DNA of 64,000 nucleotides from Streptomyces phyllanthi (GTDB taxonomy: Bacteria; Actinomycetota; Actinomycetes; Streptomycetales; Streptomycetaceae), in contig NZ_VJZE01000006.1 in NCBI RefSeq assembly GCF_009377205.1, positions 1 through 64,000 on the forward strand. Reading direction: 5' to 3'. The notes below the pieces were generated by a model. That model was given only the letters and a program-made list of their open reading frames with translations, did no database searches and was not told the origin of the DNA. Positions 1-64,000 of this stretch are shown in pieces (position 1 is the first letter of the stretch; each line of letters begins with the position of its first letter). The position numbers and the translations under genes were made by a program.

Positions 1-1
1 C

Positions 2-289
2 CCCGGAGGAGACCGCCGGGGACGCGGGGGTGGCGTCGCGGGCGTCGAAGAGCGCCTCGACGGAGATGGAGAGCGCGGTGGTGATCGCGTACAGGGTGCT
101 GACCGACGGCTGGCTCTTGCCGGTCTCGATCTGCGACACGAGGCTCGCCGACACTCCGATCTCACGGGCCAGCGCCCGCAGGCTCATCCCGCGCTCCAGA
201 CGCGCCTGGCGGATACGCGCCCCGACGGGCGGCACGACCGCAGGGGACACGGCGGCTCCTCTCGACGGACGACTGCTGTGCAGCTCCAT
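2..289 (-). CDS. XRE-family HTH regulator, N-terminal part (runs off window)
   Basis: The reading frame is open from the ATG at 289 to the window edge, giving 96 residues of an incomplete protein. After a short basic leader comes a typical helix-turn-helix of the Cro/cI (XRE) type at about residues 24-78: GARIRQARLERGMSLRALA, then IGVSASLVSQIETGKSQPS, then STLYAITTALSISVEALF. Proteins with this start in Streptomyces often carry a C-terminal cupin domain, but that part is outside the window, so the ligand is unknown. It is transcribed away from the heme-type genes and separated from them by a strong terminator. Confidence 0.85.
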   Translation of the reverse strand, partial: MELHSSRPSRGAAVSPAVVPPVGARIRQARLERGMSLRALAREIGVSASLVSQIETGKSQPSVSTLYAITTALSISVEALFDARDATPASPAVSSG

Positions 290-325
290 TGAACAGGAGA
301 GGTGCGTACTCCGGCCCGTGCGGAC

Positions 326-354
326 GGGGCTCCCCGCTGTGTGCGGGGAGCCCC
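326..354. terminator. Perfect 12-bp stem terminator
   Basis: GGGGCTCCCCGC at 326-337 pairs perfectly with 343-354 around a 5-nt loop. It lies just past the stop of the leftward wall protein and upstream of the regulator at the edge, so it probably ends the wall-protein transcript. Confidence 0.75.
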
Positions 355-412
355 ACGGGAGCCAGGCCCTGTCGTTTGGATCATCCCGGCGTCGCGGGGC
401 CTGGCACGCGGC

Positions 413-3007
413 CTACGCGCTCCCGGTTCCGCCCGCGCGTCCGCGCCGGTAGGCGAACCAGCCCGCCGCGGTGAGCAGGGCGGCGACCGTGGCCAGGGTC
501 AGCACGGTGACGCCGGTGGAGGCGAGGCTGCCGCCGCCGGTGACGGTCGTGCCCGAGGTGCCGCCCGACCCCGGGGTGGAGCCCGAGCCGCCGGTCGTGC
601 CGCCGCTGTCGCCTCCACCCGTGCCTCCGTCGCCGTCGTCGGTGTCGACGGGGGCCTGGCCGACGAAGCTCACGGGCACCTTGACGTCCTGCGAGCGGTC
701 ACCGGAGAGGGTGTGGTCGGCGCGGGTCGCCAGGACACAGGTGACCTTGAAGCAGTCGGTGAACTCGTCCTTCGCGTCGATCGTCAGCTCCACCTCGAAG
801 GTGCCGCCGTCGCCGTACGGGATCGCCAGGTCCTCGCCGTAGTCGGGCGGGTCGGAGGAGATCCACGCGGAGGAGTGGGAGGTGCCGGTCATGTCGACGC
901 CGCCGATGCACGGGGTGGGCAGTTCACCGTCGCCGTTGTCGACGCAGAGGGCGACGTAGACGCCCTTGTCCTCGTCGTAGCCGGAGCCCTTGATCTTGAG
1001 GGTCTGGTCCTTGGTGGCGAGGTGGTTGACCGGGGTGACGGTGAGCTTCTGGCCCTCGGGGCCGGTGACGGTCTTCGTTCCGGAGGGCTCGGTGTCCTCG
1101 TCGCCGTCCCCGTCGCCTCCGCCGTCACCGCCGTCGTCGCCGGACTCGGTGACCGTGAGGGTGACCGGTGTGGTGCGGGTGGTGCCGGAGGTGTTGGTGA
1201 ACGCGGCACGGTACTCGTAGCCGTCGTGGGCCGCCTTCGCGGTGAAGGAGTACGCGTTCTTCGTCGCGCCCTCGATCGTGGACCAGGTCTGGCCTCCGTC
1301 GGGGCTGGCCTGCCAGCGCACGGTGGGTTCCGGGGCGCCCTCGGCGGCGGCCACGAACGTGACCTTGTCACCGGGGGCGACGGTCTGGTCCGTGGGCGCC
1401 TGGGTGATCTTCGGCGACATCCGGCGGTCGAGCTTGGTGACCTTGCCCTCGGCCGGGCTCGCGACGTACACCGCGGTGCCGCCGGGGGTGACGGCGATGG
1501 ACGCCTGACCGTTCTGGCCCTGGTTGCCGGACAGCTTGACCGGCTCGGCGGCCGGCTCGTACGTCCGGGTGTCGTACACCGCGAGGGAGCCGTTGTTGTC
1601 GCCGCCGTCGCCGGTGTCGCCGCTGTCCTGCCAGACGACGAAGGCGCGGCCGGTGGCGGTGTCGAAGGCGATGTCGGCGGCCCGGTCCTGCCCGGTGATG
1701 GTCTTCACCGGCTTCGCGTCCCTGTCGTAGACGAGGACGGAGTTCTCGCTGCCCACCCAGACGTTGCCGGTGGCGGGGTCGGGGGCGATGAACCAGAGGT
1801 GCCCGGCCGGGAGTCCGGCCGAGGCGGTCACCGTGAAGGAGCCGGTGTCGACACGACTCAGCTTCCCTCCCGCGTAGCCGGACCAGGCGGCCTTGTGCGC
1901 GGTGTCGACGCCGAGCCGGGCGCCGCCGTCGAGCGTGAGCGTGCGCTTGACGGCACCGGTCGCGGTCTCGATCTCGGAGAGGGCGGCGCCCTGCTGGACC
2001 AGGACGGTGGAGGCGTCGGTGCCCGGTCCCGACGCGGTGACCGTGCCACCGGCCAGCCACACGCCCTTGGCCACCGTGTCGCCGTCCTTGGCGGTGCCGA
2101 TACCGCGCACCGGGTAGTGGAAGACCACGCCGTCGCCGGAGAGCGGTGCGATGACCTGGGGGATCCTGCGGCCGCCCAGGGTGCCGTTGGAGCCGGGCGC
2201 CTGGGAGACATGGCTGCGGACCTTGCCGTCGCCGGCGTCGAGGACGTACAGGCCCTGCTCGTTCACGTCCGCGGTGTCGGCGATGTTGTCGGCGCCGACG
2301 TACAGCTTCCCGGAGCCGGGGTGCACCAGGACGTCCAGCGGCTTGCCGGAGTCCCTGAAGTCGGCCGACCGCACATAGCTGACGGTGCCGGGCGGCACCT
2401 CCACGCCGTCACCGCCGTCGTCGCCGTCACCGGGGTCCTGGCCCTCGAAGGTGACGGGGATACGGACGTCCTGGGAGCGGTCGCCCGCGGCGCGGTGGTC
2501 GACCCGGGTGACGACCGAGCAGGTCACCTCGGTGCAGTCGAGGCCGCCGTCCTGGGCCTTGACGGCGAGCTCGACGTCGAAGGTGCCGCCGTCGCCGTAG
2601 GGGGTGGCGAGGTCGCCCTCGTTGGGGTCGCCCTTGGGCACGATCCACTTCGAGGCGCTGCCGCTGCCGGTCTGGTCGGCGCCGCCGAGGCAGGGGGTGG
2701 GGATGCGGTTGTCGCCGTTGTCCTTGCAGAGGGCGACGTAGATGCCCTTGGTCGCGTCGTAGCCCTCGCCGGTGACCCGGAGCGTCTCGCCGTCGGGGTC
2801 GAGGTTCGCGGAGGCGGAGACGGTGAGTTTCTGGCCGTCCTTGCCGAACGCCGTCTTCGGGGTGTCGGCGGCCCGCGCGGACGGGCCGACGGCGACGGCG
2901 GTGAGCACGAGCGCGGCGGCACCGAGGAGCGCCGCCGGGCGTCTCGGTCCGGTGCGCGGGGTGGCCGCGCGGCCCGGCCGGCGCCGGACCGCCCTGTCAA
3001 CTGCCAT
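413..3007 (-). CDS. Cell-wall-anchored protein: two neocarzinostatin-like domains, beta-propeller, Ig-like domain, LASTG signal
   Basis: This is an 864-aa surface protein. ATG at 3007 is preceded by GTGAGGAA. A twin-arginine-like basic n-region and hydrophobic core end in SARA-A (about residue 46). Domain 1 (about 52-189) and domain 2 (about 642-785) are the same roughly 145-aa module with GQKLTV, GEGYDATKGIYVALC, PTPC, PYGDGGTFDVEL, a CxxxxC pair and RSQDV. The two Cys pairs (12 and 5 residues apart) resemble the neocarzinostatin fold. Between them lie YVTN-like propeller repeats (about 202-528) and an Ig-like domain (about 529-620). Gly/Asp-rich linkers lead to LASTG (about 827-831), a hydrophobic segment and YRRGR, the LAxTG sorting signal used by Streptomyces class E sortases. 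It is the second gene after the iron box at 3681. A heme or iron-ligand role is inferred from context only. Confidence 0.85.
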   Translation of the reverse strand: MAVDRAVRRRPGRAATPRTGPRRPAALLGAAALVLTAVAVGPSARAADTPKTAFGKDGQKLTVSASANLDPDGETLRVTGEGYDATKGIYVALCKDNGDNRIPTPCLGGADQTGSGSASKWIVPKGDPNEGDLATPYGDGGTFDVELAVKAQDGGLDCTEVTCSVVTRVDHRAAGDRSQDVRIPVTFEGQDPGDGDDGGDGVEVPPGTVSYVRSADFRDSGKPLDVLVHPGSGKLYVGADNIADTADVNEQGLYVLDAGDGKVRSHVSQAPGSNGTLGGRRIPQVIAPLSGDGVVFHYPVRGIGTAKDGDTVAKGVWLAGGTVTASGPGTDASTVLVQQGAALSEIETATGAVKRTLTLDGGARLGVDTAHKAAWSGYAGGKLSRVDTGSFTVTASAGLPAGHLWFIAPDPATGNVWVGSENSVLVYDRDAKPVKTITGQDRAADIAFDTATGRAFVVWQDSGDTGDGGDNNGSLAVYDTRTYEPAAEPVKLSGNQGQNGQASIAVTPGGTAVYVASPAEGKVTKLDRRMSPKITQAPTDQTVAPGDKVTFVAAAEGAPEPTVRWQASPDGGQTWSTIEGATKNAYSFTAKAAHDGYEYRAAFTNTSGTTRTTPVTLTVTESGDDGGDGGGDGDGDEDTEPSGTKTVTGPEGQKLTVTPVNHLATKDQTLKIKGSGYDEDKGVYVALCVDNGDGELPTPCIGGVDMTGTSHSSAWISSDPPDYGEDLAIPYGDGGTFEVELTIDAKDEFTDCFKVTCVLATRADHTLSGDRSQDVKVPVSFVGQAPVDTDDGDGGTGGGDSGGTTGGSGSTPGSGGTSGTTVTGGGSLASTGVTVLTLATVAALLTAAGWFAYRRGRAGGTGSA

Positions 3008-3059
3008 GGGGGGGTTCCTCACTTGTCGGATGGGCCCGGCGCGCCCCGGGATGCCGGAA

Positions 3060-3090
3060 GCCGGGCCCCGACGGTGCTGCGGGGCCCGGC
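3060..3090. terminator. Intercistronic 11-bp perfect hairpin
   Basis: GCCGGGCCCCG at 3060-3070 pairs with 3080-3090 around a 9-nt loop. It sits between the small secreted protein (stop at 3102) and the large wall protein (start at 3007). It may partly terminate or stabilise the leftward transcript, so that the small protein is made in excess of the large one. Confidence 0.5.
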
Positions 3091-3101
3091 CTGACGGGCG
3101 G

Positions 3102-3641
3102 TTACTGGAAGCTGATCGGCGCGTGGACGTCGTACTTGCGGTCGCTGCTGTCGAAGTGGTCGGCGCGGGTGACGACGGCGCAGGTGACGTCCTCGCCGCA
3201 GACGCTGCCGTCCTCCAGGGTGGCCTGGACGTAGATCTGCACGCTGAAGGTGCCGCCCGAGCCGAACTTGGAGCTGTTGGCGAACATGCCGCCGAACACG
3301 TTGTTGACCCAGTGCGAGGCCCCGGTCGAGCCGGACTCGTCCTGACCGCCGAGACAGGGGGTGGGCTTGGCCGCGCCCTGCTCACCGTCGACCACGCACA
3401 GGCCCACGTAGATGCCCTGGCTCGTGTTGTAGCCGGAGCCGGTGACGGTGATGACCTGGCCCGCCGCGGCGGCCGTGTCGGGCGCGGTCAGCGACAGGTT
3501 GTAGGCGGCGCCCCCGTCGGTGACCGTACGGGTCGAGGTGGCGGCGGAGGCCGAGGTGGCCATGCCCAGCGTGAGCGCGGCGGAGGCGGCCACGGCGAGG
3601 CCCGCGCGGGCGGCGGTACGGGCGGTCGGCAGAGGTCTCAT
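3102..3641 (-). CDS. Small secreted neocarzinostatin-like domain protein
   Basis: This 179-aa protein has a signal peptide ending near TSASA (about residue 34), followed by a single copy of the module also found in the neighbouring wall proteins: TVTGSGYNTSQGIYVGLC, PTPCLGG, GSGGTFSVQI, CGEDVTC and a C-terminal SDRKYDV segment. It has no wall-sorting signal, so it is predicted to be freely secreted. The ATG at 3641 was preferred over an in-frame ATG at 3674 because GAAAGGTG lies about 12 nt upstream. A near-perfect iron box lies 40 bp upstream. The family function is not known to me. Two disulfides and the Ig-like pattern resemble apo-neocarzinostatin, which binds a hydrophobic ligand, so a soluble heme carrier is one possibility. 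Confidence 0.8.
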   Translation of the reverse strand: MRPLPTARTAARAGLAVAASAALTLGMATSASAATSTRTVTDGGAAYNLSLTAPDTAAAAGQVITVTGSGYNTSQGIYVGLCVVDGEQGAAKPTPCLGGQDESGSTGASHWVNNVFGGMFANSSKFGSGGTFSVQIYVQATLEDGSVCGEDVTCAVVTRADHFDSSDRKYDVHAPISFQ

Positions 3642-3680
3642 GGTCGGGGGGACACCTTTCTCGATGCGGAGCACGCGAAC

Positions 3681-3699
3681 TTAGGTAAGGCAAACCTAA
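3681..3699. promoter_or_regulatory. Iron box (DmdR/IdeR operator)
   Basis: TTAGGTAAGGCAAACCTAA matches 17 of 19 positions of the actinobacterial iron-box consensus TTAGGTTAGGCTAACCTAA. It precedes the leftward pair starting at 3641. Confidence 0.9.
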
Positions 3700-3772
3700 A
3701 TATGAGTACGGAGGGTTTGTCAACAGCAGGCAAAGACATCAACTTCCTTGACTGTCACGGGAGTTGATTCGC

Positions 3773-4738
3773 CTAGAGACGCCGTACGGCGAACTCCGCA
3801 CCGGTCGTCCGGTCGCCGGACACGGTGCGCAGCTCCACCGCGTGGACCCCCTCGGCCGCCGTGGCGTACACCGGGAACGCCTGGGACACGCGTCCCGACC
3901 CGTCCGCCACCACGTCGTACCGGGTGTCGTCGTCGATCGCGACGAGCACCACCTCTCCGGGTTCGAATCCGGCACCCGTGACCAGTTGTTCGCCGCCCGT
4001 CCCGACCGTGGAGTGAGCCACGGTCGCCGCGAGGGGCGCTTTCCCCGCCTGTGGCCGCGACTCCGGCTCCTGCTCCGGCTCCTGCTCCGGTTCCGTCTCC
4101 GGCTTCGGCTCGGGTGAGCCCGGTGGCACCGGGGGCGGCTCGCCGGTGTCACCCGGCATGCCCACGGTGATGTCGAGGGGCGCGAGTTCGCCGCCTTCCT
4201 CGTACGGCTCCCCGGTCCAGGAGGAGAACAGCTCGGCACCCTCGGCCGTCAGGGAGACCCGCAGTCCGGTCCAGGTGGCTCCGGCGCTGCGCACGACCGG
4301 CGAGGCGGCACCCCGTCGCACGTCGGCCAGGGCGAGTCGACGGGTCCGTCCGTCAACCTCCGCGCGTGCGTGGAGTGTTCCGTCGCCGTCGTCCAGGCGC
4401 AGCCGCAGCTCGCCGAGAGTCAGGGCCGCCGACGCACTGCCGGCCGTGGACGGCCCGGCCGTGGACAGTTCGAGTTCACCCGCCAGGTCCACGGCTGCGT
4501 CTCCGGCCACCGGGTCGGCGCTGCCGCCGGTCACCGGCAGCCAGCTGCGGCCTCCCGCACCGCCGACGGCGGGTTTCCCGGCACGCACCGACACGTCCTC
4601 GGCGACCGCCCAGCTCGCATACCCTCCCGACACCTCGCGCGGGGCCCGCGCCCCACCCTCCGCTTCCGCCGACGCCTGGCAGAGGAGGGCCGTCAGGACC
4701 CCTCCGGCCAGGACGGCGGCGACCGGTCTTCTGTTCAT
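3773..4738 (-). CDS. Secreted HtaA-domain (heme-binding type) protein
   Basis: The protein has 321 aa with a Sec signal peptide (cleavage near QASAEA, about residue 26). Residues about 36-200 fit the HtaA domain of corynebacterial heme-uptake proteins: SGGYASWAV at the front and LTAEGAELFSSWTGEPYEEG then LAPLDI at the end. A Pro/Glu repeat linker follows, then an Ig-like domain (about 240-321) with GAGFEPGEVVLVAIDDD. Unlike corynebacterial HtaA it has no membrane anchor at the C-terminus. It lies 51 bp behind the LASTG protein at 4790-5533, so both are probably read from the iron box at 5562. The family role in binding heme is established in Corynebacterium; the ligand here is inferred. Confidence 0.8.
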   Translation of the reverse strand: MNRRPVAAVLAGGVLTALLCQASAEAEGGARAPREVSGGYASWAVAEDVSVRAGKPAVGGAGGRSWLPVTGGSADPVAGDAAVDLAGELELSTAGPSTAGSASAALTLGELRLRLDDGDGTLHARAEVDGRTRRLALADVRRGAASPVVRSAGATWTGLRVSLTAEGAELFSSWTGEPYEEGGELAPLDITVGMPGDTGEPPPVPPGSPEPKPETEPEQEPEQEPESRPQAGKAPLAATVAHSTVGTGGEQLVTGAGFEPGEVVLVAIDDDTRYDVVADGSGRVSQAFPVYATAAEGVHAVELRTVSGDRTTGAEFAVRRL

Positions 4739-4789
4739 CTCGCCCCCTGGTTCATGACGCGTGATCGGTTGGCTTCCGCTTCCGCGCGG

Positions 4790-5533
4790 TCAGTCGGCCG
4801 CTGTTCCGCCTCGGCGCCGGCGCGCCCACAGCCAGGTGAGGCCTCCGGCCGTCACGAGGCCCGCCGCGGCGAGCCCGAGGGACAGGGCCGCGGTCCCGGT
4901 ACTGGCCAGCGGGCCGTCCGAGGCGTCCCCGCCGGTGCCGCCGGTCGAGTCCGAGTCGGCGCTCTCCGTCGCGGTCGGCGACGACTCGCCGTCCCCGCTC
5001 CCTGCGAAGGTCACCGGGACACGGACGGTCTGGCTCTGGTCGCCGCCCCGGGTGTGGTCGTTGCGGGTGATCACCGCGCAGGTCACCCCGGACTTGGCGC
5101 AGTCGGTGTTCGCGTCCTTGGCACGCACCTTGATCTTCACCGAGAAGGAGCCCTTGTGCCCGCTCCCCTCGTACGGCTCGGCCAGGCCCTCCCCGTACGA
5201 CGGCGGATTGGAGGAGACCCACACCGAGGCACCCGACTCCCCCGACATGTCGACCCCGCCGACGCACGGCGTGGGCGTCCTGCCCGCGCCGTTGTCCACG
5301 CAGAACGCGACGTAGATGCCCTTCTCCGTGTTGTAGCCGGAGCCGGTTACGGTCACCGTCTCGCCCGCCGGGTCGAGGCCCGACGCCTTCGAGACGGTCA
5401 GTTTCTGCCCCTCGGGGCCGGTCGCCGAGCCGTCGGCGGCCATCGCCCCGGGCGTCGCCGAGAGGACCAGGACGCTCGCGAGGGCCAGCGTCGCCGGCCC
5501 GACTCGCAGAGCCCGTACGGCACTTCTGTGCAT
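4790..5533 (-). CDS. Wall-anchored neocarzinostatin-like domain protein with LASTG signal
   Basis: This 247-aa protein has a signal peptide ending near PGAMA (about residue 32), one neocarzinostatin-like module (about 36-172; GQKLTVS, TVTGSGYNTEKGIYVAFC, PTPCVGGVDMSG, CAKSGVTC, DQSQTVRVPV), a Ser/Thr/Asp spacer, and then LASTG (about 208-212), a hydrophobic stretch and WARRRRG. That tail is a sortase signal. Start: ATG at 5533 follows GGGGGTG; an upstream ATG at 5554 is weaker. The module is closely related to those at 413-3007 and 3102-3641, so the family has been duplicated locally. It is first in an iron-box operon with the HtaA gene and divergent from hmuT, which points to heme capture at the wall. 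Confidence 0.83.
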   Translation of the reverse strand: MHRSAVRALRVGPATLALASVLVLSATPGAMAADGSATGPEGQKLTVSKASGLDPAGETVTVTGSGYNTEKGIYVAFCVDNGAGRTPTPCVGGVDMSGESGASVWVSSNPPSYGEGLAEPYEGSGHKGSFSVKIKVRAKDANTDCAKSGVTCAVITRNDHTRGGDQSQTVRVPVTFAGSGDGESSPTATESADSDSTGGTGGDASDGPLASTGTAALSLGLAAAGLVTAGGLTWLWARRRRGGTAAD

Positions 5534-5561
5534 GCGTGTCAGCACCCCCACCATAGGCAAC

Positions 5562-5580
5562 TCAGGTAAGGCTAACCTAA
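5562..5580. promoter_or_regulatory. Iron box between divergent wall-protein operon and hmuT
   Basis: TCAGGTAAGGCTAACCTAA matches 17/19 of the iron-box consensus. It lies 28 bp from the leftward start at 5533 and 45 bp from the rightward start at 5626, so one site can serve both promoters. Confidence 0.9.
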
Positions 5581-5625
5581 AGTACCCGATGACGTGTCCA
5601 GATCACGAGAGGGAGCGGCCGACCG

Positions 5626-6681
5626 ATGCGCACTTCCGCGAAAGCCCAACTACCCTTACTGCGCCGATGTGTTGCCGTACTCGCCGTCGCCCTGTCGGTG
5701 TTGGTCACCGGGTGCGCGGACGGCGGCGGCACCACCGCGAGCGGGTCCACGCCGTCCCCGGCCGACGCGAGTGCGCGCGCCGCGGCGGCCAGGAAGCAGC
5801 TCGCGACGAACTCCCTCGTCCCGCTGAAGGGCGGGACGCCCGCGCCGAAGCTGCCCGTGACCGTGGACTCCTCCGACGGCAGGAAGGTCACCGTCGAGGA
5901 CGCGTCGCGCATCCTTCCGCTCAACGGCGGTGTGGCGGAGATCGTGTTCACGCTGGGCCTCGGCGACCGTGTCGTCGGCCGTGACATCACCGCCACCTTC
6001 AAGGAGGCGAAGAAGCTGCCGCTGGCTACCAAGGCCCATGACGTGAGCGCGGAGAGCGTGCTCTCGCTGGAGCCCACGGTGGTGCTCGCCGACACGGACA
6101 CCGGTCCCGCCGAGGCCATCGACCAGATCCGCGACGCGGGCATTCCCGTGGTCGTCCTGGACCCGGCGACGGAACTGGCCGATGTCGCCACCCGCACGAC
6201 CCGTATCGCCGAAGCCCTGGGGGTGCCCGCGGCGGGCAAGGCCCTCAACCGTCGTATCGGCGACGAACTCGCCGCGGCCCGCGCCGGCGTGCCGGAGGGC
6301 AGCCGTCCCAAGGTCGCCTTCCTCTACATGCGCGGCAGCGCGGCCGTCTATCTGATCGGCGGCAAGGGCTCCGGCGCGGACTCGCTCGTGAAGGCCGCGG
6401 GCGCGGTGGACGCGGGCACCGCCTCCGGCCTCGGCAGACCCTTCACGCCCATCACGAGCGAGGCCCTGGTCAAGGCGCAGCCGGACGTGATCCTGATGAT
6501 GTCCAAGGGCCTGGACTCGGTCGGCGGTGTCGACGGCCTCATGGACGTTCCGGGAATCCGCGAGACCCCGGCCGGCCTGGACCGCCGCGTGGTCGACCTG
6601 GAGGACGGCGTACTGCTGAGTTTCGGCCCGCGTACCCCGCTCGTCATCGACATCCTCGTCGACCGGATCCACGCGAAGTGA
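5626..6681 (+). CDS. hmuT: HmuT-type hemin ABC transporter substrate-binding lipoprotein
   Basis: The protein has 351 aa. The lipobox LVTGC places the lipidated Cys at about residue 30. The mature part reads as a class III binding protein of the hemin subfamily: DGRKVTVEDASRILPLNGG, VAEIVFTLGLGDRVVGRD, SLEPTVVLADTDTGP, VLMDVPGIRETPAG-like C-lobe, and LLSFGPRTPL near the end. It should bind heme outside the membrane and pass it to a HmuUV permease/ATPase. Those partners normally follow in the same operon but are not here: only a 22-codon frame at 6740-6805 follows, then an unrelated gene. The iron box at 5562 controls it. Import would depend on a HmuUV encoded elsewhere or on another permease. 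Confidence 0.85.
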   Translation: MRTSAKAQLPLLRRCVAVLAVALSVLVTGCADGGGTTASGSTPSPADASARAAAARKQLATNSLVPLKGGTPAPKLPVTVDSSDGRKVTVEDASRILPLNGGVAEIVFTLGLGDRVVGRDITATFKEAKKLPLATKAHDVSAESVLSLEPTVVLADTDTGPAEAIDQIRDAGIPVVVLDPATELADVATRTTRIAEALGVPAAGKALNRRIGDELAAARAGVPEGSRPKVAFLYMRGSAAVYLIGGKGSGADSLVKAAGAVDAGTASGLGRPFTPITSEALVKAQPDVILMMSKGLDSVGGVDGLMDVPGIRETPAGLDRRVVDLEDGVLLSFGPRTPLVIDILVDRIHAK

Positions 6682-6820
6682 CGCACTCCGCATCGACACG
6701 AAGTGACGCCCCCGCCGACACCGGCCACGAGGACGAACAGTGAGCGCCCGGCCCGTGCGGGTCGTGTGTGACCTGGAGCGGCATGCGCGAAACAGGACTC
6801 GGTGAAAGTACGATCATTCA

Positions 6821-7357
6821 ATGTCTGACATGACCGAAACCACGCCCGGTTGGCTCAGCGCCGACGATCTCGAACAGGCCCGTGCCCGGATGCCGATCCT
6901 GTACGTCGAGGCCGTGCCCGTACGAGTCGACGAAAGCGGCGAAGTCACCAGCATCGGACTGCTGCTCCGGATCGGGCCGGACGGGACCGTCAGCCGCACC
7001 CTGGTCTCGGGCCGGGTGCTGCACCACGAACGGGTCCGGGACGCCCTCCTGCGCCATCTGGAGAAGGACCTCGGACCGGTGGCCCTGCCCCGCGTCCCGC
7101 CCTCTCTCCAGCCCTTCACCGTCGCCGAGTACTTCCCGACGCTGGGGATCACGCCCTTCCACGATCCCCGACAGCACGCGGTGTCCCTCGCCTATATCGT
7201 CCCGGTGAGCGGCGACTGCCGCCCGCGCCAGGACGCCCTGGACCTGGTCTGGTTCAGCCCTCAGGAGGCCGCGGACCCGCTGGTGCAGAACGAGATGCCG
7301 GGCGGCCAGGGGGTCCTTCTCAAGCAGGCCCTCGCCCATGTGGGCTGCCTGCCCTGA
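6821..7357 (+). CDS. NUDIX-fold family protein (DUF4916 type)
   Basis: This 178-aa cytoplasmic protein begins SDMTETTPGWLSADDLEQAR. It matches what I remember of a highly conserved actinobacterial family annotated as NUDIX hydrolase family / DUF4916. It contains ILYVEAVPVRVDESGEV, IGPDGTVSRTLVSGRVLHHE and DALDLVWFSPQEA, but no canonical GX5EX7REUXEEXGU Nudix box is visible, so catalytic activity is doubtful. It is a lone rightward gene between the hmuT end and the iron box at 7573 and has no iron box of its own. It is probably a core gene beside which the accessory iron genes were inserted. The substrate is unknown. Confidence 0.7.
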   Translation: MSDMTETTPGWLSADDLEQARARMPILYVEAVPVRVDESGEVTSIGLLLRIGPDGTVSRTLVSGRVLHHERVRDALLRHLEKDLGPVALPRVPPSLQPFTVAEYFPTLGITPFHDPRQHAVSLAYIVPVSGDCRPRQDALDLVWFSPQEAADPLVQNEMPGGQGVLLKQALAHVGCLP

Positions 7358-7401
7358 ACCGGGGACCGGGTGCCGGTTCGCGGGCGCGGGTACGGCCCGG
7401 T

Positions 7402-7480
7402 TTCCCGGCGCCTGGATTCCCGGTGCCTGATTCCCGGTCCCTGATTCCCGGTGCCTGGTTTCCGTTTCCCCGGTGCCTGG
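7402..7480. repeat. Degenerate 14-bp tandem repeat
   Basis: About five to six imperfect copies of TTCCCGGTGCCTGA/G run head to tail in the non-coding DNA after the DUF4916 gene. The copies at 7417, 7431 and 7445 are exactly 14 bp apart. No gene is seen from 7358 to 7660. Confidence 0.75.
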
Positions 7481-7572
7481 TTTCCCGAGGGGGGCGGCGC
7501 GTCGGCCCGCCCGCCTCAGCGGTGTGGTGGCAAAGGCCTTTCGCCTGGCGGCAAGGGCAGGGAGAGCGTTAA

Positions 7573-7591
7573 TTAGGTTAGGCTAAGCTAA
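7573..7591. promoter_or_regulatory. Iron box upstream of isochorismatase-argC'-argB
   Basis: TTAGGTTAGGCTAAGCTAA matches 18/19 of the consensus, the best in the window. It lies 70 bp before the ATG at 7661. Confidence 0.92.
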
Positions 7592-7660
7592 GGCAATCTT
7601 GGCAGTCCGGAACCGTTCGTCACCAGCGGAGCGCGCGTCGTCAGGGGAGGGAAAACACCC

Positions 7661-8317
7661 ATGGGCTTGCCCGCCATCGACTCGTACCCGATGCCGGACC
7701 GCTCCGCCCTCCCCCGGTCGCATGTCTCCTGGAGGATCGACCCGGTACGCGCCGCGCTGCTGGTCCACGACATGCAGAACCACTTCGTCGGCACGTTCCC
7801 GGCGAACCGTTCCCCCGTGGTGGAGCTAGTCGACAACATCGCGGCACTCCGGGAACTCGCGGGAACGCTGGACATGCCGGTCGTCTTCAGTGCGGAGCCG
7901 GCCGGACAGGCGCCGGGGCAGCGCGGGCTCGTCGCCGACATGTGGGGTCCGGGCATCGGGGACGAGCCGGATGCCGCGGCGATCGTCGCGCCTCTCACCC
8001 CTCGCCCCGGAGAGCACCTGCTGCCGAACGTGCGCCACAACGCCTTCTTACGCAGCCATCTCGGCAGGCTGCTGCGCTCGAAGGGCCGCGACCAGCTGAT
8101 CATCTGCGGGGTGTACGCACATCTCGGCGTCCTGCTGACGGCGGCGGACGCCTTCATGAACGACATCCAGCCGTTCGTCGTCGCCGACGCGGTGGCCGAC
8201 TTCTCCGCCGAGGAGCACACCTTGGCACTCCGGTGGGCAGCACGCAGTGGTGTGGTCTGCATGACGGACGGTCTGCTGCGCGGCCTTCTCCTGCGCAGGG
8301 AGCCGAAGAACGCGTGA
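7661..8317 (+). CDS. Isochorismatase-fold protein lacking the catalytic lysine
   Basis: The protein has 218 aa and aligns with the isochorismatase domain of EntB/DhbB/PhzD along its length: LLVHDMQNHFV (the Asp of the usual triad), GVYAHLGVLLTAADAFMNDI, PFVVADAVADFS and a final GLLRGLL. In EntB the catalytic Lys is in a KWRYSAF motif; here the equivalent is NVRHNAF, so the Lys is Asn. The EntB carrier-protein domain is absent. No entA, entC or entE homologue is in the window. It therefore may not make dihydrodihydroxybenzoate; another hydrolytic or binding role in iron metabolism is possible. It is the first gene behind the iron box at 7573. ATG at 7661 follows GGGGAGGG. Confidence 0.8.
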   Translation: MGLPAIDSYPMPDRSALPRSHVSWRIDPVRAALLVHDMQNHFVGTFPANRSPVVELVDNIAALRELAGTLDMPVVFSAEPAGQAPGQRGLVADMWGPGIGDEPDAAAIVAPLTPRPGEHLLPNVRHNAFLRSHLGRLLRSKGRDQLIICGVYAHLGVLLTAADAFMNDIQPFVVADAVADFSAEEHTLALRWAARSGVVCMTDGLLRGLLLRREPKNA

Positions 8318-8372
8318 CCGCTTCACGCGTGGCGGACGGACAGCCGCACGGATACCACGAGAGTTGGAGAAC

Positions 8373-8552
8373 ATGACCCTACGGGCCACGGTGGCCGGAG
8401 CGAGTGGCTGTGCCGGCGGGGAGATCCTCCGCCTGCCGCTGTCGCATCCGGAGGTGGAGACCGGCGCGGTGACCGCGCACGTGAGCACGACCGCCGCACA
8501 CCTCCGCGGGAACAGCGCGCACAGTTCACGAACGGGGCGGGAGCAGACATGA
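8373..8552 (+). pseudogene. argC: argC remnant (N-terminal stump)
   Basis: The 59-codon frame starts [20 protein letters not shown] then [15 protein letters not shown]. This is the NAD(P)-binding start of N-acetyl-gamma-glutamyl-phosphate reductase (normally about 340 aa, with GASGYAGGE and LLxHPEVEIGALTA). After about 37 residues the similarity is lost and the frame ends at TGA overlapping the ATG of argB (ATGA). The tail is unrelated, consistent with an internal deletion that removed nearly all of argC but kept its ribosome site (TTGGAG) and the junction to argB. It cannot be catalytic; translation of the stump may still couple to argB. Confidence 0.8.
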
Positions 8553-9448
8553 GACCGGTCGTCACGGACCTCACGGACGCGGATCCGTCCACCGGGTCAC
8601 TCCTCTGGCCCGAGGAACTGCGGGGCAGCGCGGTCGTCGTCAAGTTCGGCGGCAACGCCATGGTGGACGCGAGCCTCCAGCGGACGTTCGCCCAGGACAT
8701 CGTGGAGCTGTGGCACGCGGGCCTGCGTCCGGTCGTCGTACACGGGGGCGGGCCGCAGATCAGCGCGATGCTCGACCGCCTCGGCCTGGAGAGCCGCTTC
8801 GAGGCGGGCCTCCGGGTGACCACTCCGGAGGCCATGGAGGTGGTACGCATGGTGCTGACCGGCCGGGTCCAGCGGGAGCTGGTCGGCCATATCAACGCCC
8901 ACGGACCCTTCGCCGTCGGCATGACGGGCGAGGACGCGCACACGATGACGGCCGTGCGGCGACCGGCCTGGGTGGACGGGCGGCCGGTGGACATCGGTCT
9001 CGTCGGCGACATCGTGGACGTGAACCCGGGCATGGTGCGCACACTCCTGGAACAGGGGCACATCCCGGTGGTCTCCCCCGTGGCCCGCGGTGAGGACGGG
9101 CAGGTCTACAACGTCAACGCCGATCTCGCGGCGTCGGCCCTGGCCGTGGCGCTCGACGCCGAGCGGCTGGTGATGCTCACCGACGTGGAGGGGCTGTACG
9201 CGGACTGGCCGCACAGCACGGAGGTCATCGAGCGCCTGACGGTCGACGCGCTGGACGAACTGCTCCCGGGGCTGGCGAGCGGGATGCTGCCGAAGATGGA
9301 GGGCTGTCTGCGGGCCGTCCGCGGCGGTGTGCGCAGGGCACACGTGCTCGACGGCCGCGTGCCGCACTCGGTGCTGCGAGGCGTCCTCGGCGAGACAGCC
9401 CCGGGCACCACCGTGTTTCCCGACGCCGGCCCGGACCGCGCCTCCTGA
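8549..9448 (+). CDS. argB: Acetylglutamate kinase paralogue (siderophore-linked ArgB)
   Basis: This 299-aa amino-acid kinase carries all ArgB signatures: [10 protein letters not shown] (phosphate loop), [41 protein letters not shown]-type segment, [10 protein letters not shown] and GMLPKMEGC. It phosphorylates N-acetyl-L-glutamate, the second step toward ornithine. It overlaps the argC stump by ATGA and lies two genes behind an 18/19 iron box, unlike a housekeeping argCJBD operon. The siderophore made next door needs ornithine residues, so this copy is inferred to raise ornithine supply when iron is low. Feedback-inhibition status cannot be judged from sequence alone. Confidence 0.9.
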
Positions 9449-9539
9449 CCAGAGCCAGGACCACGGCAGGCCAACGCCAGGACCACGCCGGGACCACGGC
9501 AGAAGCATCGCCTGGCCGCCGCGGACGGCCCGGCGGTCA

Positions 9540-9567
9540 GGGGCTCAGGGGCTCAGGGGCTCAGGGG
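9540..9567. repeat. 8-bp tandem repeat GGGGCTCA x3.5
   Basis: Three perfect copies and part of a fourth lie between the convergent argB and GNAT genes. No other feature was seen in 9449-9616. Confidence 0.8.
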
Positions 9568-9616
9568 CCTCGGGTCTACCGCTGTCCGGCACCGGGGGGC
9601 ACACGCGGCCCGGCGG

Positions 9617-10138
9617 TCATATGCCCCTCGCGAGGATCCGCGCGTTGCGCCGGGGGTCCAGGGACTCCGCCCAGGCCCGAGGCGCCAGACGCGCGGTCGT
9701 GGGCGCGAACCCGTACTGGAGGAACAGGCCGCCACCGCCGGTCGTCGCCGTGAACAGGGCGCCGAGCGACGGGGCGCTCGCCCTGGCCAGCACGGCGCGC
9801 AGGAGCGTGGCTCCCCTGCCGCTTCCCTGCCGGTGCCCGGCCACACAGAAGTTGTACACAACGCCCGCGGGTCCGCCGCCCTCCCCCGGCCCGGCCGGGT
9901 GCACACGCAGGCCCACACAGCCGTCGAGGGTGCCGTCGGGGGCCTCCGCCACGAGGAAGTCGGCCGCGCGGGCGGCGTAGAGCGAGACGGGCCGCTCCCG
10001 CAGCGCGCCCGAGCGCACGAAGGGCCGGGACAGCTCCGCGAGCGCGGCGGCGTCCTCCTGACGGGCCGTACGCACGGAGGACGTCGGTACGAGTAGCGCG
10101 TGCGGCAGCGGGGCAGGGCGCGGCGTAGCCGTGATCAA
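9617..10138 (-). CDS. GNAT acetyltransferase resembling N-acetylglutamate synthase
   Basis: The protein has 173 aa if translated from the TTG at 10138, chosen because AGGAAGGAAAG lies just upstream; a GTG at 10189 would add 17 residues. The GNAT core is clear: VRTARQEDAAALAELSRPFV, DGCVGLRVHP, VVYNFCVAGHRQGSGRGATL (acetyl-CoA pyrophosphate loop Q/RxxGxG/A) and FLQYGFAPT. The C-terminal SLDPRRNARILAR resembles the end of short ArgA-type N-acetylglutamate synthases (FARHGF and xxRN motifs). Convergent with the argB paralogue and behind its own iron box at 10208, it is plausibly the first enzyme of the same ornithine-supply set. Acetylation of hydroxyornithine is an alternative. Confidence 0.65.
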   Translation of the reverse strand: MITATPRPAPLPHALLVPTSSVRTARQEDAAALAELSRPFVRSGALRERPVSLYAARAADFLVAEAPDGTLDGCVGLRVHPAGPGEGGGPAGVVYNFCVAGHRQGSGRGATLLRAVLARASAPSLGALFTATTGGGGLFLQYGFAPTTARLAPRAWAESLDPRRNARILARGI

Positions 10139-10207
10139 GGCTTTCCTTCCTCGGTTCCACGGTCGGAGAACGGCTCGTCGCCGTGTCACCCCAACGAGAC
10201 AATGAAG

Positions 10208-10226
10208 TAAGGCTAGCCTTGCCTAA
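10208..10226. promoter_or_regulatory. Iron box upstream of GNAT gene
   Basis: On the minus strand TTAGGCAAGGCTAGCCTTA matches 15/19 of the consensus. It lies 70 bp before the TTG start at 10138. Confidence 0.8.
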
Positions 10227-10275
10227 TCCCCAAGTCCAGCGGCCGATCACCTATCACCGATCACGGAGGTCGCGC

Positions 10276-10506
10276 CTACGCGCAGGGGCGGCCCGGATAG
10301 TCGTCGGTCTCGGGTACGCCCGCCTCGCGCATCCTGCGCAGAACCTCGGGCAGGGCCGTCTCGTCGCCGATGTCCGCGGGGCAGTTGGTCTCCCGGTCGA
10401 AGAGCAAGGTCTCCCCGGCCGTGTTCCAGAGGACCCAGCGATACGGGATCACGTCGTCCGCCCAGAGGTCCGTACGGCTCTCCACAACCACCATCTCCCT
10501 GTTCAC
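10276..10506 (-). CDS. Small conserved-looking protein of unknown function
   Basis: This 76-aa protein starts at GTG 10506, which overlaps the amidohydrolase stop (GTGA); ATG at 10494 is the alternative. It contains VVVESRTDLWADDVIPYRWV then LWNTAGETLLFDRETN, DIGDETALPEVLRRM and a Pro/Asp-rich end. There is no signal peptide or membrane segment. I do not recognise the family. The overlap and coding-like composition argue it is real and co-translated with the amidohydrolase, probably as the last gene of an mbtH-amidohydrolase-orf operon under the iron box at 12348. Confidence 0.6.
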   Translation of the reverse strand: MNREMVVVESRTDLWADDVIPYRWVLWNTAGETLLFDRETNCPADIGDETALPEVLRRMREAGVPETDDYPGRPCA

Positions 10507-12080
10507 GACGCCGACTTCCCGGTCTCGCGGCCGTCGACGTACGTCGCCACCACCTCGATGTCCCCGATGCGCGACGTGTCGACGCGCCGTGGGTCGTCGC
10601 CGAGCACGACCAGGTCGGCGAGCTTGCCCGGCGTGAGGCTCCCCAGGCGGTCCCCCCAGTGGCAGGCGAACGCGCCCGCGACGGTGTAGGCACGCAGGGC
10701 CTCGTCGACGGTGATGCCCTCGTCCGGGCCGATCACCCGGCCGGACCCGGAGGCGCGCTCGACCATGAACTGAACGGCCCGCAGCGGGGACCCGTCCGTG
10801 ACGGGGCGGTCGGAGCTGCCGACCAGCGTGATGCCGTGGTCCAGGAACGCCTTGCCGCGGTAGAGCCACGGGGCCCGCTCCTCGCCCATGATCGCCGCGT
10901 AGTCGTCGCCGAAGTAGCGCAGGAAGTTGGGCTGGACGACCGCGCTGACACCGAGCCGCCCGAGGCGCGGGAGCTGGTCGGGGCGGATCAGTCCGGCGTG
11001 CTCGATACGGTGCCGGGCCCCGGGGCGCGGCCGGAGGCGCTGGGCCCGCTCCAGGGCGTCCAGGGCGACATCGGCCGCGCGGTCGCCGATCGCGTGGACG
11101 GCGAGCTGCCATCCGGCGAGGTGGCCGTCCACGATCGTGTCGGCGAGCACCTCCGGGTCGTCCTGCAACTGGCCCGCGTGGTCCAGCCCCTCGTAGGGAC
11201 CGCTGAGCGCGGCGGTGCGGGCCATCATGCCGCCGTCCGTGTAGATCTTCAGCGCGCCCACGGAGAGCCAGTCGTCGCCGAACCCGGTGCGCAGCCCGAG
11301 ATCGAGGGCCCGGGGAATGCCGTCGGCCTCGTGCGCGGCGACCTGGCGCAGCCGGTCCGCGGACACCATGAGCTGCGTACGCAGCGGCAGCAGACCCTTC
11401 TCGCGGGCGAGTTGGTAGGCACCCAGCTCGACGGGGCTGTGGCCGAAGAGGGTGCCGCCGATGCCCGCCTCCGCACAGGCGGTGACGCCCTCGGACAGGC
11501 AGGTCCGGGCGGCGCGCCCGATGACCTCGGCCAACTCCTCCTGGGAGTGCGGAAGCCGCAGCGCGCGGGCGGCGCCCATGGCCCCCTCGGCGAGGAAGCC
11601 GTTGTCGTGCGGGATGCCGGCGGGGAGCAGGTCGAGCACGGCGGAGTTGACGACGCAGCCGTGCCCGGAGTCGTGCATCACGAACAGCTTGTGCCCGTGG
11701 CTGACCCGGTCCAGTTCGGCGGCGGTCAGATGACGGCCCAGGGCCCGCTGGTCGTAGCCGGCGATGCTCACCCAGGTGCCGGGCGAGCCCTTGCGGACGA
11801 CGGCTTGCTCCACGACGGCGAGCACGTCGTCGATCCGTGTGCGGCCCGCGATGCTGGGGGTGTTCTCCTTGAACCCGGTCCAGGCCAGGTGCACATGGGC
11901 GTCGATGAACCCGGGCAGCACGGTGGCGCCCTGGAGGTCGATCACCTCGCGTGCGGGCAGGGAGGTCACGGCCTCGTCCAGGCCGACGATCCGGCCCCGC
12001 CAGACGCCCAGGTCATGGGCGACGGGATGGTCCGGGTCCATGGTGAGGAAGCGGGCGTTCGTCAGTCTGGTGCAGAGCAT
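10503..12080 (-). CDS. YtcJ-type amidohydrolase
   Basis: The protein has 525 aa of the amidohydrolase_3 (YtcJ/N-substituted formamide deformylase) group. An N-terminal beta sandwich is followed by VLPGFIDAHVHLAW (metal-binding HxH), MHDSGHGCVVNSAVL, DGGMMARTAALSGPY, LAVHAIGDRAADVALDALE (metal His) and LVGSSDRPVTDGSPL (metal Asp). Such enzymes cleave N-acyl or N-formyl amides and related bonds. It begins 13 bp after the mbtH stop and overlaps the next small gene. In a locus making a formyl-hydroxamate siderophore, processing or recycling of N-formyl-ornithine is an attractive but unproven role. I do not remember this gene in the S. coelicolor cch cluster. Confidence 0.8.
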   Translation of the reverse strand: MLCTRLTNARFLTMDPDHPVAHDLGVWRGRIVGLDEAVTSLPAREVIDLQGATVLPGFIDAHVHLAWTGFKENTPSIAGRTRIDDVLAVVEQAVVRKGSPGTWVSIAGYDQRALGRHLTAAELDRVSHGHKLFVMHDSGHGCVVNSAVLDLLPAGIPHDNGFLAEGAMGAARALRLPHSQEELAEVIGRAARTCLSEGVTACAEAGIGGTLFGHSPVELGAYQLAREKGLLPLRTQLMVSADRLRQVAAHEADGIPRALDLGLRTGFGDDWLSVGALKIYTDGGMMARTAALSGPYEGLDHAGQLQDDPEVLADTIVDGHLAGWQLAVHAIGDRAADVALDALERAQRLRPRPGARHRIEHAGLIRPDQLPRLGRLGVSAVVQPNFLRYFGDDYAAIMGEERAPWLYRGKAFLDHGITLVGSSDRPVTDGSPLRAVQFMVERASGSGRVIGPDEGITVDEALRAYTVAGAFACHWGDRLGSLTPGKLADLVVLGDDPRRVDTSRIGDIEVVATYVDGRETGKSAS

Positions 12081-12093
12081 CGGCGATGTCTCG

Positions 12094-12306
12094 TCAGACG
12101 TCCGTGGACGCCGCGAGGGACCGGGGGCGCAGATCCGTCCAGTGGGTCTCGACGTACTCCAGGCACGCCTCTCGGGTGTTCTCCTCGAAGACGGTCGTCC
12201 ACCCCCCGGGCACCTCGGCGAAGGACGGCCAGAGCGAGTGCTGGCCCTCGTCGTTCACCAGGACCAGGAAACGGCCTTCGGCATCGTCGAAAGGGTTGGT
12301 GCTCAT
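12094..12306 (-). CDS. cchK: MbtH-like protein (CchK)
   Basis: This 70-aa protein begins [20 protein letters not shown] and has the MbtH signature: [16 protein letters not shown], with three conserved Trp residues and a C-terminal WTDLRPRS. MbtH proteins bind and activate NRPS adenylation domains; the partner here is the NRPS at 15293-26320. ATG at 12306 follows GGAGG at 9 nt spacing, so an upstream ATG at 12345 was not used. It lies 42 bp from the iron box at 12348 and is divergent from the esterase gene, the same order I recall for cchK and cchJ in S. coelicolor. Confidence 0.95.
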
Positions 12307-12347
12307 GGTGCGGTGCCTCCGAGCGGGGATGGAAGGGAACGTCACGA

Positions 12348-12366
12348 TTAGGTTAGGCTCGCCTAA
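12348..12366. promoter_or_regulatory. Iron box between mbtH and esterase
   Basis: TTAGGTTAGGCTCGCCTAA matches 17/19 of the consensus and can serve both divergent promoters (starts at 12306 and 12419). Confidence 0.92.
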
Positions 12367-12418
12367 TTAAAGCTGAGCTTAGCCTCTCCCCTTCCCCCTC
12401 ATCAAGGAGACCTCCGAC

Positions 12419-13519
12419 GTGGAGAACGCCTTCCTCGACACGGAGAACGACTTCGTCGCGTTCGGACTGCCCGGCAAGCCCGGCACCGACGAGTTCTGGG
12501 CGGCGGCGGGGGCACCCGCGTCGGTCCCCGCCGACGACGGCGGCTGGACGACCCTGTTCCTGTGGCGTGGCTCTCCGGCGACCATCGACTTCGAGAGCTG
12601 GTCGGAGCCGGTGCCGCTGCGCCGCTGGGGCGACACGGACTGCTGGTACGCCAGGGTGCGCGTGCCCGCGCGGCTGCGGGTGACCTACCAGTTCCTCGCG
12701 GGCGACGAGGCGTTCGCCGACCCGTTCAACCCGGTGGGCGCCGGCGGTGACCGGTCCATCGCCGCGACCCCCGACGCCCCGGCCCAGCCGCACTGGCCCG
12801 TCGTCGGCGCCGCGGACGTCCTGCCCCTCCCCCGCACCCGGATCCGCTGGGCCAGTGAACGGCTCGGCGGGCGCCGTACCGTACGAGTCCATCCGGCGGG
12901 CGGCGGCGGGCCGGTGGTCCTGCTGCTCGACGGGGACGACTGGCTGTATCTGCACCCGGCCATGGCCGCGTTCGACTCGGCCGTCGCAGGTGGCGAGCTG
13001 CCCCCCGTCACCCTCGTCTTCCTTCCGGCCAAGGACAGGGAGGCCGAGTTCGCGTGCGGGCCCGAGCTGTGGGAGGCGGTCCGGGACGAACTGCTGCCGC
13101 TGGTGGCGCAGACGGGCGTCCCCGCCGACCGGGACCGGCTGGTGGTCGCCGGGCAGAGTCTCGGCGGGCTGAGCGCGCTGTACGCGGCGTTGGAGTTCCC
13201 GGACCTGGTGTCGCGCGTCGCCTGCCAGTCGGGGTCGTTCTGGTGGACGCCCGACGCCACGGGCCGGCCCGACCCCTTGGGCGGCCCGGTCGGCGGCACC
13301 ATGGCCGCGCGCCTGCGGGAGCGCCCGGACCTGTCCGGTCTGCGGATCGCGTTCGACGTGGGGGAACACGAGAAGCAAATGCTGCCCCACTGCGAACTGA
13401 CCGAGTCCCTGGCCCGGCAGGCCGGCGCGACCGTACGGGTCTCGCGGTCGGCATCCGGCCACGACCGGGCGGGCTGGCGGCACGCCCTGCTGAGGGATGT
13501 CGCCTGGGCTCTCGCCTGA
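12419..13519 (+). CDS. cchJ: Enterochelin-esterase-like hydrolase (CchJ)
   Basis: This 366-aa protein is of the Fes/IroE type. An N-terminal Ig-like lid (about 30-120; TLFLWRGSP, CWYARVRVPARLRVTYQFL, FADPFNP) is followed by an alpha/beta-hydrolase with VVLLLDGDDW, the nucleophile elbow VVAGQSLGGLSALYAALEFP (Ser about 245), FDVGEHEK and a late His in SASGHDRAGW. Start is GTG at 12419 after AAGGAG. In S. coelicolor the equivalent protein has been linked to release of the tetrapeptide from an NRPS that lacks a thioesterase (from memory). The NRPS here also lacks one, so peptide release rather than only ferric-siderophore hydrolysis is likely. Confidence 0.9.
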   Translation: MENAFLDTENDFVAFGLPGKPGTDEFWAAAGAPASVPADDGGWTTLFLWRGSPATIDFESWSEPVPLRRWGDTDCWYARVRVPARLRVTYQFLAGDEAFADPFNPVGAGGDRSIAATPDAPAQPHWPVVGAADVLPLPRTRIRWASERLGGRRTVRVHPAGGGGPVVLLLDGDDWLYLHPAMAAFDSAVAGGELPPVTLVFLPAKDREAEFACGPELWEAVRDELLPLVAQTGVPADRDRLVVAGQSLGGLSALYAALEFPDLVSRVACQSGSFWWTPDATGRPDPLGGPVGGTMAARLRERPDLSGLRIAFDVGEHEKQMLPHCELTESLARQAGATVRVSRSASGHDRAGWRHALLRDVAWALA

Positions 13520-13532
13520 GAACTCCGAACGA

Positions 13533-13565
13533 GAGAGGGGGAGCCCGGATCGGGCTCCCCCTCTC
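13533..13565. terminator. Perfect 15-bp bidirectional terminator
   Basis: GAGAGGGGGAGCCCG at 13533-13547 pairs with 13551-13565 around a 3-nt loop. It sits between the convergent cchJ and cchI genes. Confidence 0.9.
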
Positions 13566-13585
13566 GCTCCAGGCCGCTCAGCAGG

Positions 13586-15286
13586 TCACCGGGCCACCGC
13601 CAGGCAGTAGTCCTCGTCCGTGGCGAGCAGGTTCCGGTGGGTGTCCTCGGCCGTGATGGCGCCGTCGTCCAGGACGAGCACACGGTCGGCGGCGTCCAGG
13701 AGCGCCGGGCTGCTGGTGATCACGACGGTCGTACGGCCCCGGCGCAGCTTCGCGATGTTGCGCGCGATGAGCTGTTCCGTGACCGCGTCGACGGCTGTGG
13801 TCGGGTCGTGCAGGACGAGGACGTCGGTGTCGGCGGCCAGGGCGCGGGCCAGGGACAGCCGTTGGCGCTGCCCTCCGGAGAGGTTCGCGCCGCGGTCGCG
13901 GACGCCGTAGTCGAGTCCCTCGCGGTGGAGCGCCACGACATCGGTCAGCATGGACGCCTCGACGGCCTCGGGGACCGTCCGGCTGGTGCCCGACGGGTCG
14001 ATGTTCGTACGGAGGCTGCCCGCGAAGATCTCCCCGTCGTACGGGTTCACCAGCATGTGCTCGCGGACCGCCTCGACCGACAGGTCCGCGAGTGCCTGCC
14101 CGCTGACCCGCACCACCCCCTCGTACGCGTCGGGCGGGACGTTCACGGCCAGGACCGCCGCGAGGTCGGCCGCCGCGCGCGGCTGGTAGACGGCGATCGC
14201 CACGAACTCGCCGGCGCCCACCCGGAGTTTCAGCTTGCGCAGCGCCCCGTACCGGACGCAGTCGATCTCCAGGTCGCCGCCCGCGGCCGGGCGCTCCGGT
14301 CCCGGGGTCGTCACCGGCGGCGCGGACAGCACCAGCGCCATCCGTGCGGCCGACGCGCGCGCGATCATCACGTACTTCGGCATCTCCGAGAACAGGCGGA
14401 GCGGTTCCATGATGAACTGCGCCAGGCCGACGGCCATGACGAGCTCCCCGATGGTGACCTGGCCGTCGAACGCCAGCCAGCCCGCCGTCAGGGTCACGGC
14501 GGCGGCGAGGACCGCGTTGAGGGCCAGTGCGATGCCCGCGTACGCCCCGTTCACCTTGGCGACGGTGATCGCCTGGCGCTTCGCCTCCGTGCTGACCTTC
14601 CGGTAGGAGCCGAACGCCGCGTGGTTGCCGCCGAAGCCGTGCAGCGGACGCAGGCCGATGATCAGGTCGGCGACCTTCGCGCCCGCCCGCGCCACCCGGG
14701 CCTGCTGTTCCTGGGTACTGGCACCGATCCGCTTGGACATCACGCTCAGGATCGACAGGATCGCGACGGTGCCCACGATCACCAGCAGGCCGAGCCGGAT
14801 GTCGGCCAGGCCCAGCGCGACCGCCGCGACCAGCACCGCGACCAGCGAGCTGATCAGCAGCGGCACCACCTCGATGATGTCGGCGGTCTGGTCGGCGTCC
14901 TCGGTGGCGATGGTCAGCACCTCGCCGGACTTGAGGTCGACGTCCCTGGCCACCGGCTGGAGGCCGCAGGCCGCGACCTTCACCCTCCAGCGGTGTGCCT
15001 CGGTCGTGTTGGCCTTCTGCAGGATGCGCATCCCGAACCGCCACGACAGCGACACGGTCGTGATGATCACGGCGAGCGCGGCGATCGAGAGGGCGAGCGA
15101 GCCGAGGCTCCGGTCCCGCATCGTGTGCTCGACGATCATGCCGAGCGCGATGGGGAACGCGGTCTCGCCCGCCTGGTACATGCCCATGAGGACGGTGCCC
15201 CAGGCCATGGCGCCGGTGTTGCGGCGCAGTGCGGTCCGCAGGATGTCGGACCCCGGGCGGGGCCGCTTCGTGTCAGGAGTTGTCAT
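13586..15286 (-). CDS. cchI: ABC exporter half-transporter with degenerate ATP site (CchI)
   Basis: The protein has 566 aa: a six-helix exporter domain (about 25-310) then a nucleotide-binding domain. The signature LSGGQRQRLSLARAL is perfect. The Walker A position reads AVYQPRAAADLAAVL (no GxxGxGKS/T), Walker B is VLVLHDPTTAVD (Asp to His, Glu to Asp), and the switch His is Ser (VVITSSP). These are exactly the parts that the partner at 26374-28170 keeps, while that partner lacks the signature. The two are inferred to form a heterodimer exporting the siderophore. Start ATG at 15286 lies 6 bp past the NRPS stop within an 18-bp duplication. Confidence 0.9.
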   Translation of the reverse strand: MTTPDTKRPRPGSDILRTALRRNTGAMAWGTVLMGMYQAGETAFPIALGMIVEHTMRDRSLGSLALSIAALAVIITTVSLSWRFGMRILQKANTTEAHRWRVKVAACGLQPVARDVDLKSGEVLTIATEDADQTADIIEVVPLLISSLVAVLVAAVALGLADIRLGLLVIVGTVAILSILSVMSKRIGASTQEQQARVARAGAKVADLIIGLRPLHGFGGNHAAFGSYRKVSTEAKRQAITVAKVNGAYAGIALALNAVLAAAVTLTAGWLAFDGQVTIGELVMAVGLAQFIMEPLRLFSEMPKYVMIARASAARMALVLSAPPVTTPGPERPAAGGDLEIDCVRYGALRKLKLRVGAGEFVAIAVYQPRAAADLAAVLAVNVPPDAYEGVVRVSGQALADLSVEAVREHMLVNPYDGEIFAGSLRTNIDPSGTSRTVPEAVEASMLTDVVALHREGLDYGVRDRGANLSGGQRQRLSLARALAADTDVLVLHDPTTAVDAVTEQLIARNIAKLRRGRTTVVITSSPALLDAADRVLVLDDGAITAEDTHRNLLATDEDYCLAVAR

Positions 15287-15308
15287 CGCCTGTCAGGAGT
15301 TGTCATCG
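15271..15308. repeat. 18-bp direct repeat spanning NRPS stop and cchI start
   Basis: TGTCAGGAGTTGTCATCG occurs at 15271-15288 and again at 15291-15308. On the minus strand the upstream copy encodes the NRPS end (Asp-Asn-Ser-stop) and the downstream copy, read one frame off, encodes the cchI start (Met-Thr-Thr-Pro). Confidence 0.95.
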
Positions 15309-18300
15309 AGGTGGCGGGCAATCGCTTCCGGGGTTCGCAGGGTGAGCAGTTCACGAATCGTGATCACAGGACCGTACTCCCGGCGGAGCAGCCCGATCAG
15401 CCGCACCGCCAGCATGGAGTGTCCCCCGAGGGACACGAAGTCGCTCACCGCGCTCACCTCGTCGTCGTCCAGGTCCAGTGCCTCGGCGAAGAACTCGCAC
15501 ACCACGGTCTCGGTCTCGGTCTCGGGTCCCCGCTCCCCCGCCGTGGTCAGCGCGCCCAGCGGCTTGGCCTCCGGCAGCGCCTTGGTGTCGGCCTTCCCGT
15601 TCACCGTCAGCGGGATGCTGTCGACCTGGGCGTAGTGCGTCGGGCGCAGGAAGTCCGGCAGCCCGGCGCCTACTTCGGCGGCGACCGCCGCCAGGTCCGC
15701 GCCGTCCAGCACGAGATAGGCGGCAAGCCGGTACGCGCCGTCGACCTGCGGGTCGGGCTGGGCGACCGCGGCGGCGAACCGCACCGCCGGGTGCGCCGCG
15801 AACGCGGCCTCGACCTCGCCGAGTTCGACCCGGTGGCCCCGTATCTTGACCTGCTGGTCGGTGCGGCCCAGGTACATCAGGTTGCCGTCGGGCCGCCGCA
15901 CCACCAGGTCCCCGGTGCGGTACATGCGCTCGCCGGGTTCGCCGAACGGGCAGGCGACGAAGCGGTGAGCGGTCTGGGCGGGCTGCCCGAGATAGCCGCG
16001 CGCGATGCCGATGCCCGACACGTACAGCTCACCGGGGACCCCGTCCGGCAGCGGCCGCAGCCACGGGTCCAGGACGTACACGTCGGTGTTGTCGATCGCG
16101 ACGCCCACCACCGGGTCCTGGCACTCGAAGGTGCCGACGCCGAGGGTGTTGATGGTGTACTCGGTGGGTCCGTACAGGTTGTAGCCGACCGTCCCCTCGG
16201 TCTCCGCGAGCCGCTGCCACAGCGTCGGGGTGACGGCCTCGCCGCCAAGGAGCACCAGCGCCGGCCGCCGTTCCGGGTTGTCGAGCAGGCCCTCGGCCAC
16301 CAGTTGCTGCGCGTAGGTCGGGGTCACGTTGATGACGTCGATCCCGTGGTCGAGGCAGTACTCGACCAGACGGGGCGCGTCACGGCGCAACTCCTCGTCG
16401 CAGACGTGCACTTCATGCCCGTCGGCGAGCCACAGCAGCTCCTCCCACGACATGTCGAACGCGAACGACACGGTGTGGGCGATCCGGAAGACCCGGTGGC
16501 CGTGCTCCGCAAGGACCGGCTCGAAGATCCGGCGCTGATGGTTGATCAGCATGTTGGTGAGCCCTGCGTACTCGGTCACCACGCCCTTCGGCTTCCCGGT
16601 CGACCCGGAGGTGTAGATCGTGTAGGCCGGGTGCCGCAGGCGGTCGGGCTCGTCCGGCGAGAACGTGACGAACGGTTCGGCCTCGGGCAGCGGGCGGTCC
16701 AGCTCGATCAGGTCGATCGGGTCGTACAGATCGCCGGTCAGCCGCGGCGACACGGCGCTCACGGTGAGGATCACCTGCGGGCGGGCGTCCGCGACGATCG
16801 CGGCGATCCGCTCGTCCGGGTGGTCCAGCTCCAACGGCACGTACGCGGCGCCGGCGCGCAGTACGGCGAACAGCGCCACGATCGAGTCGAGGGAGCGCGG
16901 GATCGCGAGACCCACGGTCGTCTCGGGGCCGATACCCCGCCCGGCGAGCACACCGGCCACCGCGCGGCTGCGGTCCCGGAGCTCCGCGAAGGTCATGGTC
17001 GCGCCGTGGGCGACGAGCGCCACCCGCTGCGGGTCGCGGTCGGCCGCCCGGTCGAACCGGTCGACGACGGTGTCCGTGCCGACGTCCGTGCGTTCGGCGG
17101 GCTCGGGCTCCTGCCCCAGGCCCCGCAGCGCGCCCACCGGCCCGGTCGACCGGGCCAGGTCCTCCAGCACCCGCAGGTAGTCGTCGAGGAGACGACGGGC
17201 GCCCTCGGTGTCGCCGTCGCGGTGCTCCAGCTTGACCGTGAGCCGGTCGCCGGGCGTGACGACCCAGGTGAACGGATAGTGGGTGGAGTCGTCGGCCTTC
17301 ACCGAGGTGATGCCGTGCCGGGCGTTCATCTCGGCGAACGCGTCCATGTCCAGGAAGTTCTGGAGCACGAACAGGTTGTCGAACAGGGTGTCGTGCCCGC
17401 TGGCCCGCTGGATCTCGCCCAGCCCCAGGTGCTCGTGCTCCATCGCCTCGACCCTGGCCGCCTGCACGGCCGACAGGTAGTCGCGGACCGTGTCGTCCGG
17501 CCGGGCCCGTGTCCACATGGGCACGGTGTTGAGCAGCACGCCGACGATGTCGGACAGCCCCTCGCCCTCCCGGCCCGAGACGGTCACGCCGAACACGGCG
17601 TCACTGCGGCCCGTGTGGGCGCCGAGGAGGAGGCCGAACGCGCCGGTCAGCACCGAGTTCAGCGTGACGCCGTGCGTCCTGGCCGCGTCCCGCAGCAGGT
17701 CCGACTGTTCGGCGGACAGCGTGTGCACGAGCGCGCGCGGCAGGTCGTCGGAAAAGGACGGCGCCGGTCCGGCGAGCAGTGTCGGCCCGGGGAGGCCGGC
17801 CAGGTGCTCCGCCCAGAACCGCTCGGATACGGCGGAGTCCTTGGCGTCGAGCGCCCGGGCGTAGTCCTCGAAGCTCGGCGTGGCCGGGACCGCGTCGAGC
17901 GGCTCGCCCGCGACGGCGGCCCGGTAGGCGTCGAACAGGTCCCGCAGCATGATCTCGCGGGACCAGCCGTCCCACAGCAGCAGGTGGTAGCTCAGCAGCA
18001 GGCCGTCGCGGTCGTCGGGCAGACGCACCACGGTCATCCGGATCAGCGGCGGCTCCCCCGGGTCGAAGCCGGTGTCGCGGTCCCGGGCGCGCAGGTCGTC
18101 GACCTCCGCCTCCGTCGACAGCCGGACGGTGCGGACATCGACCCGCCGGCCCGCCTTGAGGACCTGGACCGGGTTTCCGTCGTCGTCGGTGGTGAAGCCC
18201 GCGCCCACGACCGGGTGCCGCGCGATCACGTACGCCATCGCCTCGGCCAGCGCGTCGGTGTCCAGGCGCCGGTCGAACGTGAACCAGTTCTGTGCGACGT

Positions 18301-21300
18301 AGTGTCCGGCCGAGCCCGCCATCTCGGCCTGGAAGAACAGGCCCCTCTGGAGCGGCGTGACCGGTGCCGTGCGCTCGGCCGTCGTGGAGGCGTCCGCGAT
18401 CCGTTCCAGTGCGCCGCGCCAGTGCTCGGTGATCTCGTCGGGGATGCCCTCGGCGAGGGTGAAGGCCGTGTGCAGGCTTCCGGTGGCCTCGTCGATCCAC
18501 GCGTTGACCTCGACGGCGTACGGGCTGCCCTGGTCGCCGCCGGTGAGGTGCACCGCCTGCGACTCGCTGCCCCGGCCCAGGTAGTTGAAGAGCACCTGCG
18601 GGCGGGCGGTCAGCAGCGGGGCCGTCTGCGGGTTGAGGTATCTGAGCTGCCCGTACGCGACGTGTGCGCGCTCGTCCGGCTGGCGTTCGGCGATCTCACG
18701 CGCCGCGGCGACGGGGTCGGTGTGCGCCGTGAGCCGTACGGGCGCGATGGCGGTGAACCAGCCGACCGTACGGGTGTAGTCGTGGTGTTCGAGGACCGGG
18801 ACCCGGCCGTGCCGCTCCAGCTCGATCGCGAGATCGGTGGGCGAGGGCTGGATACGGGTCAGCGCGGTGCGCAGCGCGCCGCACAGCAACTCGGTGAGAC
18901 CGAGACCGAGTGCGGCGGGAGCGGTACGCGTCACGCGGTCGCTCACCTCGGGCGCGAGCACGATGGTCGTCTCGCGCAACTCCCCGGCTTCCGGGAGGAG
19001 TTCGGGCGCCTCAAGTGTCGTGACCCAGTGCCCGAGGCTGTCGATCACCTGAGCGGACCGGAGGGTCAGCGCTTCGGCGTACTCGGCGTACGACGTGGTC
19101 GGCGCCGCCAGGCTCTCCCCGCGCAGGGCGGTGGCCAGGTCGTCCAGCAGGACCAGCCAGGACACCGAGTCGACGGCGAGGTGGTGCACGGTGACCACCA
19201 GGGTCCGGCTCGCCTCCAGCCACGAGAACGCGATGACGTCCCCGGACTCGGGGTCGAGCCGTCCGGCGGCCTCGTTCGCCGCGGTCGTCGCGTCGGTCGT
19301 GTCCGGCCGTACGACGGTGATCTCGCGGGCGGGCTCGGTGCGCGGTGCCCACACCCCGTGCTCGACGCGCAGCCGCAGCCGGAGGGCCGGGTGCGCGGCC
19401 ACCACGGCGTTCGCGGCGCGCTCGGCGTCGGCGAATCCGGTGCCCTCGGGGGCCACCAGCGTCCTGGCCTGGGCGAACCGGGCGAGGGATCCGCCCAGTT
19501 CGCGCTGGCGCAGGATGATCGGCGTCGGCGTCAGCGGGCCGTCCTCGCGGCGGGCGGGCGCGGATGGCGCCGCGGTCCGCGGTGCGCGCGTTCCCAGGTG
19601 CTCGGCGAGCGCGCTGGGGGTCCTGTACAGGAACACGTCCCGTGGCGCGATCGGCAGGCCGAGCGCCCTGGCCCGGTTGATCACGGTGATGGCGACGATG
19701 CTGTCGCCGCCGGCCCGGAAGAAGTCGGTGTCGGCGTCCACGGCGGAGCCGGGCAGCGTCTCGGCGAAGATGCCGACCAGGGCGGTGAGCGCGGAGTCAC
19801 CGGTGCCCGAGGAGCCGGCCACCGGGGTGTCGTCCTGCGCGGCCCGCTGGATCAGGGCCTTGCGGTCCAGCTTGCCGTTGACCGTCAACGGCAGCGCGTC
19901 GACCGGCAGCACGCGGCCCGGCACCATGTGCACGGGCAGCTTCGTGGACAGCGACTCGACGAAGTCACCGGGCACCCGGCCCACGACGTGCGCGACCAGG
20001 TGGTCGCCGCTGTCCGCCACGGTGACGGCCACGTCGACCACGCCGTCGAGTTCCCTGACCGCGGACTCCACCTCACCGAGCTCGATCCGGAAGCCCTTGA
20101 GCTGGACCTGGTCGTCGGCGCGGCCGGTGAACTCCAGCTCGCCGTCGAGGGTGCGGATGGCGAGGTCGCCCGTGTGGTACATGCGGGAGCCGTCGCCCGT
20201 GAACGGGTTCGCCACGAACCGGCCCGCGGTGAGCCCCGGCCTGCCCAGATAGCCGAGCGACACCTGGTCGCCGGCGACGTAGATGGCGCCCACCCGGCCC
20301 GGCGGCACCGGCCGGAGCCGGTCGTCGAGCAGATAGGTGACCAGGCCGGGGATCGGACCGCCGATCGGGCTGACGTCGTCGCCGGGACGGAAGTCCTCGT
20401 CGGTCAGCACCCGGTGGGTGACGTGGACGGTGGTCTCGGTGATGCCGTACATGTTGACCAGCTCGGGCGAACCGGTGCCGTGCCGCTCGACCCAGCCGCG
20501 CAGCCGCCCGAGATCCAGCGCCTCGCCTCCGAAGATGATCCGGCGCAGTGCGGGCAGCGGCTCGCGGGCATGCCGGTCGGCCTCGATGAACTGGTAGAAC
20601 GCCGACGGGGTCTGGTTGAGCACCGTCACCCCGCGCTCGCGGACCAGTCGGTGGAAGTCGACCGGGGAGCGGGTCAGCCCGTACTCCGGCACCAGCAGCT
20701 CACCGCCGTACGCCAGCGCGCCCCACAGCTCCCAGACCGCGAAGTCGAAGGAGAAGGAGTGGAACTGGACCCACACGTCGTTCGGGCCGAAGTCCATGTC
20801 GGGCTGGGTGTTGGCGAGCAGCGACACCACGCTGGAGTGCGGGACGACGACACCCTTGGGCCTGCCGGTCGATCCGGATGTGTAGATCACGTACGCGGGG
20901 TCATGCCAACCGGCCGCACGAACAGGCTCGGTGGTGGCCTGCGACGGTCCTTCGCCCTGCGGCAGCTCGTCTCCCTGCACCAGCACGCGGGCCGACACCC
21001 CCGCCCGGGCCAGCAGCCGCGTGAAGCGGTCCCGCTGCTCACGCTCGACGAGGACGACCTGCGGTGCGGCGTCGGCGAGTATGTACTCCAGCCGTTCGTC
21101 CGGGTACGCCAGGTCCAGCGGTACGTACGCGCCGCCCGCGCTGACGATCGCGACCAGGGCGACGACCTGTTCGAGGGAGCGCGGGACGGCGACGGCGACC
21201 CGCCGGCCCGGGCCGACACCGGCCGCGCGCAGGGCCGAGGCCGACTGGTTCTTCGCGTCCGCCAGTTCGCCGTACGTCAGTGACCGGGTACCGCCGTCGA

Positions 21301-24300
21301 GACCGCACTGGGTGACGGCGGTGGCGGCCGGGTCGCGGTGTGCGGCGGCGTCGAACAGTCCGCCCAGGGTGGTCGGGGTGCTGCGTGTTACCGGGGGGCG
21401 GCCCCCCGGACCCCCACGAAGCGCGGGACGCCGGTCGCCGCCGGTGTCCTCGTGTGCCAGGTCGTCGACCAGGGCGTCCGGCCGGGTGAGCAGGCCGGTG
21501 AGGGTCGAGGTGAACGTGCGCAGGATCTCCTGGGCGCTCGCCTCCCTCAGCAGCTCACCGTCGTAGATCAGGTTGAAGCGCGGACGGCCGTCGAGCGCGC
21601 GCTCCACCACCAGCGTCAACGGGTAGTGCGGGGCGCCCTCGTTGACGATGTCGGTGATGACCAGCGTGTCGCCGGGCCGCCGCAGACCGTCGACATCGGT
21701 CGCGACGTCGAACACCACGAGGGTGTCGAACAGGGAGCCGGCGCCGGCCTGGCGGCCGATCCGCGCGAGCGAGACATGCTGGTGCGGCAGCACCGCGCTC
21801 TGGTGTTCCCGCACCGAGGCGAGCAGGTCCCGCGCCGTGGTGGTACCGGCCCACCGGGCGCGTACGGGGATCGTGTTGATGAACAGACCCACCATGTCCT
21901 CGATACCGGGCACCTCCGCGTCGCGCCCGGACACCGTGGAACCGAACACGACGTCCCTGCCGTGCAGGAGGGAGCCCAGCGTCACCGCCCAGGCACTGTG
22001 CACCGCCACGCTCAGCGGCACGCCGGCCGAGCGGACGGCCGCGTCGATGTCGCCCTCCGGCTCCACGGCGGTGTCGGCGAACCGGTCGGACGGGGTGTGC
22101 CCCTCGGCGACCAGCGAGGCGCCGGGCAGCTCGGCGAGTTCATCGCGCCACACCCGGTCGCTCTCGTCGTCGTCGCGTCCGGCGAGCCAGCTCACGTAGT
22201 CGGAGAAGCCGCCGAGCGGGTACACGGTCCCCGGCGCGTGGTACTCGGCCAGCAGCGCGCGGAGCATCGGCGGCACCGACCAGCCGTCGGCGATGATGTG
22301 GTGCACGGTCTGCACCAGGACGTTCCGGCCGATGCCCCGGCGGATGAGGGTGTACCGCATCAGCGGGCCGGTGGCCAGGTCGAACCCGGCGCGGCGGTCC
22401 CGCTCGGCCAGGTCGCGTATCTCGTCGTCGGTGACGCCGGGGCGGTCCAGCGTGGTGAAGGGCGCCTCGACACCGCTCTCCAGTACGGAGACCACACGGC
22501 CGTCGGCGAGGGCCGTGAACCGCGCGGCCAGGTTCGGGTAGAGCGTGAGCAGCCGGGTGGCCGCCGCCGCGAGCCGGTCGGGGTCCACCTCGCCGTCCAG
22601 CGTCAACAGCTGCTGCTCGACGTAGGCGCCCGCCGAGTCGTCGTCGAAGACGGAGTGGAAGTACAGGCCCTCCTGCAACGGGGTCAGCGGCAGGATGTCC
22701 CGCAGCGCCGGGCCGTCCAGGACGTCGACATCGGCCTGCGTCAGCGGCACCAGGCCGAAGTCGCTGGGAGAGTGGCCGCCCTCGTCGAGTGCGGCCAGTC
22801 CGGCCAGAGCCACCCGGAAGTAGTCGCCGATGGCCGTGATGTCCTCGTCGGTGAACATCCCGTCGGGCCAGGAGACGGTGGTGACCAGTTCGTACTCGCC
22901 GGTCGCGGCGGGTTCGGCGATCGCGTTGAACTCCAGAGCGCGCGGCAGGCGCATCCTCGGGTCGCGCTTCTCGCCCAACTGGCCGGTGGTGCCCGCGAGT
23001 TGCCAGTCACCGGACGAGCCCGCGTCGAAGCGGCCCAGGTAGTTGAACAGCACCTGCGGTGCGGGCGCGTCGAACTCGGTCTGGGCCAGGTAGCGCAGGG
23101 CACCGTAGGAGACGCCGTTGTCCGGCACCTGCGCGAGGTCCTCCTTGACCGCCTTGAGCGCGGCGGCCAGGTACTCGGGCGCGGTGGGGTCGGACGCGGC
23201 GCCGGGGTCCACGGTCACCGGGAACAGGGTGGTGAACCAGCCCACGGTCCGCGACAGCTCCGGCTCGAAGCCGGCGGAGCCCGCCACGAACTGTCCTTCG
23301 CGGCCGTGGCCCTCGAGTTCGATGTGCGCGAACGTCTGGTCCTGTCCGAGGTCGCGGCGCCACCGGGCAAGGGCGACGGCGAGCCCGGTCAGCAGTACGT
23401 CGTTGACGCCCGCGTGGAACTTCGCGGGGATCTCGCCCAGCAGCGCGGCCGTGATCTCGGGGCCGACCGAGACGATCCGCAGTCGCTCCTGTGCGACGGT
23501 GTCGGCCGCGGACAGGGCGCGCCTGCCCAGCAGTTGGTCCTCTCCCGGCAGGGGGCGCCAGTAGTAGGAGCTGTCCGCGTCGAAGGCGGCGCGCTCCAGC
23601 AGCTGCGTCCAGCGCCGGAACGACGTGCCCACCGGGGGCAGCTCGACCGGCGTACCCGAGGCGAACTGCCGCCAGGCGGTGGCCAGGTCCTCCATCAGGA
23701 CCCGCCAGGACACGCCGTCGATCACCACGTGGTGGGCGACCAGGACCAGCTGCCGTGCCTCGCGGCGCCAGACGGCACGCAGCATCACGCCGCCCGCCGG
23801 GTCCAGCCCCTCGGTGGCGAGCGCGACGCACTCGTCGAGCGGCCGGTCGCTCTCCTGCCACGACGCGACGGACCGGCCCGCGGCCCGGTCTGCGGCCCGG
23901 TCTGCGGCCCGGTCCGTCTCCGGGATGTCGAAGCTCCAGCGGTCGCCGCGCACCAGCCTGGCGCGGAGCATGTCGTGCCGCTCGACCACGGCGGCGAGGA
24001 TCGCGTCGAGGGCGTCGGCGGCCAGGTCCGCCGGGGTGTTCAGTACGACCGACTGGACGAAGCCGTCGATCGCGTCGGTGGTCTCGCCGAGCCACTGCAC
24101 GATGGGCGATCCCACGACGGAACCGGTCGCGACGTCGCCGTGGTCCACGGTGGAGACGTCCTCACGGCTCGCCACCGCCGCCAGCGCGCCCACGGTGCTG
24201 TTGCTGAAGATCTGCCGTGCCGTGACGTAGAGCCCCGCGTCACGCAGCGCGCTCAGCAGCGAGATCGCCAGGATGCTGTCTCCGCCGAGCTGGAAGAAGT

Positions 24301-26320
24301 CCTGGTCGACACCGACCTCTTCGAGCCGCAGCACCGCCGCGACCGCCGCGCACACGGCGCGCTCGTTCTCGGTGGTGGGCTGTATGAGCGAGCCCGTCGC
24401 GATGGTGGGCTCCGGCAGCGCGTTCCGGTCGAGCTTGCCGTTCGCGGTGAGCGGGAACTGGGTCATCACGACGATGTGGGCGGGCACCATGTACTCCACC
24501 ATGTGCGCGGTGGCCCACTCCTTGACCTGGTCCGCCCGCAGGTCCTCGCTCCCGGCGGCCGGGATCACGTACCCGACCAGGTAGGTGCCGCCCGCCGTGT
24601 TCTTCTTCGCGACGACGCAGGTGTGCCGTACCCGAGGGTGCTCCGCGAGGCCGACCTCGACGTCCTCGATCTCCAGCCGCATACCGCGGATCTTGATCTG
24701 GTTGTCGGCCCGGCCGAGGAAGTCCAGCGACCCGTCCGGGGCGAACCGCGCGAGGTCACCGGTCCGGTACAGCCGGGACCCGTCGTCGGCGAAGGGGTTC
24801 GCGACGAACCGGGACGCCGTCAGGCCGGGCGCGCCCACGTACCCGCGGCCCAGGAGGAACCCGCCCACGTACAGTTCGCCGCCGACCCCGACCGGCACCG
24901 GGCGCAGCTCGTCGTCCAGGACGTACAGCTGGGTGTTGGGGTTGGCCTTGCCGATCGACGTCGACAGGCGTTCCGCCTGGCCCCGGTAGATGACGTGCGA
25001 GACGCCGATGGTCGTCTCGGCCGGGCCGTAGCCGTGGTACATGGGGATGTCGAGCTTCGTGCGGAACCGCTCGTAGAGCTCCGGGGTCAGCACCTCGCCG
25101 CCGCACCACACGTGGCGCAGGCTGTCGAGGCGGTCGGAGTCGCCCGCGATCTCCAGGAGCACGTCCAGCATGGACGACACGAGGTAGGTGAAGGTGACGC
25201 GCTGTTCGGCGATCACGCTCAGCAGGTGGTGCGGGTCGCGTTCGCCGCCGGGCCGCAGGACCACCAGCCTGCCGCCGGACACCAGCGGCAGGAAGATCTC
25301 GTTGATGGAGATGTCGAAGGACAGCGGCGCCTTGAACAGTGACGCGTCGTCGTGGCCGAAGCCCAGGATCTCGCCCACCTGCCACAGCAGGCGCTCGCTG
25401 ATCGCCTCGTGACGGATCATCGCGCCCTTGGGCCGCCCGGTCGAACCGGACGTGAAGATCACGTAGGCGAGGGCGTTGCCGTGGACGGTGATGCCGGTCC
25501 CCTCGGTGGGGTAGGAGCCGTACCGCCAGTCGCCGAGGTCGACGGCCACGGCCTCCGGTTCGGCCGGGTCGTGCTCGCCCGAGGCGCCCAGCTGCACCAC
25601 GACCCGGGCGTCGTCGATGACGACGGCCCGGCGCGCGGCGGGCCACTGCGGATCGAGCGGCACGAACGCGCACCCGGCCTGGAGCACGGCGAGCAGCCCG
25701 ATCACCATCTCGGCGGAGCGGCCCAGCGAGATGCCGACGACCTGTTCGGCGGTGAGCCCGCGTTCGATCAGGTGGTGGGCCAACTGGCTGGAGAGCTCGG
25801 CCGCCTCACGGTAGGTCAGCGACCGGTGCTCGTCGACGATGGCGACGGCCTCCGGCCGGGTCCGCGCCTGCTCGCGGAACATCTCCACGATGGTCGGGCG
25901 GACCCGGTCGGCCCCGGTGTCGTTCCACTCGGCAAGGGCGGCGAGCCTCTCCGTCACGCCGGACGGGACGATGGTTCCGAGGGGCCGGTCCGGGAAGTCG
26001 GCCAGGTCGTCCAGCGCGAGCTGTGCCTCGGCCGGCTCGACGCCTTCCGGTACGGAGATGCTCCGGCCGTCCGCGCCGACCTCCCAACCGCCGGGGGCGG
26101 TCCCACCGTTGTCGACCCACCCGAGGACGTCGGCGAACAGGGTGCCGGGGGTGAGGTCGATGCCGTCGGGGCTCAGGCCCGTCGCCCAGTACGACAGCCC
26201 GATGGCGCACGCTTCGGCGATGGTCCTGTCGGAGTAGTCGCCGGTTCGCCGCCGTACGTCGGTCAGGCGCGTCGGGGAAAGCAGTACGAGGCGAGTGCTC
26301 GGTTCCATCATCGAAGACAC
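15293..26320 (-). CDS. cchH: Coelichelin-type nonribosomal peptide synthetase (CchH)
   Basis: The protein has 3675 aa: A1, T1 (GGDSI Ser about 680), E1 ([10 protein letters not shown] about 863), C1 (HHIIADGW about 1341), A2, T2 (GGDSI about 2204), E2 ([10 protein letters not shown] about 2378), C2 (YHLLLWDGW about 2777), A3, T3 (GGHSM about 3632). There is no thioesterase. The ten-residue codes I read are DINYWGGIGK (A1), DFWNIGMVHK (A2, threonine) and DMENLGLINK (A3); as I remember, these equal the published CchH codes for formyl-hydroxyornithine, threonine and hydroxyornithine. The expected product is coelichelin, a tetrapeptide from three modules, with D residues set by the E domains. Start is GTG at 26320 behind GGAAGG; two in-frame ATGs follow at once. 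A 12-bp in-frame repeat in E1 (about 23879-23916) encodes RAAD units. Iron boxes at 26340-26373 control it. Confidence 0.97.
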
Positions 26321-26339
26321 AGCGTCCCTTCCAGAGTAT

Positions 26340-26373
26340 GAAAGTTAGCCTAACCTAAATTAGGTTTACCTAA
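26340..26373. promoter_or_regulatory. Two overlapping iron boxes upstream of the NRPS
   Basis: On the minus strand a 16/19 match starts TTAGGTTAGGCTAAC (26340-26358), directly preceded by the palindrome TTAGGTTTACCTAA (26360-26373). The pair ends at the base next to the cchG stop codon (26374-26376), so it fills the whole intergenic gap. Confidence 0.9.
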
Positions 26374-28170
26374 CTACCCCTGGCTGCCCTCTCGCCAGGC
26401 CCGCCACAGGCGCGCGTACCGGCCGCCCAGAGCCACCAGTTCCTCGTGGGTCCCCTGCTCCACGACGCGTCCCGCGTCCAGCACGGCGATCCGGTCCGCC
26501 GCCATCGCCTGGGTCAGCCGGTGCGCCACGAACAGCGTGGTACGGCCCGAGCACGCGGCCAGTACGGCCCGCTCCAGCTCCGCGGCGCCCTCGCTGCCCG
26601 CCTCCGCGGTCGACTCGTCGAGCACCACCACCGGTGCCCGGCCCAGCACCAGCCGCGCCAGGGCGATCTGAGCCACCTTCGTGACGTCGAGGCGCTCACC
26701 GCCCTCGCCGACCATGGTGTCCAGCCCGTCGGGCAGCGCGTCGACCCATCCGTCGGCGCCGACCGTGCGCATCGCGTCCATCAGCTCGACGTCGGTCGCC
26801 TTCGGCGCGGCCAGCCGCAGGTCCTCGGCGAGCGGACCGGAGAACACATGGGTCTCCTGCGTCAGGATGCTCACCAGGGCCCGCGCCCCGGCCTCGTCCA
26901 GACCGGCGAGGTCGGTCGACCCGACGCGCACCGACCCGGCCTCCGGGGTCCCGATGCCCGCGATCAGCGCGGCCAGGGTCGTCTTGCCCGCACCCGTCGC
27001 CCCCACCAGTGCGAGCGAACCACCGGCCGGGATCGTCAGGCTGACGTCCCGGAGGACCGGCTCCTCGGTACCGGGATAACGGAACGTCACCCCCTCCACC
27101 GTCACCGAGCACGGCTCGACATGCGCGGGCACCACGGTCGCGTCACCCACCAGACGGTCCTCCGAGGACTCCCCCAGCACCCCGACCAGCCGGGTCAGGC
27201 TCGCGCCCGACTTCTGCGCCTCGTCGAAGGTGAACATGATCGAGCCCAGCGGGGTGAACAGCCGGTGGAACAGCAGCGGGGCCGCCGACACCTCGCCCAG
27301 CGTGGCGGCATCGGTCTCCAGCAGGGCGTATCCCACCACGAGGATCAGGACCAGCCCGATGAACTCGGCGCGGTTCTCCCGGCCGACGAACCGGCCGAAG
27401 AACCGGAACACCTCGATACCGAGTTCGCGCACCCGCCACGACTCACTGGTGACCTTCTCGCGGAACGCGTCCTCGAGGCGGTACGCCCGGACCGTGTCGA
27501 TCCCGTTCAGGCCGCTGATCAGCGCCTGCGCACGGTCGGCCTGGGCCACCCGCTGCTTCTGGTAGAGCGGGGCGGACCGGGGGAGATACCAGCGCAGGGC
27601 CAGTGCGTACGCGGGCAGCGCGCCGGCGCCCGCCAGGCCGAGCCGCCAGTCGAGGCCGAACATGCCGACCGTGGCGATGACGACCAGTACCCCCGCCGAG
27701 AACACCGTGGGGATGGCCGTGCGGACGCCCTTGGAGATGACGGCGACATCGTCACCGACCCGGGAGAGCACGTCTCCCCGGCCGACCTGCTCGATCCGCG
27801 CGCTCGGCATCCCGAGCACCGCCCGTACGGCGCCTTCCCGCAGCGTCGCGAGCAGGTCGGCGCCCAGTCGCCCGATCAGGTAGGTCGACACCGCGGTGGC
27901 CGCCGCGCCGAGAAGCGCGGCGGCCACCATCAGGGCCCCGATCGTGACCAGGACCGACCGCGACTCGCCCTCGACCACTCCGTCGACCACCCTGCCGAGC
28001 AGAAGCACCGGGAGCACCTGGAGCGCCGCCCCGGCCACCGTGGTGACCACGGTGGCGACCGTCAGCCATGGCACCTCGCGGCAGTGCGCCGCGACCCATC
28101 GGGTGGCCTCGCGTCCGGTCGCCGTGCGCAGGGTCGCCGGGGCGACGCGCGTGTCAGTGGCGCTCACCAC
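26374..28170 (-). CDS. cchG: ABC exporter half-transporter with degenerate signature (CchG)
   Basis: The protein has 598 aa: six predicted membrane helices (about 35-330) then a nucleotide-binding domain with intact Walker A (GATGAGKTTLAAL), Q-loop (ILTQETHVFSG), Walker B (VVVLDESTAEAG) and switch His (FVAHRLTQ). The LSGGQ signature is replaced by LDVTKVAQIALARL. It therefore supplies the ATP-binding half that CchI lacks and needs the signature that CchI keeps. The start is one of two adjacent GTG codons (28170 or 28167) immediately after the cchF TAG, indicating coupling. It is inferred to export coelichelin with CchI. Confidence 0.9.
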   Translation of the reverse strand: MVSATDTRVAPATLRTATGREATRWVAAHCREVPWLTVATVVTTVAGAALQVLPVLLLGRVVDGVVEGESRSVLVTIGALMVAAALLGAAATAVSTYLIGRLGADLLATLREGAVRAVLGMPSARIEQVGRGDVLSRVGDDVAVISKGVRTAIPTVFSAGVLVVIATVGMFGLDWRLGLAGAGALPAYALALRWYLPRSAPLYQKQRVAQADRAQALISGLNGIDTVRAYRLEDAFREKVTSESWRVRELGIEVFRFFGRFVGRENRAEFIGLVLILVVGYALLETDAATLGEVSAAPLLFHRLFTPLGSIMFTFDEAQKSGASLTRLVGVLGESSEDRLVGDATVVPAHVEPCSVTVEGVTFRYPGTEEPVLRDVSLTIPAGGSLALVGATGAGKTTLAALIAGIGTPEAGSVRVGSTDLAGLDEAGARALVSILTQETHVFSGPLAEDLRLAAPKATDVELMDAMRTVGADGWVDALPDGLDTMVGEGGERLDVTKVAQIALARLVLGRAPVVVLDESTAEAGSEGAAELERAVLAACSGRTTLFVAHRLTQAMAADRIAVLDAGRVVEQGTHEELVALGGRYARLWRAWREGSQG

Positions 28171-29226
28171 CTAGCCGGCCGACTTGACGAGCTCGTCGAT
28201 CGCGTACGGCATGGACAGCAGGGTGCCCTGGGAGATGGCCGCGCCGACCGCCGGGCCCTCGCTGTCCAGCAGGTACGACACCTTGCCCTTCTTCACGGCG
28301 TCCAGGTTGCCGAAGAGCTTGAACTTCTTCAGCGCCTCCGTGTCCGCCTTGTCATTGATGACGAAGATGCGGTCGACGTCGACCAGGTCGATGCGCTCAG
28401 GGGAGAGCTGGGTGTAGAAGCTGCCGTCCGCGACCTTGTCGATCTCGGTCTGGTACTTGAAGCCGATGCCCGTCACCAGGCGTCCGCGTACGTCGGTGGA
28501 GGTGAACGGCGACACCTTGCCCTCGTACCAGGACAGCGCGACGGCGGTCTCGTCCCCGAACTCGGGGTGCTCCTTCTTGGCCGCGTCGAGCTGGGCCTGG
28601 ACGGCCTCCACCATCTTCTGGCCCTCTTCGGCCTTGCCGACGGCCTTGGCGATCTGCAGCGCGTTGTCCTGCCACGGCGCGCTGAAGGGCTCCTTCTCGG
28701 CCTTGGTGCGGCCCACCGTCGGAGCGATCTTGGAGAGCTTGTCGTAGGCGGCCTGGTCGACCTCGGAGTAGACCGCGATGATCAGGTCGGGGCGCAGGGC
28801 CGCGATCTTCTCGAAGTTGGGGCCGGAGTCACCGTTCTTCATGATGACCTCGGGCTTCGTGTCGCCCCACGCGTCCTTCACCCAAGGCCACTGGGTGTTG
28901 ATGTCGGGGCTCTGGCCCTCCGGGTTCGGGTACTGGTCGGTCATGCCGACCGGCTTGATGCCGAAGGCCAGGACGGTCTGGTCGTCCGTGTAGCCGACGG
29001 TGACGACGCGCTTCGGGGCCTCGGTGATCTTGGTGGACCCGAAGAAGTGCTCCACGGTGACCGGGAACGCGCCGGCCGAGGCGGCCTGGGTGTTGTCGCT
29101 CTCGCTCTGCTTGTCCGCCGAGTCGGAACCGCATCCCGCGAGGAGACCGACGCCGAGAGTCGCGGCGGACACTATCGCCGCAAACCGCCGCCAAGGCTTC
29201 ATAAGCGTCGTTCGATGGAGGAACAT
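28171..29226 (-). CDS. cchF: Ferric-coelichelin-binding lipoprotein (CchF)
   Basis: This 351-aa protein starts MFLHRTTLMKPWRRFAAIV; the lipobox LLAGC gives a lipidated Cys near residue 32. The mature part is a class III siderophore-binding fold: PVTVEHFFGSTKITEAPKRV, VLAFGIKPVGMTDQYPNPEG, ALRPDLIIAVYSEVDQAAYD, then a C-lobe with RIFVINDKADTEALKKF. Start ATG at 29226 has AAGGGA upstream. Two iron boxes lie in the 86-bp gap before it. It delivers the ferric siderophore to CchC-CchD with CchE as ATPase. Confidence 0.93.
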   Translation of the reverse strand: MFLHRTTLMKPWRRFAAIVSAATLGVGLLAGCGSDSADKQSESDNTQAASAGAFPVTVEHFFGSTKITEAPKRVVTVGYTDDQTVLAFGIKPVGMTDQYPNPEGQSPDINTQWPWVKDAWGDTKPEVIMKNGDSGPNFEKIAALRPDLIIAVYSEVDQAAYDKLSKIAPTVGRTKAEKEPFSAPWQDNALQIAKAVGKAEEGQKMVEAVQAQLDAAKKEHPEFGDETAVALSWYEGKVSPFTSTDVRGRLVTGIGFKYQTEIDKVADGSFYTQLSPERIDLVDVDRIFVINDKADTEALKKFKLFGNLDAVKKGKVSYLLDSEGPAVGAAISQGTLLSMPYAIDELVKSAG

Positions 29227-29272
29227 CCGAGATCCCTTACTTTCGCGCCATCCGCTGCACCCCTGTATAAGG

Positions 29273-29316
29273 GCAGGCAAACCTTACCTTGCGGAGATGA
29301 GGTTAGCCTAGCCTAA
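29273..29316. promoter_or_regulatory. Pair of iron boxes upstream of cchF
   Basis: The site at 29298-29316 reads TTAGGCTAGGCTAACCTCA on the minus strand (17/19). A weaker palindromic site lies at 29273-29291 (10/19). Both are in the cchE-cchF gap, so cchF probably has its own iron-regulated promoter. Confidence 0.8.
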
Positions 29317-30191
29317 CTTTGGCTCATTTTTGACGTGGCTGGGTCGAGTTGCACATGAGCGCGGCCGATCGGCACGATGAGCGGCCGGTCGCCCACCGGG
29401 TCGTCGATCACCTTGGCGCGCAGTCCGAACGCATCCTGCAGCAACTCGGCGGTGATCACGTCACGCGGGTGACCCTGCGCCAGGATCGAACCCTCCCTCA
29501 TCACAATGAGGTTGTCGCTGTAGCGCGTGGCCAGGTTGAGGTCGTGCAGCACCATGACCACGGCGCACCCCGACTCGTGCAGGTCGTCCACCAGGTCGAG
29601 CACGTCGATGGCGTGCGCCAGGTCGAGATACGTGGTCGGCTCGTCCAGCAGCAGCAGATCGGTGCCCTGAGCCAGCGTCATCGAGATCCAGACACGCTGG
29701 CGCTGCCCGCCGGACAGCGAGTCGACCGGGCGGTCGGCCAGGTCGGACACCCCGGTCATGGCCAGCGCGCGCTCCACGACGGCGGCGTCGTCCGACGACC
29801 ACTGCCGCAGCCAACTCTGGTGCGGATGGCGGCCCCTGGCGACCAGGTCGGACACCGTCAGCCCCTCCGGCGCGACCGGGGCCTGCGGCAGCAGGCCGAG
29901 CTTCTTCGCCACGTCCCTGGTCCTGAGCCCGGCGATGTCCTCGCCGTCCAGCACGACCGTTCCCCTGGCCGGCTTGAGCAGCCGCGACAGGGTCCGCAAC
30001 AGGGTCGACTTCCCGCAGCCGTTGGGGCCGATGATCGTGGTGATCACTCCTGGCGGGATCGCCACGTCGAGGTCGTCGATGACGGTCCGTCCGCCGTACC
30101 CGACCGTGACACCCCTGGCTGCCAGCCGCGAGGCGTCGTCAACCCCGGACCCGGCCCCGGACTTGACCTCGGTGATGGACTGAGCGGCCAC
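29313..30191 (-). CDS. cchE: Siderophore ABC transporter ATPase (CchE)
   Basis: This 292-aa FepC/FhuC-type ATPase has Walker A GPNGCGKSTLLRTL, Q-loop LLPQAP, signature LSGGQRQRVWISM, Walker B LLLLDEPTTYLDLA and switch His VMVLHDLNLATRY, all intact. Start GTG at 30191 follows AAAGGGGGG. It energises uptake of the ferric siderophore through CchC/CchD. The C-terminal tail carries the usual FecE-family extension (DDPVGDRPLIVPIGR). An iron box lies in the 40-bp gap to cchD. Confidence 0.95.
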   Translation of the reverse strand: MAAQSITEVKSGAGSGVDDASRLAARGVTVGYGGRTVIDDLDVAIPPGVITTIIGPNGCGKSTLLRTLSRLLKPARGTVVLDGEDIAGLRTRDVAKKLGLLPQAPVAPEGLTVSDLVARGRHPHQSWLRQWSSDDAAVVERALAMTGVSDLADRPVDSLSGGQRQRVWISMTLAQGTDLLLLDEPTTYLDLAHAIDVLDLVDDLHESGCAVVMVLHDLNLATRYSDNLIVMREGSILAQGHPRDVITAELLQDAFGLRAKVIDDPVGDRPLIVPIGRAHVQLDPATSKMSQS

Positions 30192-30205
30192 AAGCCCCCC
30201 TTTAT

Positions 30206-30224
30206 TTAGGTTCGCCTAACCTTT
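30206..30224. promoter_or_regulatory. Iron box between cchD and cchE
   Basis: The minus-strand sequence matches 16/19 of the consensus and sits 15 bp from the cchE GTG, giving this gene an internal iron-regulated promoter within the importer cluster. Confidence 0.85.
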
Positions 30225-30231
30225 GTATCAG

Positions 30232-31314
30232 TTATCGGAGGTTGGCCCGCACCAGCAGGTACACGAGGAAGGGGCCGCCGATCACGGCGGTGACCACACC
30301 GACCGGCAGACTGACCGGCAGCGCCGTGCGCGCGACCAGGTCCGCGCCGATCAGCAGCAGCGCCCCCACCAGCCCGGAGGCCACCATCGGCGGTGTCGGG
30401 CACCGCGCCAGACGCATCGCGACCTGAGGCGCCACCAGCGCGACGAACGGGACCGGGCCCGCCGCGCTCACCGCCACACCGGCCAGCAGGACCGCACACA
30501 GCAGCAGGATCGCCCGCACCGTCGAGTACCGGACACCCAGGCCCGCGGCGACCTCGTCGCCGAGGTGCATCGGCTTGAACTGGAACGCGACCGCCGCCAC
30601 GACGACCATGAGCGCGACCGTGCCCCAGAGCGCCACCCGGACCTCGTCCCACGACCGGTTGTCCAGCGAGCCGACCAACCACACCTGGGCCCGGGCCACG
30701 TCCCTGATGTCGGCCTTGACTAGCAGCCAGGTCGTGATCGCCTGCATCACGGCGCTCACCGAGATACCGATGAGGATGAGCCGGAAGCCGTCGATCCCGC
30801 GTCGCCACGCCAGGAAATACACGAGCAGACCCGTACCGAGACCGCCCGCGAGCGCCGCCGCGGACAGGCCCACTGAGCTGACGATCGCCGCGGCGGTCCC
30901 GCCCGACACGGTCACCAGGAACACCGCGACCGCGCCGGCGCCCGTGGTGATCCCCAGAATGTCCGGGCTGGCCAGCGGGTTGCGCGCGATGGACTGCGTG
31001 ATCGCCCCCGAGATCCCCAGCGCGATCCCCACGACGAGCCCGGCCAGGGCCCGCGGCATACGCAGGTCCATGATCACGAACTCGTCGACCTGCTCGCCCC
31101 GGCCGAGGATCGTGGCGATCACCTGGGGCAGGCCGATGGGGAAGTCCCCGACACCGATGGACAGACAGAACACCACGAAGGTCGCCGCCGCCAGCAGCAG
31201 CGTGACGAGGACGATCCAGGGCCGCCACACGAACGACACATGGCCGAGCCGAACGCCCGGCGCCACCGATGGCTTCACGTCTGCCCCGTCCGGCTTCACG
31301 TCTGTCCCGTTCAT
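30232..31314 (-). CDS. cchD: FecCD-type siderophore permease (CchD)
   Basis: This 360-aa protein has about nine to ten hydrophobic helices. Family marks include LPQVIATILGRG, DLRMPRALAGLVVGIALG, NPLASPDILGITTGAG and VGVVTAVIGGPFLVYLLVR at the end. Start ATG at 31314 overlaps the cchC TGA (ATGA), so the two permease halves are translationally coupled and should be made in equal amounts. It forms the ferric-coelichelin channel with CchC. Confidence 0.95.
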   Translation of the reverse strand: MNGTDVKPDGADVKPSVAPGVRLGHVSFVWRPWIVLVTLLLAAATFVVFCLSIGVGDFPIGLPQVIATILGRGEQVDEFVIMDLRMPRALAGLVVGIALGISGAITQSIARNPLASPDILGITTGAGAVAVFLVTVSGGTAAAIVSSVGLSAAALAGGLGTGLLVYFLAWRRGIDGFRLILIGISVSAVMQAITTWLLVKADIRDVARAQVWLVGSLDNRSWDEVRVALWGTVALMVVVAAVAFQFKPMHLGDEVAAGLGVRYSTVRAILLLCAVLLAGVAVSAAGPVPFVALVAPQVAMRLARCPTPPMVASGLVGALLLIGADLVARTALPVSLPVGVVTAVIGGPFLVYLLVRANLR

Positions 31315-32378
31315 GCGTTCTTGAACTTTCCGCGCCACACCAGAACCGCGAAGAACGGGGCGCCGAGGAGCGCGACGACGATTCCCGCGTCCAACTCGCC
31401 CGGCCGCACCACCAGGCGCCCCACCATGTCACAGACCAGGAGGACGAGTGCTCCGAGCAGACCCGCGTACGGCACCAGCCAGCGGTAGTCGGGCCCGGTC
31501 AGATACCGGGCCACATGGGCCACCATGAGCCCGAGAAACGCGATGGGGCCGCACGCCGCCGTCGCCGCGCCGGCCAGCAGGGTGATGGCGACGATGCCGA
31601 CGGTCCGGCTGAGGGCGATGTTCACTCCCAGCCCGCGCGCCACGTCGTCACCCAGGTTGAGCAGGTTGAGGGCGGGCAGCGTGGTCAGTGCCAGCACCAG
31701 CCCGACCGCGACGAACACGGCCACCGGCCAGATGACGTCGAATCCGACACCGGCCACGGAGCCCGCGTTCCAGAACCGCAGCGCGTTCAGCGACGCGTTG
31801 TCCGTCAGCGCGACCGCCGTGGTCATCGCCGCGAGGAACACCGTGACCCCCTGCCCGGCCAGGGCGAGCGTCAACGGGTTGCCGGCCCCGCGGCCGATGC
31901 TCGCCAGCCCGAACACGACGACACCGGCGACGGCGGCCCCCAGGAAGGCGAACCAGACGTACTGGAACGGGTTGGAGAACCCGAACACGGCGATCACCGT
32001 CACCACGGCGAACGAGGCGCCGGAGTTCACCCCCAGCAGGCCCGTGTCGGCGATCGGGTTGCGCGTGTACCCCTGGATCAGCGCCCCGCCGACCCCCAGG
32101 GCGATGCCCGCCACGACCGCGAGCACCGTCCGGGGCACCCTCACGGTCTGCACGATGAGCCTGATCTCGGTGAGCCGCTGGTCGGCTTGGTCGGTGTCCG
32201 GCGCCGGGAACAACCCGTGCCACACCTCGGCGGGGCTCAACGCGCGCGCACCGACGGCCAACGACACCGCCCCCGCGGTCACGAGGATCACCACAAGCGT
32301 GACCAAACCCACAACCCGTCGCCGACGGGCCTCCGTTGCCCCCCTGGCCACGGGGCGCTCAACTGCAGTCGTGCCCAT
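31311..32378 (-). CDS. cchC: FecCD-type siderophore permease (CchC)
   Basis: This 355-aa multi-helix permease has VRVPRTVLAVVAGIALGVGG, NPIADTGLLGVNSGASFAVV, GPIAFLGLMVAHVARYLTGP and an end of LLGAPFFAVLVWRGKF. Start is ATG at 32378 (MGTTAVERPVARG). The upstream gap to cchB (32379-32582, 204 bp) has no iron box that I can find, so transcription probably continues from the cchB promoter. It pairs with CchD. Confidence 0.95.
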   Translation of the reverse strand: MGTTAVERPVARGATEARRRRVVGLVTLVVILVTAGAVSLAVGARALSPAEVWHGLFPAPDTDQADQRLTEIRLIVQTVRVPRTVLAVVAGIALGVGGALIQGYTRNPIADTGLLGVNSGASFAVVTVIAVFGFSNPFQYVWFAFLGAAVAGVVVFGLASIGRGAGNPLTLALAGQGVTVFLAAMTTAVALTDNASLNALRFWNAGSVAGVGFDVIWPVAVFVAVGLVLALTTLPALNLLNLGDDVARGLGVNIALSRTVGIVAITLLAGAATAACGPIAFLGLMVAHVARYLTGPDYRWLVPYAGLLGALVLLVCDMVGRLVVRPGELDAGIVVALLGAPFFAVLVWRGKFKNA

Positions 32379-32582
32379 GTCGACGTACGTTATCCCTTTG
32401 ATCCACTGGGACGCGGGTCGGTGGGGCCACCCGAGCTCAGGCAGGGGTGTGCCCACAACTCCGCCTCCGCTCTGGTCCCTTGGCAGAGCGGACACGGACG
32501 TTCCCTGCACAGGGCCGCCACGCCTGCCGGGGGCGGTGCACCAGGCGGGGCGCGGCGGTGTGTGGGAGATCAGGTGGGCGGA

Positions 32583-33938
32583 CTAACGGGCCGTGCTGCC
32601 GATTTCGTCGGCGACCTGCCGGGCCTGACCGGAGGCGGACTTGGCGCCCCGGTCGAGGAGCGAGTCCAGGATCTCGCCGACTCTGATGGCGGTGTTGGAC
32701 AGCAGGGACGACGTGATGCCGTGCGTGTGCTCCGTGCCGCCCTGCAGGTAGATGCCGCAGTGCAGGTCGGGATCCGTCGCGATGCGGTAGTCGCGCTCGA
32801 CGCGGACGCGGCCCTCGTCGTCGCGGAGGCAGCGGTCCGCGACCTCGCCGAGGAGTCCGATGGGGTCGGCGGGGGCGTAGCCGGTGGCCAAGACCACGAC
32901 ATCCGCGTCCAGGAGCGTCTCCTCGCCGGTGACGAGGGACCTCACGGTGGCACGGGCCTTGTCGGGCGTCTCCTTGACGTCGACGAGCCGGGAGACGTTG
33001 AGGAAGCGCAGCCGCTCGGTGCCGAGGACCTTCTCCTGGTACATCTGCCGGTACAGGTCGTCGATCAGGTCGATGTCCACCACGGAGTAGTTGGTGTTGC
33101 CGTGGTAGTCCATCAGCCGGCGCTTGACGTCCTCGGGCGCGGCGAAGTACTCGTCGACCGCCTGGGGGTCGAAGATCCGGTTGGCGAAGCTGCTGTCGTC
33201 GGCGGGGCTGTAGCCGTAGCGGGAGAAGACCGCGCAGACCTCGGCATCGGGGAAGCGGCGGTGCAGGTAGGCGACGTTCTCGGCGGCACTCTGCCCGGCG
33301 CCCACGACGACGAACCGGGAGGGTGAGGTGCCCTCCAACCCGTCGACCTTCGCCAGCAGTTCGGAGTTGTGCCAGACGCGGTCGCCGCGCTCCACGCCCT
33401 CCGGCATGAGGGGACGCAGCCCGGTACCGATGACGAGGTTGCGGGCCCGGTGGACCTCGAGGCCCTCGCCCGAACGGACCGTCACCTCCAGGTGGTCCAC
33501 GGTTCCGTCACGGACGACAGGCGCGACACCGACGACCTCGTGGCCGTAGGAGACCATGTCCTCGACCTTGGCCGCGGCCCACTCGAAGTACTCGTGGAAC
33601 TCCACCCGCAGCGGGAAGAGGTTCTTGTGGTTGATGAAGTCGATCAGCCGGTCCTTGCTCTGCAGGTAGCAGAGGAAGCTGAACTCACTCGCCGGGTTCC
33701 GCAGCGTCACCAGGTCCTTGAGGAAGGACACCTGCATGGTCGCGTCGTCGATCAGCATGCCGCGGTGCCAGCCGAAGCTCGGCTGCTGCTCGAAGAAGTG
33801 AGCGGTGATCGCCTCCTGCCTGTCGGCACGTGCGTTGTGCTCGCTGAGTGCGATCGCCATGGCCACATTGGACGGTCCGAAGCCGATACCAATGAGGTCG
33901 TGGACCGGGCTCGCGTCACCAGGAAGAACCTGTGACAT
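32583..33938 (-). CDS. cchB: L-ornithine N5-monooxygenase (CchB)
   Basis: This 451-aa flavin N-monooxygenase of the PvdA/SidA type has the FAD motif GIGFGPSNVAMAIAL, substrate-region FFEQQPSFGWHRGML and MQVSFLKDLVTLRNP, NADPH motif VVVGAGQSAAENVAYL, and ATGYAPADPIGLL near the end. It hydroxylates the ornithine side-chain nitrogen before formylation or direct NRPS loading. Start ATG at 33938 has GGGAG 5 nt upstream. Its iron box is at 34026. Confidence 0.95.
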   Translation of the reverse strand: MSQVLPGDASPVHDLIGIGFGPSNVAMAIALSEHNARADRQEAITAHFFEQQPSFGWHRGMLIDDATMQVSFLKDLVTLRNPASEFSFLCYLQSKDRLIDFINHKNLFPLRVEFHEYFEWAAAKVEDMVSYGHEVVGVAPVVRDGTVDHLEVTVRSGEGLEVHRARNLVIGTGLRPLMPEGVERGDRVWHNSELLAKVDGLEGTSPSRFVVVGAGQSAAENVAYLHRRFPDAEVCAVFSRYGYSPADDSSFANRIFDPQAVDEYFAAPEDVKRRLMDYHGNTNYSVVDIDLIDDLYRQMYQEKVLGTERLRFLNVSRLVDVKETPDKARATVRSLVTGEETLLDADVVVLATGYAPADPIGLLGEVADRCLRDDEGRVRVERDYRIATDPDLHCGIYLQGGTEHTHGITSSLLSNTAIRVGEILDSLLDRGAKSASGQARQVADEIGSTAR

Positions 33939-34025
33939 GTCACTCCCATCGTGCGGGGGCAGTCGCCTGTCAGGCGTGGGGCAGGTACGAAAGGTGGGCA
34001 CGCCGACGGAGCGGCAGCCGACAAC

Positions 34026-34044
34026 TTAGGTGAGCCTAAGCTAA
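34026..34044. promoter_or_regulatory. Iron box upstream of cchB
   Basis: TTAGGTGAGCCTAAGCTAA matches 16/19 of the consensus and lies 88 bp before the cchB ATG. Confidence 0.88.
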
Positions 34045-34128
34045 ATCCGCAAGGCTGTCGATAGGCCGAAACGCCCAACAGGGCACCAGCGCCCCCCAAC
34101 TGGGGTATCAGAGACCCCCATTGCAAAC

Positions 34129-34147
34129 TAAGGTAAGCCTTGCTTTA
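34129..34147. promoter_or_regulatory. Weak iron box upstream of cchA
   Basis: TAAGGTAAGCCTTGCTTTA matches 12/19 of the consensus and lies 38 bp before the cchA ATG. Two separate sites thus occur in the divergent cchB-cchA region. Confidence 0.7.
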
Positions 34148-34185
34148 CTTGCCCCTGGTCAATCCCTGCCTTGAGGAGGAACCCC

Positions 34186-35133
34186 ATGCGGGTCGTCATG
34201 TTCGGTTACCAGACCTGGGGGCACCGCACCCTGCAAGCCCTCCTGGACTCCGAACACGACGTGGTCCTGGTCGTGACGCACCCCAAGAGCGAGCACGCGT
34301 ACGAGAAGATCTGGAGCGACTCCGTCGCCGACCTCGCCGAGGAGCACGGCGTCCCGGTGCTGATCCGCAACCGCCCTGACGACGACGAGCTGTTCGAGCG
34401 TCTCAAGGAGGCCGACCCGGACATCATCGTGGCGAACAACTGGCGCACGTGGATCCCCCCGCGCATCTTCGACCTGCCGCGCCACGGCACGCTGAACGTC
34501 CACGACTCGCTGCTGCCGAAGTACGCCGGCTTCTCCCCGCTGATCTGGGCCCTGATCAACGGCGAGCCCGAAGTGGGCGTCACCGCGCACATGATGAACG
34601 ACGAGCTCGACGCCGGCGACATCGTCCGGCAGGAGGCGGTCGCGGTCGGACCCACGGACACCGCCACCGACCTCTTCCACAAGACCGTCGACCTCATCGC
34701 CCCGGTCACGATCGGCGCGCTCGACCTCATCGCCTCCGGGCAGACGGAGTTCACCCGGCAGGACCGGTCGCAGGCGAGCTTCTTCCACAAGCGGTCCCTG
34801 GAGGACAGCCGTATCGACTGGACCTGGCCGGCAGCGGACCTCGAACGCCTGGTCCGCGCCCAGTCCGAGCCGTACCCGAGCACCTACACCTTCCACAAGG
34901 GAAAGCGCCTCGAAGTCCTGGCGGCGGTCGTCTCCGAGGGCCGGTACGGCGGCACCCCCGGCCGGATCTTCTACCGCGAGGGCGAGGGCGTGGTGATCGT
35001 CGCCGGAGCCGACGCCCGTACGGGCCGCAACCACGGTCTGGCCATCACACGCGTACGGACCGAGGACGGCCGGGAGTTGCCCGCGGCGGAGTACTTCACC
35101 TCCATGGGCGGTTATCTGACCAGCCGCCCCTGA
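34186..35133 (+). CDS. cchA: Hydroxyornithine formyltransferase (CchA)
   Basis: This 315-aa protein is related to methionyl-tRNA formyltransferase: start MRVVMFGYQTWGHRTLQALL, formyl-THF domain motif LNVHDSLLPKYAGFSPLIWA (catalytic His), DELDAGDIVRQE (catalytic Asp) and a C-terminal OB-like domain. It is predicted to use 10-formyl-THF to formylate N5-hydroxyornithine for module 1 of the NRPS. ATG at 34186 follows TTGAGGAGG; the upstream TTG at 34171 is part of the ribosome site and was rejected. It is the last gene of the locus, followed by three hairpins. Confidence 0.94.
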   Translation: MRVVMFGYQTWGHRTLQALLDSEHDVVLVVTHPKSEHAYEKIWSDSVADLAEEHGVPVLIRNRPDDDELFERLKEADPDIIVANNWRTWIPPRIFDLPRHGTLNVHDSLLPKYAGFSPLIWALINGEPEVGVTAHMMNDELDAGDIVRQEAVAVGPTDTATDLFHKTVDLIAPVTIGALDLIASGQTEFTRQDRSQASFFHKRSLEDSRIDWTWPAADLERLVRAQSEPYPSTYTFHKGKRLEVLAAVVSEGRYGGTPGRIFYREGEGVVIVAGADARTGRNHGLAITRVRTEDGRELPAAEYFTSMGGYLTSRP

Positions 35134-35170
35134 CACGTCGGCCCCACCCGGTCCCCTGGGCCGGCCGGAC

Positions 35171-35213
35171 GCCGTCGCCGTGCGGATCCTCCCGTCTTCC
35201 GCACGGCGACGGC
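35171..35213. terminator. Terminator hairpin 1 (16-bp perfect stem)
   Basis: 35171-35186 (GCCGTCGCCGTGCGGA) pairs with 35198-35213 around an 11-nt loop, 38 bp past the cchA stop. Confidence 0.9.
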
Positions 35214-35240
35214 ACCTCCTCGGCCTCGGCCCCTCGGCAT

Positions 35241-35269
35241 GTCGGCCCCGGTACGGTCCCGGGGCCGAC
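35241..35269. terminator. Terminator hairpin 2 (11-bp perfect stem)
   Basis: GTCGGCCCCGG at 35241-35251 pairs with 35259-35269 around a 7-nt loop. Confidence 0.85.
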
Positions 35270-35274
35270 AGGGC

Positions 35275-35313
35275 ATCGCCGCCGTACGGATCACCGGTCC
35301 GTACGGCGGCGAT
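35275..35313. terminator. Terminator hairpin 3 (16-bp perfect stem)
   Basis: 35275-35290 (ATCGCCGCCGTACGGA) pairs with 35298-35313 around a 7-nt loop. It lies 33 bp past the stop of the convergent acyltransferase, so it may mainly serve that gene. Confidence 0.9.
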
Positions 35314-35346
35314 CGTCTTCCGTCCCCCGCGGTGGCCGACCGGCTG

Positions 35347-36663
35347 TCAGGCCGCTTCCTCCAGGGCGTCCTCGGGCTTCTCGGCGCGGTGTGGCTCCGT
35401 ATGCCCGGGAAGCACCACCAGGAGCGTGCCCAGCACCAGACCCAGTGCGGGCAGGACGGGGAACCGGCCGTCGGGTGCGAAGCCCTGTACGGCGAATCGG
35501 GCCAGAGCGGCGACGCACGCGGTGAGGCCCAGCCACAGCGGCCAGGAGCGGCGCAGGTCGGCGGGCGGACTGATCCGGTCGTACAGCGCCCCCAGCCCGC
35601 GCTCCAGGGGCCGCAACGCTCCCACGACACCGGCCAGGACGACGCCCAGCACCAGCAGCCAGGGCACCCGCAGCGCCCACCACGCCCCGGATCCGAAGGC
35701 GGGCTGAGGCGCCAGCCCCGTCAGGTAGAACGCGGCTGCGACGACCAGCACCGGCAGCATGTGCCACAGATACAGCGTCATACTGGCGCCGCCCACAGGG
35801 CGCACCACACGCCACACCCGCTCCCGTTCCAGCAGCCGCCGGACGGCCGGTGCGGCGAGGAGGCACAGGCCCACCTGGGCCACCGCCCATGCCAGCATCG
35901 CCGCGGACGGTGGATCGGTGTTGCTCGGGTCCTGCCCGGTCACCAGGATCAGGCTGACCGGGAAGGGTCCGGGGCCGACCAGTGCCGCGAAGGCCAGCCC
36001 TCCGCACGCCGCCATCGCGGGCGCCACCGCCCGGCGTCCGGTCAGCAGGCCGTCCCGCCAGCAGAAGCCCAGCTGGTAGGCCACGCCCCACACGAGCACG
36101 TAGTTGAGCAGCCCGACGTACGGCGCGTGCACCGCCACCACGAGCGCTCCGACCACCAGGGCGGTCACGCCCAGACCCAGGGGGACGGCCGGCCCCCAGC
36201 GCCGGTGCGCCGCGTACAGCGCCGGTGTCAGGGCGCTGAGGAGCAGGTACACCGGAAGGAACCAGAACTGCATGGCCATGGCCCAGCCCACCATCGCGAG
36301 CACGCCCGGATCCACGCCGACCGCCGCGCAGATCCCGACGGCGAGCAGCACCAGAGCGCTGTACACACCCGCCGGAAGCAGCAGCCGTACCGCCCGCCGC
36401 GCCACCCATCCGGCCGGCGTACCGCCCGCGGCGCGGGCGCGTGGCCAGGAACCGCCCGCCGCGTGCCCGCCGGCCAGGAAGAACAACGGCATGATCTGGA
36501 AGCCCAGGGTCAGCCACTGGGTCCAGGGAACGACCGCCAGCAGCTCCGGCGCGGTGATCTCACCGCCGGGTCCGCGCACCAAGGCGGTGATCAGCCAGTG
36601 GCCGAGCACCACGAGGACGATCGCCCAGGCGCGCAGGAAGTCGACGTAGCGGTCTCTGCTCAT
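35347..36663 (-). CDS. Membrane acyltransferase family 3 protein
   Basis: This 438-aa integral membrane protein has about ten hydrophobic helices. The N-terminus MSRDRYVDFLRAWAIVLVVL with GHW, and MPLFFLAGGHAAGGSW with downstream Arg residues, are the hallmarks of the acyltransferase_3 (OafA/NodX-like) family; the GH of helix 1 would be the catalytic His region. Such enzymes transfer acetyl or other acyl groups to surface sugars or natural products. It is convergent with cchA and outside the iron-box set, so a link with the siderophore is not supported. The substrate is unknown. Confidence 0.8.
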   Translation of the reverse strand: MSRDRYVDFLRAWAIVLVVLGHWLITALVRGPGGEITAPELLAVVPWTQWLTLGFQIMPLFFLAGGHAAGGSWPRARAAGGTPAGWVARRAVRLLLPAGVYSALVLLAVGICAAVGVDPGVLAMVGWAMAMQFWFLPVYLLLSALTPALYAAHRRWGPAVPLGLGVTALVVGALVVAVHAPYVGLLNYVLVWGVAYQLGFCWRDGLLTGRRAVAPAMAACGGLAFAALVGPGPFPVSLILVTGQDPSNTDPPSAAMLAWAVAQVGLCLLAAPAVRRLLERERVWRVVRPVGGASMTLYLWHMLPVLVVAAAFYLTGLAPQPAFGSGAWWALRVPWLLVLGVVLAGVVGALRPLERGLGALYDRISPPADLRRSWPLWLGLTACVAALARFAVQGFAPDGRFPVLPALGLVLGTLLVVLPGHTEPHRAEKPEDALEEAA

Positions 36664-36750
36664 ACGTCGTCATACTGCCCCGGTGTCCGCGGTATCCGGG
36701 CGGGAAGACCGTGCCGCAACCAACTCGTGCCCGGCACGACACCCTCCGCC

Positions 36751-36962
36751 GACCGGGAAGCCGAGTTCGCGAAGTTCCCGGGTGTCCCGTACCCCCGTGT
36801 CGGTGACGAGGCCGCCGAGTCCCGCGGCCACACACGCGTTGGCCAGGACGTCGCCGAAGGAGCCCACCTCGGCGTACTCGCCGGCGGACACCACGATGAC
36901 GTCGCCGGGCCGCGCGTGGCGGAGTACCTGCTCGAACTGCTCGACCAGCGCCGGGTCGGGCC
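36751..36962 (-). pseudogene. RraA-type gene remnant
   Basis: Read on the minus strand, this stretch gives DPALVEQFEQVLRHARPGDV, then IVVSAGEYAEVGSFGDVLAN, ACVAAGLGGLVTDTGVRD and TRELRELGFPV. That is the centre of RraA / 4-hydroxy-4-methyl-2-oxoglutarate aldolase-like proteins (GD-xxV, GxxLA, GxV-xD-GxRD). Similarity ends at both sides: there is no N-terminal third and nothing familiar after GFPV. About 70 of some 210 family residues remain, and no start codon is well placed. It abuts a second remnant on the opposite strand. Confidence 0.6.
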
Positions 36963-36974
36963 GGTCGCACTGCG

Positions 36975-37247
36975 TCGATCCTCGCCGCGCGCTCGGCGTT
37001 CCCCGATCTCGTCACGACCATCGACGAGATCGTGGCGGAGGGCGACCGCCCGGCGGTGCGCTGGCACAGCTCCGGTCGGCACGAGAATTCCTTCCTCGGC
37101 GTACCGCCGACCAAGCGGTCCGTCCAGGTCGACGGGGCCGCCTTCGCCCGCTTCGAAGACGGCCTGGTGGCCGAGGAGTACGTCACCTGGGACCCTCGTA
37201 CGCTCCTCGCCGCACTCGGCATCATCTCTGTAGGGGAGCATCGATGA
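36975..37247 (+). pseudogene. SnoaL-like ester-cyclase remnant
   Basis: In this frame one reads SILAARSAFPDLVTTIDEIV, AEGDRPAVRWHSSGRHENSF, LGVPPTKRSVQVDGAAFARF and EDGLVAEEYVTWD. That is the C-terminal two-thirds of a SnoaL-like (polyketide-cyclase/ester-cyclase) protein. The N-terminal part is missing: upstream in the frame is unrelated Arg-rich sequence. A GTG at 37032 could start a 71-aa peptide, but that would lack the first strand and helix of the fold. It is probably inactive. Confidence 0.65.
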
Positions 37248-37379
37248 CCATGACGTGTCGTGGACGCGGAAGTCAGTGACCGCACACCGCTGGTCTACAG
37301 CGCCCGGGGTTTCTTCGACGGCGGTGCGCTCACCGCTCTACGTTGATCCCATGCATCGAGCCGATCGAGGGAAGGCCAG

Positions 37380-38060
37380 ATGAGTAAGGCGAAGCAGGCG
37401 GCCGACAACGGGAGTGCGCAGGGCCGGGTGATCACTGAGATGCGTCGCCGCATCATCAGCGGTGAACTCCCGGCGGGGGGCAGCCTGTCGGAGATCGCAC
37501 TGGCCGAGTCCTTCGGTGTCAGCCGCACTCCCGTGCGCGAGGCGCTCAAACAGCTGCAGACCGAGGGGCTCGTCGAGATCCGGCCCCGTGTGGGGACGTT
37601 CGTCACCGCGCCCTCGCGCCGCGAGATAACCGAGTTGTTCGAGATGAAGGAGCTGCTCGAAGGCGCGGCCGCGAGGCTGCTGGCGCGGCGGGGGCGGGTA
37701 CCCGAGCTCGACCGCCTGGAGGAGAACCTCGTCGAGGCCGACGCCGCCGTCGCGGCCGACGACAAGGCGCGCTACGCCGAACTCGTCGAGGAGTTCCACG
37801 ACCTGCTGATCACCGGCGCCGACAACGCCAAGCTCGAAGCGCACTACCGCATCCTCATGAACCAGCTGGCCTACTCCCGGCTCGTGATGACCTCGCTCAG
37901 CCAGCCCGGCCGCGCCCTGCAGTCCGACCGCGAGCACCACAACGTCGTCGAACTGATCATCGCCAAGGACGGAGACAGCGCGGAGCGGGTGATGCGGGAC
38001 CACGTCCGCGCGAGCCGACTGGCCCTGATGGCCGGCCTCGCCGCCCTGGGCAACGCCTGA
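37380..38060 (+). CDS. GntR-family regulator, FadR/FCD subgroup
   Basis: The protein has 226 aa. The winged helix (about 14-80) reads RVITEMRRRIISGELPAGG, SLSEIALAESFGVSRTPVRE, ALKQLQTEGLVEIRPRVGTF. The FCD ligand-binding helices follow, with metal/ligand residues visible in EEFHDLLI, REHHNVVELI and MRDHVRAS. ATG at 37380 follows GGGAAGG. Such regulators usually control an adjacent catabolic gene; the neighbours here are two dead remnants, so its original target may have been lost. No palindromic operator was obvious upstream. Confidence 0.9.
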   Translation: MSKAKQAADNGSAQGRVITEMRRRIISGELPAGGSLSEIALAESFGVSRTPVREALKQLQTEGLVEIRPRVGTFVTAPSRREITELFEMKELLEGAAARLLARRGRVPELDRLEENLVEADAAVAADDKARYAELVEEFHDLLITGADNAKLEAHYRILMNQLAYSRLVMTSLSQPGRALQSDREHHNVVELIIAKDGDSAERVMRDHVRASRLALMAGLAALGNA

Positions 38061-38126
38061 CGTCCGGCCCGGCCACCACCGTGCCGGGTACCACCCGACG
38101 CGCAGGCACCCGCGGGAGCTTCCAGC

Positions 38127-38153
38127 GGGGTCCGGCTGTGACGGCCGGACCCC
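38127..38153. terminator. 10-bp perfect stem terminator after gntR
   Basis: GGGGTCCGGC at 38127-38136 pairs with 38144-38153 around a 7-nt loop. The gap 38061-38441 holds this hairpin and the CTGC microsatellite; no gene was seen in it. Confidence 0.8.
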
Positions 38154-38286
38154 GGGCGGCACGGGGTGTCAGGCGTCGGGTGTCAGGGAGCCGTCTTCGA
38201 GGCGGCACCGCGAAGCCGGCACTCTCCTCGGCCTGGCACGGCCGACACGTGCCACGGTACCGACGACCGCCGTCCCACCATCACCG

Positions 38287-38383
<97 letters not shown>

Positions 38384-38441
38384 ACAGGAGCCTGAGCACA
38401 CCCACACCCACACCACACCCACGCGCCTGGCGCGGGACGTG

Positions 38442-38930
38442 TCATTCCCCGCGCTCGTCCGCCGGTGGCAACTGGTCGTCCGGCACGACATGGACCGCGG
38501 CCTCCTCGGCACCCGCCGCTCCGCCGTCGATGCCCTGGTCCTCGGCGACGAGTTCCCTGGTGGTGTCCGTGTGCGCGCCCTCGTCCGGCGCCACAAGGCG
38601 GCCGGCGCGGCCCGTACCGGCCTCCGGGTCGCGTGGTTCGCCCTCGCCGTCGGGCAGGTCGCCGATACCGTCTCCGGCCGGCTCCTCCACGTCGGGAACC
38701 TCCTGTCGCAGTCTCTCGTCGAGGGACTCACCCTCATGCTGCTCGGCCGCCGTGATACCCGTTTTGGTGACGCCCAGCGGCTTCTCCGGCGGGGAGTAGC
38801 CCTCATCCAGCATGTCGTCGTACGTGCGCTCGTCCACCGCGTCCTGGAGATCCAGCGGAGCGGCGTCCTCCTGCTCCTCGTTGCCGCCAGTGGGCTGGTA
38901 GACGTCGTCCGCCATGTTCTCGTCGCTCAT
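38442..38930 (-). CDS. DUF5709 acidic protein
   Basis: This 162-aa very acidic, probably disordered protein begins SDENMADDVYQPTGGNEEQE and contains DERTYDDMLDEGYSPPEKPL, EGESLDERLRQEVPDVE, and near the end GGAAGAEEAAVHVVPD. It matches the Streptomyces DUF5709 family as I recall it. ATG at 38930 follows GGAGG. Family members are often seen near stress genes; here it is divergent from a GAF-ANTAR protein. The function is unknown. Confidence 0.85.
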   Translation of the reverse strand: MSDENMADDVYQPTGGNEEQEDAAPLDLQDAVDERTYDDMLDEGYSPPEKPLGVTKTGITAAEQHEGESLDERLRQEVPDVEEPAGDGIGDLPDGEGEPRDPEAGTGRAGRLVAPDEGAHTDTTRELVAEDQGIDGGAAGAEEAAVHVVPDDQLPPADERGE

Positions 38931-39137
38931 GTCCGCCTCCCGGGCCGGTGATCGGTTTGCCGCTTCCCCTGGGGAGTACCGAGTACCCGCCGCGTGATGC
39001 ACCCCTTCCGCACGACGACGGTCACACTCGGGCAGGACGGTCGCCTGCGCGGCGGAACGCTGGAGGCGCCTCCGCGAGGCTTGCGGGGAAGGCTGGGTAG
39101 GCGGTCTGTCCGGCAGTGGCGAGACGCGGAGGACGGT

Positions 39138-39827
39138 ATGGACTGGGGTGTGTTCGCACAGCAGATGGCGTCGATGGCGCGGGACCTCTTGGCCCAGGAA
39201 TCGGTCGATGCCACCCTGCGACGGATCACCGGCTCGGCCACCGAGCTCGTGGAGGGCTGTGACGCGGCCGGCATCCTCACGCTGAGCGGCGGGGAAGTGG
39301 AGACGCTCGCCCCGACGGACAGGCTGGTCATCGACAGTGACCAGCTGCAGGAGCGCCTGGGACAAGGGCCGTGCTTCGACGCCGCCCGCGGTTCGGTGAG
39401 CGAGCGGGTCTTCCGCATCACCGACTTCACCCGGGAGCAGCCGCGCTGGCCCGCGTACGCCCCGCAGGCGCGCGCCCTGGGCGTCGGCAGCATGATGGGC
39501 TTTCTGCTGTTCACCGAGGACGAAGCCCTCGGCGCGCTGAACCTCTACTCCCACCATCCCGGTGTCTTCACCGAGGCCAGTGAGCTGGCCGGCTGGCTGC
39601 TGGCCTCCCACGCCGCGGTCGCGTTCTCCAGTGCCCGCACCCAGGCCCAGCTGGAACAGGCCGTCGCCACCCGTCATGTCATCGGCGAGGCCATGGGCAT
39701 TCTCATGGGCAGCCACCACCTCACCGAGGAGGAAGCCTTCGACGTCCTGCGCCGTTTCTCGCAGGAGAACAACGTCAAACTCCGTGAGGTCGCCCGCCGG
39801 GTCTGCGAACAGGGCAGCCTCTCCTGA
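39138..39827 (+). CDS. GAF-ANTAR antitermination regulator
   Basis: The protein has 229 aa. The N-terminal GAF sensor (about 15-160) contains CDAAGILTLSGGEVETLAPT, QGPCFDAARG and GVGSMMGFLLFTEDEALGAL. The C-terminal ANTAR RNA-binding domain (about 170-225) contains ATRHVIGEAMGILMGSHHLT then EEEAFDVLRRFSQENNVKLR and EVARRVCEQG. ANTAR proteins bind paired hairpins in mRNA leaders and prevent termination. ATG at 39138 follows GGAGG. The ligand of the GAF domain and the target RNA are not visible in the window. Confidence 0.92.
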   Translation: MDWGVFAQQMASMARDLLAQESVDATLRRITGSATELVEGCDAAGILTLSGGEVETLAPTDRLVIDSDQLQERLGQGPCFDAARGSVSERVFRITDFTREQPRWPAYAPQARALGVGSMMGFLLFTEDEALGALNLYSHHPGVFTEASELAGWLLASHAAVAFSSARTQAQLEQAVATRHVIGEAMGILMGSHHLTEEEAFDVLRRFSQENNVKLREVARRVCEQGSLS

Positions 39828-39830
39828 CCT

Positions 39831-39857
39831 CGCGCGGGCTGCTCCCCCGCCCGCGCG
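39831..39857. terminator. 9-bp stem terminator between convergent genes
   Basis: CGCGCGGGC at 39831-39839 pairs with 39849-39857 around a 9-nt loop, directly after the ANTAR gene stop. Confidence 0.75.
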
Positions 39858-39909
39858 GGCCGTGGTCCGCGGGCCCAGGACGCCCCGCACCCGCCGATGC
39901 GCCCGCTCG

Positions 39910-40401
39910 TCACGGACTCGTCAGTACCTGGGGGGACAGATTCTTGATCATGGTGTTGGTCCAGCGCATCTGCCGCAGGGTCCGCGGATGACACGCCGAC
40001 GCCACGGCGAGGAGCCCGTCGTCCCCGGTGGCCTGCGCGATCTGGGCGAGCATCTCCCAGTGCAGGGAGTTCTCCGTGGCGCCCAGGTGCAGTTCCCGCA
40101 GATCGCGCAGAAGCAGCAGACCGGGCTCGGGGCGATGGCCCACCGCCTGGACGGCCTTCTCCCTGAGCGTCGACAGCACTCCCCCGGACGGTGCCCCCGC
40201 GGAGTCGCCCAGGTCGAGGCCGTGCTCCTGGGCGGTGTCGGCCAGGCGCCCGACGTGTTCCCGGGACCAGCGGGCGAGGTCGGTGGCCACGTGGTGGACC
40301 TCATGGTCGGTGCGATGGCGCTCGGCCACGGTCGTCAGCTCCCGCGCGAGGTGCCTCTCGCCATGGTGGAGAGCGCGCAGAACGAGGGTGGTGCCGTTCA
40401 T
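39910..40401 (-). CDS. Helical protein of unknown function coupled to molybdopterin oxidoreductase
   Basis: This 163-aa protein overlaps the oxidoreductase stop by ATGA and so is co-translated with it. It is predicted all-helical and His-rich: LVLRALHHGERHLARELTTV, HRTDHEVHHVATDLARWSRE, LLLLRDLRELHLGATENSLH and RTLRQMRWTNTMIKNLSP. The spacing of Glu/His pairs recalls ferritin-like or hemerythrin-like bundles, but I cannot name a family. It may be a metal-binding or electron-transfer partner, or a maturation factor, for the enzyme upstream. Confidence 0.7.
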   Translation of the reverse strand: MNGTTLVLRALHHGERHLARELTTVAERHRTDHEVHHVATDLARWSREHVGRLADTAQEHGLDLGDSAGAPSGGVLSTLREKAVQAVGHRPEPGLLLLRDLRELHLGATENSLHWEMLAQIAQATGDDGLLAVASACHPRTLRQMRWTNTMIKNLSPQVLTSP

Positions 40402-42908
40402 CCGGCGTCCTCCTGACGGCTGGGCCGGGCATCCTCACGGCCGTCCCGGTGGGCGTCGGCCGACTGCCTGACGAGGGCGGACGGTCCACCGGTGGTCGCC
40501 GGGACGGCGTGGGCTCCGGAGGGGGCGGACGCGGCGGTGGTCGGGGCGGGGGCACTGCGACCGCCGCCGCGTTCCACGAGGCGCAGCGCGGCTGCGGCGG
40601 TCTTGAACAGTGGCTGTTTGGAGGCGGGATCCCAGTCGGTGACGGTCGTCTCGTTCGCGGCGCGCCCGGGGGTGTCGCCGTCCGGGCCGTGTCCGGCCTC
40701 GGTGTCCCAGTAGCCGTAGTGGAAGGGGACGAACAGCAGTCCCGGACGGATGCCGGTCACCCGCAGTCTCCCTCGCAGGGCGCCGCGCGGCGTGGTGACC
40801 TCGACCAGATCGCCCTCGTCGAGTCCGAGCCCGGCCGCGTCCGTCGCGGACGCCTCCACCCACACGTCGGGAGCGGCCTCGTTCAGCTGGGGCGCCCGCG
40901 CGGTCTTCGTGCGCGTGTGGAAGTGGTAGATGGTCCGGCCCGTGGTCAGCTGGAACGGGTGGTCGTGGTCGGGTGCCTCGTGCGGCGGCAGGTACGCGGC
41001 GGCCTTGATCATGGCCTTGCCGTCGGGGTTGAGGGAGCGGTATTCCACGGCGTCGTCCGACGCTCCGGTCACCAGGTCCTTGCCGTAGGACTCGCAGACG
41101 TCGGGATGGGCCCAGCTGATCGTGTCGGTGTAGAGGCGTTCCGTACCGTCCGGGGCCTGTTCGTTGCACGGCCACTGGATGCCGCTCCCACCGCGCAGCC
41201 TGTCGTAGGTCAGGCCCGTGTAGTCGCACGGCCGGCCGGCGCTGCACCGTTTCCACGCCTCGAACGCGGACTCCGGATCGTGCCAGGTGACCAAGGGCCC
41301 GCCGTCCTTGTCGCGGAAGCCCATCCGGGCCGCGTAGTCGAGGAAGATGTCGAGGTCGGGCCTGGCCTCGCCGGGCGGTTCGACGGCCTTGTCCGACAGA
41401 TGCACCGTACGGTCGGCGTTGGTGAACGTACCGGTCTTCTCGCCCCACGTCGCCGCGGGCAGGACCACGTCGGCCAGCTGAGCGGTCTCGGTGAGGAACA
41501 GATCCTGTACGACCACGAAGAGGCGGTCCTGCGCCAGGATCGAGCGGATGCGGGACAGCTCCGGCAGCGACACCGCCGGGTTGGTACCGCTGATCCACAG
41601 CATCCGGACCGAGCCCTGCTCCGCGTAGCGGAACATCTGCATCGCGTGTGTGGGCGGGGCGTAGTGCGGAATGGTCTTCGGATCGACGTTCCACACGCGC
41701 GCCAGGTCGGCGACATGGCTGTCGTTCTGCCAGTTGCGGAATCCCGGCAGGTCCCCGTCCGCTCCGCACTCGCGCGTGTTCTGGGCGGTGGGCTGTCCGT
41801 TCATCTGCAGGACGCCGGCGCCGGGCCGCCCGAGCATGCCACGGATCAGATGCAGGTTGTTGATCTGCACGGCCGCGGCTGTGGCCTGGTGGGACTGGTA
41901 GACCCCCTGCAGCACCGTGGACAGGAGCCCGTCGGCCGTACCGAGGAGTTCCGCGGCCTCGCCGATCCGGGCGGCCGGTACGTCGCAGATCCCGGCCGCC
42001 CACTCGGGGGTGCACTCCTTCACCCGGGACGCCAGCTCCTCGAACCCGACCGTGTGGGTCGCGACGTAGTCGTGGTCGACGCGATCCGTACGAATGATCT
42101 CGTGCAGCAGCGCGTTGAGCAGGGCCACGTTCGTACCGCCCCGCGGAGCCAGATGCACGGTCGCCTCGCGGGCCACCGGCGTCGGCCGCGGGTCGACACA
42201 CACCAGACGGGGCGGATCGCCGCCCTCCAGCCTGTCGAGGATCCGCATCCACTGCACGGGCTGCGTCTCGGCGATGTTGTGCCCGAACAGCGCGATCACA
42301 TCGGCGTGGTCGATGTCGTCGTAACTGCCGGGCTGCCCGTCGCAGCCGAAGGACTCCTTCAGCGCCTCGGCGGCCGTGGACGTGCACAGGCGGGTGTTGC
42401 CGTCCAGGTGGTTGGTGCCGATACCGGCCCGGGCCAGCACCGTGAGCGTGTAGTACTCCTCCAGGAACAGCTGGCCGGTGGTGTAGAAACCGATCGACCC
42501 CGGACCGCGTTCGTCCAGCAACTCCCGGGAGCGGGCGACGATCCGTTCCATCGCGGTGCCCCAGTCGCACTCCACCAGACGGCCGTCCCGGCGGACCAGG
42601 GGCCTGGTCAGCCGGTCCGGTGAGGCGTTGGCCTGCCAGCCGAACAGGTCCTTCGGCCCCAGCCGGCCACGATTGACACGATCGTCCGCCCGGCCCCGCA
42701 CACCGGCCATGCGCCCGTCCACGACCGCGATGTCCATGGCGTCCCCGTCGGAATGAAGAACCGACGCGGTCTGCACCCACCGCCGCACCTGCTCCGGCTC
42801 GACACCCGCGTCCAGATATGTGTCCACGCGCACAGGCCACGGCTCATGGCGACCATACGGAGTACGGCTGCCCCATGGCCGGGCGATCCGGTCCACCGAA
42901 GCGTCCAC
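40398..42908 (-). CDS. Molybdopterin oxidoreductase lacking the N-terminal Fe-S cysteines
   Basis: The protein has 836 aa of the DMSO-reductase superfamily, assimilatory nitrate reductase/formate dehydrogenase-like: GFYTTGQLFLEEYYTLTVLA, GIGTNHLDGNTRLCTSTAA (Cys as likely Mo-pterin-side residue), GHNIAETQPV, VDPRPTPVAREA, GVYQSHQATAAAVQINNLHL, QMNGQPTAQNTRECGADGD and a C-terminal domain with TTGRTIYHFHTRTKT. Relatives start with a CxxCxxxC-type [4Fe-4S] motif; here the matching segment is SVLHSDGDAMDIAVVDGRM, with no Cys at all. Start GTG at 42908 has GGGAGG. The substrate is unknown. It is followed by the coupled 163-aa helical protein. Confidence 0.85.
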   Translation of the reverse strand: MDASVDRIARPWGSRTPYGRHEPWPVRVDTYLDAGVEPEQVRRWVQTASVLHSDGDAMDIAVVDGRMAGVRGRADDRVNRGRLGPKDLFGWQANASPDRLTRPLVRRDGRLVECDWGTAMERIVARSRELLDERGPGSIGFYTTGQLFLEEYYTLTVLARAGIGTNHLDGNTRLCTSTAAEALKESFGCDGQPGSYDDIDHADVIALFGHNIAETQPVQWMRILDRLEGGDPPRLVCVDPRPTPVAREATVHLAPRGGTNVALLNALLHEIIRTDRVDHDYVATHTVGFEELASRVKECTPEWAAGICDVPAARIGEAAELLGTADGLLSTVLQGVYQSHQATAAAVQINNLHLIRGMLGRPGAGVLQMNGQPTAQNTRECGADGDLPGFRNWQNDSHVADLARVWNVDPKTIPHYAPPTHAMQMFRYAEQGSVRMLWISGTNPAVSLPELSRIRSILAQDRLFVVVQDLFLTETAQLADVVLPAATWGEKTGTFTNADRTVHLSDKAVEPPGEARPDLDIFLDYAARMGFRDKDGGPLVTWHDPESAFEAWKRCSAGRPCDYTGLTYDRLRGGSGIQWPCNEQAPDGTERLYTDTISWAHPDVCESYGKDLVTGASDDAVEYRSLNPDGKAMIKAAAYLPPHEAPDHDHPFQLTTGRTIYHFHTRTKTARAPQLNEAAPDVWVEASATDAAGLGLDEGDLVEVTTPRGALRGRLRVTGIRPGLLFVPFHYGYWDTEAGHGPDGDTPGRAANETTVTDWDPASKQPLFKTAAAALRLVERGGGRSAPAPTTAASAPSGAHAVPATTGGPSALVRQSADAHRDGREDARPSRQEDAG

Positions 42909-43157
42909 GCCTACCTCCCAGCGACACCGACGGCACCGGACGCGCCGCGCGTCATCGGTACCCCTTGCCGCAGCCGTCTAACAGCCCCGGGGCACCACTC
43001 CGACTGCCGGGCGGGCCGTACGAGACGGGAGATGCGGCCCTCGCCGGGTGCCGTCTCGAGTTCTAGGCGGCCGCCGTGGTCCCCGGCGACGGTGGCCGCG
43101 AGGCGAGACCAGGCCGCTGCCGCCGGGGAGCGAGCGGGAGGGGCCGGCCCGCCCGGC

Positions 43158-44339
43158 TCAGCCCCGCAGCGGTTCCGCCAGTCGTCCCAGCAGTCCCGCG
43201 ACCAGGGCGGTCTGGGCGGGCACCGTGTCGGGGTGGATGAACTCGCCCTGGGCGTGGGCGCCGTCGCCGACCGCGCCCATGCCGCACAGCACCGGCAGGC
43301 CCAGGGCGGCGACGAAGTTGGCGTCGCTGGCGCCGCCGACGGCTGCGTCGGGCAAGCCGTCGCGGCCCTGCTCGCGGGCGACCTCGCGGGCGAGGTCGAG
43401 TACGGGGGCGGATGCGGCGTTGAGGGTCATCGGCGGCCGGTTCCAGGCGTGGTCGATGTGGATACGGACACGGGGGTCGCTGACCTCGATGGCGTCGAAC
43501 TCGGCGTCCACGCGGTCCTGTTCGGCCTCGCTGCCGACCCGGATGTCGACGCTGGCGGTGGCCTGCCCGGCAACGACGTTGGTGGCGGAACCGCCCTTGA
43601 TGAGTCCGGTGTTGATCGTGGTCCCCTTGTCGGGCGCGGCGACGGCCGCGGCGGCGACCACGAACTCGGACAGCGCGGTGATCGCGCTCGCCCCGTCCTG
43701 AGGCGCGAGTCCGGCATGCGCCTCGACGCCGGTGGCCGTGACCCGGAAGATCCCGGAGCCCTTGCGGGCGGTCTTGACCGCGCCGTGGGCGCTCGGCTCC
43801 AGCACCAGCGTGACGTCCACCTTCTGCGCGACCTCCTCGATCACCGGGCGCGAGGAAAGGGAGCCGATCTCCTCGTCGCCGTTGAAGAGGAAGGTGACGG
43901 TGGGCACGGGCGCGCCGTTCTCCCGGGCCAGCTTCAGGGCCCAGATGCCCTGGGCCAGGCCGGTCTTCATGTCGAAGATGCCCGGCCCGCTGAGCTTCTC
44001 CCGACCGTCGCCGGACGCCTCCGGCTGCTCCCATCCGGCGAGGGTGCCCGTCGGCCATACGGTGTCGTAGTGGCCGACGAGGGCGACATGCCCGGCACTG
44101 GTACCGGTGTAGGTCAGGGTGAGGGTGTCGCCGTACGCGCCGCCGGGATGGCGCTGTTCGTGGTCGGGCTGCCCGAGCCGGTGGACGGCCAGCTCGCGCA
44201 GGAGGTCCAGGCCCGCCGCGAGGGCGGACAGGTCGTAGCTGCTGGTCTCGTGGCGGACGAGGGTCAGGATGTCGGTGACGATCTCCGACGAGGCGTCCTG
44301 GGCGCGGGCGGTGAGGGCGGCAGCATGCGATGCGGTCAT
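43158..44339 (-). CDS. M20-family metallopeptidase (glutamate carboxypeptidase-like)
   Basis: The protein has 393 aa. Metal ligands are visible in ALVGHYDTVWP (His/Asp), GPGIFDMKTG (bridging Asp), FNGDEEIGS (catalytic Glu-Glu) and the late His of GEFIHPDTVP. The lid domain carries GVEAHAG and NVVAGQATASVDIRVG. Family members hydrolyse folyl- or acyl-glutamates and dipeptides. ATG at 44339 has GAGAAAG upstream. It lies 52 bp after an AbgT-type transporter, so import and cleavage of p-aminobenzoyl-glutamate or a similar N-acyl-glutamate is the natural reading. Confidence 0.88.
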   Translation of the reverse strand: MTASHAAALTARAQDASSEIVTDILTLVRHETSSYDLSALAAGLDLLRELAVHRLGQPDHEQRHPGGAYGDTLTLTYTGTSAGHVALVGHYDTVWPTGTLAGWEQPEASGDGREKLSGPGIFDMKTGLAQGIWALKLARENGAPVPTVTFLFNGDEEIGSLSSRPVIEEVAQKVDVTLVLEPSAHGAVKTARKGSGIFRVTATGVEAHAGLAPQDGASAITALSEFVVAAAAVAAPDKGTTINTGLIKGGSATNVVAGQATASVDIRVGSEAEQDRVDAEFDAIEVSDPRVRIHIDHAWNRPPMTLNAASAPVLDLAREVAREQGRDGLPDAAVGGASDANFVAALGLPVLCGMGAVGDGAHAQGEFIHPDTVPAQTALVAGLLGRLAEPLRG

Positions 44340-44391
44340 GGTCTGCTTTCTCATAGGACGGTGTGGGGGTGCGATTCCTGGTGGTGCGGGG

Positions 44392-45951
44392 TCAGCCGAT
44401 GCCGAAGGGGATGCCCAGCAGGTACCAGGCCACGAAGAACGCGATCCAGACGACCCAGACGACGGCGGCGATCGGGATCGTGAAGGAGGCCAGGGTGCCG
44501 ATGCCGGCGGACTTGCGGTACTGCTGGACGAAGCCCAGCGCCATCACGAAGTACGGGCTCATCGGGGTGACGCAGTTGGTGACGGAGTCGGCGACGCGGT
44601 AGACGGCCTGGGTGGTCTCGGGCTCGATGCCGATGAGCATCAGCATGGGCACGAGCACCGGTGCGGCCAGCGCCCACAGCGCGGAGCCGCTGGTGATGAG
44701 GAGGTTCATGAACGTGATCAGCACGGCGACGCCGACGAGCACGGTCCAGCCGTGCAGGTCCAGGTCGCGCAGGGTCTCCGCGCCCTTGACGGCGAGGATG
44801 TTGCCGATGTTCGTCCACTTGAAGTAGGCGAGGAACTGCGAGATCGCGAAGAAGAGGACGAGGATCGGCGCCATCGACCGGGTGCCGTCGACCATCGCGG
44901 CGATGATGTCGCGAGCGGCCGAGAAGGTGCCGGTCATCCGGCCGTGGACGGTGCCGAGCAGGGCGAAGAACACACCCAGGACGAGCGCCATCCCGCCGAT
45001 CAGCGGGGAGTCGACGATGCCGCCGCCCTCGCCGCGCAGAGGTGAGGACGCGGGGATCGTCGCCGCCGCGAGGAACGCGGCGAAGCCGAGGGCGACCAGC
45101 CCGGTGACGCGCAGGGCTCGGCGCTGCCGCCCGGTGACCTCGATCGCCTCCCGTTCGGTGGCGCTCAGTTCGGCGACCGGCTCATCGGGCTCCAGGTCCG
45201 AGCGGCGGGCGATGACCTTGTCGACGACGAGGGTGATCACCAAGGCCACGACGACCGACGAGCCGAGCCCGAAGAAGTAGTTCGCGACCGGGGTGACCAC
45301 GTGGTCGGCGTCGACGGTGTGGGCGGCGGCGGTGGAGATCGACGACAGCAGTACGTCGGTGGTGGTGAGCGACGGCGAGGCGTCGTATCCGGCGGAGATC
45401 GAGACGTACGCGACGATGCAGCCGAGCACCGGACTGCGGCCCGCCGCACGGTAGACGAGTGCGCCGAGCGGGATGAGGGTGACGTAGGCGGCGTCACCGG
45501 CAACGTGGCTGACCATGGCCGTCATCGACAGGGCGAAGGTGAGGTACCTGCCCGGCACCCGAGCGACCATACGGCGCAGCAGGGCCGAGAACAGTCCGCT
45601 CTTCTCGGCGACGGCGATGCCGAACATCACGGTGAGGATGGTGGCCAGGGGCGGGAAGGCCGCGAAGTTGTCGACGGCCCCCTCGACGGCCATCGTCAGG
45701 CCGTCCTTGCTGAGCAGGCTCAGCACCCTGATGGTCTCGTGGGTGCCGGGGTGCTCGGCGCTGACGCCGACCGCCGCCAGTACGGCACTGAGGACGGCGA
45801 CGACCCCCGCGAGTATCCAGAACAGCCAGAAGGGGTTGGGGAGTTTGTTACCGACCTTCTCGATGGCCGCGAAGCTCCGGAACGCGGTGCGCAGGACTCT
45901 CGACTGTGGCTCGGCCGGCTGGGGCTGAGGCTGGGCGGAGGTGGCACTCAT
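44392..45951 (-). CDS. AbgT-family transporter
   Basis: This 519-aa inner-membrane protein has about eleven helices and family marks NKLPNPFWLFWILAG, AVAEKSGLFSALLRR, HVAGDAAYVTLIPLGALVY, ISAGYDASPSLTTTDVLLS, SGSALWALAAPVLVPMLMLI and RVADSVTNCVTPMSPYF. AbgT proteins import p-aminobenzoyl-glutamate or export sulfonamides. ATG at 45951 follows GAAGAGG; an upstream ATG at 45969 overlaps a repeat. It is the first gene of an operon with the M20 peptidase and is divergent from an Lrp-type regulator that probably controls it. Confidence 0.9.
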   Translation of the reverse strand: MSATSAQPQPQPAEPQSRVLRTAFRSFAAIEKVGNKLPNPFWLFWILAGVVAVLSAVLAAVGVSAEHPGTHETIRVLSLLSKDGLTMAVEGAVDNFAAFPPLATILTVMFGIAVAEKSGLFSALLRRMVARVPGRYLTFALSMTAMVSHVAGDAAYVTLIPLGALVYRAAGRSPVLGCIVAYVSISAGYDASPSLTTTDVLLSSISTAAAHTVDADHVVTPVANYFFGLGSSVVVALVITLVVDKVIARRSDLEPDEPVAELSATEREAIEVTGRQRRALRVTGLVALGFAAFLAAATIPASSPLRGEGGGIVDSPLIGGMALVLGVFFALLGTVHGRMTGTFSAARDIIAAMVDGTRSMAPILVLFFAISQFLAYFKWTNIGNILAVKGAETLRDLDLHGWTVLVGVAVLITFMNLLITSGSALWALAAPVLVPMLMLIGIEPETTQAVYRVADSVTNCVTPMSPYFVMALGFVQQYRKSAGIGTLASFTIPIAAVVWVVWIAFFVAWYLLGIPFGIG

Positions 45952-45960
45952 CGGTACCTC

Positions 45961-46016
45961 TTCCTGCATGCGAGGGATGTTCCTGCATACGATGGCATCA
46001 GAGTGAGAGATTCTCT
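45961..46016. promoter_or_regulatory. Candidate Lrp-type operator region: direct repeat plus palindrome
   Basis: TTCCTGCATGCGA at 45961-45973 recurs as TTCCTGCATACGA at 45980-45992 (19-bp offset). AGAGATTCTCT, a near-palindrome, lies at 46006-46016. All are in the 115-bp divergent gap between abgT and the Lrp-type gene. Confidence 0.5.
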
Positions 46017-46066
46017 AGCCCCTGGACGTAACGGCGGGATGAATCGGCAGTCTAAGGTGGGGCACC

Positions 46067-47092
46067 ATGACCCGTCCTCTCCTCGACGAGCTCGACCGGC
46101 GCCTCATCGGCGCGCTGCACCTGGCGCCCCGGGCCACCTGGGACGACATCGGCGGGATCCTGTCCGCCGACGCCGGCACGCTCAAACGCCGTTACGACCG
46201 GCTGTACGAGGCCCGGATGGTCCGTGTGATCGGGCAGGCCGACTGGGGCATGCACTCCACGGCGATGCCGGTCCACGTCTTCCTCGACATCACCGGCGAG
46301 ACCCCGCTCGCCGTCCTCCACCGGCTCCGCGACCTGCCCCACCTCCAGCTCCTGGCGCAGATCTCCGGCGACTACCCCCTGTACGCCGTCGTCCACGCCC
46401 CCTCAGAGGCGGCCACCAGCGAGGCGATCGACCGGATGTTCTCCATCCCCGGCGTCCGCCGCGTCAACGCGCTGCCCGCGCTCAGCACGCTGCGCCGGGG
46501 CATCACCTGGGACCCCCAGTTCCTGACCGGCACGGAACGGGCCGAGCTGCTCAAGCTGGCCGGCGCGCGGCCGGAAGGCACCGCGACGGCGAAGCCCCCC
46601 GCCAAACCCCTGAGCGAGGCCGAGCGCACGGTCGTCGCCCGACTCATCCAGGACAGCCGGGCCTCCGCCGCGAGCATCGCCCGGGCCGCCGGACTGGCCA
46701 CCTCCACCGCACACCGCGTCGTCCGCCGGGTCCTCGACGAGGGATGGGTCAAACCGCGCCTGGAGGTCGTGTCGGAATGGCTGGGCTTCCAGACCCCGTT
46801 CATACTGCGCCTGCGCGTGGCCCCGGGCGAGACCCCCGACGTCATGCGCCGCATCGACCAGCTCCCCCAGACCCGGCTCGCCGCCCACGTCGCCAGTGAC
46901 ATGTCCGTCCTCGCCACCGGCCTGGTCACCGACCGCTCGGCCCTGGCGCGCTTCATCGACGACGAACTGGCCAGGATCCCCGGCATCATCACCGTCAGCG
47001 TCGACGTCATGCTCGCCGAGCCGCGCCGCTACTGGCTGGACCGGGACCTGGCCTCGGGCCTCGGCGCATTCCACGCGCCGAGGCTGCTGTGA
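46067..47092 (+). CDS. Double-domain Lrp/AsnC-family regulator
   Basis: The protein has 341 aa containing two Lrp units in tandem. Unit 1: HTH LDELDRRLIGALHLAPRATW then RAM domain VFLDITGETPLAVLHRLRDL. Unit 2: AERTVVARLIQDSRASAASI, ARAAGLATSTAHRVVRRVLD, then LRLRVAPGETPDVMRRIDQL. Single-unit Lrp proteins are about 150 aa, so this is a fused dimer, as in other actinobacterial examples. ATG at 46067 follows AAGGTGG. It is divergent from the abgT-M20 operon; repeats in the shared gap are candidate sites. The effector is likely an amino acid or acyl-glutamate. Confidence 0.9.
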   Translation: MTRPLLDELDRRLIGALHLAPRATWDDIGGILSADAGTLKRRYDRLYEARMVRVIGQADWGMHSTAMPVHVFLDITGETPLAVLHRLRDLPHLQLLAQISGDYPLYAVVHAPSEAATSEAIDRMFSIPGVRRVNALPALSTLRRGITWDPQFLTGTERAELLKLAGARPEGTATAKPPAKPLSEAERTVVARLIQDSRASAASIARAAGLATSTAHRVVRRVLDEGWVKPRLEVVSEWLGFQTPFILRLRVAPGETPDVMRRIDQLPQTRLAAHVASDMSVLATGLVTDRSALARFIDDELARIPGIITVSVDVMLAEPRRYWLDRDLASGLGAFHAPRLL

Positions 47093-47110
47093 GCCCCCAT
47101 AGCGAGGAAG

Positions 47111-47132
47111 CGCCGACGAGAAAACGTCGGCG
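47111..47132. terminator. 8-bp stem terminator after Lrp-type gene
   Basis: CGCCGACG pairs with CGTCGGCG around AGAAAA. Confidence 0.8.
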
Positions 47133-47281
47133 GGCCGGGCCACCTGAAGCCACCGTCAGGTCGGCGAGCACCGCCATACCCGCGGCTGCATGGCGGCTCC
47201 CTGCGAGCAGCAGCGTGCGCGCCGCTTGGTGGCGACAGCCCGCCGGCGTCCGCCGACACCACGTCGGCGTACGCTTCGACC

Positions 47282-48301
47282 GTGGCTGACACCGAACCGA
47301 TGCGGCTTCCCGACATGCCGCTGCACGATCCGTACGTCGTCGCCGACAGGAAGACCCTCACCTACTACCTCTACACGTCCAACGACCCGTCCGTATCGGG
47401 CGTGGACGGCACCGGCACGATGGTCTACCGCAGCCACGATCTGCGCGACTGGACGCGGCCCGCCGTGGTCTTCCTGGCCGCCGCGCAGAAGGGAATGTGG
47501 GCGACCGACGGCGGATGGGCGCCGGAGGTGCACGAATGGCGCGGCAAGTACTACCTGTTCACCACACTGCACAACCGGGACAGGCCACTTCCGGTACCAC
47601 CACCCAACCAATGGGGCACACCGTTCCGGGTCCCGAACCACATGCGCGGCACGGTCACCGCCGTGTCCGACTCGCTGCTGGGTCCCTTCACGGTCATCGA
47701 CCCGTCACGCCCCACCCCGCCCGAGAACCTCATGACCCTCGACGGCACACTCCACGTCGACCCGTCCGGACAGCCCTGGATGGTGTACGCGCACGAGTGG
47801 CTGCAGACCATCGACGGAACCATGGAAGCGATCCGGCTGGCTCCGGACCTGTCCGGGACGATCGGAGATCCGGTCTTCCTGTTCAAGGCCTCGGACGCGT
47901 TCTGGATCGGCGAGCAGATCCCCAGCGGCGCACCCCACCAGATCCCGCCCTATGTCACGGACGGCCCGCAGCTCTACCGCACCCCTGACGGATCCTTGCT
48001 CATGCTGTGGTCGACGTACGAGAAGAACGTGGCCGGCCAGGACGGCACCGTCGGCGGCGGCTATGTACAGACCTATGCCGTCTCGGCATCCGGCACCATC
48101 GAGGGGCCGTGGCAGCAGCACCGGCCGTTGGTCCGCGACGACAGCGGTCACGGCATGCTGTTCCACACCTTCGACGGCCGGCTGATGATGGTCCTCCACC
48201 GCCCCTTCGACAACGCTCGGGGGAAGCTGTACGAGATGGAGCTCCTCGGACACGAGCTACGGGTGCTCCGCCACCGCACCGACCTCGACGGTGGCGGATG
48301 A
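47282..48301 (+). CDS. Glycoside hydrolase family 43-like protein
   Basis: This 339-aa five-bladed-propeller enzyme has PLHDPYVVADRKTLTYYLYT (catalytic-base Asp in HDPYV), GTGTMVYRSHDLRDWTRP, GGWAPEVHEWRGKYYLFTTL (transition-state Asp/Glu region WAPEV) and a C-terminal GHGMLFHTFDGRLMMVLHRP. Family members hydrolyse arabinosides or xylosides. No signal peptide is present, so it would act on imported oligosaccharides, which is unusual without a sugar transporter nearby. Start is GTG at 47282, with no good ribosome site. It is single and convergent with the BCCT gene. Confidence 0.82.
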   Translation: MADTEPMRLPDMPLHDPYVVADRKTLTYYLYTSNDPSVSGVDGTGTMVYRSHDLRDWTRPAVVFLAAAQKGMWATDGGWAPEVHEWRGKYYLFTTLHNRDRPLPVPPPNQWGTPFRVPNHMRGTVTAVSDSLLGPFTVIDPSRPTPPENLMTLDGTLHVDPSGQPWMVYAHEWLQTIDGTMEAIRLAPDLSGTIGDPVFLFKASDAFWIGEQIPSGAPHQIPPYVTDGPQLYRTPDGSLLMLWSTYEKNVAGQDGTVGGGYVQTYAVSASGTIEGPWQQHRPLVRDDSGHGMLFHTFDGRLMMVLHRPFDNARGKLYEMELLGHELRVLRHRTDLDGGG

Positions 48302-48334
48302 CGCGCTCGGCGATGACCGGAGCGGCGACGGAGG

Positions 48335-48373
48335 GCGGGGCCGTGGCCGAACGCGTCGGTTCCACGGCCCCGC
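48335..48373. terminator. 12-bp perfect stem terminator
   Basis: GCGGGGCCGTGG at 48335-48346 pairs with 48362-48373. It lies between the convergent GH43 and BCCT genes. Confidence 0.8.
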
Positions 48374-48392
48374 TGGTGTCGGTCCTCCGGTC

Positions 48393-50129
48393 TCAGAGCG
48401 CGGAGGAGGATGTCGATTCGGTGGAGACGGTCCTGTCCGAGGACTCGGAGGGACCGATACGGATCTCGAAGTCGCCGTCGTACTTCTCGTGGCCGGCGAT
48501 GACGGCTGTCTCGATGGCTTCCTTGCCCATCCGCCCACGGATGATGAGCGGGTCCTGGCGCAGATCGCGGGTGAGTGCGAGGCACAACCCGACCATCACC
48601 AGGGTGAAGGGGGCCGCCGCGAGGATGGTGAGGTTCTGCAGCCCGGTGAGCGCGTCGCCCTTGCCGCCGCCGATGAGCAGCATGATCGCGGCGACCGCCC
48701 CGGTCAGCACGCCCCAGAACACCACGACGGGCCGGGTCGGTTCCAGGGACCCGCGCTGCGAGAGCGTCCCCATCACGATCGAGGCGGCGTCGGCGCCGGA
48801 GACGAAGAAGATCCCGACGAGGATCATCACCACGATGCTCGTCACGGTGGCGATCGGGTACTGCTGGAGCACGTCGAAGAGCTGGCCCTGGGCCGTCGCG
48901 GCGTCGCTGAGGCGCTTTTCGTCCTGCAGGTGCATCGCCGAGCCGCCGAAGATCGCGAACCACAGCAGGCTGACCGTGCTGGGCACCAGGATGACCCCGC
49001 CCACGAACTGCCGGATGGTCCGGCCACGGCTGATACGCGCGATGAACATGCCGACGAAGGGCGTCCAGGAGATCCACCAGGCCCAGTAGAAGACCGTCCA
49101 GCCGGCCAGCCAGTCGGCGACTCCCTCACCGCTGGACGCCTCGGTACGCCCGGCCATCTCGGTCAGATCACCCAGGAACGCACCGATGGAGGTGGGCAGC
49201 AGGTCGAGGATGAAGATGGTCGGGCCGACGAGGAACACGAAGACCGCCAGGGTCACCGCCAGCACCATGTTGATGTTGGACAGCCACTGGATGCCCTTCT
49301 CGATCCCGGACACCGCCGAGGCGACGAACGCCACCGTCAGCACCGCGATCACGACGACCAGCAGTCCCGTGCCGACCGATCCCAGCCAGCCCAGTCCGGT
49401 GAAGCCGCTGCCGATCTGCAGGGCGCCGAGCCCCAGGGAGGCCGCAGAGCCGAAGAGGGTGGCGAAGATGGCCAGGATGTCGATGACCCGGCCGCCCCAG
49501 CCGTTCGCCCGCTTCTCACCGATCAGCGGGGTGAAGACGGCACTGATCAGCTGCCGGCGTCCACGCCGGAAGGTGCTGTAGGCGATGGCCAGACCCACGA
49601 CCGCGTACATCGCCCACGGGTGCAGCGTCCAGTGGAAGAGGGTCGTGGCCATGGCGGTCTCCATGGCCTGGGCGGCGTCGGCCGGGTCGGTGCCCGGCGG
49701 TGGCGTGATGAAGTGCGACAGCGGTTCGCTCACGCCGTAGAACATCAGGCCGATGCCCATACCCGCGCTGAACATCATCGCGATCCACGAGACCGTACGG
49801 AACTCCGGCTGCTCACCCTCCTTGCCGAGGGTGATCCGCCCGTAGCGGCTCATCGCCAGCCAGAGGGCGAAGACGACGAAGCCCGAGGCGGCGAGGACGA
49901 ACGCCCAGCCGCCGTTTCGGATGGTCCCGTCCAGCAGCGTCCCGGACACGCTCTCCAGCGTGTCGGTCGCCGTTGCTCCCCATATGACGAAGGCGAGGGT
50001 GAGGGCCGCGGCGACGCCGAAGACGACGGGGTCCGTCCGAGGGCTGGAGGTGGTCGCCGGGCTTCCCGGCAGATCTGCCTCGACGGGATGGCTTCGGCTC
50101 CCGTCCGCTGCGGGTGTTGTTTTTGTCAT
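48393..50129 (-). CDS. BCCT-family betaine/choline/carnitine transporter
   Basis: This 578-aa protein has twelve predicted helices. Signatures are FSAGMGIGLMFYGVSEPLSH (the glycine-rich helix 3), FHWTLHPWAMYAVVGLAIAY and YWAWWISWTPFVGMFIARIS then RGRTIRQFV (the Trp-rich substrate box and conserved cytoplasmic motif). The C-terminus is Ser-rich and short. It should import a quaternary amine such as glycine betaine by Na+ or H+ symport. ATG at 50129 follows GAAAGGAC. It lies downstream of the Rieske oxygenase gene in the same direction, so it most likely feeds the demethylation pathway. No GTTGCG operator pair was seen directly upstream. Confidence 0.93.
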   Translation of the reverse strand: MTKTTPAADGSRSHPVEADLPGSPATTSSPRTDPVVFGVAAALTLAFVIWGATATDTLESVSGTLLDGTIRNGGWAFVLAASGFVVFALWLAMSRYGRITLGKEGEQPEFRTVSWIAMMFSAGMGIGLMFYGVSEPLSHFITPPPGTDPADAAQAMETAMATTLFHWTLHPWAMYAVVGLAIAYSTFRRGRRQLISAVFTPLIGEKRANGWGGRVIDILAIFATLFGSAASLGLGALQIGSGFTGLGWLGSVGTGLLVVVIAVLTVAFVASAVSGIEKGIQWLSNINMVLAVTLAVFVFLVGPTIFILDLLPTSIGAFLGDLTEMAGRTEASSGEGVADWLAGWTVFYWAWWISWTPFVGMFIARISRGRTIRQFVGGVILVPSTVSLLWFAIFGGSAMHLQDEKRLSDAATAQGQLFDVLQQYPIATVTSIVVMILVGIFFVSGADAASIVMGTLSQRGSLEPTRPVVVFWGVLTGAVAAIMLLIGGGKGDALTGLQNLTILAAAPFTLVMVGLCLALTRDLRQDPLIIRGRMGKEAIETAVIAGHEKYDGDFEIRIGPSESSDRTVSTESTSSSAL

Positions 50130-50289
50130 GCTCGTCCTTTCACAGGCGGCAGTGGGGGCTTTATCGGGGGTCGGTCAGCAGTTCACGTCGGCGGCCTGCC
50201 GGCCGTGTCGGACGGAGTCGGACTGCCCGCGCGGCAGTCCGGCCCGGGGCGTGCAGAGGGAAAGTCGTACAGAGGGACAGGGGGTGGCC

Positions 50290-51411
50290 TCAGGCGCTGA
50301 GCATCTTCTGCAGCCACGTGTGGAAGCCGCCGATGTGGTGCTCGCTGGGGACGAGGACACCGCCCCTGGCGTAGGCGCGGGAGCTCATCCCCGGCTGGGT
50401 GCGCTCGCAGGCATCGAAGTCCTGCAGGTTGACGCGGTGAAAGAGCTCCACCGACCGGTCCACGTCCTTGCCGCTCTCCACGACATGGGGGAGGTAGAGC
50501 CAGTCGCACTCCACGACCGTGCGGTCGTGCGCCACCGGGTACATACGGTGGAAGATCACGTGGTCGGGCACGAGGTTGATGAAGACCTGGGGCTTGACCG
50601 TGATCGCGTAGTAGCGACGGTCCTGCTCCTCGGCGACGCCGGGGATGCGGTCCAGGCCCTCGGAGCCGTCGACGGTGAAGCCCTGGACCTCCTCACCGAA
50701 CTCGGCGCCGTGGCCGACGTAGTACTGAGCCGCGTAGCCGTCCGCGAACTCGGGCAGGACCTCCGTCAGTTCCGGGTGGATGGTCGCGCAGTGGTAGCAC
50801 TCCATGAAGTTCTCGATGATGAGCTTCCAGTTGGCCTTGACGTCGTAGGTGATCCTCCGGCCCACCTGGAGGTCATCGATCCCGTAGCGCTCGATCGACT
50901 CGACGTCGCCGAGCCGCTCGATGATCGCGCCGAGCACGTCGTCCTCGAAGGACGGCGGGGTGTCGGCGAGGCACACCCAAACAAAACCGAGCCATTCCCG
51001 GACGTGGACGTTGATCAGGCCGTACTCGACCCTGTCGATGTCCGGCATCGACGTCAGGTTGGGCGCGGCGACCAGCTTGCCGTCCAGACCGTAGGTCCAG
51101 GCGTGGTAGGGGCACTGGAAGGCGCGCTTGACCTCGCCCGACTCCTCCGTGCACAGCTTGGCACCGCGGTGCCGGCAAACGTTCAGAAAGGCCTTGATCG
51201 AGCCGTCCCGGGAGCGGGAGACCAGCACGCTCTCCCGCCCGACCTGGTAGGTGCGGAACTGACCGGGCTTGGCCAGGTCGGAGGCGCGGGCCGCGCAGAA
51301 CCACATGGCCTCGAAGATCCGCTCCTGCTCCAGGGCGAAGATCTCCGGGTCGGTGTAGTGCTCCCCGGACAGCGTGGAGATCAGGCTGGAGGGCAGGTTC
51401 GTCAGGGTCAT
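50290..51411 (-). CDS. gbcA: Rieske oxygenase alpha subunit, glycine-betaine demethylase type
   Basis: The protein has 373 aa. The Rieske [2Fe-2S] centre is CRHRGAKL with CPYHAWTYG (about 78-104). The mononuclear iron site is in NWKLIIENFMECYHCATIHP (His/His), with the Asp further on. The size and ENFMECYHC motif fit GbcA/stachydrine-demethylase (Stc2) proteins, which remove one methyl from glycine betaine or stachydrine as formaldehyde. Electrons probably come from the Rieske ferredoxin and reductase at 61080-62581, since no GbcB-type reductase is adjacent. ATG at 51411 follows GAAGGTG. It is the last clear catabolic gene of the operon that begins at 54518. Confidence 0.88.
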   Translation of the reverse strand: MTLTNLPSSLISTLSGEHYTDPEIFALEQERIFEAMWFCAARASDLAKPGQFRTYQVGRESVLVSRSRDGSIKAFLNVCRHRGAKLCTEESGEVKRAFQCPYHAWTYGLDGKLVAAPNLTSMPDIDRVEYGLINVHVREWLGFVWVCLADTPPSFEDDVLGAIIERLGDVESIERYGIDDLQVGRRITYDVKANWKLIIENFMECYHCATIHPELTEVLPEFADGYAAQYYVGHGAEFGEEVQGFTVDGSEGLDRIPGVAEEQDRRYYAITVKPQVFINLVPDHVIFHRMYPVAHDRTVVECDWLYLPHVVESGKDVDRSVELFHRVNLQDFDACERTQPGMSSRAYARGGVLVPSEHHIGGFHTWLQKMLSA

Positions 51412-51432
51412 CGTGTCACCTTCGGGAAGACG

Positions 51433-52581
51433 TCAGACGCGCACACGGCGGGGGTCGAACAGGGCGATGGAGTGCTTGGTGGTGCCTTCGGTGGCCAGGT
51501 CGGCGAGGATCTCGCCGACCACGGGTACGAACTTGAAGCCATGGCCGGAGAACCCGCACGCCACGGTCACCCGGGGGTGGTCGGGGTGCTGGGAGACGAC
51601 GAAGTGCTCGTCGGCGGTGTTGGCATACATGCAGGCCGCGGCCTTGAGGAAGCTGCCGGGCAGGGTGGGGATACGCGTGCGCAGGTACTCGGACATGGCC
51701 GTGATCTCGTCCGGGTGGATCCGTCGGTCGAGGCTGTCCGGGTCGCTGGGGACGCCCTTGCGGAAGAAGGCGACCTTGGCGCCGCCTTCGGCTCCGTCGA
51801 GGGCGGGGAAGCCGTAGATCCGGGTGCCGTCCGGGTCCTCCCAGATGTAGACGGGGTGCCGGTCGGCGGAGAACGGGCCGACACCGCTCTCGGGCTGGAA
51901 CCAGTACATGACCTGCCGTTCCACTGTCACGTTCACGCCCAGGTCGGGGAGGAGCTTGGAAGCCCACGCCCCGGGGGCGATGACCAGCCGGTCGGCGGTG
52001 TACGCGCCGCGGTCGGTGACCACCCAGGCCTTGCGGCCGGGTCCGTCGGCCTCCCAGCCGAGCACGCCCTCCGCGAAGTGAAGCTCGGCGCCATGGGCCT
52101 GGGCCAGTTCCAGGTGGGCGGTGACGGTCGCCTCCGGCAGGGCCACGCCCGCTCTGCGCTCGTGGAAGCCGACGTCCTCGGCGGCGGGGCGGAACGTCGG
52201 GAAGCGCCGCCTGATGTCGGCGGCGGTGAGGACCTCGTGGTCCAGGTCCCATCGCCGGGCGCTGTCCAGGGTGCCGGCGAATGCCGCGCTGCTCTCGCGG
52301 CCGATCATCAGGCCGCCGGTTTCGATGAAGACCTCCCGTCCCGAGTCGACCGCGAGCTTCTCCCACAGTTCGTGGGCACGGAGCAGCAGGGGAACGTAGG
52401 CGGAGTCCTCGAAGTAGGCCTGCCGGTAGATGCGGGATCCACCGTGGCTGGAGCCGAGGTTGTGGGCCGGGCCGAAGCGCTCCAGGCCGAGCACTCGCCG
52501 GCCGCGGGCGGCGAGGTGGTAGGCGGCCGCGCTGCCCATCCCGCCCAGACCGACGACGATCACGTCGTACGAAGCGGGCAT
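51433..52581 (-). CDS. Monomeric sarcosine oxidase / N-methyl amino acid oxidase
   Basis: This 382-aa flavoprotein of the MSOX/MTOX type has the dinucleotide fold [37 protein letters not shown], and the covalent-FAD Cys in [14 protein letters not shown] with [20 protein letters not shown] at the end. It oxidises sarcosine (or N-methylproline) to glycine (proline), formaldehyde and H2O2. The second ATG at 52581 was chosen because AGGAG is 6 nt upstream; ATG at 52587 overlaps the ribosome site. It lies between the dimethylglycine-oxidase stub and gbcA. Confidence 0.9.
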
Positions 52582-52679
52582 GTCCATCTCCTGGATCTTG
52601 CTGACGATGCGGTGGTGGTGCGGGGTGCCTCGGGGCGGTTCGGCGCCGGATACGGGACATCCCGGGGTCCCCGGGCGGT

Positions 52680-52772
52680 GACGTCCGTCCAGCCGCGCGC
52701 TGTCGGTTCGTCGCTGGGCGCGCAGCCGACGGTGCCGGCACCGATGACGACCACCTCCGGCCGTGCCGCCAT
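52680..52772 (-). pseudogene. Stub of a dimethylglycine/sarcosine dehydrogenase-type gene
   Basis: From ATG 52772, with a strong GGAGGAAG, the frame reads [20 protein letters not shown] then [12 protein letters not shown]. This is the FAD-binding start of dimethylglycine-oxidase-type proteins (normally VVxIGAGIVGxxLADELxxRGW, over 800 aa). The match ends after about 31 residues and the frame continues as unrelated Pro/Arg-rich sequence to 52560. Leu-to-Pro changes inside the helix suggest decay. Only the translation start and first strand-loop-helix remain, lying exactly where the middle enzyme of betaine demethylation would be expected. Confidence 0.7.
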
Positions 52773-52806
52773 GGTCTTCCTCCAGATGGTGTGCGTGAGG
52801 GGCGGA

Positions 52807-53436
52807 TCAGTGTCCGCGGGCGACCCAGGCGTCGAGGTCGGGTGCTTCGGCTCCGATGGATGTCGTACTGCCGTGTCCGGTGTGGACGGTGGTCTCGGCG
52901 GGGAGGGTGAGCAGCCGGTCTCGGATCGAGGCGATGATGGTGCCGAAGTCGGAGTACGAGCGCCCGGTGGCGCCCGGGCCGCCCTGGAAGAGGGTGTCGC
53001 CGGAGAACAGGGCCTCCAGCTCCGGCGCGTGGAGGCAGACCGCTCCGGGAGAGTGCCCGGGGGTGTGCAGCACGTACAGTTCCGTGCCGGCGACGGCCAG
53101 CAGCTCGCCGTCGACCAGCTCCCAGTCGGGTTCCCGCTCCGGGTGGACGGCCTTCCACAGCACCGTGTCGGCGGGATGGAGCAGGACGGGTGCGCCGAAG
53201 CGGGCGGCGAGCTCCGGGGCTGCGTTGATGTGGTCGTTGTGGGCGTGGGTGCACACGATGGCGACCAGGCGCCGGGTGCCGACCGCCGCGGCGATCGCCG
53301 CGGCGTCGTGCGCGGCGTCGATGACGATGACCTCCCGGTCGTCGCCGACCAGCCAGACGTTGTTCTCCACCTCCCAGCTGCCGCCGTCCAGTTGGAAGGT
53401 GCCGGAGGTGACCAGGTGCTCGATCCGCGCGGTCAC
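52807..53436 (-). CDS. MBL-fold hydrolase (glyoxalase II-like)
   Basis: This 209-aa metallo-beta-lactamase-fold protein has the metal motif [20 protein letters not shown] (HxHxDH), [13 protein letters not shown] (His), [17 protein letters not shown] (Asp) and [13 protein letters not shown] (His). Start GTG at 53436 overlaps the mscR stop (GTGA), so it is translationally coupled. This pair is common in actinobacteria; the hydrolase is thought to cleave S-formylmycothiol to formate and mycothiol (from memory). Formaldehyde released by the oxygenase and sarcosine oxidase would pass through both enzymes. Confidence 0.88.
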
Positions 53437-54518
53437 AGGATCACCACCGAGCGCAGGACCTCGCCGCGGTGCATCTTCTCGAACGCCGTCTCCACCTGGT
53501 CCAGCGCGATCTCCTCGCTGACGAAGGCGTCCAGGTCGAGGCGTCCCTGCAGGTAGAGGTCGATCAGGGCGGGGAAGTCCCGGGAGGGCAGGCAGTCGCC
53601 GTACCAGGAGGACTTCAGTGCCCCGCCGCGGCCGAAGACGTCCAGCAGCGGCAGCTCCAGCTTCGTCTCGGGCGTGGGTACGCCCACGAGGACGACCGTG
53701 CCGGCCAGGTCGCGGGTGTAGAAGGCCTGCTCGTAGGTCTCGGGACGGCCCACCGCGTCCACGACGACGTCGGCGCCGAATCCGCCCGTCAGGGCGCGGA
53801 TGGCCTCGACGGCGTCGGTCCGGGAGGAGTTGACGGTGTCGGTGGCGCCGAAGGACCCGGCCCGCTCCAGCTTCCGCTCGTCGACGTCGACGGCGATGAT
53901 GCGGCTCGCGCCGGCCACCTTGGCGCCGGCGATGGCGGCCATGCCCACGCCTCCGCAGCCGATCACGGCGATCGAGTCGCCCCGGCCGACAGCGCCGGTG
54001 TTGACCGCGGCACCGAACCCGGCCATCACGCCGCAGCCGAGCAGGCCCGCCGCGGCGGCTGATGCCGCCCTATCGACCTTGGTGCACTGTCCGGAGGCAA
54101 CGAGCGTCTTCTCGGCGAACGCGCCGATGCCGAGCGCGGGGGCGAGCGGCGTACCGTCGAGCAGCGTCATGGGCTGGGTCGCGTTGTGTGTCGAGAAGCA
54201 GTACCACGGCTTGCCCTTGCTGCAGGCGCGGCACTGGCCGCAGACCGCACGCCAGTTGAGGACGACGAAGTCGCCGGGCGCGACGTCCGTGACGCCTTCG
54301 CCGACCGCCTCGACCACCCCTGCGGCCTCGTGACCGAGCAGGAAGGGGAACTCGTCGTTGATTCCGCCCTCCCGGTAGTGGAGGTCGGTGTGGCAGACAC
54401 CGCACGCCCGGACCTGCACCAGCGCCTCACCCGGGCCGGGGTCCGGCACCAGGATGTTCTCCACCGAGACGGCAGCGCCTTTCTTCAGGGCGACGACGGC
54501 GCGTACCTCGTGGGTCAT
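53433..54518 (-). CDS. mscR: S-(hydroxymethyl)mycothiol dehydrogenase
   Basis: This 361-aa zinc alcohol dehydrogenase is close to MscR/AdhE2. Catalytic zinc ligands are in [17 protein letters not shown] and [17 protein letters not shown]; the structural-zinc Cys cluster is in [18 protein letters not shown]; the NAD fold is [20 protein letters not shown] with VDVDERKL. It oxidises the mycothiol-formaldehyde adduct. It is first in the leftward operon mscR-MBL-stub-sarcosine oxidase-gbcA and behind an operator pair at 54657-54692. Mycothiol dependence supports an actinobacterial host. Confidence 0.92.
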
Positions 54519-54656
54519 GTGTCGAGCTCCTCGCTGAGGAAGCGGCCGAGCAGGTGATTCGGCCGGACGTTCTGTGACGGGCGGGGCGCCGGATCAGGTG
54601 GGAGATCGGCGGGGGAAGGGGAGGGTGAGCCCGGCATAGCCGCCGAGACCTCGCAT

Positions 54657-54692
54657 GTTGCGTATGATGCACTGGCGCTCGCTATGAGCAAC
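54657..54692. promoter_or_regulatory. Operator pair 1, mscR promoter
   Basis: GTTGCG-TATGA-TGCACT at 54657-54673 and CGCTCG-CTATG-AGCAAC at 54676-54692 sit 19 bp apart, downstream of a minus-strand TTGACA (54720-54725). This is the weakest member of the set. Confidence 0.55.
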
Positions 54693-54859
54693 AACAATCT
54701 CTGTCCCCGCAGGGACGGCTGTCAAGAGGTCGGCAGGAGCGGAGTTGCCCGACCGCGATCCGAGTCGGCGGCAAGGCCCGCCGGGCCGGTGGGACACCCC
54801 GCCGAGAGCGCGGCGACACCGCCCACAGCCTTGACGGCCCCCCGTCGCGCACCCATCAT

Positions 54860-54895
54860 GTTGCGCCTAGCGATTCCTGTTTCTCATTGCACAAC
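54860..54895. promoter_or_regulatory. Operator pair 2, rightward promoter toward iclR
   Basis: GTTGCG-CCTAG-CGATTC at 54860-54876 and GTTTCT-CATTG-CACAAC at 54879-54895 are 19 bp apart, 23 bp after TTGACG (54831-54836). The position suggests autoregulation of iclR. Confidence 0.65.
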
Positions 54896-54964
54896 ACGCG
54901 CGGCGCATGACGGCCGCCCGGCGGTTCCGGCTGCCGCGGCCCGTCCCCTTACGGAGACAAGGAA

Positions 54965-55066
54965 ATGAGCATGACCATCAGCCTCAACGCCGGATCGCCG
55001 CGCGCCGGGCGCCGACGGGTGCGAGGACAGGAAGGATCCGTTCCTCGACGGCCACGCCGCGAGTAG
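54965..55066 (+). CDS. Short 33-aa frame, possible gene remnant
   Basis: ATG at 54965 follows GGAGACAAGGAA, a strong ribosome site, and lies 70 bp past operator pair 2. The frame starts MSMTISLNAGSPRAG and then becomes Arg/Pro-rich to the stop at 55066. I recognise nothing. Either it is the 5' stump of a deleted gene or a small leader peptide on the iclR transcript. Confidence 0.35.
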   Translation: MSMTISLNAGSPRAGRRRVRGQEGSVPRRPRRE

Positions 55067-55075
55067 ATCGCCGCA

Positions 55076-55120
55076 TCCCGCCCGTTCGCGGTACGTCACC
55101 GTGTCCCGCCCGTTCGCGGT
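55076..55120. repeat. 17-bp direct repeat in iclR leader
   Basis: TCCCGCCCGTTCGCGGT occurs at 55076-55092 and 55104-55120, separated by 11 bp. Confidence 0.9.
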
Positions 55121-55330
55121 GAACGGCAGACGGACCACGCCCAAGCGCGAGTCGGCCGGAAGGTGCCGCCGAGGTTGGCCACCCTCCCGCGCCGCCGTCG
55201 GCCACCACCGGGAGCCGGCGGAACGCCGGCAGTGGAGAGCCGCTCCGAGACCGCGCTCCCCGGGCCGTCCGCGACCAGGAACCGACCGAAGAGAGACCCA
55301 AGGACGGCACATCATGCATAGCGCTGCGTC

Positions 55331-56152
55331 ATGAGCAACAATCCGCAGGGGCGGCAAGGGCTTCCGGAGAAGTCGGACGCTCCCTTCCACGCAGAGTCTC
55401 CGGTGCAGTCGGTGGACCGCGCTGTGGGCATCCTCGAACTCCTCGGGCGCCGGGGCCAGGCAGGTGTCACCGAGATCGCCGCTGAACTGGGAGTGCACAA
55501 GTCGACGGCGTCCCGGCTCGCCGCCACCCTGGAGCTGCGTGGCCTCATCGAGCAAACGGACGAGCGAGGCAGGTACCGCCTGGGCCTCGGTCTGGTCCGC
55601 CTGGCGAGCGCCGCAGCAGTCCGACCGGACCTGTCCCAGCAGAGCCGCCCGGTCTGCGAGCAGTTGGCTTCGCAGGTCGCGGAGACCATCAACCTCGCAG
55701 TCCTGGACGAGGACGCCGCCGTCAACATCGACCAGGTGCTCGGCCCCTCCACCATCACCACGCACAACTGGTTGGGGCGGCGTACGCCCTTGCACGCCAC
55801 CTCCAGCGGCAAGGTACTCCTGGCGCATCTCCCCGAGTCCGTGCTCGAAAGCAGGCTCGCCACTCCTCTGGAGAGCCACACGCCGCGCACCGTCACCCAG
55901 CCGGACGTCCTGCGGGCGCAGTTGCGGCGCGCCCTCGGGGATGGCTGCGCCTACAGCTTCGAGGAGCTCGAAACAGGCCTCAACGCCGTGGCCGCACCCA
56001 TCTTCACCTTCAATGGGCAGGTGGTGGCCGCCCTCAGCGTCTCAGGGCCCTCGTTCCGGCTGACCGAGGAGCGTCTGGTCGACATCTCCCCCGTGGTACG
56101 GGCCGCGGCCGGGGAGATCTCCGCCCGGCTGGGCCATCTTCGCTCCGGCTGA
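55331..56152 (+). CDS. IclR-family transcription regulator
   Basis: The protein has 273 aa. The winged helix (about 24-90) reads SPVQSVDRAVGILELLGRRG, VTEIAAELGVHKSTASRLAA, TLELRGLIEQTDERGRYRLG. The effector domain contains VNIDQVLGPSTITTHNWLG, PLHATSSGKVLLAHLPE and FEELETGLNAVAAPIFTFNG. The start ATG at 55331 lacks a good ribosome site but overlaps the stop of a 6-codon frame (ATG at 55314 after AAGGAC), so it may be translated by coupling. It is inferred to control the betaine-demethylation promoters through the paired GTTGCG sites. The effector is unknown. Confidence 0.9.
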   Translation: MSNNPQGRQGLPEKSDAPFHAESPVQSVDRAVGILELLGRRGQAGVTEIAAELGVHKSTASRLAATLELRGLIEQTDERGRYRLGLGLVRLASAAAVRPDLSQQSRPVCEQLASQVAETINLAVLDEDAAVNIDQVLGPSTITTHNWLGRRTPLHATSSGKVLLAHLPESVLESRLATPLESHTPRTVTQPDVLRAQLRRALGDGCAYSFEELETGLNAVAAPIFTFNGQVVAALSVSGPSFRLTEERLVDISPVVRAAAGEISARLGHLRSG

Positions 56153-56207
56153 GTGCGGGAACTCAGGGCCTGCGGGCCACCCACCGGTCGGGCTCGGCGA
56201 GTTGGAG

Positions 56208-56285
56208 CTCAACCGCATCCACTCAACCGCATCCGCTCAACCGCGCCTACTCAACCGCGCCTGCTCAACCGGCCTGCTCAACCGG
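56208..56285. repeat. CTCAACCG 13-14-bp tandem repeat, 6 copies
   Basis: Units CTCAACCGCATCCG and variants begin at 56208, 56222, 56236, 56250, 56264 and 56277. The repeat includes the pabB stop codon and encodes its last residues. A related repeat lies at 60872-60912. Confidence 0.9.
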
Positions 56286-57328
56286 TACGCCCCCGACGCC
56301 ACCGCGAGCAGCCGGGACGCCTTCAGCTGAGTCTCGGCCCACTCGCGCTCGGGGTCGGAGTCCCAGGTGATCCCCGCACCGGTGCCGAAGCGCAGTACCG
56401 GCCCGCCCGGCGCGCCGCGGTCGATCCAGAAGGTCCGGATGCCCACCGCGAGCCCGCCCGTGCCGCGGTCGGCGTCGACCCAGCCGATGCCACCGCAGTA
56501 CGGGCCGCGGGGCACACTCTCCAGCGCCGCGATGACGCGCAGCGCGCTGGACTTGGGGGCTCCCGTGACGGACCCCGGCGGGAACGTTCCGGCGAACAGC
56601 TCCGGCCATCCGGCGCGTTCGGCGAGCTCGCCGCGGACGGTGGACACGAGGTGCACCAGGCCGGGGTGTTCCTCGACCTCACACAGGGCGGGGACGGTCA
56701 CGGAGCCGGTGGCGCAGACGCGTCCCAGGTCGTTGCGGACCAGGTCCACGATCATCACGTTCTCGGCGTGGTCCTTGTCGAGGAGGTCCTCGGCGGTCCG
56801 GCCCGTGCCCTTGATGGGACCGGACTCCACCGTACGGCCGTCGCGGCGGAGGAAGAGCTCGGGCGAGGCCGTGGCCACCTCGATTCCGTGCGCAGGGAGA
56901 CGGACCGTGCCTGCGTACGGGGCTGGATTGCCGCGCGCCAGCAGGGCGGCGAGGGCGTCGACGTCCGCGTGCTCCGGGTCGGGCAGCGGCGCGGACAGGA
57001 CCCGGCACAGGTTCGCCTGGTAGACCTCGCCGGCCGCGATGTACTCGCGTATGCGCCGGACCCCGGCTGTGTAGGCGGCCCGGTCGAGAGAGGACATCCA
57101 GGTGTCCGGTGCCGGGCCGCGCCACGCCCCGGGCTGCGGAGCGGGCACGGGCGCACGGCGTACGTCACCGAAACGCGCGCACACCAGGCGCCCCTCGAAG
57201 TCCGCGACCACGGCCCAGAAACCGGCGGAGTCGAGGGCCGCGGGATCGCTGGTCACGTCCCGGAGGTCGGTGGCGACGAGTCCGCCGAAGCGGGCCAGAG
57301 GGGCGAGATCGTGCACGGTTCCGCTCAT
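56237..57328 (-). CDS. pabB: Aminodeoxychorismate synthase component I-like (PabB)
   Basis: This 363-aa chorismate-binding enzyme has YTAGVRRIREYIAAGEVYQA, NLCRVL, ASPELFLRR, GPIKGTGRT, DLVRNDLGRVC, the signature FAGTFPPGSVTGAPKSSALR and GIGWVDADRG. It forms 4-amino-4-deoxychorismate for p-aminobenzoate and folate. It begins 15 bp after the formate-dehydrogenase-like gene and shares its promoter. Extra folate would help accept one-carbon units from demethylation, which may explain its place. The C-terminal 15 or so residues come from a tandem repeat and look like late additions. Confidence 0.88.
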   Translation of the reverse strand: MSGTVHDLAPLARFGGLVATDLRDVTSDPAALDSAGFWAVVADFEGRLVCARFGDVRRAPVPAPQPGAWRGPAPDTWMSSLDRAAYTAGVRRIREYIAAGEVYQANLCRVLSAPLPDPEHADVDALAALLARGNPAPYAGTVRLPAHGIEVATASPELFLRRDGRTVESGPIKGTGRTAEDLLDKDHAENVMIVDLVRNDLGRVCATGSVTVPALCEVEEHPGLVHLVSTVRGELAERAGWPELFAGTFPPGSVTGAPKSSALRVIAALESVPRGPYCGGIGWVDADRGTGGLAVGIRTFWIDRGAPGGPVLRFGTGAGITWDSDPEREWAETQLKASRLLAVASGAYRLSRPVEQARLSRRG

Positions 57329-57343
57329 CGGGCGCGCCGAGCG

Positions 57344-59659
57344 TCAAGCACTCGGGGACGCGCCGACGGAGGCCGCTTCCAACCGGACGACGATGGACTT
57401 CGACGTGGGGGTGTTGCTGATGGCTGCCGTGGAGTCCACGGGTACCAGGACGTTGGTCTCGGGAAAGTAGGCGGCGCAGCAGCCTCGGGGCGTCGGGTAC
57501 GAGACCGTTCGGAAGGCCGGTGCCCTGCGCTCCACGCCGTCCCCGTACTCGCTGACGATGTCGACCAGGTCCCCGTCGGCCAGCCCTCGTTCGGCGAGGT
57601 CGTCGGGGTGCAGGAAGAGGACCCGCCGCCCCTGGTGGATGCCGCGGTAGCGGTCGTCCAGGCCGTAGATGGTGGTGTTGTACTGGTCGTGGGAGCGGAG
57701 CGTCTGCAACAACAGCCGGCCCGGCGGGACGTGCGGCCTCTCCAGCACGTTGGCGGTGAAGTTGGCCAGGCCGGTGGAGGTGGTGAACCGGCGTTCGTCG
57801 CGCGGGGGGTGGGGCAGGGCGAAGCCGCCCGGCTGCCGTACCCGGGCATTGAAGTCCTCGAAGCCGGGGATCACGCGTTCGATGCGGTCACGGATACGGT
57901 CGTAGTCCGACTCGAACTCCTCCCACGGCACCGGGGAGCCGGCGTCCCCCAGAGTCGCCCGTGCCATGCGGCAGATGATCGCGACCTCGCTGAGCAGATG
58001 CTCGGACGCGGGCTTGAGCCGCCCCCGGGAGAGGTGCACCATGCCCATGGAGTCCTCCACCGTCACCAACTGCGGCCCGGTCGGCCGCAGGTCGGCTTCG
58101 GTTCGGCCGAGGCAGGGGAGGATGAGTGCCTGCTCCCCGGCGATGACGTGCGATCGATTGAGCTTGGTCGAGATCTGGACGGTGAGGCGACAGCGCCTGA
58201 GCGCCTGTTCGGTCAGGTCGGTGTCGGGGGCCGCGGCGACGAAGTTGCCGCCCAGGGCGACGAAGACCCGCACCTGGCCGTCGCGCATGGCGCGGATGCT
58301 CTCCACCGCGTCGTGACCGTGGTGCCGCGGGGGCGTGAACGCGAACTCGCTGCCGAGCGCGTCCAGGAACGCGTCACCGGGTTTTTCGTAGATGCCCATC
58401 GTCCGGTCGCCCTGCACGTTGGAATGGCCGCGTACCGGGCAGAGGCCGGCGCCCGGACGGCCGATGTTGCCGCGGAGCAGAAGGAAGTTCACGACATCGC
58501 GGATGGTGGGCACCGAGTGGTGGTGCTGGGTGAGCCCCATCGCCCAGCAGACGACGGTCTTCTCGGCGGCCAGCACGTGGCGGAAGGCCTCCCGGATCTC
58601 CTCCTCGGGCAGGCCGGTGGCCTCCAGGATGTCGTCCCACGACGCCTTGCGGGCGTGCTCGGCGAACTCCTGGAAGCCATGCGTGTACCGGTCGATGAAA
58701 GAGGTGTCGAGGACCGTGCCGGGGGCTTCGTTCTCCGCCTCCAGCAGCATGCGGTTGAAGGCCTGGAACAGCGCCTGGTCTCCGCCCAGCCTGATCTGCA
58801 GGAACTGGTCGGCCAACCGTGTGCCGCCGCCGAGGACGCCGGAGGGCCTCTGGGGGTTCTTGAACCGGAGCAGCCCTGCCTCGGGCAGGGGGTTGACCGC
58901 GATGACGCGGGCGCCCCGGCGCTTGGCCTCTTCCAGTGCGGAGAGCATGCGGGGGTGGTTGGTGCCGGGGTTCTGGCCGACCACGAGGATGAGATCGGCC
59001 TCATAGAGGTCGTCCAGGCTGACGCTGCCCTTGCCGATGCCGATGGTCTCCGTCAGAGCCGATCCGCTCGACTCGTGGCACATGTTGGAGCAGTCCGGCA
59101 GGTTGTTGGTGCCGAACATCCGGACGAAGAGCTGATAGACGAACGCGGCCTCGTTGCTCGCCCGTCCGGAGGTGTAGAAGGCGGCCTGATCGGGGTGGTC
59201 GAGCGCGGCGAGTTCCCGGGCGATGACGGCGAACGCGTCGTTCCAGGAGATCGGCCGGTAACGGTCGCTGCCCGCCGGGCGGTACATGGGGTGGGTGAGA
59301 CGTCCCTGCTGCCCGAGCCAGTAGTCGGTGCGGGGAAGCAGCTCTTCCAGGGTGTGGTCGGCGAAGAAGTCAGGGGTGACGCGGCGGACGGTGGCCTCCT
59401 CGGCCACCGCCTTGGCCCCGTTCTCGCAGAACTCCGCCCGGTGCCGGTGCTCCGGCTCGGGCCAGGCGCAGCCCGGACAGTCGAAGCCCTTTTTCTGGTT
59501 GACCTGGAGCAGGGTGAGCAGACTGCGGCGGGCCCCCATCTGTTCGCCGGCGTGCCGCAGCGAGGAGGTGACCGCGGGGATTCCGGCGGCGTATTCCTTC
59601 GGGGGGCCCACCCGCAGACGGGCGTCGCCGGGGTCCTCAGCAGGTGCCTTGCGGGTCAT
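57344..59659 (-). CDS. FdhF/YdeP-type molybdopterin oxidoreductase (formate dehydrogenase-like)
   Basis: The protein has 771 aa from ATG 59659 (TRKAPAEDPGDARLRVGPPK), with GGAGTGG upstream; ATG 59698 would add 13. Features: FDCPGCAWPEPEHRHRAEFC (Cys cluster of this subfamily), FYTSGRASNEAAFVYQLFVR, NNLPDCSNMCHESSGSALTE, ILVVGQNPGTNHPRMLSALE, CPVRGHSNVQGDRTMGIYEK, ALGGNFVAAAPDT, and a C-terminal domain with SHDQYNTTIYG. Members oxidise formate or are of unknown substrate (YdeP). Divergent from purU, which makes formate, so formate disposal is the natural role. Operator pair 59756-59790 precedes it. Confidence 0.85.
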   Translation of the reverse strand: MTRKAPAEDPGDARLRVGPPKEYAAGIPAVTSSLRHAGEQMGARRSLLTLLQVNQKKGFDCPGCAWPEPEHRHRAEFCENGAKAVAEEATVRRVTPDFFADHTLEELLPRTDYWLGQQGRLTHPMYRPAGSDRYRPISWNDAFAVIARELAALDHPDQAAFYTSGRASNEAAFVYQLFVRMFGTNNLPDCSNMCHESSGSALTETIGIGKGSVSLDDLYEADLILVVGQNPGTNHPRMLSALEEAKRRGARVIAVNPLPEAGLLRFKNPQRPSGVLGGGTRLADQFLQIRLGGDQALFQAFNRMLLEAENEAPGTVLDTSFIDRYTHGFQEFAEHARKASWDDILEATGLPEEEIREAFRHVLAAEKTVVCWAMGLTQHHHSVPTIRDVVNFLLLRGNIGRPGAGLCPVRGHSNVQGDRTMGIYEKPGDAFLDALGSEFAFTPPRHHGHDAVESIRAMRDGQVRVFVALGGNFVAAAPDTDLTEQALRRCRLTVQISTKLNRSHVIAGEQALILPCLGRTEADLRPTGPQLVTVEDSMGMVHLSRGRLKPASEHLLSEVAIICRMARATLGDAGSPVPWEEFESDYDRIRDRIERVIPGFEDFNARVRQPGGFALPHPPRDERRFTTSTGLANFTANVLERPHVPPGRLLLQTLRSHDQYNTTIYGLDDRYRGIHQGRRVLFLHPDDLAERGLADGDLVDIVSEYGDGVERRAPAFRTVSYPTPRGCCAAYFPETNVLVPVDSTAAISNTPTSKSIVVRLEAASVGASPSA

Positions 59660-59755
59660 CTTCTGCGCCACTCCGCGGTGTAGGGGAATCAGGGCCATTC
59701 CATCGCCGGGCGTCGCGGCCGGTCGTTCCGGGAGCCGCCACCCAGGCCACAGGCG

Positions 59756-59790
59756 GTTGCGAAATACGCAACAGTAGCGTGATGCGCAAC
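59756..59790. promoter_or_regulatory. Operator pair 3, fdh-pabB promoter
   Basis: GTTGCG-AAATA-CGCAAC at 59756-59772 is a perfect palindrome. GTAGCG-TGATG-CGCAAC follows at 59774-59790 (18-bp offset). They lie downstream of a minus-strand TTGACA (59821-59826). Confidence 0.75.
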
Positions 59791-59865
59791 TTCCCTAAGG
59801 AAGCCCGACCGGCGGGCCCCTGTCAAGACCACCCCTTGACCCGACCGCCCTCCGACTCCCAGGAT

Positions 59866-59901
59866 GTTGCGCATCGCTCACCGCGTTGCGCAATACGAAG
59901 C
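59866..59901. promoter_or_regulatory. Operator pair 4, purU promoter
   Basis: GTTGCG-CATCG-CTCACC at 59866-59882 and GTTGCG-CAATA-CGAAGC at 59885-59901 are 19 bp apart and follow TTGACC (59836-59841) by 24 bp, just ahead of the purU ribosome site. Confidence 0.65.
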
Positions 59902-59914
59902 ATCGGAGGAAATC

Positions 59915-60787
59915 ATGCCCCCTCGTCCGCAACCCGGCCGCGAGTTCGTCCTGGCCCTCTCCTGCGCCGAACAGGCCGGACTCGTCCACGCCGTCAGCGG
60001 CTTCCTCGTCCAGCACTCCGGCAACATCCTGGAGAGCCGGCAGTTCGACGACCGACTGCACGACCGCTTCTTCATGCGGGTGCACTTCGAGATCTCCGAC
60101 CCCGGCACCGGACTGCAGGAGCTGCGTTCCGGTTTCACACCGGTGGCGGAGGCGTTCGGGATCGCCTGGCGGATGCACGACGCCTCGTCGCCGACGCGCA
60201 CGCTGCTGATGGTGTCGAAGTTCGGCCACTGCCTGAACGACCTGCTGTTCCGCATGAGTGCGGGCGCCCTCAACATCGACGTCCCGGCAATCGTCTCCAA
60301 CCACCGCGATCTCCAGCCGCTCGCGGAGAGTTACGGCATCCCCTTCCACCACATCCCGGTGACCCGGGAGACGAAGACCGAGGCGGAGGGGCGGCTGATG
60401 GAGCTGGTCGACGAGCTCGGTGTCGACCTGGTGGTACTGGCCCGCTACATGCAGATCCTCTCGGACGACCTGTGCAAGCGGCTCGACGGCCGAGCCATCA
60501 ACATCCACCACTCCTTCCTGCCGAGCTTCAAGGGGGCACGGCCGTACCGCCAGGCGCACGAGCGCGGCGTGAAGCTGGTCGGAGCCACCGCCCACTACGT
60601 CACCCCGGACCTGGACGAGGGGCCGATCATCGAACAGGACGTCGTCCGCGTGGACCACGCGCACGACCCGGACGAGCTGGCCGCCGTCGGCCGGGATGTC
60701 GAGGCGAAGGTGCTGGCCCGGGCCGTGGAGTGGCACAGCCAGAGCCGCGTGATGACCAACGGGAACCAGACCGTGATCTTCCGCTGA
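59915..60787 (+). CDS. purU: Formyltetrahydrofolate deformylase
   Basis: The protein has 290 aa. The N-terminal ACT domain (about 8-90) has FVLALSCAEQAGLVHAVSGF and LVQHSGNILESRQFDD; the C-terminal formyltransferase-like hydrolase has MVSKFGHCLNDLLFRMSAG, IPFHHIPVTRETK, INIHHSFLPSFKGARPY (catalytic His) and GATAHYVTPDLDEGPIIEQD (catalytic Asp). It splits 10-formyl-THF to formate and THF, recycling folate during demethylation. ATG at 59915 follows CGGAGGAAAT. It is divergent from the formate-dehydrogenase-like gene. Confidence 0.95.
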   Translation: MPPRPQPGREFVLALSCAEQAGLVHAVSGFLVQHSGNILESRQFDDRLHDRFFMRVHFEISDPGTGLQELRSGFTPVAEAFGIAWRMHDASSPTRTLLMVSKFGHCLNDLLFRMSAGALNIDVPAIVSNHRDLQPLAESYGIPFHHIPVTRETKTEAEGRLMELVDELGVDLVVLARYMQILSDDLCKRLDGRAINIHHSFLPSFKGARPYRQAHERGVKLVGATAHYVTPDLDEGPIIEQDVVRVDHAHDPDELAAVGRDVEAKVLARAVEWHSQSRVMTNGNQTVIFR

Positions 60788-60871
60788 GCTCGCATGCGAG
60801 CCGCCGGACGCGGCCTTCACACCCGGCCGTCCGGCCAGGGCACCCGCCCCGCGCGGCCCCCGACAGTCGGG

Positions 60872-60912
60872 GTCACCGGGTCCGCTCAACCGGGTCCGCT
60901 CAACCGGGTCCG
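60872..60912. repeat. CTCAACCGGGTCCG 14-bp repeat
   Basis: Two perfect copies at 60885 and 60899 and one degenerate copy at 60872 precede operator pair 5. They share CTCAACCG-N2-TCCG with the repeat at 56208-56285. Confidence 0.85.
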
Positions 60913-60946
60913 TTCTCTTGACAACCCTCTCGCCCCCGGAAAACAT

Positions 60947-60982
60947 GTTTCGAATAACGAATCATGTTGCGCTATGCGAGAC
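60947..60982. promoter_or_regulatory. Operator pair 5, Rieske ferredoxin promoter
   Basis: GTTTCG-AATAA-CGAATC at 60947-60963 and GTTGCG-CTATG-CGAGAC at 60966-60982 are 19 bp apart and follow TTGACA (60918-60923) by 23 bp. Confidence 0.7.
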
Positions 60983-61079
60983 AACTTTCCGATTCGACTT
61001 CCCTTCCCCGTCCCCAACCGGGAATCCGCCCCGGTCGACGGCTCCCGCCCCTGCCGGGCACCCGCAACGGAGGTTCCCC

Positions 61080-61400
61080 ATGATCACGGTGTGCCGGATC
61101 GAAGACCTGCCGCCTGGAGAGTCCATGCGTGTCACCGACGGCGTTCCAGCCCCCATCGCGCTGTTCAACGCCGACGGCGCGGTGTACGCCATTGACGACA
61201 CCTGCACGCATCAGGACGCCTCACTGGCCGACGGCTGGCTGGAGGGCTGCTTCGTCGAATGCCCCCTTCACGCGGCGTCGTTCGACCTCCGCACCGGTCG
61301 GCCGACGTGCTTGCCGGCCAAGGCGCCGGTCCGTACCTACCCGGTCACCGTGGAGGACGGCCACGTCCTGCTCCACGTCAGCGTCGGGGAGCCCGTGTGA
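61080..61400 (+). CDS. Rieske-type [2Fe-2S] ferredoxin
   Basis: This 106-aa protein has both Rieske boxes: CTHQDASLADG and CPLHAASFDLRTG (Cys-x-His and Cys-x2-His pattern), preceded by MITVCRIEDLPPGE. It is a soluble electron carrier between the following reductase and a ring-hydroxylase-type oxygenase, most likely the alpha subunit at 50290-51411 under the same operator type. ATG at 61080 follows CGGAGG. Confidence 0.92.
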   Translation: MITVCRIEDLPPGESMRVTDGVPAPIALFNADGAVYAIDDTCTHQDASLADGWLEGCFVECPLHAASFDLRTGRPTCLPAKAPVRTYPVTVEDGHVLLHVSVGEPV

Positions 61401-62581
61401 AGACGATCGCTGTCATCGGAGCCTCACTCGCAGGCCTCAGTACGGTGCGCGCACTGCGCACCGAGGGCTACGACGGCGACATCGTCGTCGTGGGCGAGGA
61501 GCGCCACCAGCCCTATGACCGACCGCCGTTGTCCAAGGACTTCCTCAAGGGCGATATCAGCGCCGACGCACTCGCGCTCGGCAGCGCGGAGGAGTACGAG
61601 GAGCTGCGGGTACGGTGGCTGCTCGGACGGCGCGCGGTCGGCCTCGACCCCGCGGCCCGCGCCATCACCCTGTCCGACGGCCAGGAGCTGCACGCCGACG
61701 GCGTGGTCATCGCGACCGGCGCCGGCGCCCGGACGGTCCCGGGCGCCGACGGGCTTGCCGGCATCCACACCCTCCGCTCCCTGGACGATGCCGAGGCCCT
61801 GCGCGCGGATCTCCTGAACGGTCTGCCCCGAGTCGTCGTCATCGGCGCCGGCTTCGTCGGAGCCGAGGTTGCCTCCACCGCCCACCGGCTCGGGCTGCAG
61901 GTCACCGTCATCGAGGCGCTCGACGTGCCACTCGAGCGCGCCCTCGGCCGCGAGATGGGCCTGCTGTGCTCCTCCCTGCACACCGATCACGGAGTGCGCC
62001 TGCAGTGCGGAACCGGCGTGACCGGGTTCAGTTCGGGGAACGGCCGCGTCACCGGGGTGCATCTGGCCGACGGGCGCCTGGTGCCCGCCGACGTCGTCCT
62101 GGTCGGAGTCGGCGTGCGGCCCGCCACCGACTGGCTGGCCGGTTCCGGCGTCCACGTCGACGACGGCGTGGTCTGCGACACCGGATGCGCGACCAACGTC
62201 CCTCAGGTGGTGGCTGTCGGTGACGTCGCCCGCTGTCCTCACCCCTTCACCGGGCGCCACGCACGCATCGAGCACTGGACCAGTGCCATGGAGCAGGCCG
62301 GCACCGCGGCCCGCACCCTGCTCTCCGGCACATCCGCACCGCCTCCCTCCCGTCCCCCCTACTTCTGGTCCGACCAGTACCGGATACGCATTCAGCTCGC
62401 CGGGCACGTCCTCCCCGGCGACCGGCCCGAACTGCTCGACGGCGACTACGAAAGCCGTTCCTTCACGGCCGTTTACCGGCGCGAGGGCCACCCCGTCGCG
62501 GTTCTCGCCATGGACCAGCCGAAGCTCTTCAACCGGCTCCGCCGCACACTTGTCCCGGCCGTCGCGGCAGCCGCCCCGTGA
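61397..62581 (+). CDS. FAD-dependent ferredoxin reductase
   Basis: This 394-aa pyridine-nucleotide reductase of the oxygenase-coupled type (BphA4/RhdA4-like) has IAVIGASLAGLSTVRALRTE, RPPLSKDFLKGDI, VVIATGAGARTVPG, VVVIGAGFVGAEVASTAHRL (NAD fold) and VAVGDVARCPHPFTGRHARI with EHWTSAMEQAGTAARTL. Start GTG at 61397 overlaps the ferredoxin stop (GTGA), so the two are co-translated. NADH electrons pass through this protein and the ferredoxin to the Rieske oxygenase. Confidence 0.92.
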   Translation: MKTIAVIGASLAGLSTVRALRTEGYDGDIVVVGEERHQPYDRPPLSKDFLKGDISADALALGSAEEYEELRVRWLLGRRAVGLDPAARAITLSDGQELHADGVVIATGAGARTVPGADGLAGIHTLRSLDDAEALRADLLNGLPRVVVIGAGFVGAEVASTAHRLGLQVTVIEALDVPLERALGREMGLLCSSLHTDHGVRLQCGTGVTGFSSGNGRVTGVHLADGRLVPADVVLVGVGVRPATDWLAGSGVHVDDGVVCDTGCATNVPQVVAVGDVARCPHPFTGRHARIEHWTSAMEQAGTAARTLLSGTSAPPPSRPPYFWSDQYRIRIQLAGHVLPGDRPELLDGDYESRSFTAVYRREGHPVAVLAMDQPKLFNRLRRTLVPAVAAAAP

Positions 62582-62928
62582 CCCGGCCAGAGCCCGCGGC
62601 ACCGCTTCCGCGGCTCGCGACGAGCATCCCGCAGCACCCGCGACACACGCGGTACACGCGGTACACGCCTCGTACCGTCGGCCGGCCGTTCGGGCCGCGT
62701 GCCGAGCACATCGCCGGCGCGCTCCCCGCCAACGCGTACACCGCGCACTGCGCCCCTCCACAGGGAGCCGCTGATGCCTGTTCTCACCTCTTCATGAGAT
62801 CCGGTGCCGTTCGAGGCCGGGTGCGCAGCCACGTGCCCGGCAAGCCCTCGCGCATCCCCTCGCGCATCCCCTCGCGCATCCCCTCGCGCATCCCCTCGCG
62901 CATCCCCTCGCGCATCCCCTCGCACTGA
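62578..62928 (+). CDS. Doubtful 116-aa frame ending in a tetrapeptide repeat
   Basis: GTG at 62578 overlaps the reductase stop (GTGA). The frame is Pro/Arg-rich and ends in six PSRI units made by the 12-bp DNA repeat. No domain is recognised, and it may simply be open by composition. Apart from this and the repeat, 62582-62960 shows no gene. Confidence 0.2.
   Translation: MTRPEPAAPLPRLATSIPQHPRHTRYTRYTPRTVGRPFGPRAEHIAGALPANAYTAHCAPPQGAADACSHLFMRSGAVRGRVRSHVPGKPSRIPSRIPSRIPSRIPSRIPSRIPSH
62845..62924. repeat. 12-bp tandem repeat CCCTCGCGCATC, 6.7 copies
   Basis: Six perfect copies at 62845-62916 and a truncated seventh lie 37 bp before the serine dehydratase start. Confidence 0.97.
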
Positions 62929-62960
62929 CAATCCCGTCCTGCTGCTTCCAGGAGACCGGC

Positions 62961-64000
62961 GTGGCCATCAGCGTCTTCGACCTTTTCTCGATCGGCATAG
63001 GGCCGTCCAGTTCGCACACGGTCGGCCCCATGCGGGCCGCGCGCATGTTCGTCGAACGGCTGAAGAAGAACGGCCTGCTGGAGCAGACGGCGTCCGTCCG
63101 GGCCGAACTGTTCGGCTCGCTGGGGGCCACCGGCCACGGTCACGGCACACCGAAGGCCGTCCTGCTCGGCTTGGAGGGCCACGCGCCGGAGACCGTGGAT
63201 CCGGCAGCGGTGGAACGGGAAGTCGAGCGCGTTCGCACCACCCGGCGCCTGCGCCTGTTCGGCGCCGAGTTCGGCACGGCCTGCGAGATCGACTTCGACG
63301 AGGCGACTCAGCTGGTCCTGCACCGCCGCCGCTCCCTGCCGTACCACGCCAACGGCATGACGCTCTCCGCCTACGACGCCGAGGGCCTGCCGGTGCTGGA
63401 GAAGACCTACTACTCGGTCGGCGGCGGCTTCGTCGTGGACGAGGAAGCGGTCGGTGAGGACCGCATCAAACTCGACGACACCGTGCTGAAGTACTCCTTC
63501 CGTACGGGCGACGAACTCCTGCGCCTGGCCCACGAGACGGGCCTGTCGATCTCGGCACTGATGCTGGAGAACGAGAAGGCCTGGCGCACGGAGGAGGAGA
63601 TCCGCGCGGGCCTGCTGGAGATCTGGCGCGTCATGGAGGCGTGCGTGGCCCGCGGCCTGTCCGGCGAGGGCATCCTCCCCGGCGGGCTGAAGGTCCGCCG
63701 CCGCTCCGCGGCCACCGCCCGTCAACTGCGCACCGAGGGCGACCCGGCGGGCCGGGCCATGGAGTGGGTGACCCTCTACGCGATGGCCGTCAACGAGGAG
63801 AACGCCGCCGGTGGCCAGGTGGTGACCGCGCCGACCAATGGCGCCGCAGGCATCATCCCGGCGGTTCTGCACTACTACCTGAACTTCGTGGCCTCCCACG
63901 CCTCCCAGGAGGAGAGGGAGGAGGGCATCGTCCGCTTCCTGCTGGCGGCGGGCGCCGTCGGCCTGCTGTTCAAGGAGAACGCCTCCATCTCCGGCGCGGA
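62961..64000 (+). CDS. sdaA: L-serine ammonia-lyase, single-chain iron-sulfur type (partial)
   Basis: The first 346 residues of a protein normally about 455-460 aa, cut by the window end. It begins [20 protein letters not shown] then [14 protein letters not shown], with [14 protein letters not shown], the beta-domain, and then [20 protein letters not shown] and [16 protein letters not shown], the segment leading to the first cluster Cys outside the window. It deaminates serine to pyruvate. Glycine from sarcosine oxidation plus methylene-THF can give serine, so this closes the pathway to central metabolism. Start GTG at 62961 follows AGGAG. No GTTGCG operator was seen upstream. Confidence 0.93.

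Follow-up and report, generated by a model that had tools for sequence, protein, structure and literature searches.

A decayed dimethylglycine oxidase gene in a Streptomyces operon and an intact paralogue encoded beside ETF genes

A short open reading frame (ORF) just upstream of solA in Streptomyces phyllanthi is, by comparison with intact relatives, a pseudogene, the remains of DMGO_A, a dimethylglycine oxidase (DMGO) gene of the Arthrobacter type that once lay between the gene for an MBL-fold hydrolase and solA. Sequence comparison demonstrates the deletion that created it, the decay of what was left, the recurrence of such losses in related operons and the presence elsewhere in the genome (contig C399) of an intact paralogue associated with ETF genes. 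In our judgment the best explanation, held with good confidence, is that the stub is a decayed relic whose loss was tolerated thanks to the C399 enzyme, a member of the DMGO family that would handle dimethylglycine via ETF. Ordinary decay of a redundant oxidase is most likely, and the pathway is probably unbroken.

The operon and its surroundings

The window, a stretch of 64,000 nucleotides, lies on contig C666 of a 10.27-Mb draft genome in 939 contigs (G000). Its minus-strand operon has the order MscR, MBL-fold hydrolase, stub, SolA, Rieske oxygenase and BCCT transporter. The features, with the evidence for each, are as follows.

48393..50129, minus strand: BCCT transporter (best NCBIfam model, glycine betaine uptake, 556.3 of 650 bits, below cut-off; TIGR00842 bcct above cut-off)
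50290..51411, minus strand: Rieske oxygenase of the betaine/stachydrine/carnitine demethylase group, intact (family search, PDB match)
51433..52587, minus strand: SolA, monomeric sarcosine/N-methyl amino acid oxidase family, intact, with translation perhaps beginning at the second ATG, 52581 (NF008425, 463.6 bits, cut-off 257)
52560..52772, minus strand: the stub, an accidental 70-codon ORF from a head-tail fusion (ORF list; no family match)
52640..52669, minus strand: DMGO_A tail, its last nine codons (DPGMSRIRR) and former stop, TGA now CGA (intact end DPEMSRIRR-stop)
52671..52772, minus strand: DMGO_A head, start codon and codons 1-34 (alignment to intact DMGO_A of eight relatives)
52783-52776, minus strand: retained ribosome-binding site GGAGGAAG (sequence reading)
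52807..53436, minus strand: MBL-fold hydrolase, in some relatives fragmented or fused to the DMGO tail (family models)
53433..54518, minus strand: MscR, S-(hydroxymethyl)mycothiol dehydrogenase, formaldehyde oxidation (TIGR03451, 680.4 bits, cut-off 512.9)
55331..56152, plus strand: IclR-family regulator adjoining the operon (family models)
57344..59698, minus strand: FdhA-like molybdopterin oxidoreductase (identity by reading only)
59864..60787, plus strand: PurU, formyltetrahydrofolate deformylase (TIGR00655, 346.3 bits, cut-off 285.95)
within ORF 60918-61400: Rieske-type ferredoxin, ahead of the ferredoxin reductase (NF007422 above cut-off)
61391..62581, plus strand: ferredoxin reductase (reductase models below cut-off)

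Some relatives, such as L052, L056 and L208, also encode a homologue of the FdhA-like protein close to their betaine genes.

The best PDB match of SolA is sarcosine oxidase; the protein falls short of the cut-off of the soxA_mon model TIGR01377 (298.8 of 479.65 bits) and passes that of the N-methyltryptophan oxidase model NF008425. It carries a Cys, presumably the one that links FAD, and a Lys that we take to be oxygen-activating. All 81 SolA sequences compared have Phe at the site aligned with what we take to be His269 of MSOX, and the motif of the KVAFF region and the FAD-linking Cys are common to these sequences, from operons with and without DMGO; since the motif is the same in both, there is no sign that the substrate of SolA has changed. 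SolA may be the only sarcosine oxidase of this genome, because SoxA-like frames (with a GcvT part, at least ~960 residues) were found in the other 14 of 15 genomes and none in the window genome, a search of that genome with GCV_T included.

Has the operon as a whole changed its substrate? The sequence-only reading had offered, as one way to do without the oxidase, a compound with only two N-methyls, such as stachydrine, that would make DMGO needless. The Rieske oxygenase lends this idea something: its best PDB match is 3vca, which we take to be Stc2, it scores 222.9 of 670 bits against the NCBIfam GbcA model NF058607, below the cut-off and indicating a related family only, and it is kept in most operons that have no DMGO_A. 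However, it is 87-90% identical to the Rieske proteins of relatives that keep DMGO just upstream of SolA, the examined SolA motif is unchanged with or without DMGO, and the C399 island holds choline-type and betaine transport genes. The stachydrine-type substrate thus finds no support in these comparisons, and we regard such a switch as improbable.

A relic of DMGO_A

The stub ORF begins with an ATG at 52772, just 3' of GGAGGAAG, and its opening resembles an FAD-dependent DMGO; the strong ribosome site and FAD-type start described from the letters alone are indeed retained. Nor was it wrong to see that, upstream of solA and the Rieske gene, a gene of the DMGO type had been cut to a stub. When window positions 52850-51433 were used as the query against the 392 genomes of the genus, the head DNA matched the starts of relatives' DMGO genes: in G244 at 87% over 126 bases (E 6.1e-37), in G121 at 76% over 176 bases, and in many more genomes among the matches listed at 81-87% over stretches of ~77-86 bases. 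These similarities are well beyond chance. Of the 31 codons originally assigned to the truncated head, the truncation stands and the number does not: alignment to intact relatives gives 34.

The sequence past the head, first taken to be unrelated, proves to be DMGO_A's own. Positions 52669-52643 encode its last nine codons, DPGMSRIRR against the intact DPEMSRIRR, in a frame that differs from the head's; the tail's stop, TGA, is CGA in the window. The 36 stub codons past the head are this out-of-frame tail followed by intergenic DNA, and the ORF overlaps the start of the solA ORF by 28 bases. Matches break sharply near window position 52670 (BLAST query 178-181/182): seven of the matches listed (G121, G367, G267, G177, G244, G128 and G036) start on the tail side at the identical query base, and most head-side matches stop at query 173-181. 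Comparison with strains having an intact gene, the check proposed at the outset, explains the break: in G244, 2,315 bases separate the two halves, and an intact DMGO_A, collinear with the stub's head and tail, bridges the gap. On these alignments, a single internal deletion of about 2,315 bases brought the last nine codons, out of frame, directly behind codon 34.

Head and tail thus lie collinear with the intact orthologue and in the syntenic place, as is expected of a pseudogene, and the DAO, FAO_M and GCV_T domains of a functional DMGO are absent from a stub that has only 34 head codons; no Pfam or NCBIfam model matches the ORF. In the explanation that we favor, DMGO_A was lost by this one deletion, and the relic is decaying and would yield no more than a meaningless peptide of 70 residues. 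Near both ends of the deletion, a direct repeat of 8 bases, CGTCACCG, was seen by eye; it lies off the best-fitting junction, and a repeat-mediated deletion is not claimed. A plasmid search with the locus returned 54 records, none of which covers 80% of the query. In the literature, nothing was recognized on the stub or on an ETF-linked dimethylglycine dehydrogenase in Streptomyces, weak evidence of absence given that subscription journals were mostly outside the scope of the search.

The head bears the marks of decay. In the 33 codons after Met, it departs from the consensus of eight intact heads at eight codons nonsynonymously and at five synonymously; an Ile of the FAD motif has become Thr, and two Leu have become Pro. 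Every one of the eight intact heads is at most one nonsynonymous codon away from the consensus. Pairwise pN/pS values, rough because the sequences are short, are 0.50-0.83 for the window head against four intact relatives, 0.27-0.31 for SolA and 0.19-0.20 for the Rieske oxygenase against the same four, and 0.22-0.26 for MscR and 0.32-0.40 for the MBL-fold hydrolase against three relatives (the L050 rows for the last two were dropped: the genes are non-adjacent there and a distant match had been aligned). Among themselves, the intact heads give a pooled pN of 0.011 and pS of 0.085 (n = 7). The differences point, if roughly, to decay of the DMGO_A head under relaxed constraint, and SolA, the Rieske oxygenase and MscR appear to stay constrained.

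If its coding sequence is failing, why does the stub keep a good ribosome site? It could serve as a small leader ORF that loads ribosomes and, through the 28-base overlap, couples solA translation to the upstream genes; the site is intact and the stub's stop falls just inside solA. Yet the peptide is decaying, the head-tail fusion occurs at no other locus among the matches listed, the DMGO gene stops before solA, with zero overlap, in all eight aligned intact operons, and G007, which has lost the head entirely, still has an intact solA. The stub RNA folds no better than its shuffles (z 0.40), an ordinary value that also led us to reject a regulatory RNA over the stub; a scan for promoters and terminators was uninformative. 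A role as leader ORF is therefore unlikely. An independent small gene, an outcome that the sequence-only reading had allowed for, was rejected on the same decay of the head and the same confinement of the fusion to this locus among the matches listed.

The relic of DMGO_A might still be an artefact of a draft in 939 contigs, the more so as two paralogous betaine clusters could mislead an assembler. A misjoin, however, does not create the many changes in the head and the lost tail stop codon; the site is away from the contig end, and other lesions occupy the same slot in other species, including the single-contig genome G007. An artefact is accordingly very improbable, more so than any other alternative considered here.

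Recurrent loss of DMGO_A

Loss at this position is recurrent. Twenty-one operons with a window-type SolA, the window's own among them, were compared after duplicate genome copies had been merged (L049/G121, L050/G244, L054/G130, L055/G356, L058/G204 and L060/G367). DMGO_A is kept in nine (L046-L051, L057, L059 and L165) and lost in the other 12, with lesions of several kinds. G007 has lost the head altogether and keeps only tail-region DNA; in L060 and L158 the front of the MBL gene is fused to the DMGO tail through joints that differ; L159 has three scattered DMGO pieces; and no DMGO was found beside solA in L052-L056, L058 and L161. Mapped on the SolA tree, these require at least 7-11 losses, the figure varying with the treatment of weak branches, with L165 pruned from the count because its SolA is poorly aligned in the middle (58%). 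The MBL fusions of L060 (= L157) and L158 keep the final 36-44 DMGO_A codons behind the MBL front and represent a deletion unlike the window's.

Genomes that lose DMGO_A are not left without the family. All 15 genomes searched whole have at least one full-length DMGO-family gene, and each of the nine that have this SolA and lack DMGO_A has another member: DMGO_B in seven, the ETF-associated type in G000 and G007.

The operon also varies around the DMGO_A slot. In L043 (G001) and L044 (G013) it consists of MscR, Rieske and ferredoxin reductase genes only, with no MBL, DMGO_A or SolA match between them; L164/L058 (Streptomyces himastatinicus) and L210 have MscR, MBL, SolA and ferredoxin reductase genes with no Rieske gene after SolA; Rieske pieces are found elsewhere in the island (in L210), and a full-length relative lies far off in the genome. 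Upstream of the operon in L161 (852-5944) is a cluster that reads as soxBDAG, a heterotetrameric sarcosine oxidase, and GcvT-half matches lie at comparable places in L050, L051, L053-L055 and L060. An apparent “split DMGO” upstream in relatives was rejected as a replacement: by size, order and reading (one locus examined), it is soxBDAG.

An intact paralogue among ETF genes

The gene at C399:5503-8004 is an intact ORF of 834 amino acids, free of stops, with the DAO, FAO_M, GCV_T and GCV_T_C domains of a full-length family member; no other full-length gene of the DMGO family was found in the assembly. Next come EtfB-like and EtfA-like genes, whose best NCBIfam matches are below the curated cut-offs, and a gene for a membrane Fe-S protein that matches M. 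smegmatis EtfD (9ojn) at 660 bits; the enzyme is thus encoded with the genes expected for linkage to ETF, EtfB and EtfA being assigned by similarity below cut-offs. The surrounding island includes, above cut-offs, GlyA, L-serine ammonia-lyase, FolD and a glycine betaine ABC transporter (OpuAC, ProV), as well as an aldehyde dehydrogenase, a PurU relative, a GMC oxidoreductase (choline dehydrogenase by reading) and a second Rieske-ferredoxin reductase-MBL-MscR set. By reading, the island would lead from choline through betaine, glycine and serine to pyruvate.

The earlier claim that the stub removes the middle step between the Rieske oxygenase and sarcosine oxidase is therefore not established, and its author's other suggestion, that another enzyme covers the step, is consistent with the intact C399 paralogue. 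An intact functional paralogue had been named as the finding that would undo the claim: by sequence, such a gene is there and intact, with a putative function. With a further member of the DMGO family present, the genome could probably afford the loss of DMGO_A, the two enzymes being, as we infer, redundant. This FAD- and folate-type enzyme would oxidize dimethylglycine to sarcosine, hand the methyl carbon to tetrahydrofolate and, rather than reduce oxygen, feed its electrons into the quinone pool by way of ETF and EtfD; SolA would then turn sarcosine into glycine.

Does the C399 enzyme act on dimethylglycine at all? It could use some other N-methyl compound, leaving dimethylglycine as a dead end or to an unrelated enzyme. 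It is only ~37% identical to DMGO_A, and of two residues that we take to be in the active site of AgDMGO (positions counted on the alignment), His225 is kept and Tyr259 is replaced by Cys. The six Streptomyces copies all have Cys at the latter site, and the 11 from other families have either Cys or Met. It is mainly because DMGO and DMGDH both keep Tyr there that the substrate calls for caution and could differ; the change from HAPG to HASN in all six Streptomyces copies adds to the doubt. Against this, His225 is retained, the gene context is one of betaine transport, FolD, GlyA and Etf, and the gene's slot is shared with DMGO_B in two relatives. We consider a different substrate unlikely, though not to the degree of the alternatives above, and continue to favor dimethylglycine.

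The enzyme is closer to DMGO (1PJ5, 496 bits) than to DMGDH (4PAB, 298 bits), and a motif sets its type apart. Around the presumed FAD-binding His, all 17 ETF-type ORFs (six from Streptomyces, 11 others) read HASNFI, whereas, of the 89 other DMGO-type ORFs, 88 have HAPGLV and one does not cover the site (106 ORFs, no motif filter, some sharing genomes). In a study of human DMGDH, a proline and a valine near the DMGO flavin are proposed to admit oxygen, where DMGDH has alanine and isoleucine (PMC5082570). The difference between HAPGLV and HASNFI may correspond to the oxygen gatekeeper of that study.

The ETF module and a possible exchange

Between the ProX and FolD genes, G244 and G231 have DMGO_B, and the window genome and G007 have a module of GntR, EtfD, EtfA, EtfB and DMGDH-type genes. 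The module also adjoins FolD in G022, G343, G263 and G401; its far flank is ProX in G343 and G401, an IclR-Rieske set in place of ProX in G022, and the end of the contig in G263. G263 also has a more distant SolA operon (L217, on C299), in which there is no DMGO match and the Rieske gene is represented by its end alone.

EtfD-like copies at least 92% identical occur in six of the 392 genomes of the genus, the same six that have the C399-type enzyme, and in all six this enzyme is the sole DMGO-family gene found (E up to 1e-60). A DMGO-family match of another type is present in 179 of the remaining 386 (0/6 against 179/386, p 0.025, uncorrected for relatedness); this survey scored at most two candidates per genome, which undercounts second copies, whereas the search for the six module genomes scored every candidate. 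Among 394 genomes of the class, relatives 73-84% identical are found in one other family and relatives 60-66% identical in several more. EtfB and EtfA relatives lie 3' of the homologue in all 11 loci inspected from other families, where the examined DNA ends before any EtfD. This distribution suggests, short of proof, that the module was transferred into Streptomyces.

It is tempting to see here an exchange: in the six Streptomyces, an oxygen-consuming DMGO would have been swapped within the island for an ETF-EtfD-linked dimethylglycine dehydrogenase module, after which oxidase copies, including the stub, were lost. We put this forward tentatively, as somewhat less probable than its converse. 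Of the nine genomes searched whole that lack DMGO_A, seven have DMGO_B and no ETF module, so the loss can be explained without a swap. If the exchange did occur, nature would have replaced an oxidase by a dehydrogenase, with the states before and after both known and with a module core common to other actinomycete families, and this possible exchange is the part worth testing. The stub alone is routine decay of a redundant operon gene, and a warning that one decayed gene is poor ground for predicting a broken pathway. The system is useful in that relatives preserve DMGO_A intact, half lost and fully lost, and that the subfamily of the surviving enzyme sits with ETF genes; if that subfamily does oxidize dimethylglycine, actinomycetes would offer matched oxidase/dehydrogenase pairs for testing what controls reactivity with oxygen.

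Loci L219-L229 belong to a wider actinomycete DMGO/DMGDH-like subfamily, with EtfBA genes following in the 11 inspected and Cys or Met for Tyr259.

Relation to known systems

Arthrobacter globiformis DMGO (1PJ5) is the counterpart of the lost gene: the intact DMGO_A orthologue of L049 matches it over its full length at 1,092 bits, and the stub head starts alike, although 34 N-terminal and nine C-terminal codons are all that is left in the stub. Mitochondrial DMGDH (4PAB, 5L46) aligns with the C399 paralogue over nearly the whole length, and the neighboring genes suggest that ETF is likewise its acceptor; the match to 4PAB is nevertheless only ~297 bits, and the Tyr259 equivalent is Tyr in DMGDH and Cys in the C399 enzyme.

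Pseudomonas DgcA probably belongs to a family other than the FAD and folate type, to which the C399 dehydrogenase is assigned. An EtfD-family Fe-S protein is likewise present in Pseudomonas DgcAB with ETF and in the mycobacterial EtfD system. According to PMC13083937, such proteins are considered to accept electrons from ETF, and DgcB is an EtfD homologue in dimethylglycine catabolism. The glyA-soxBDAG-sdaA-purU clusters of Arthrobacter and Corynebacterium, as described in PMC3534580, follow the same one-carbon and glycine-to-pyruvate logic; unlike them, the window genome, in which no SoxA-like frame was found, has a Rieske oxygenase, SolA and the ETF-associated module.
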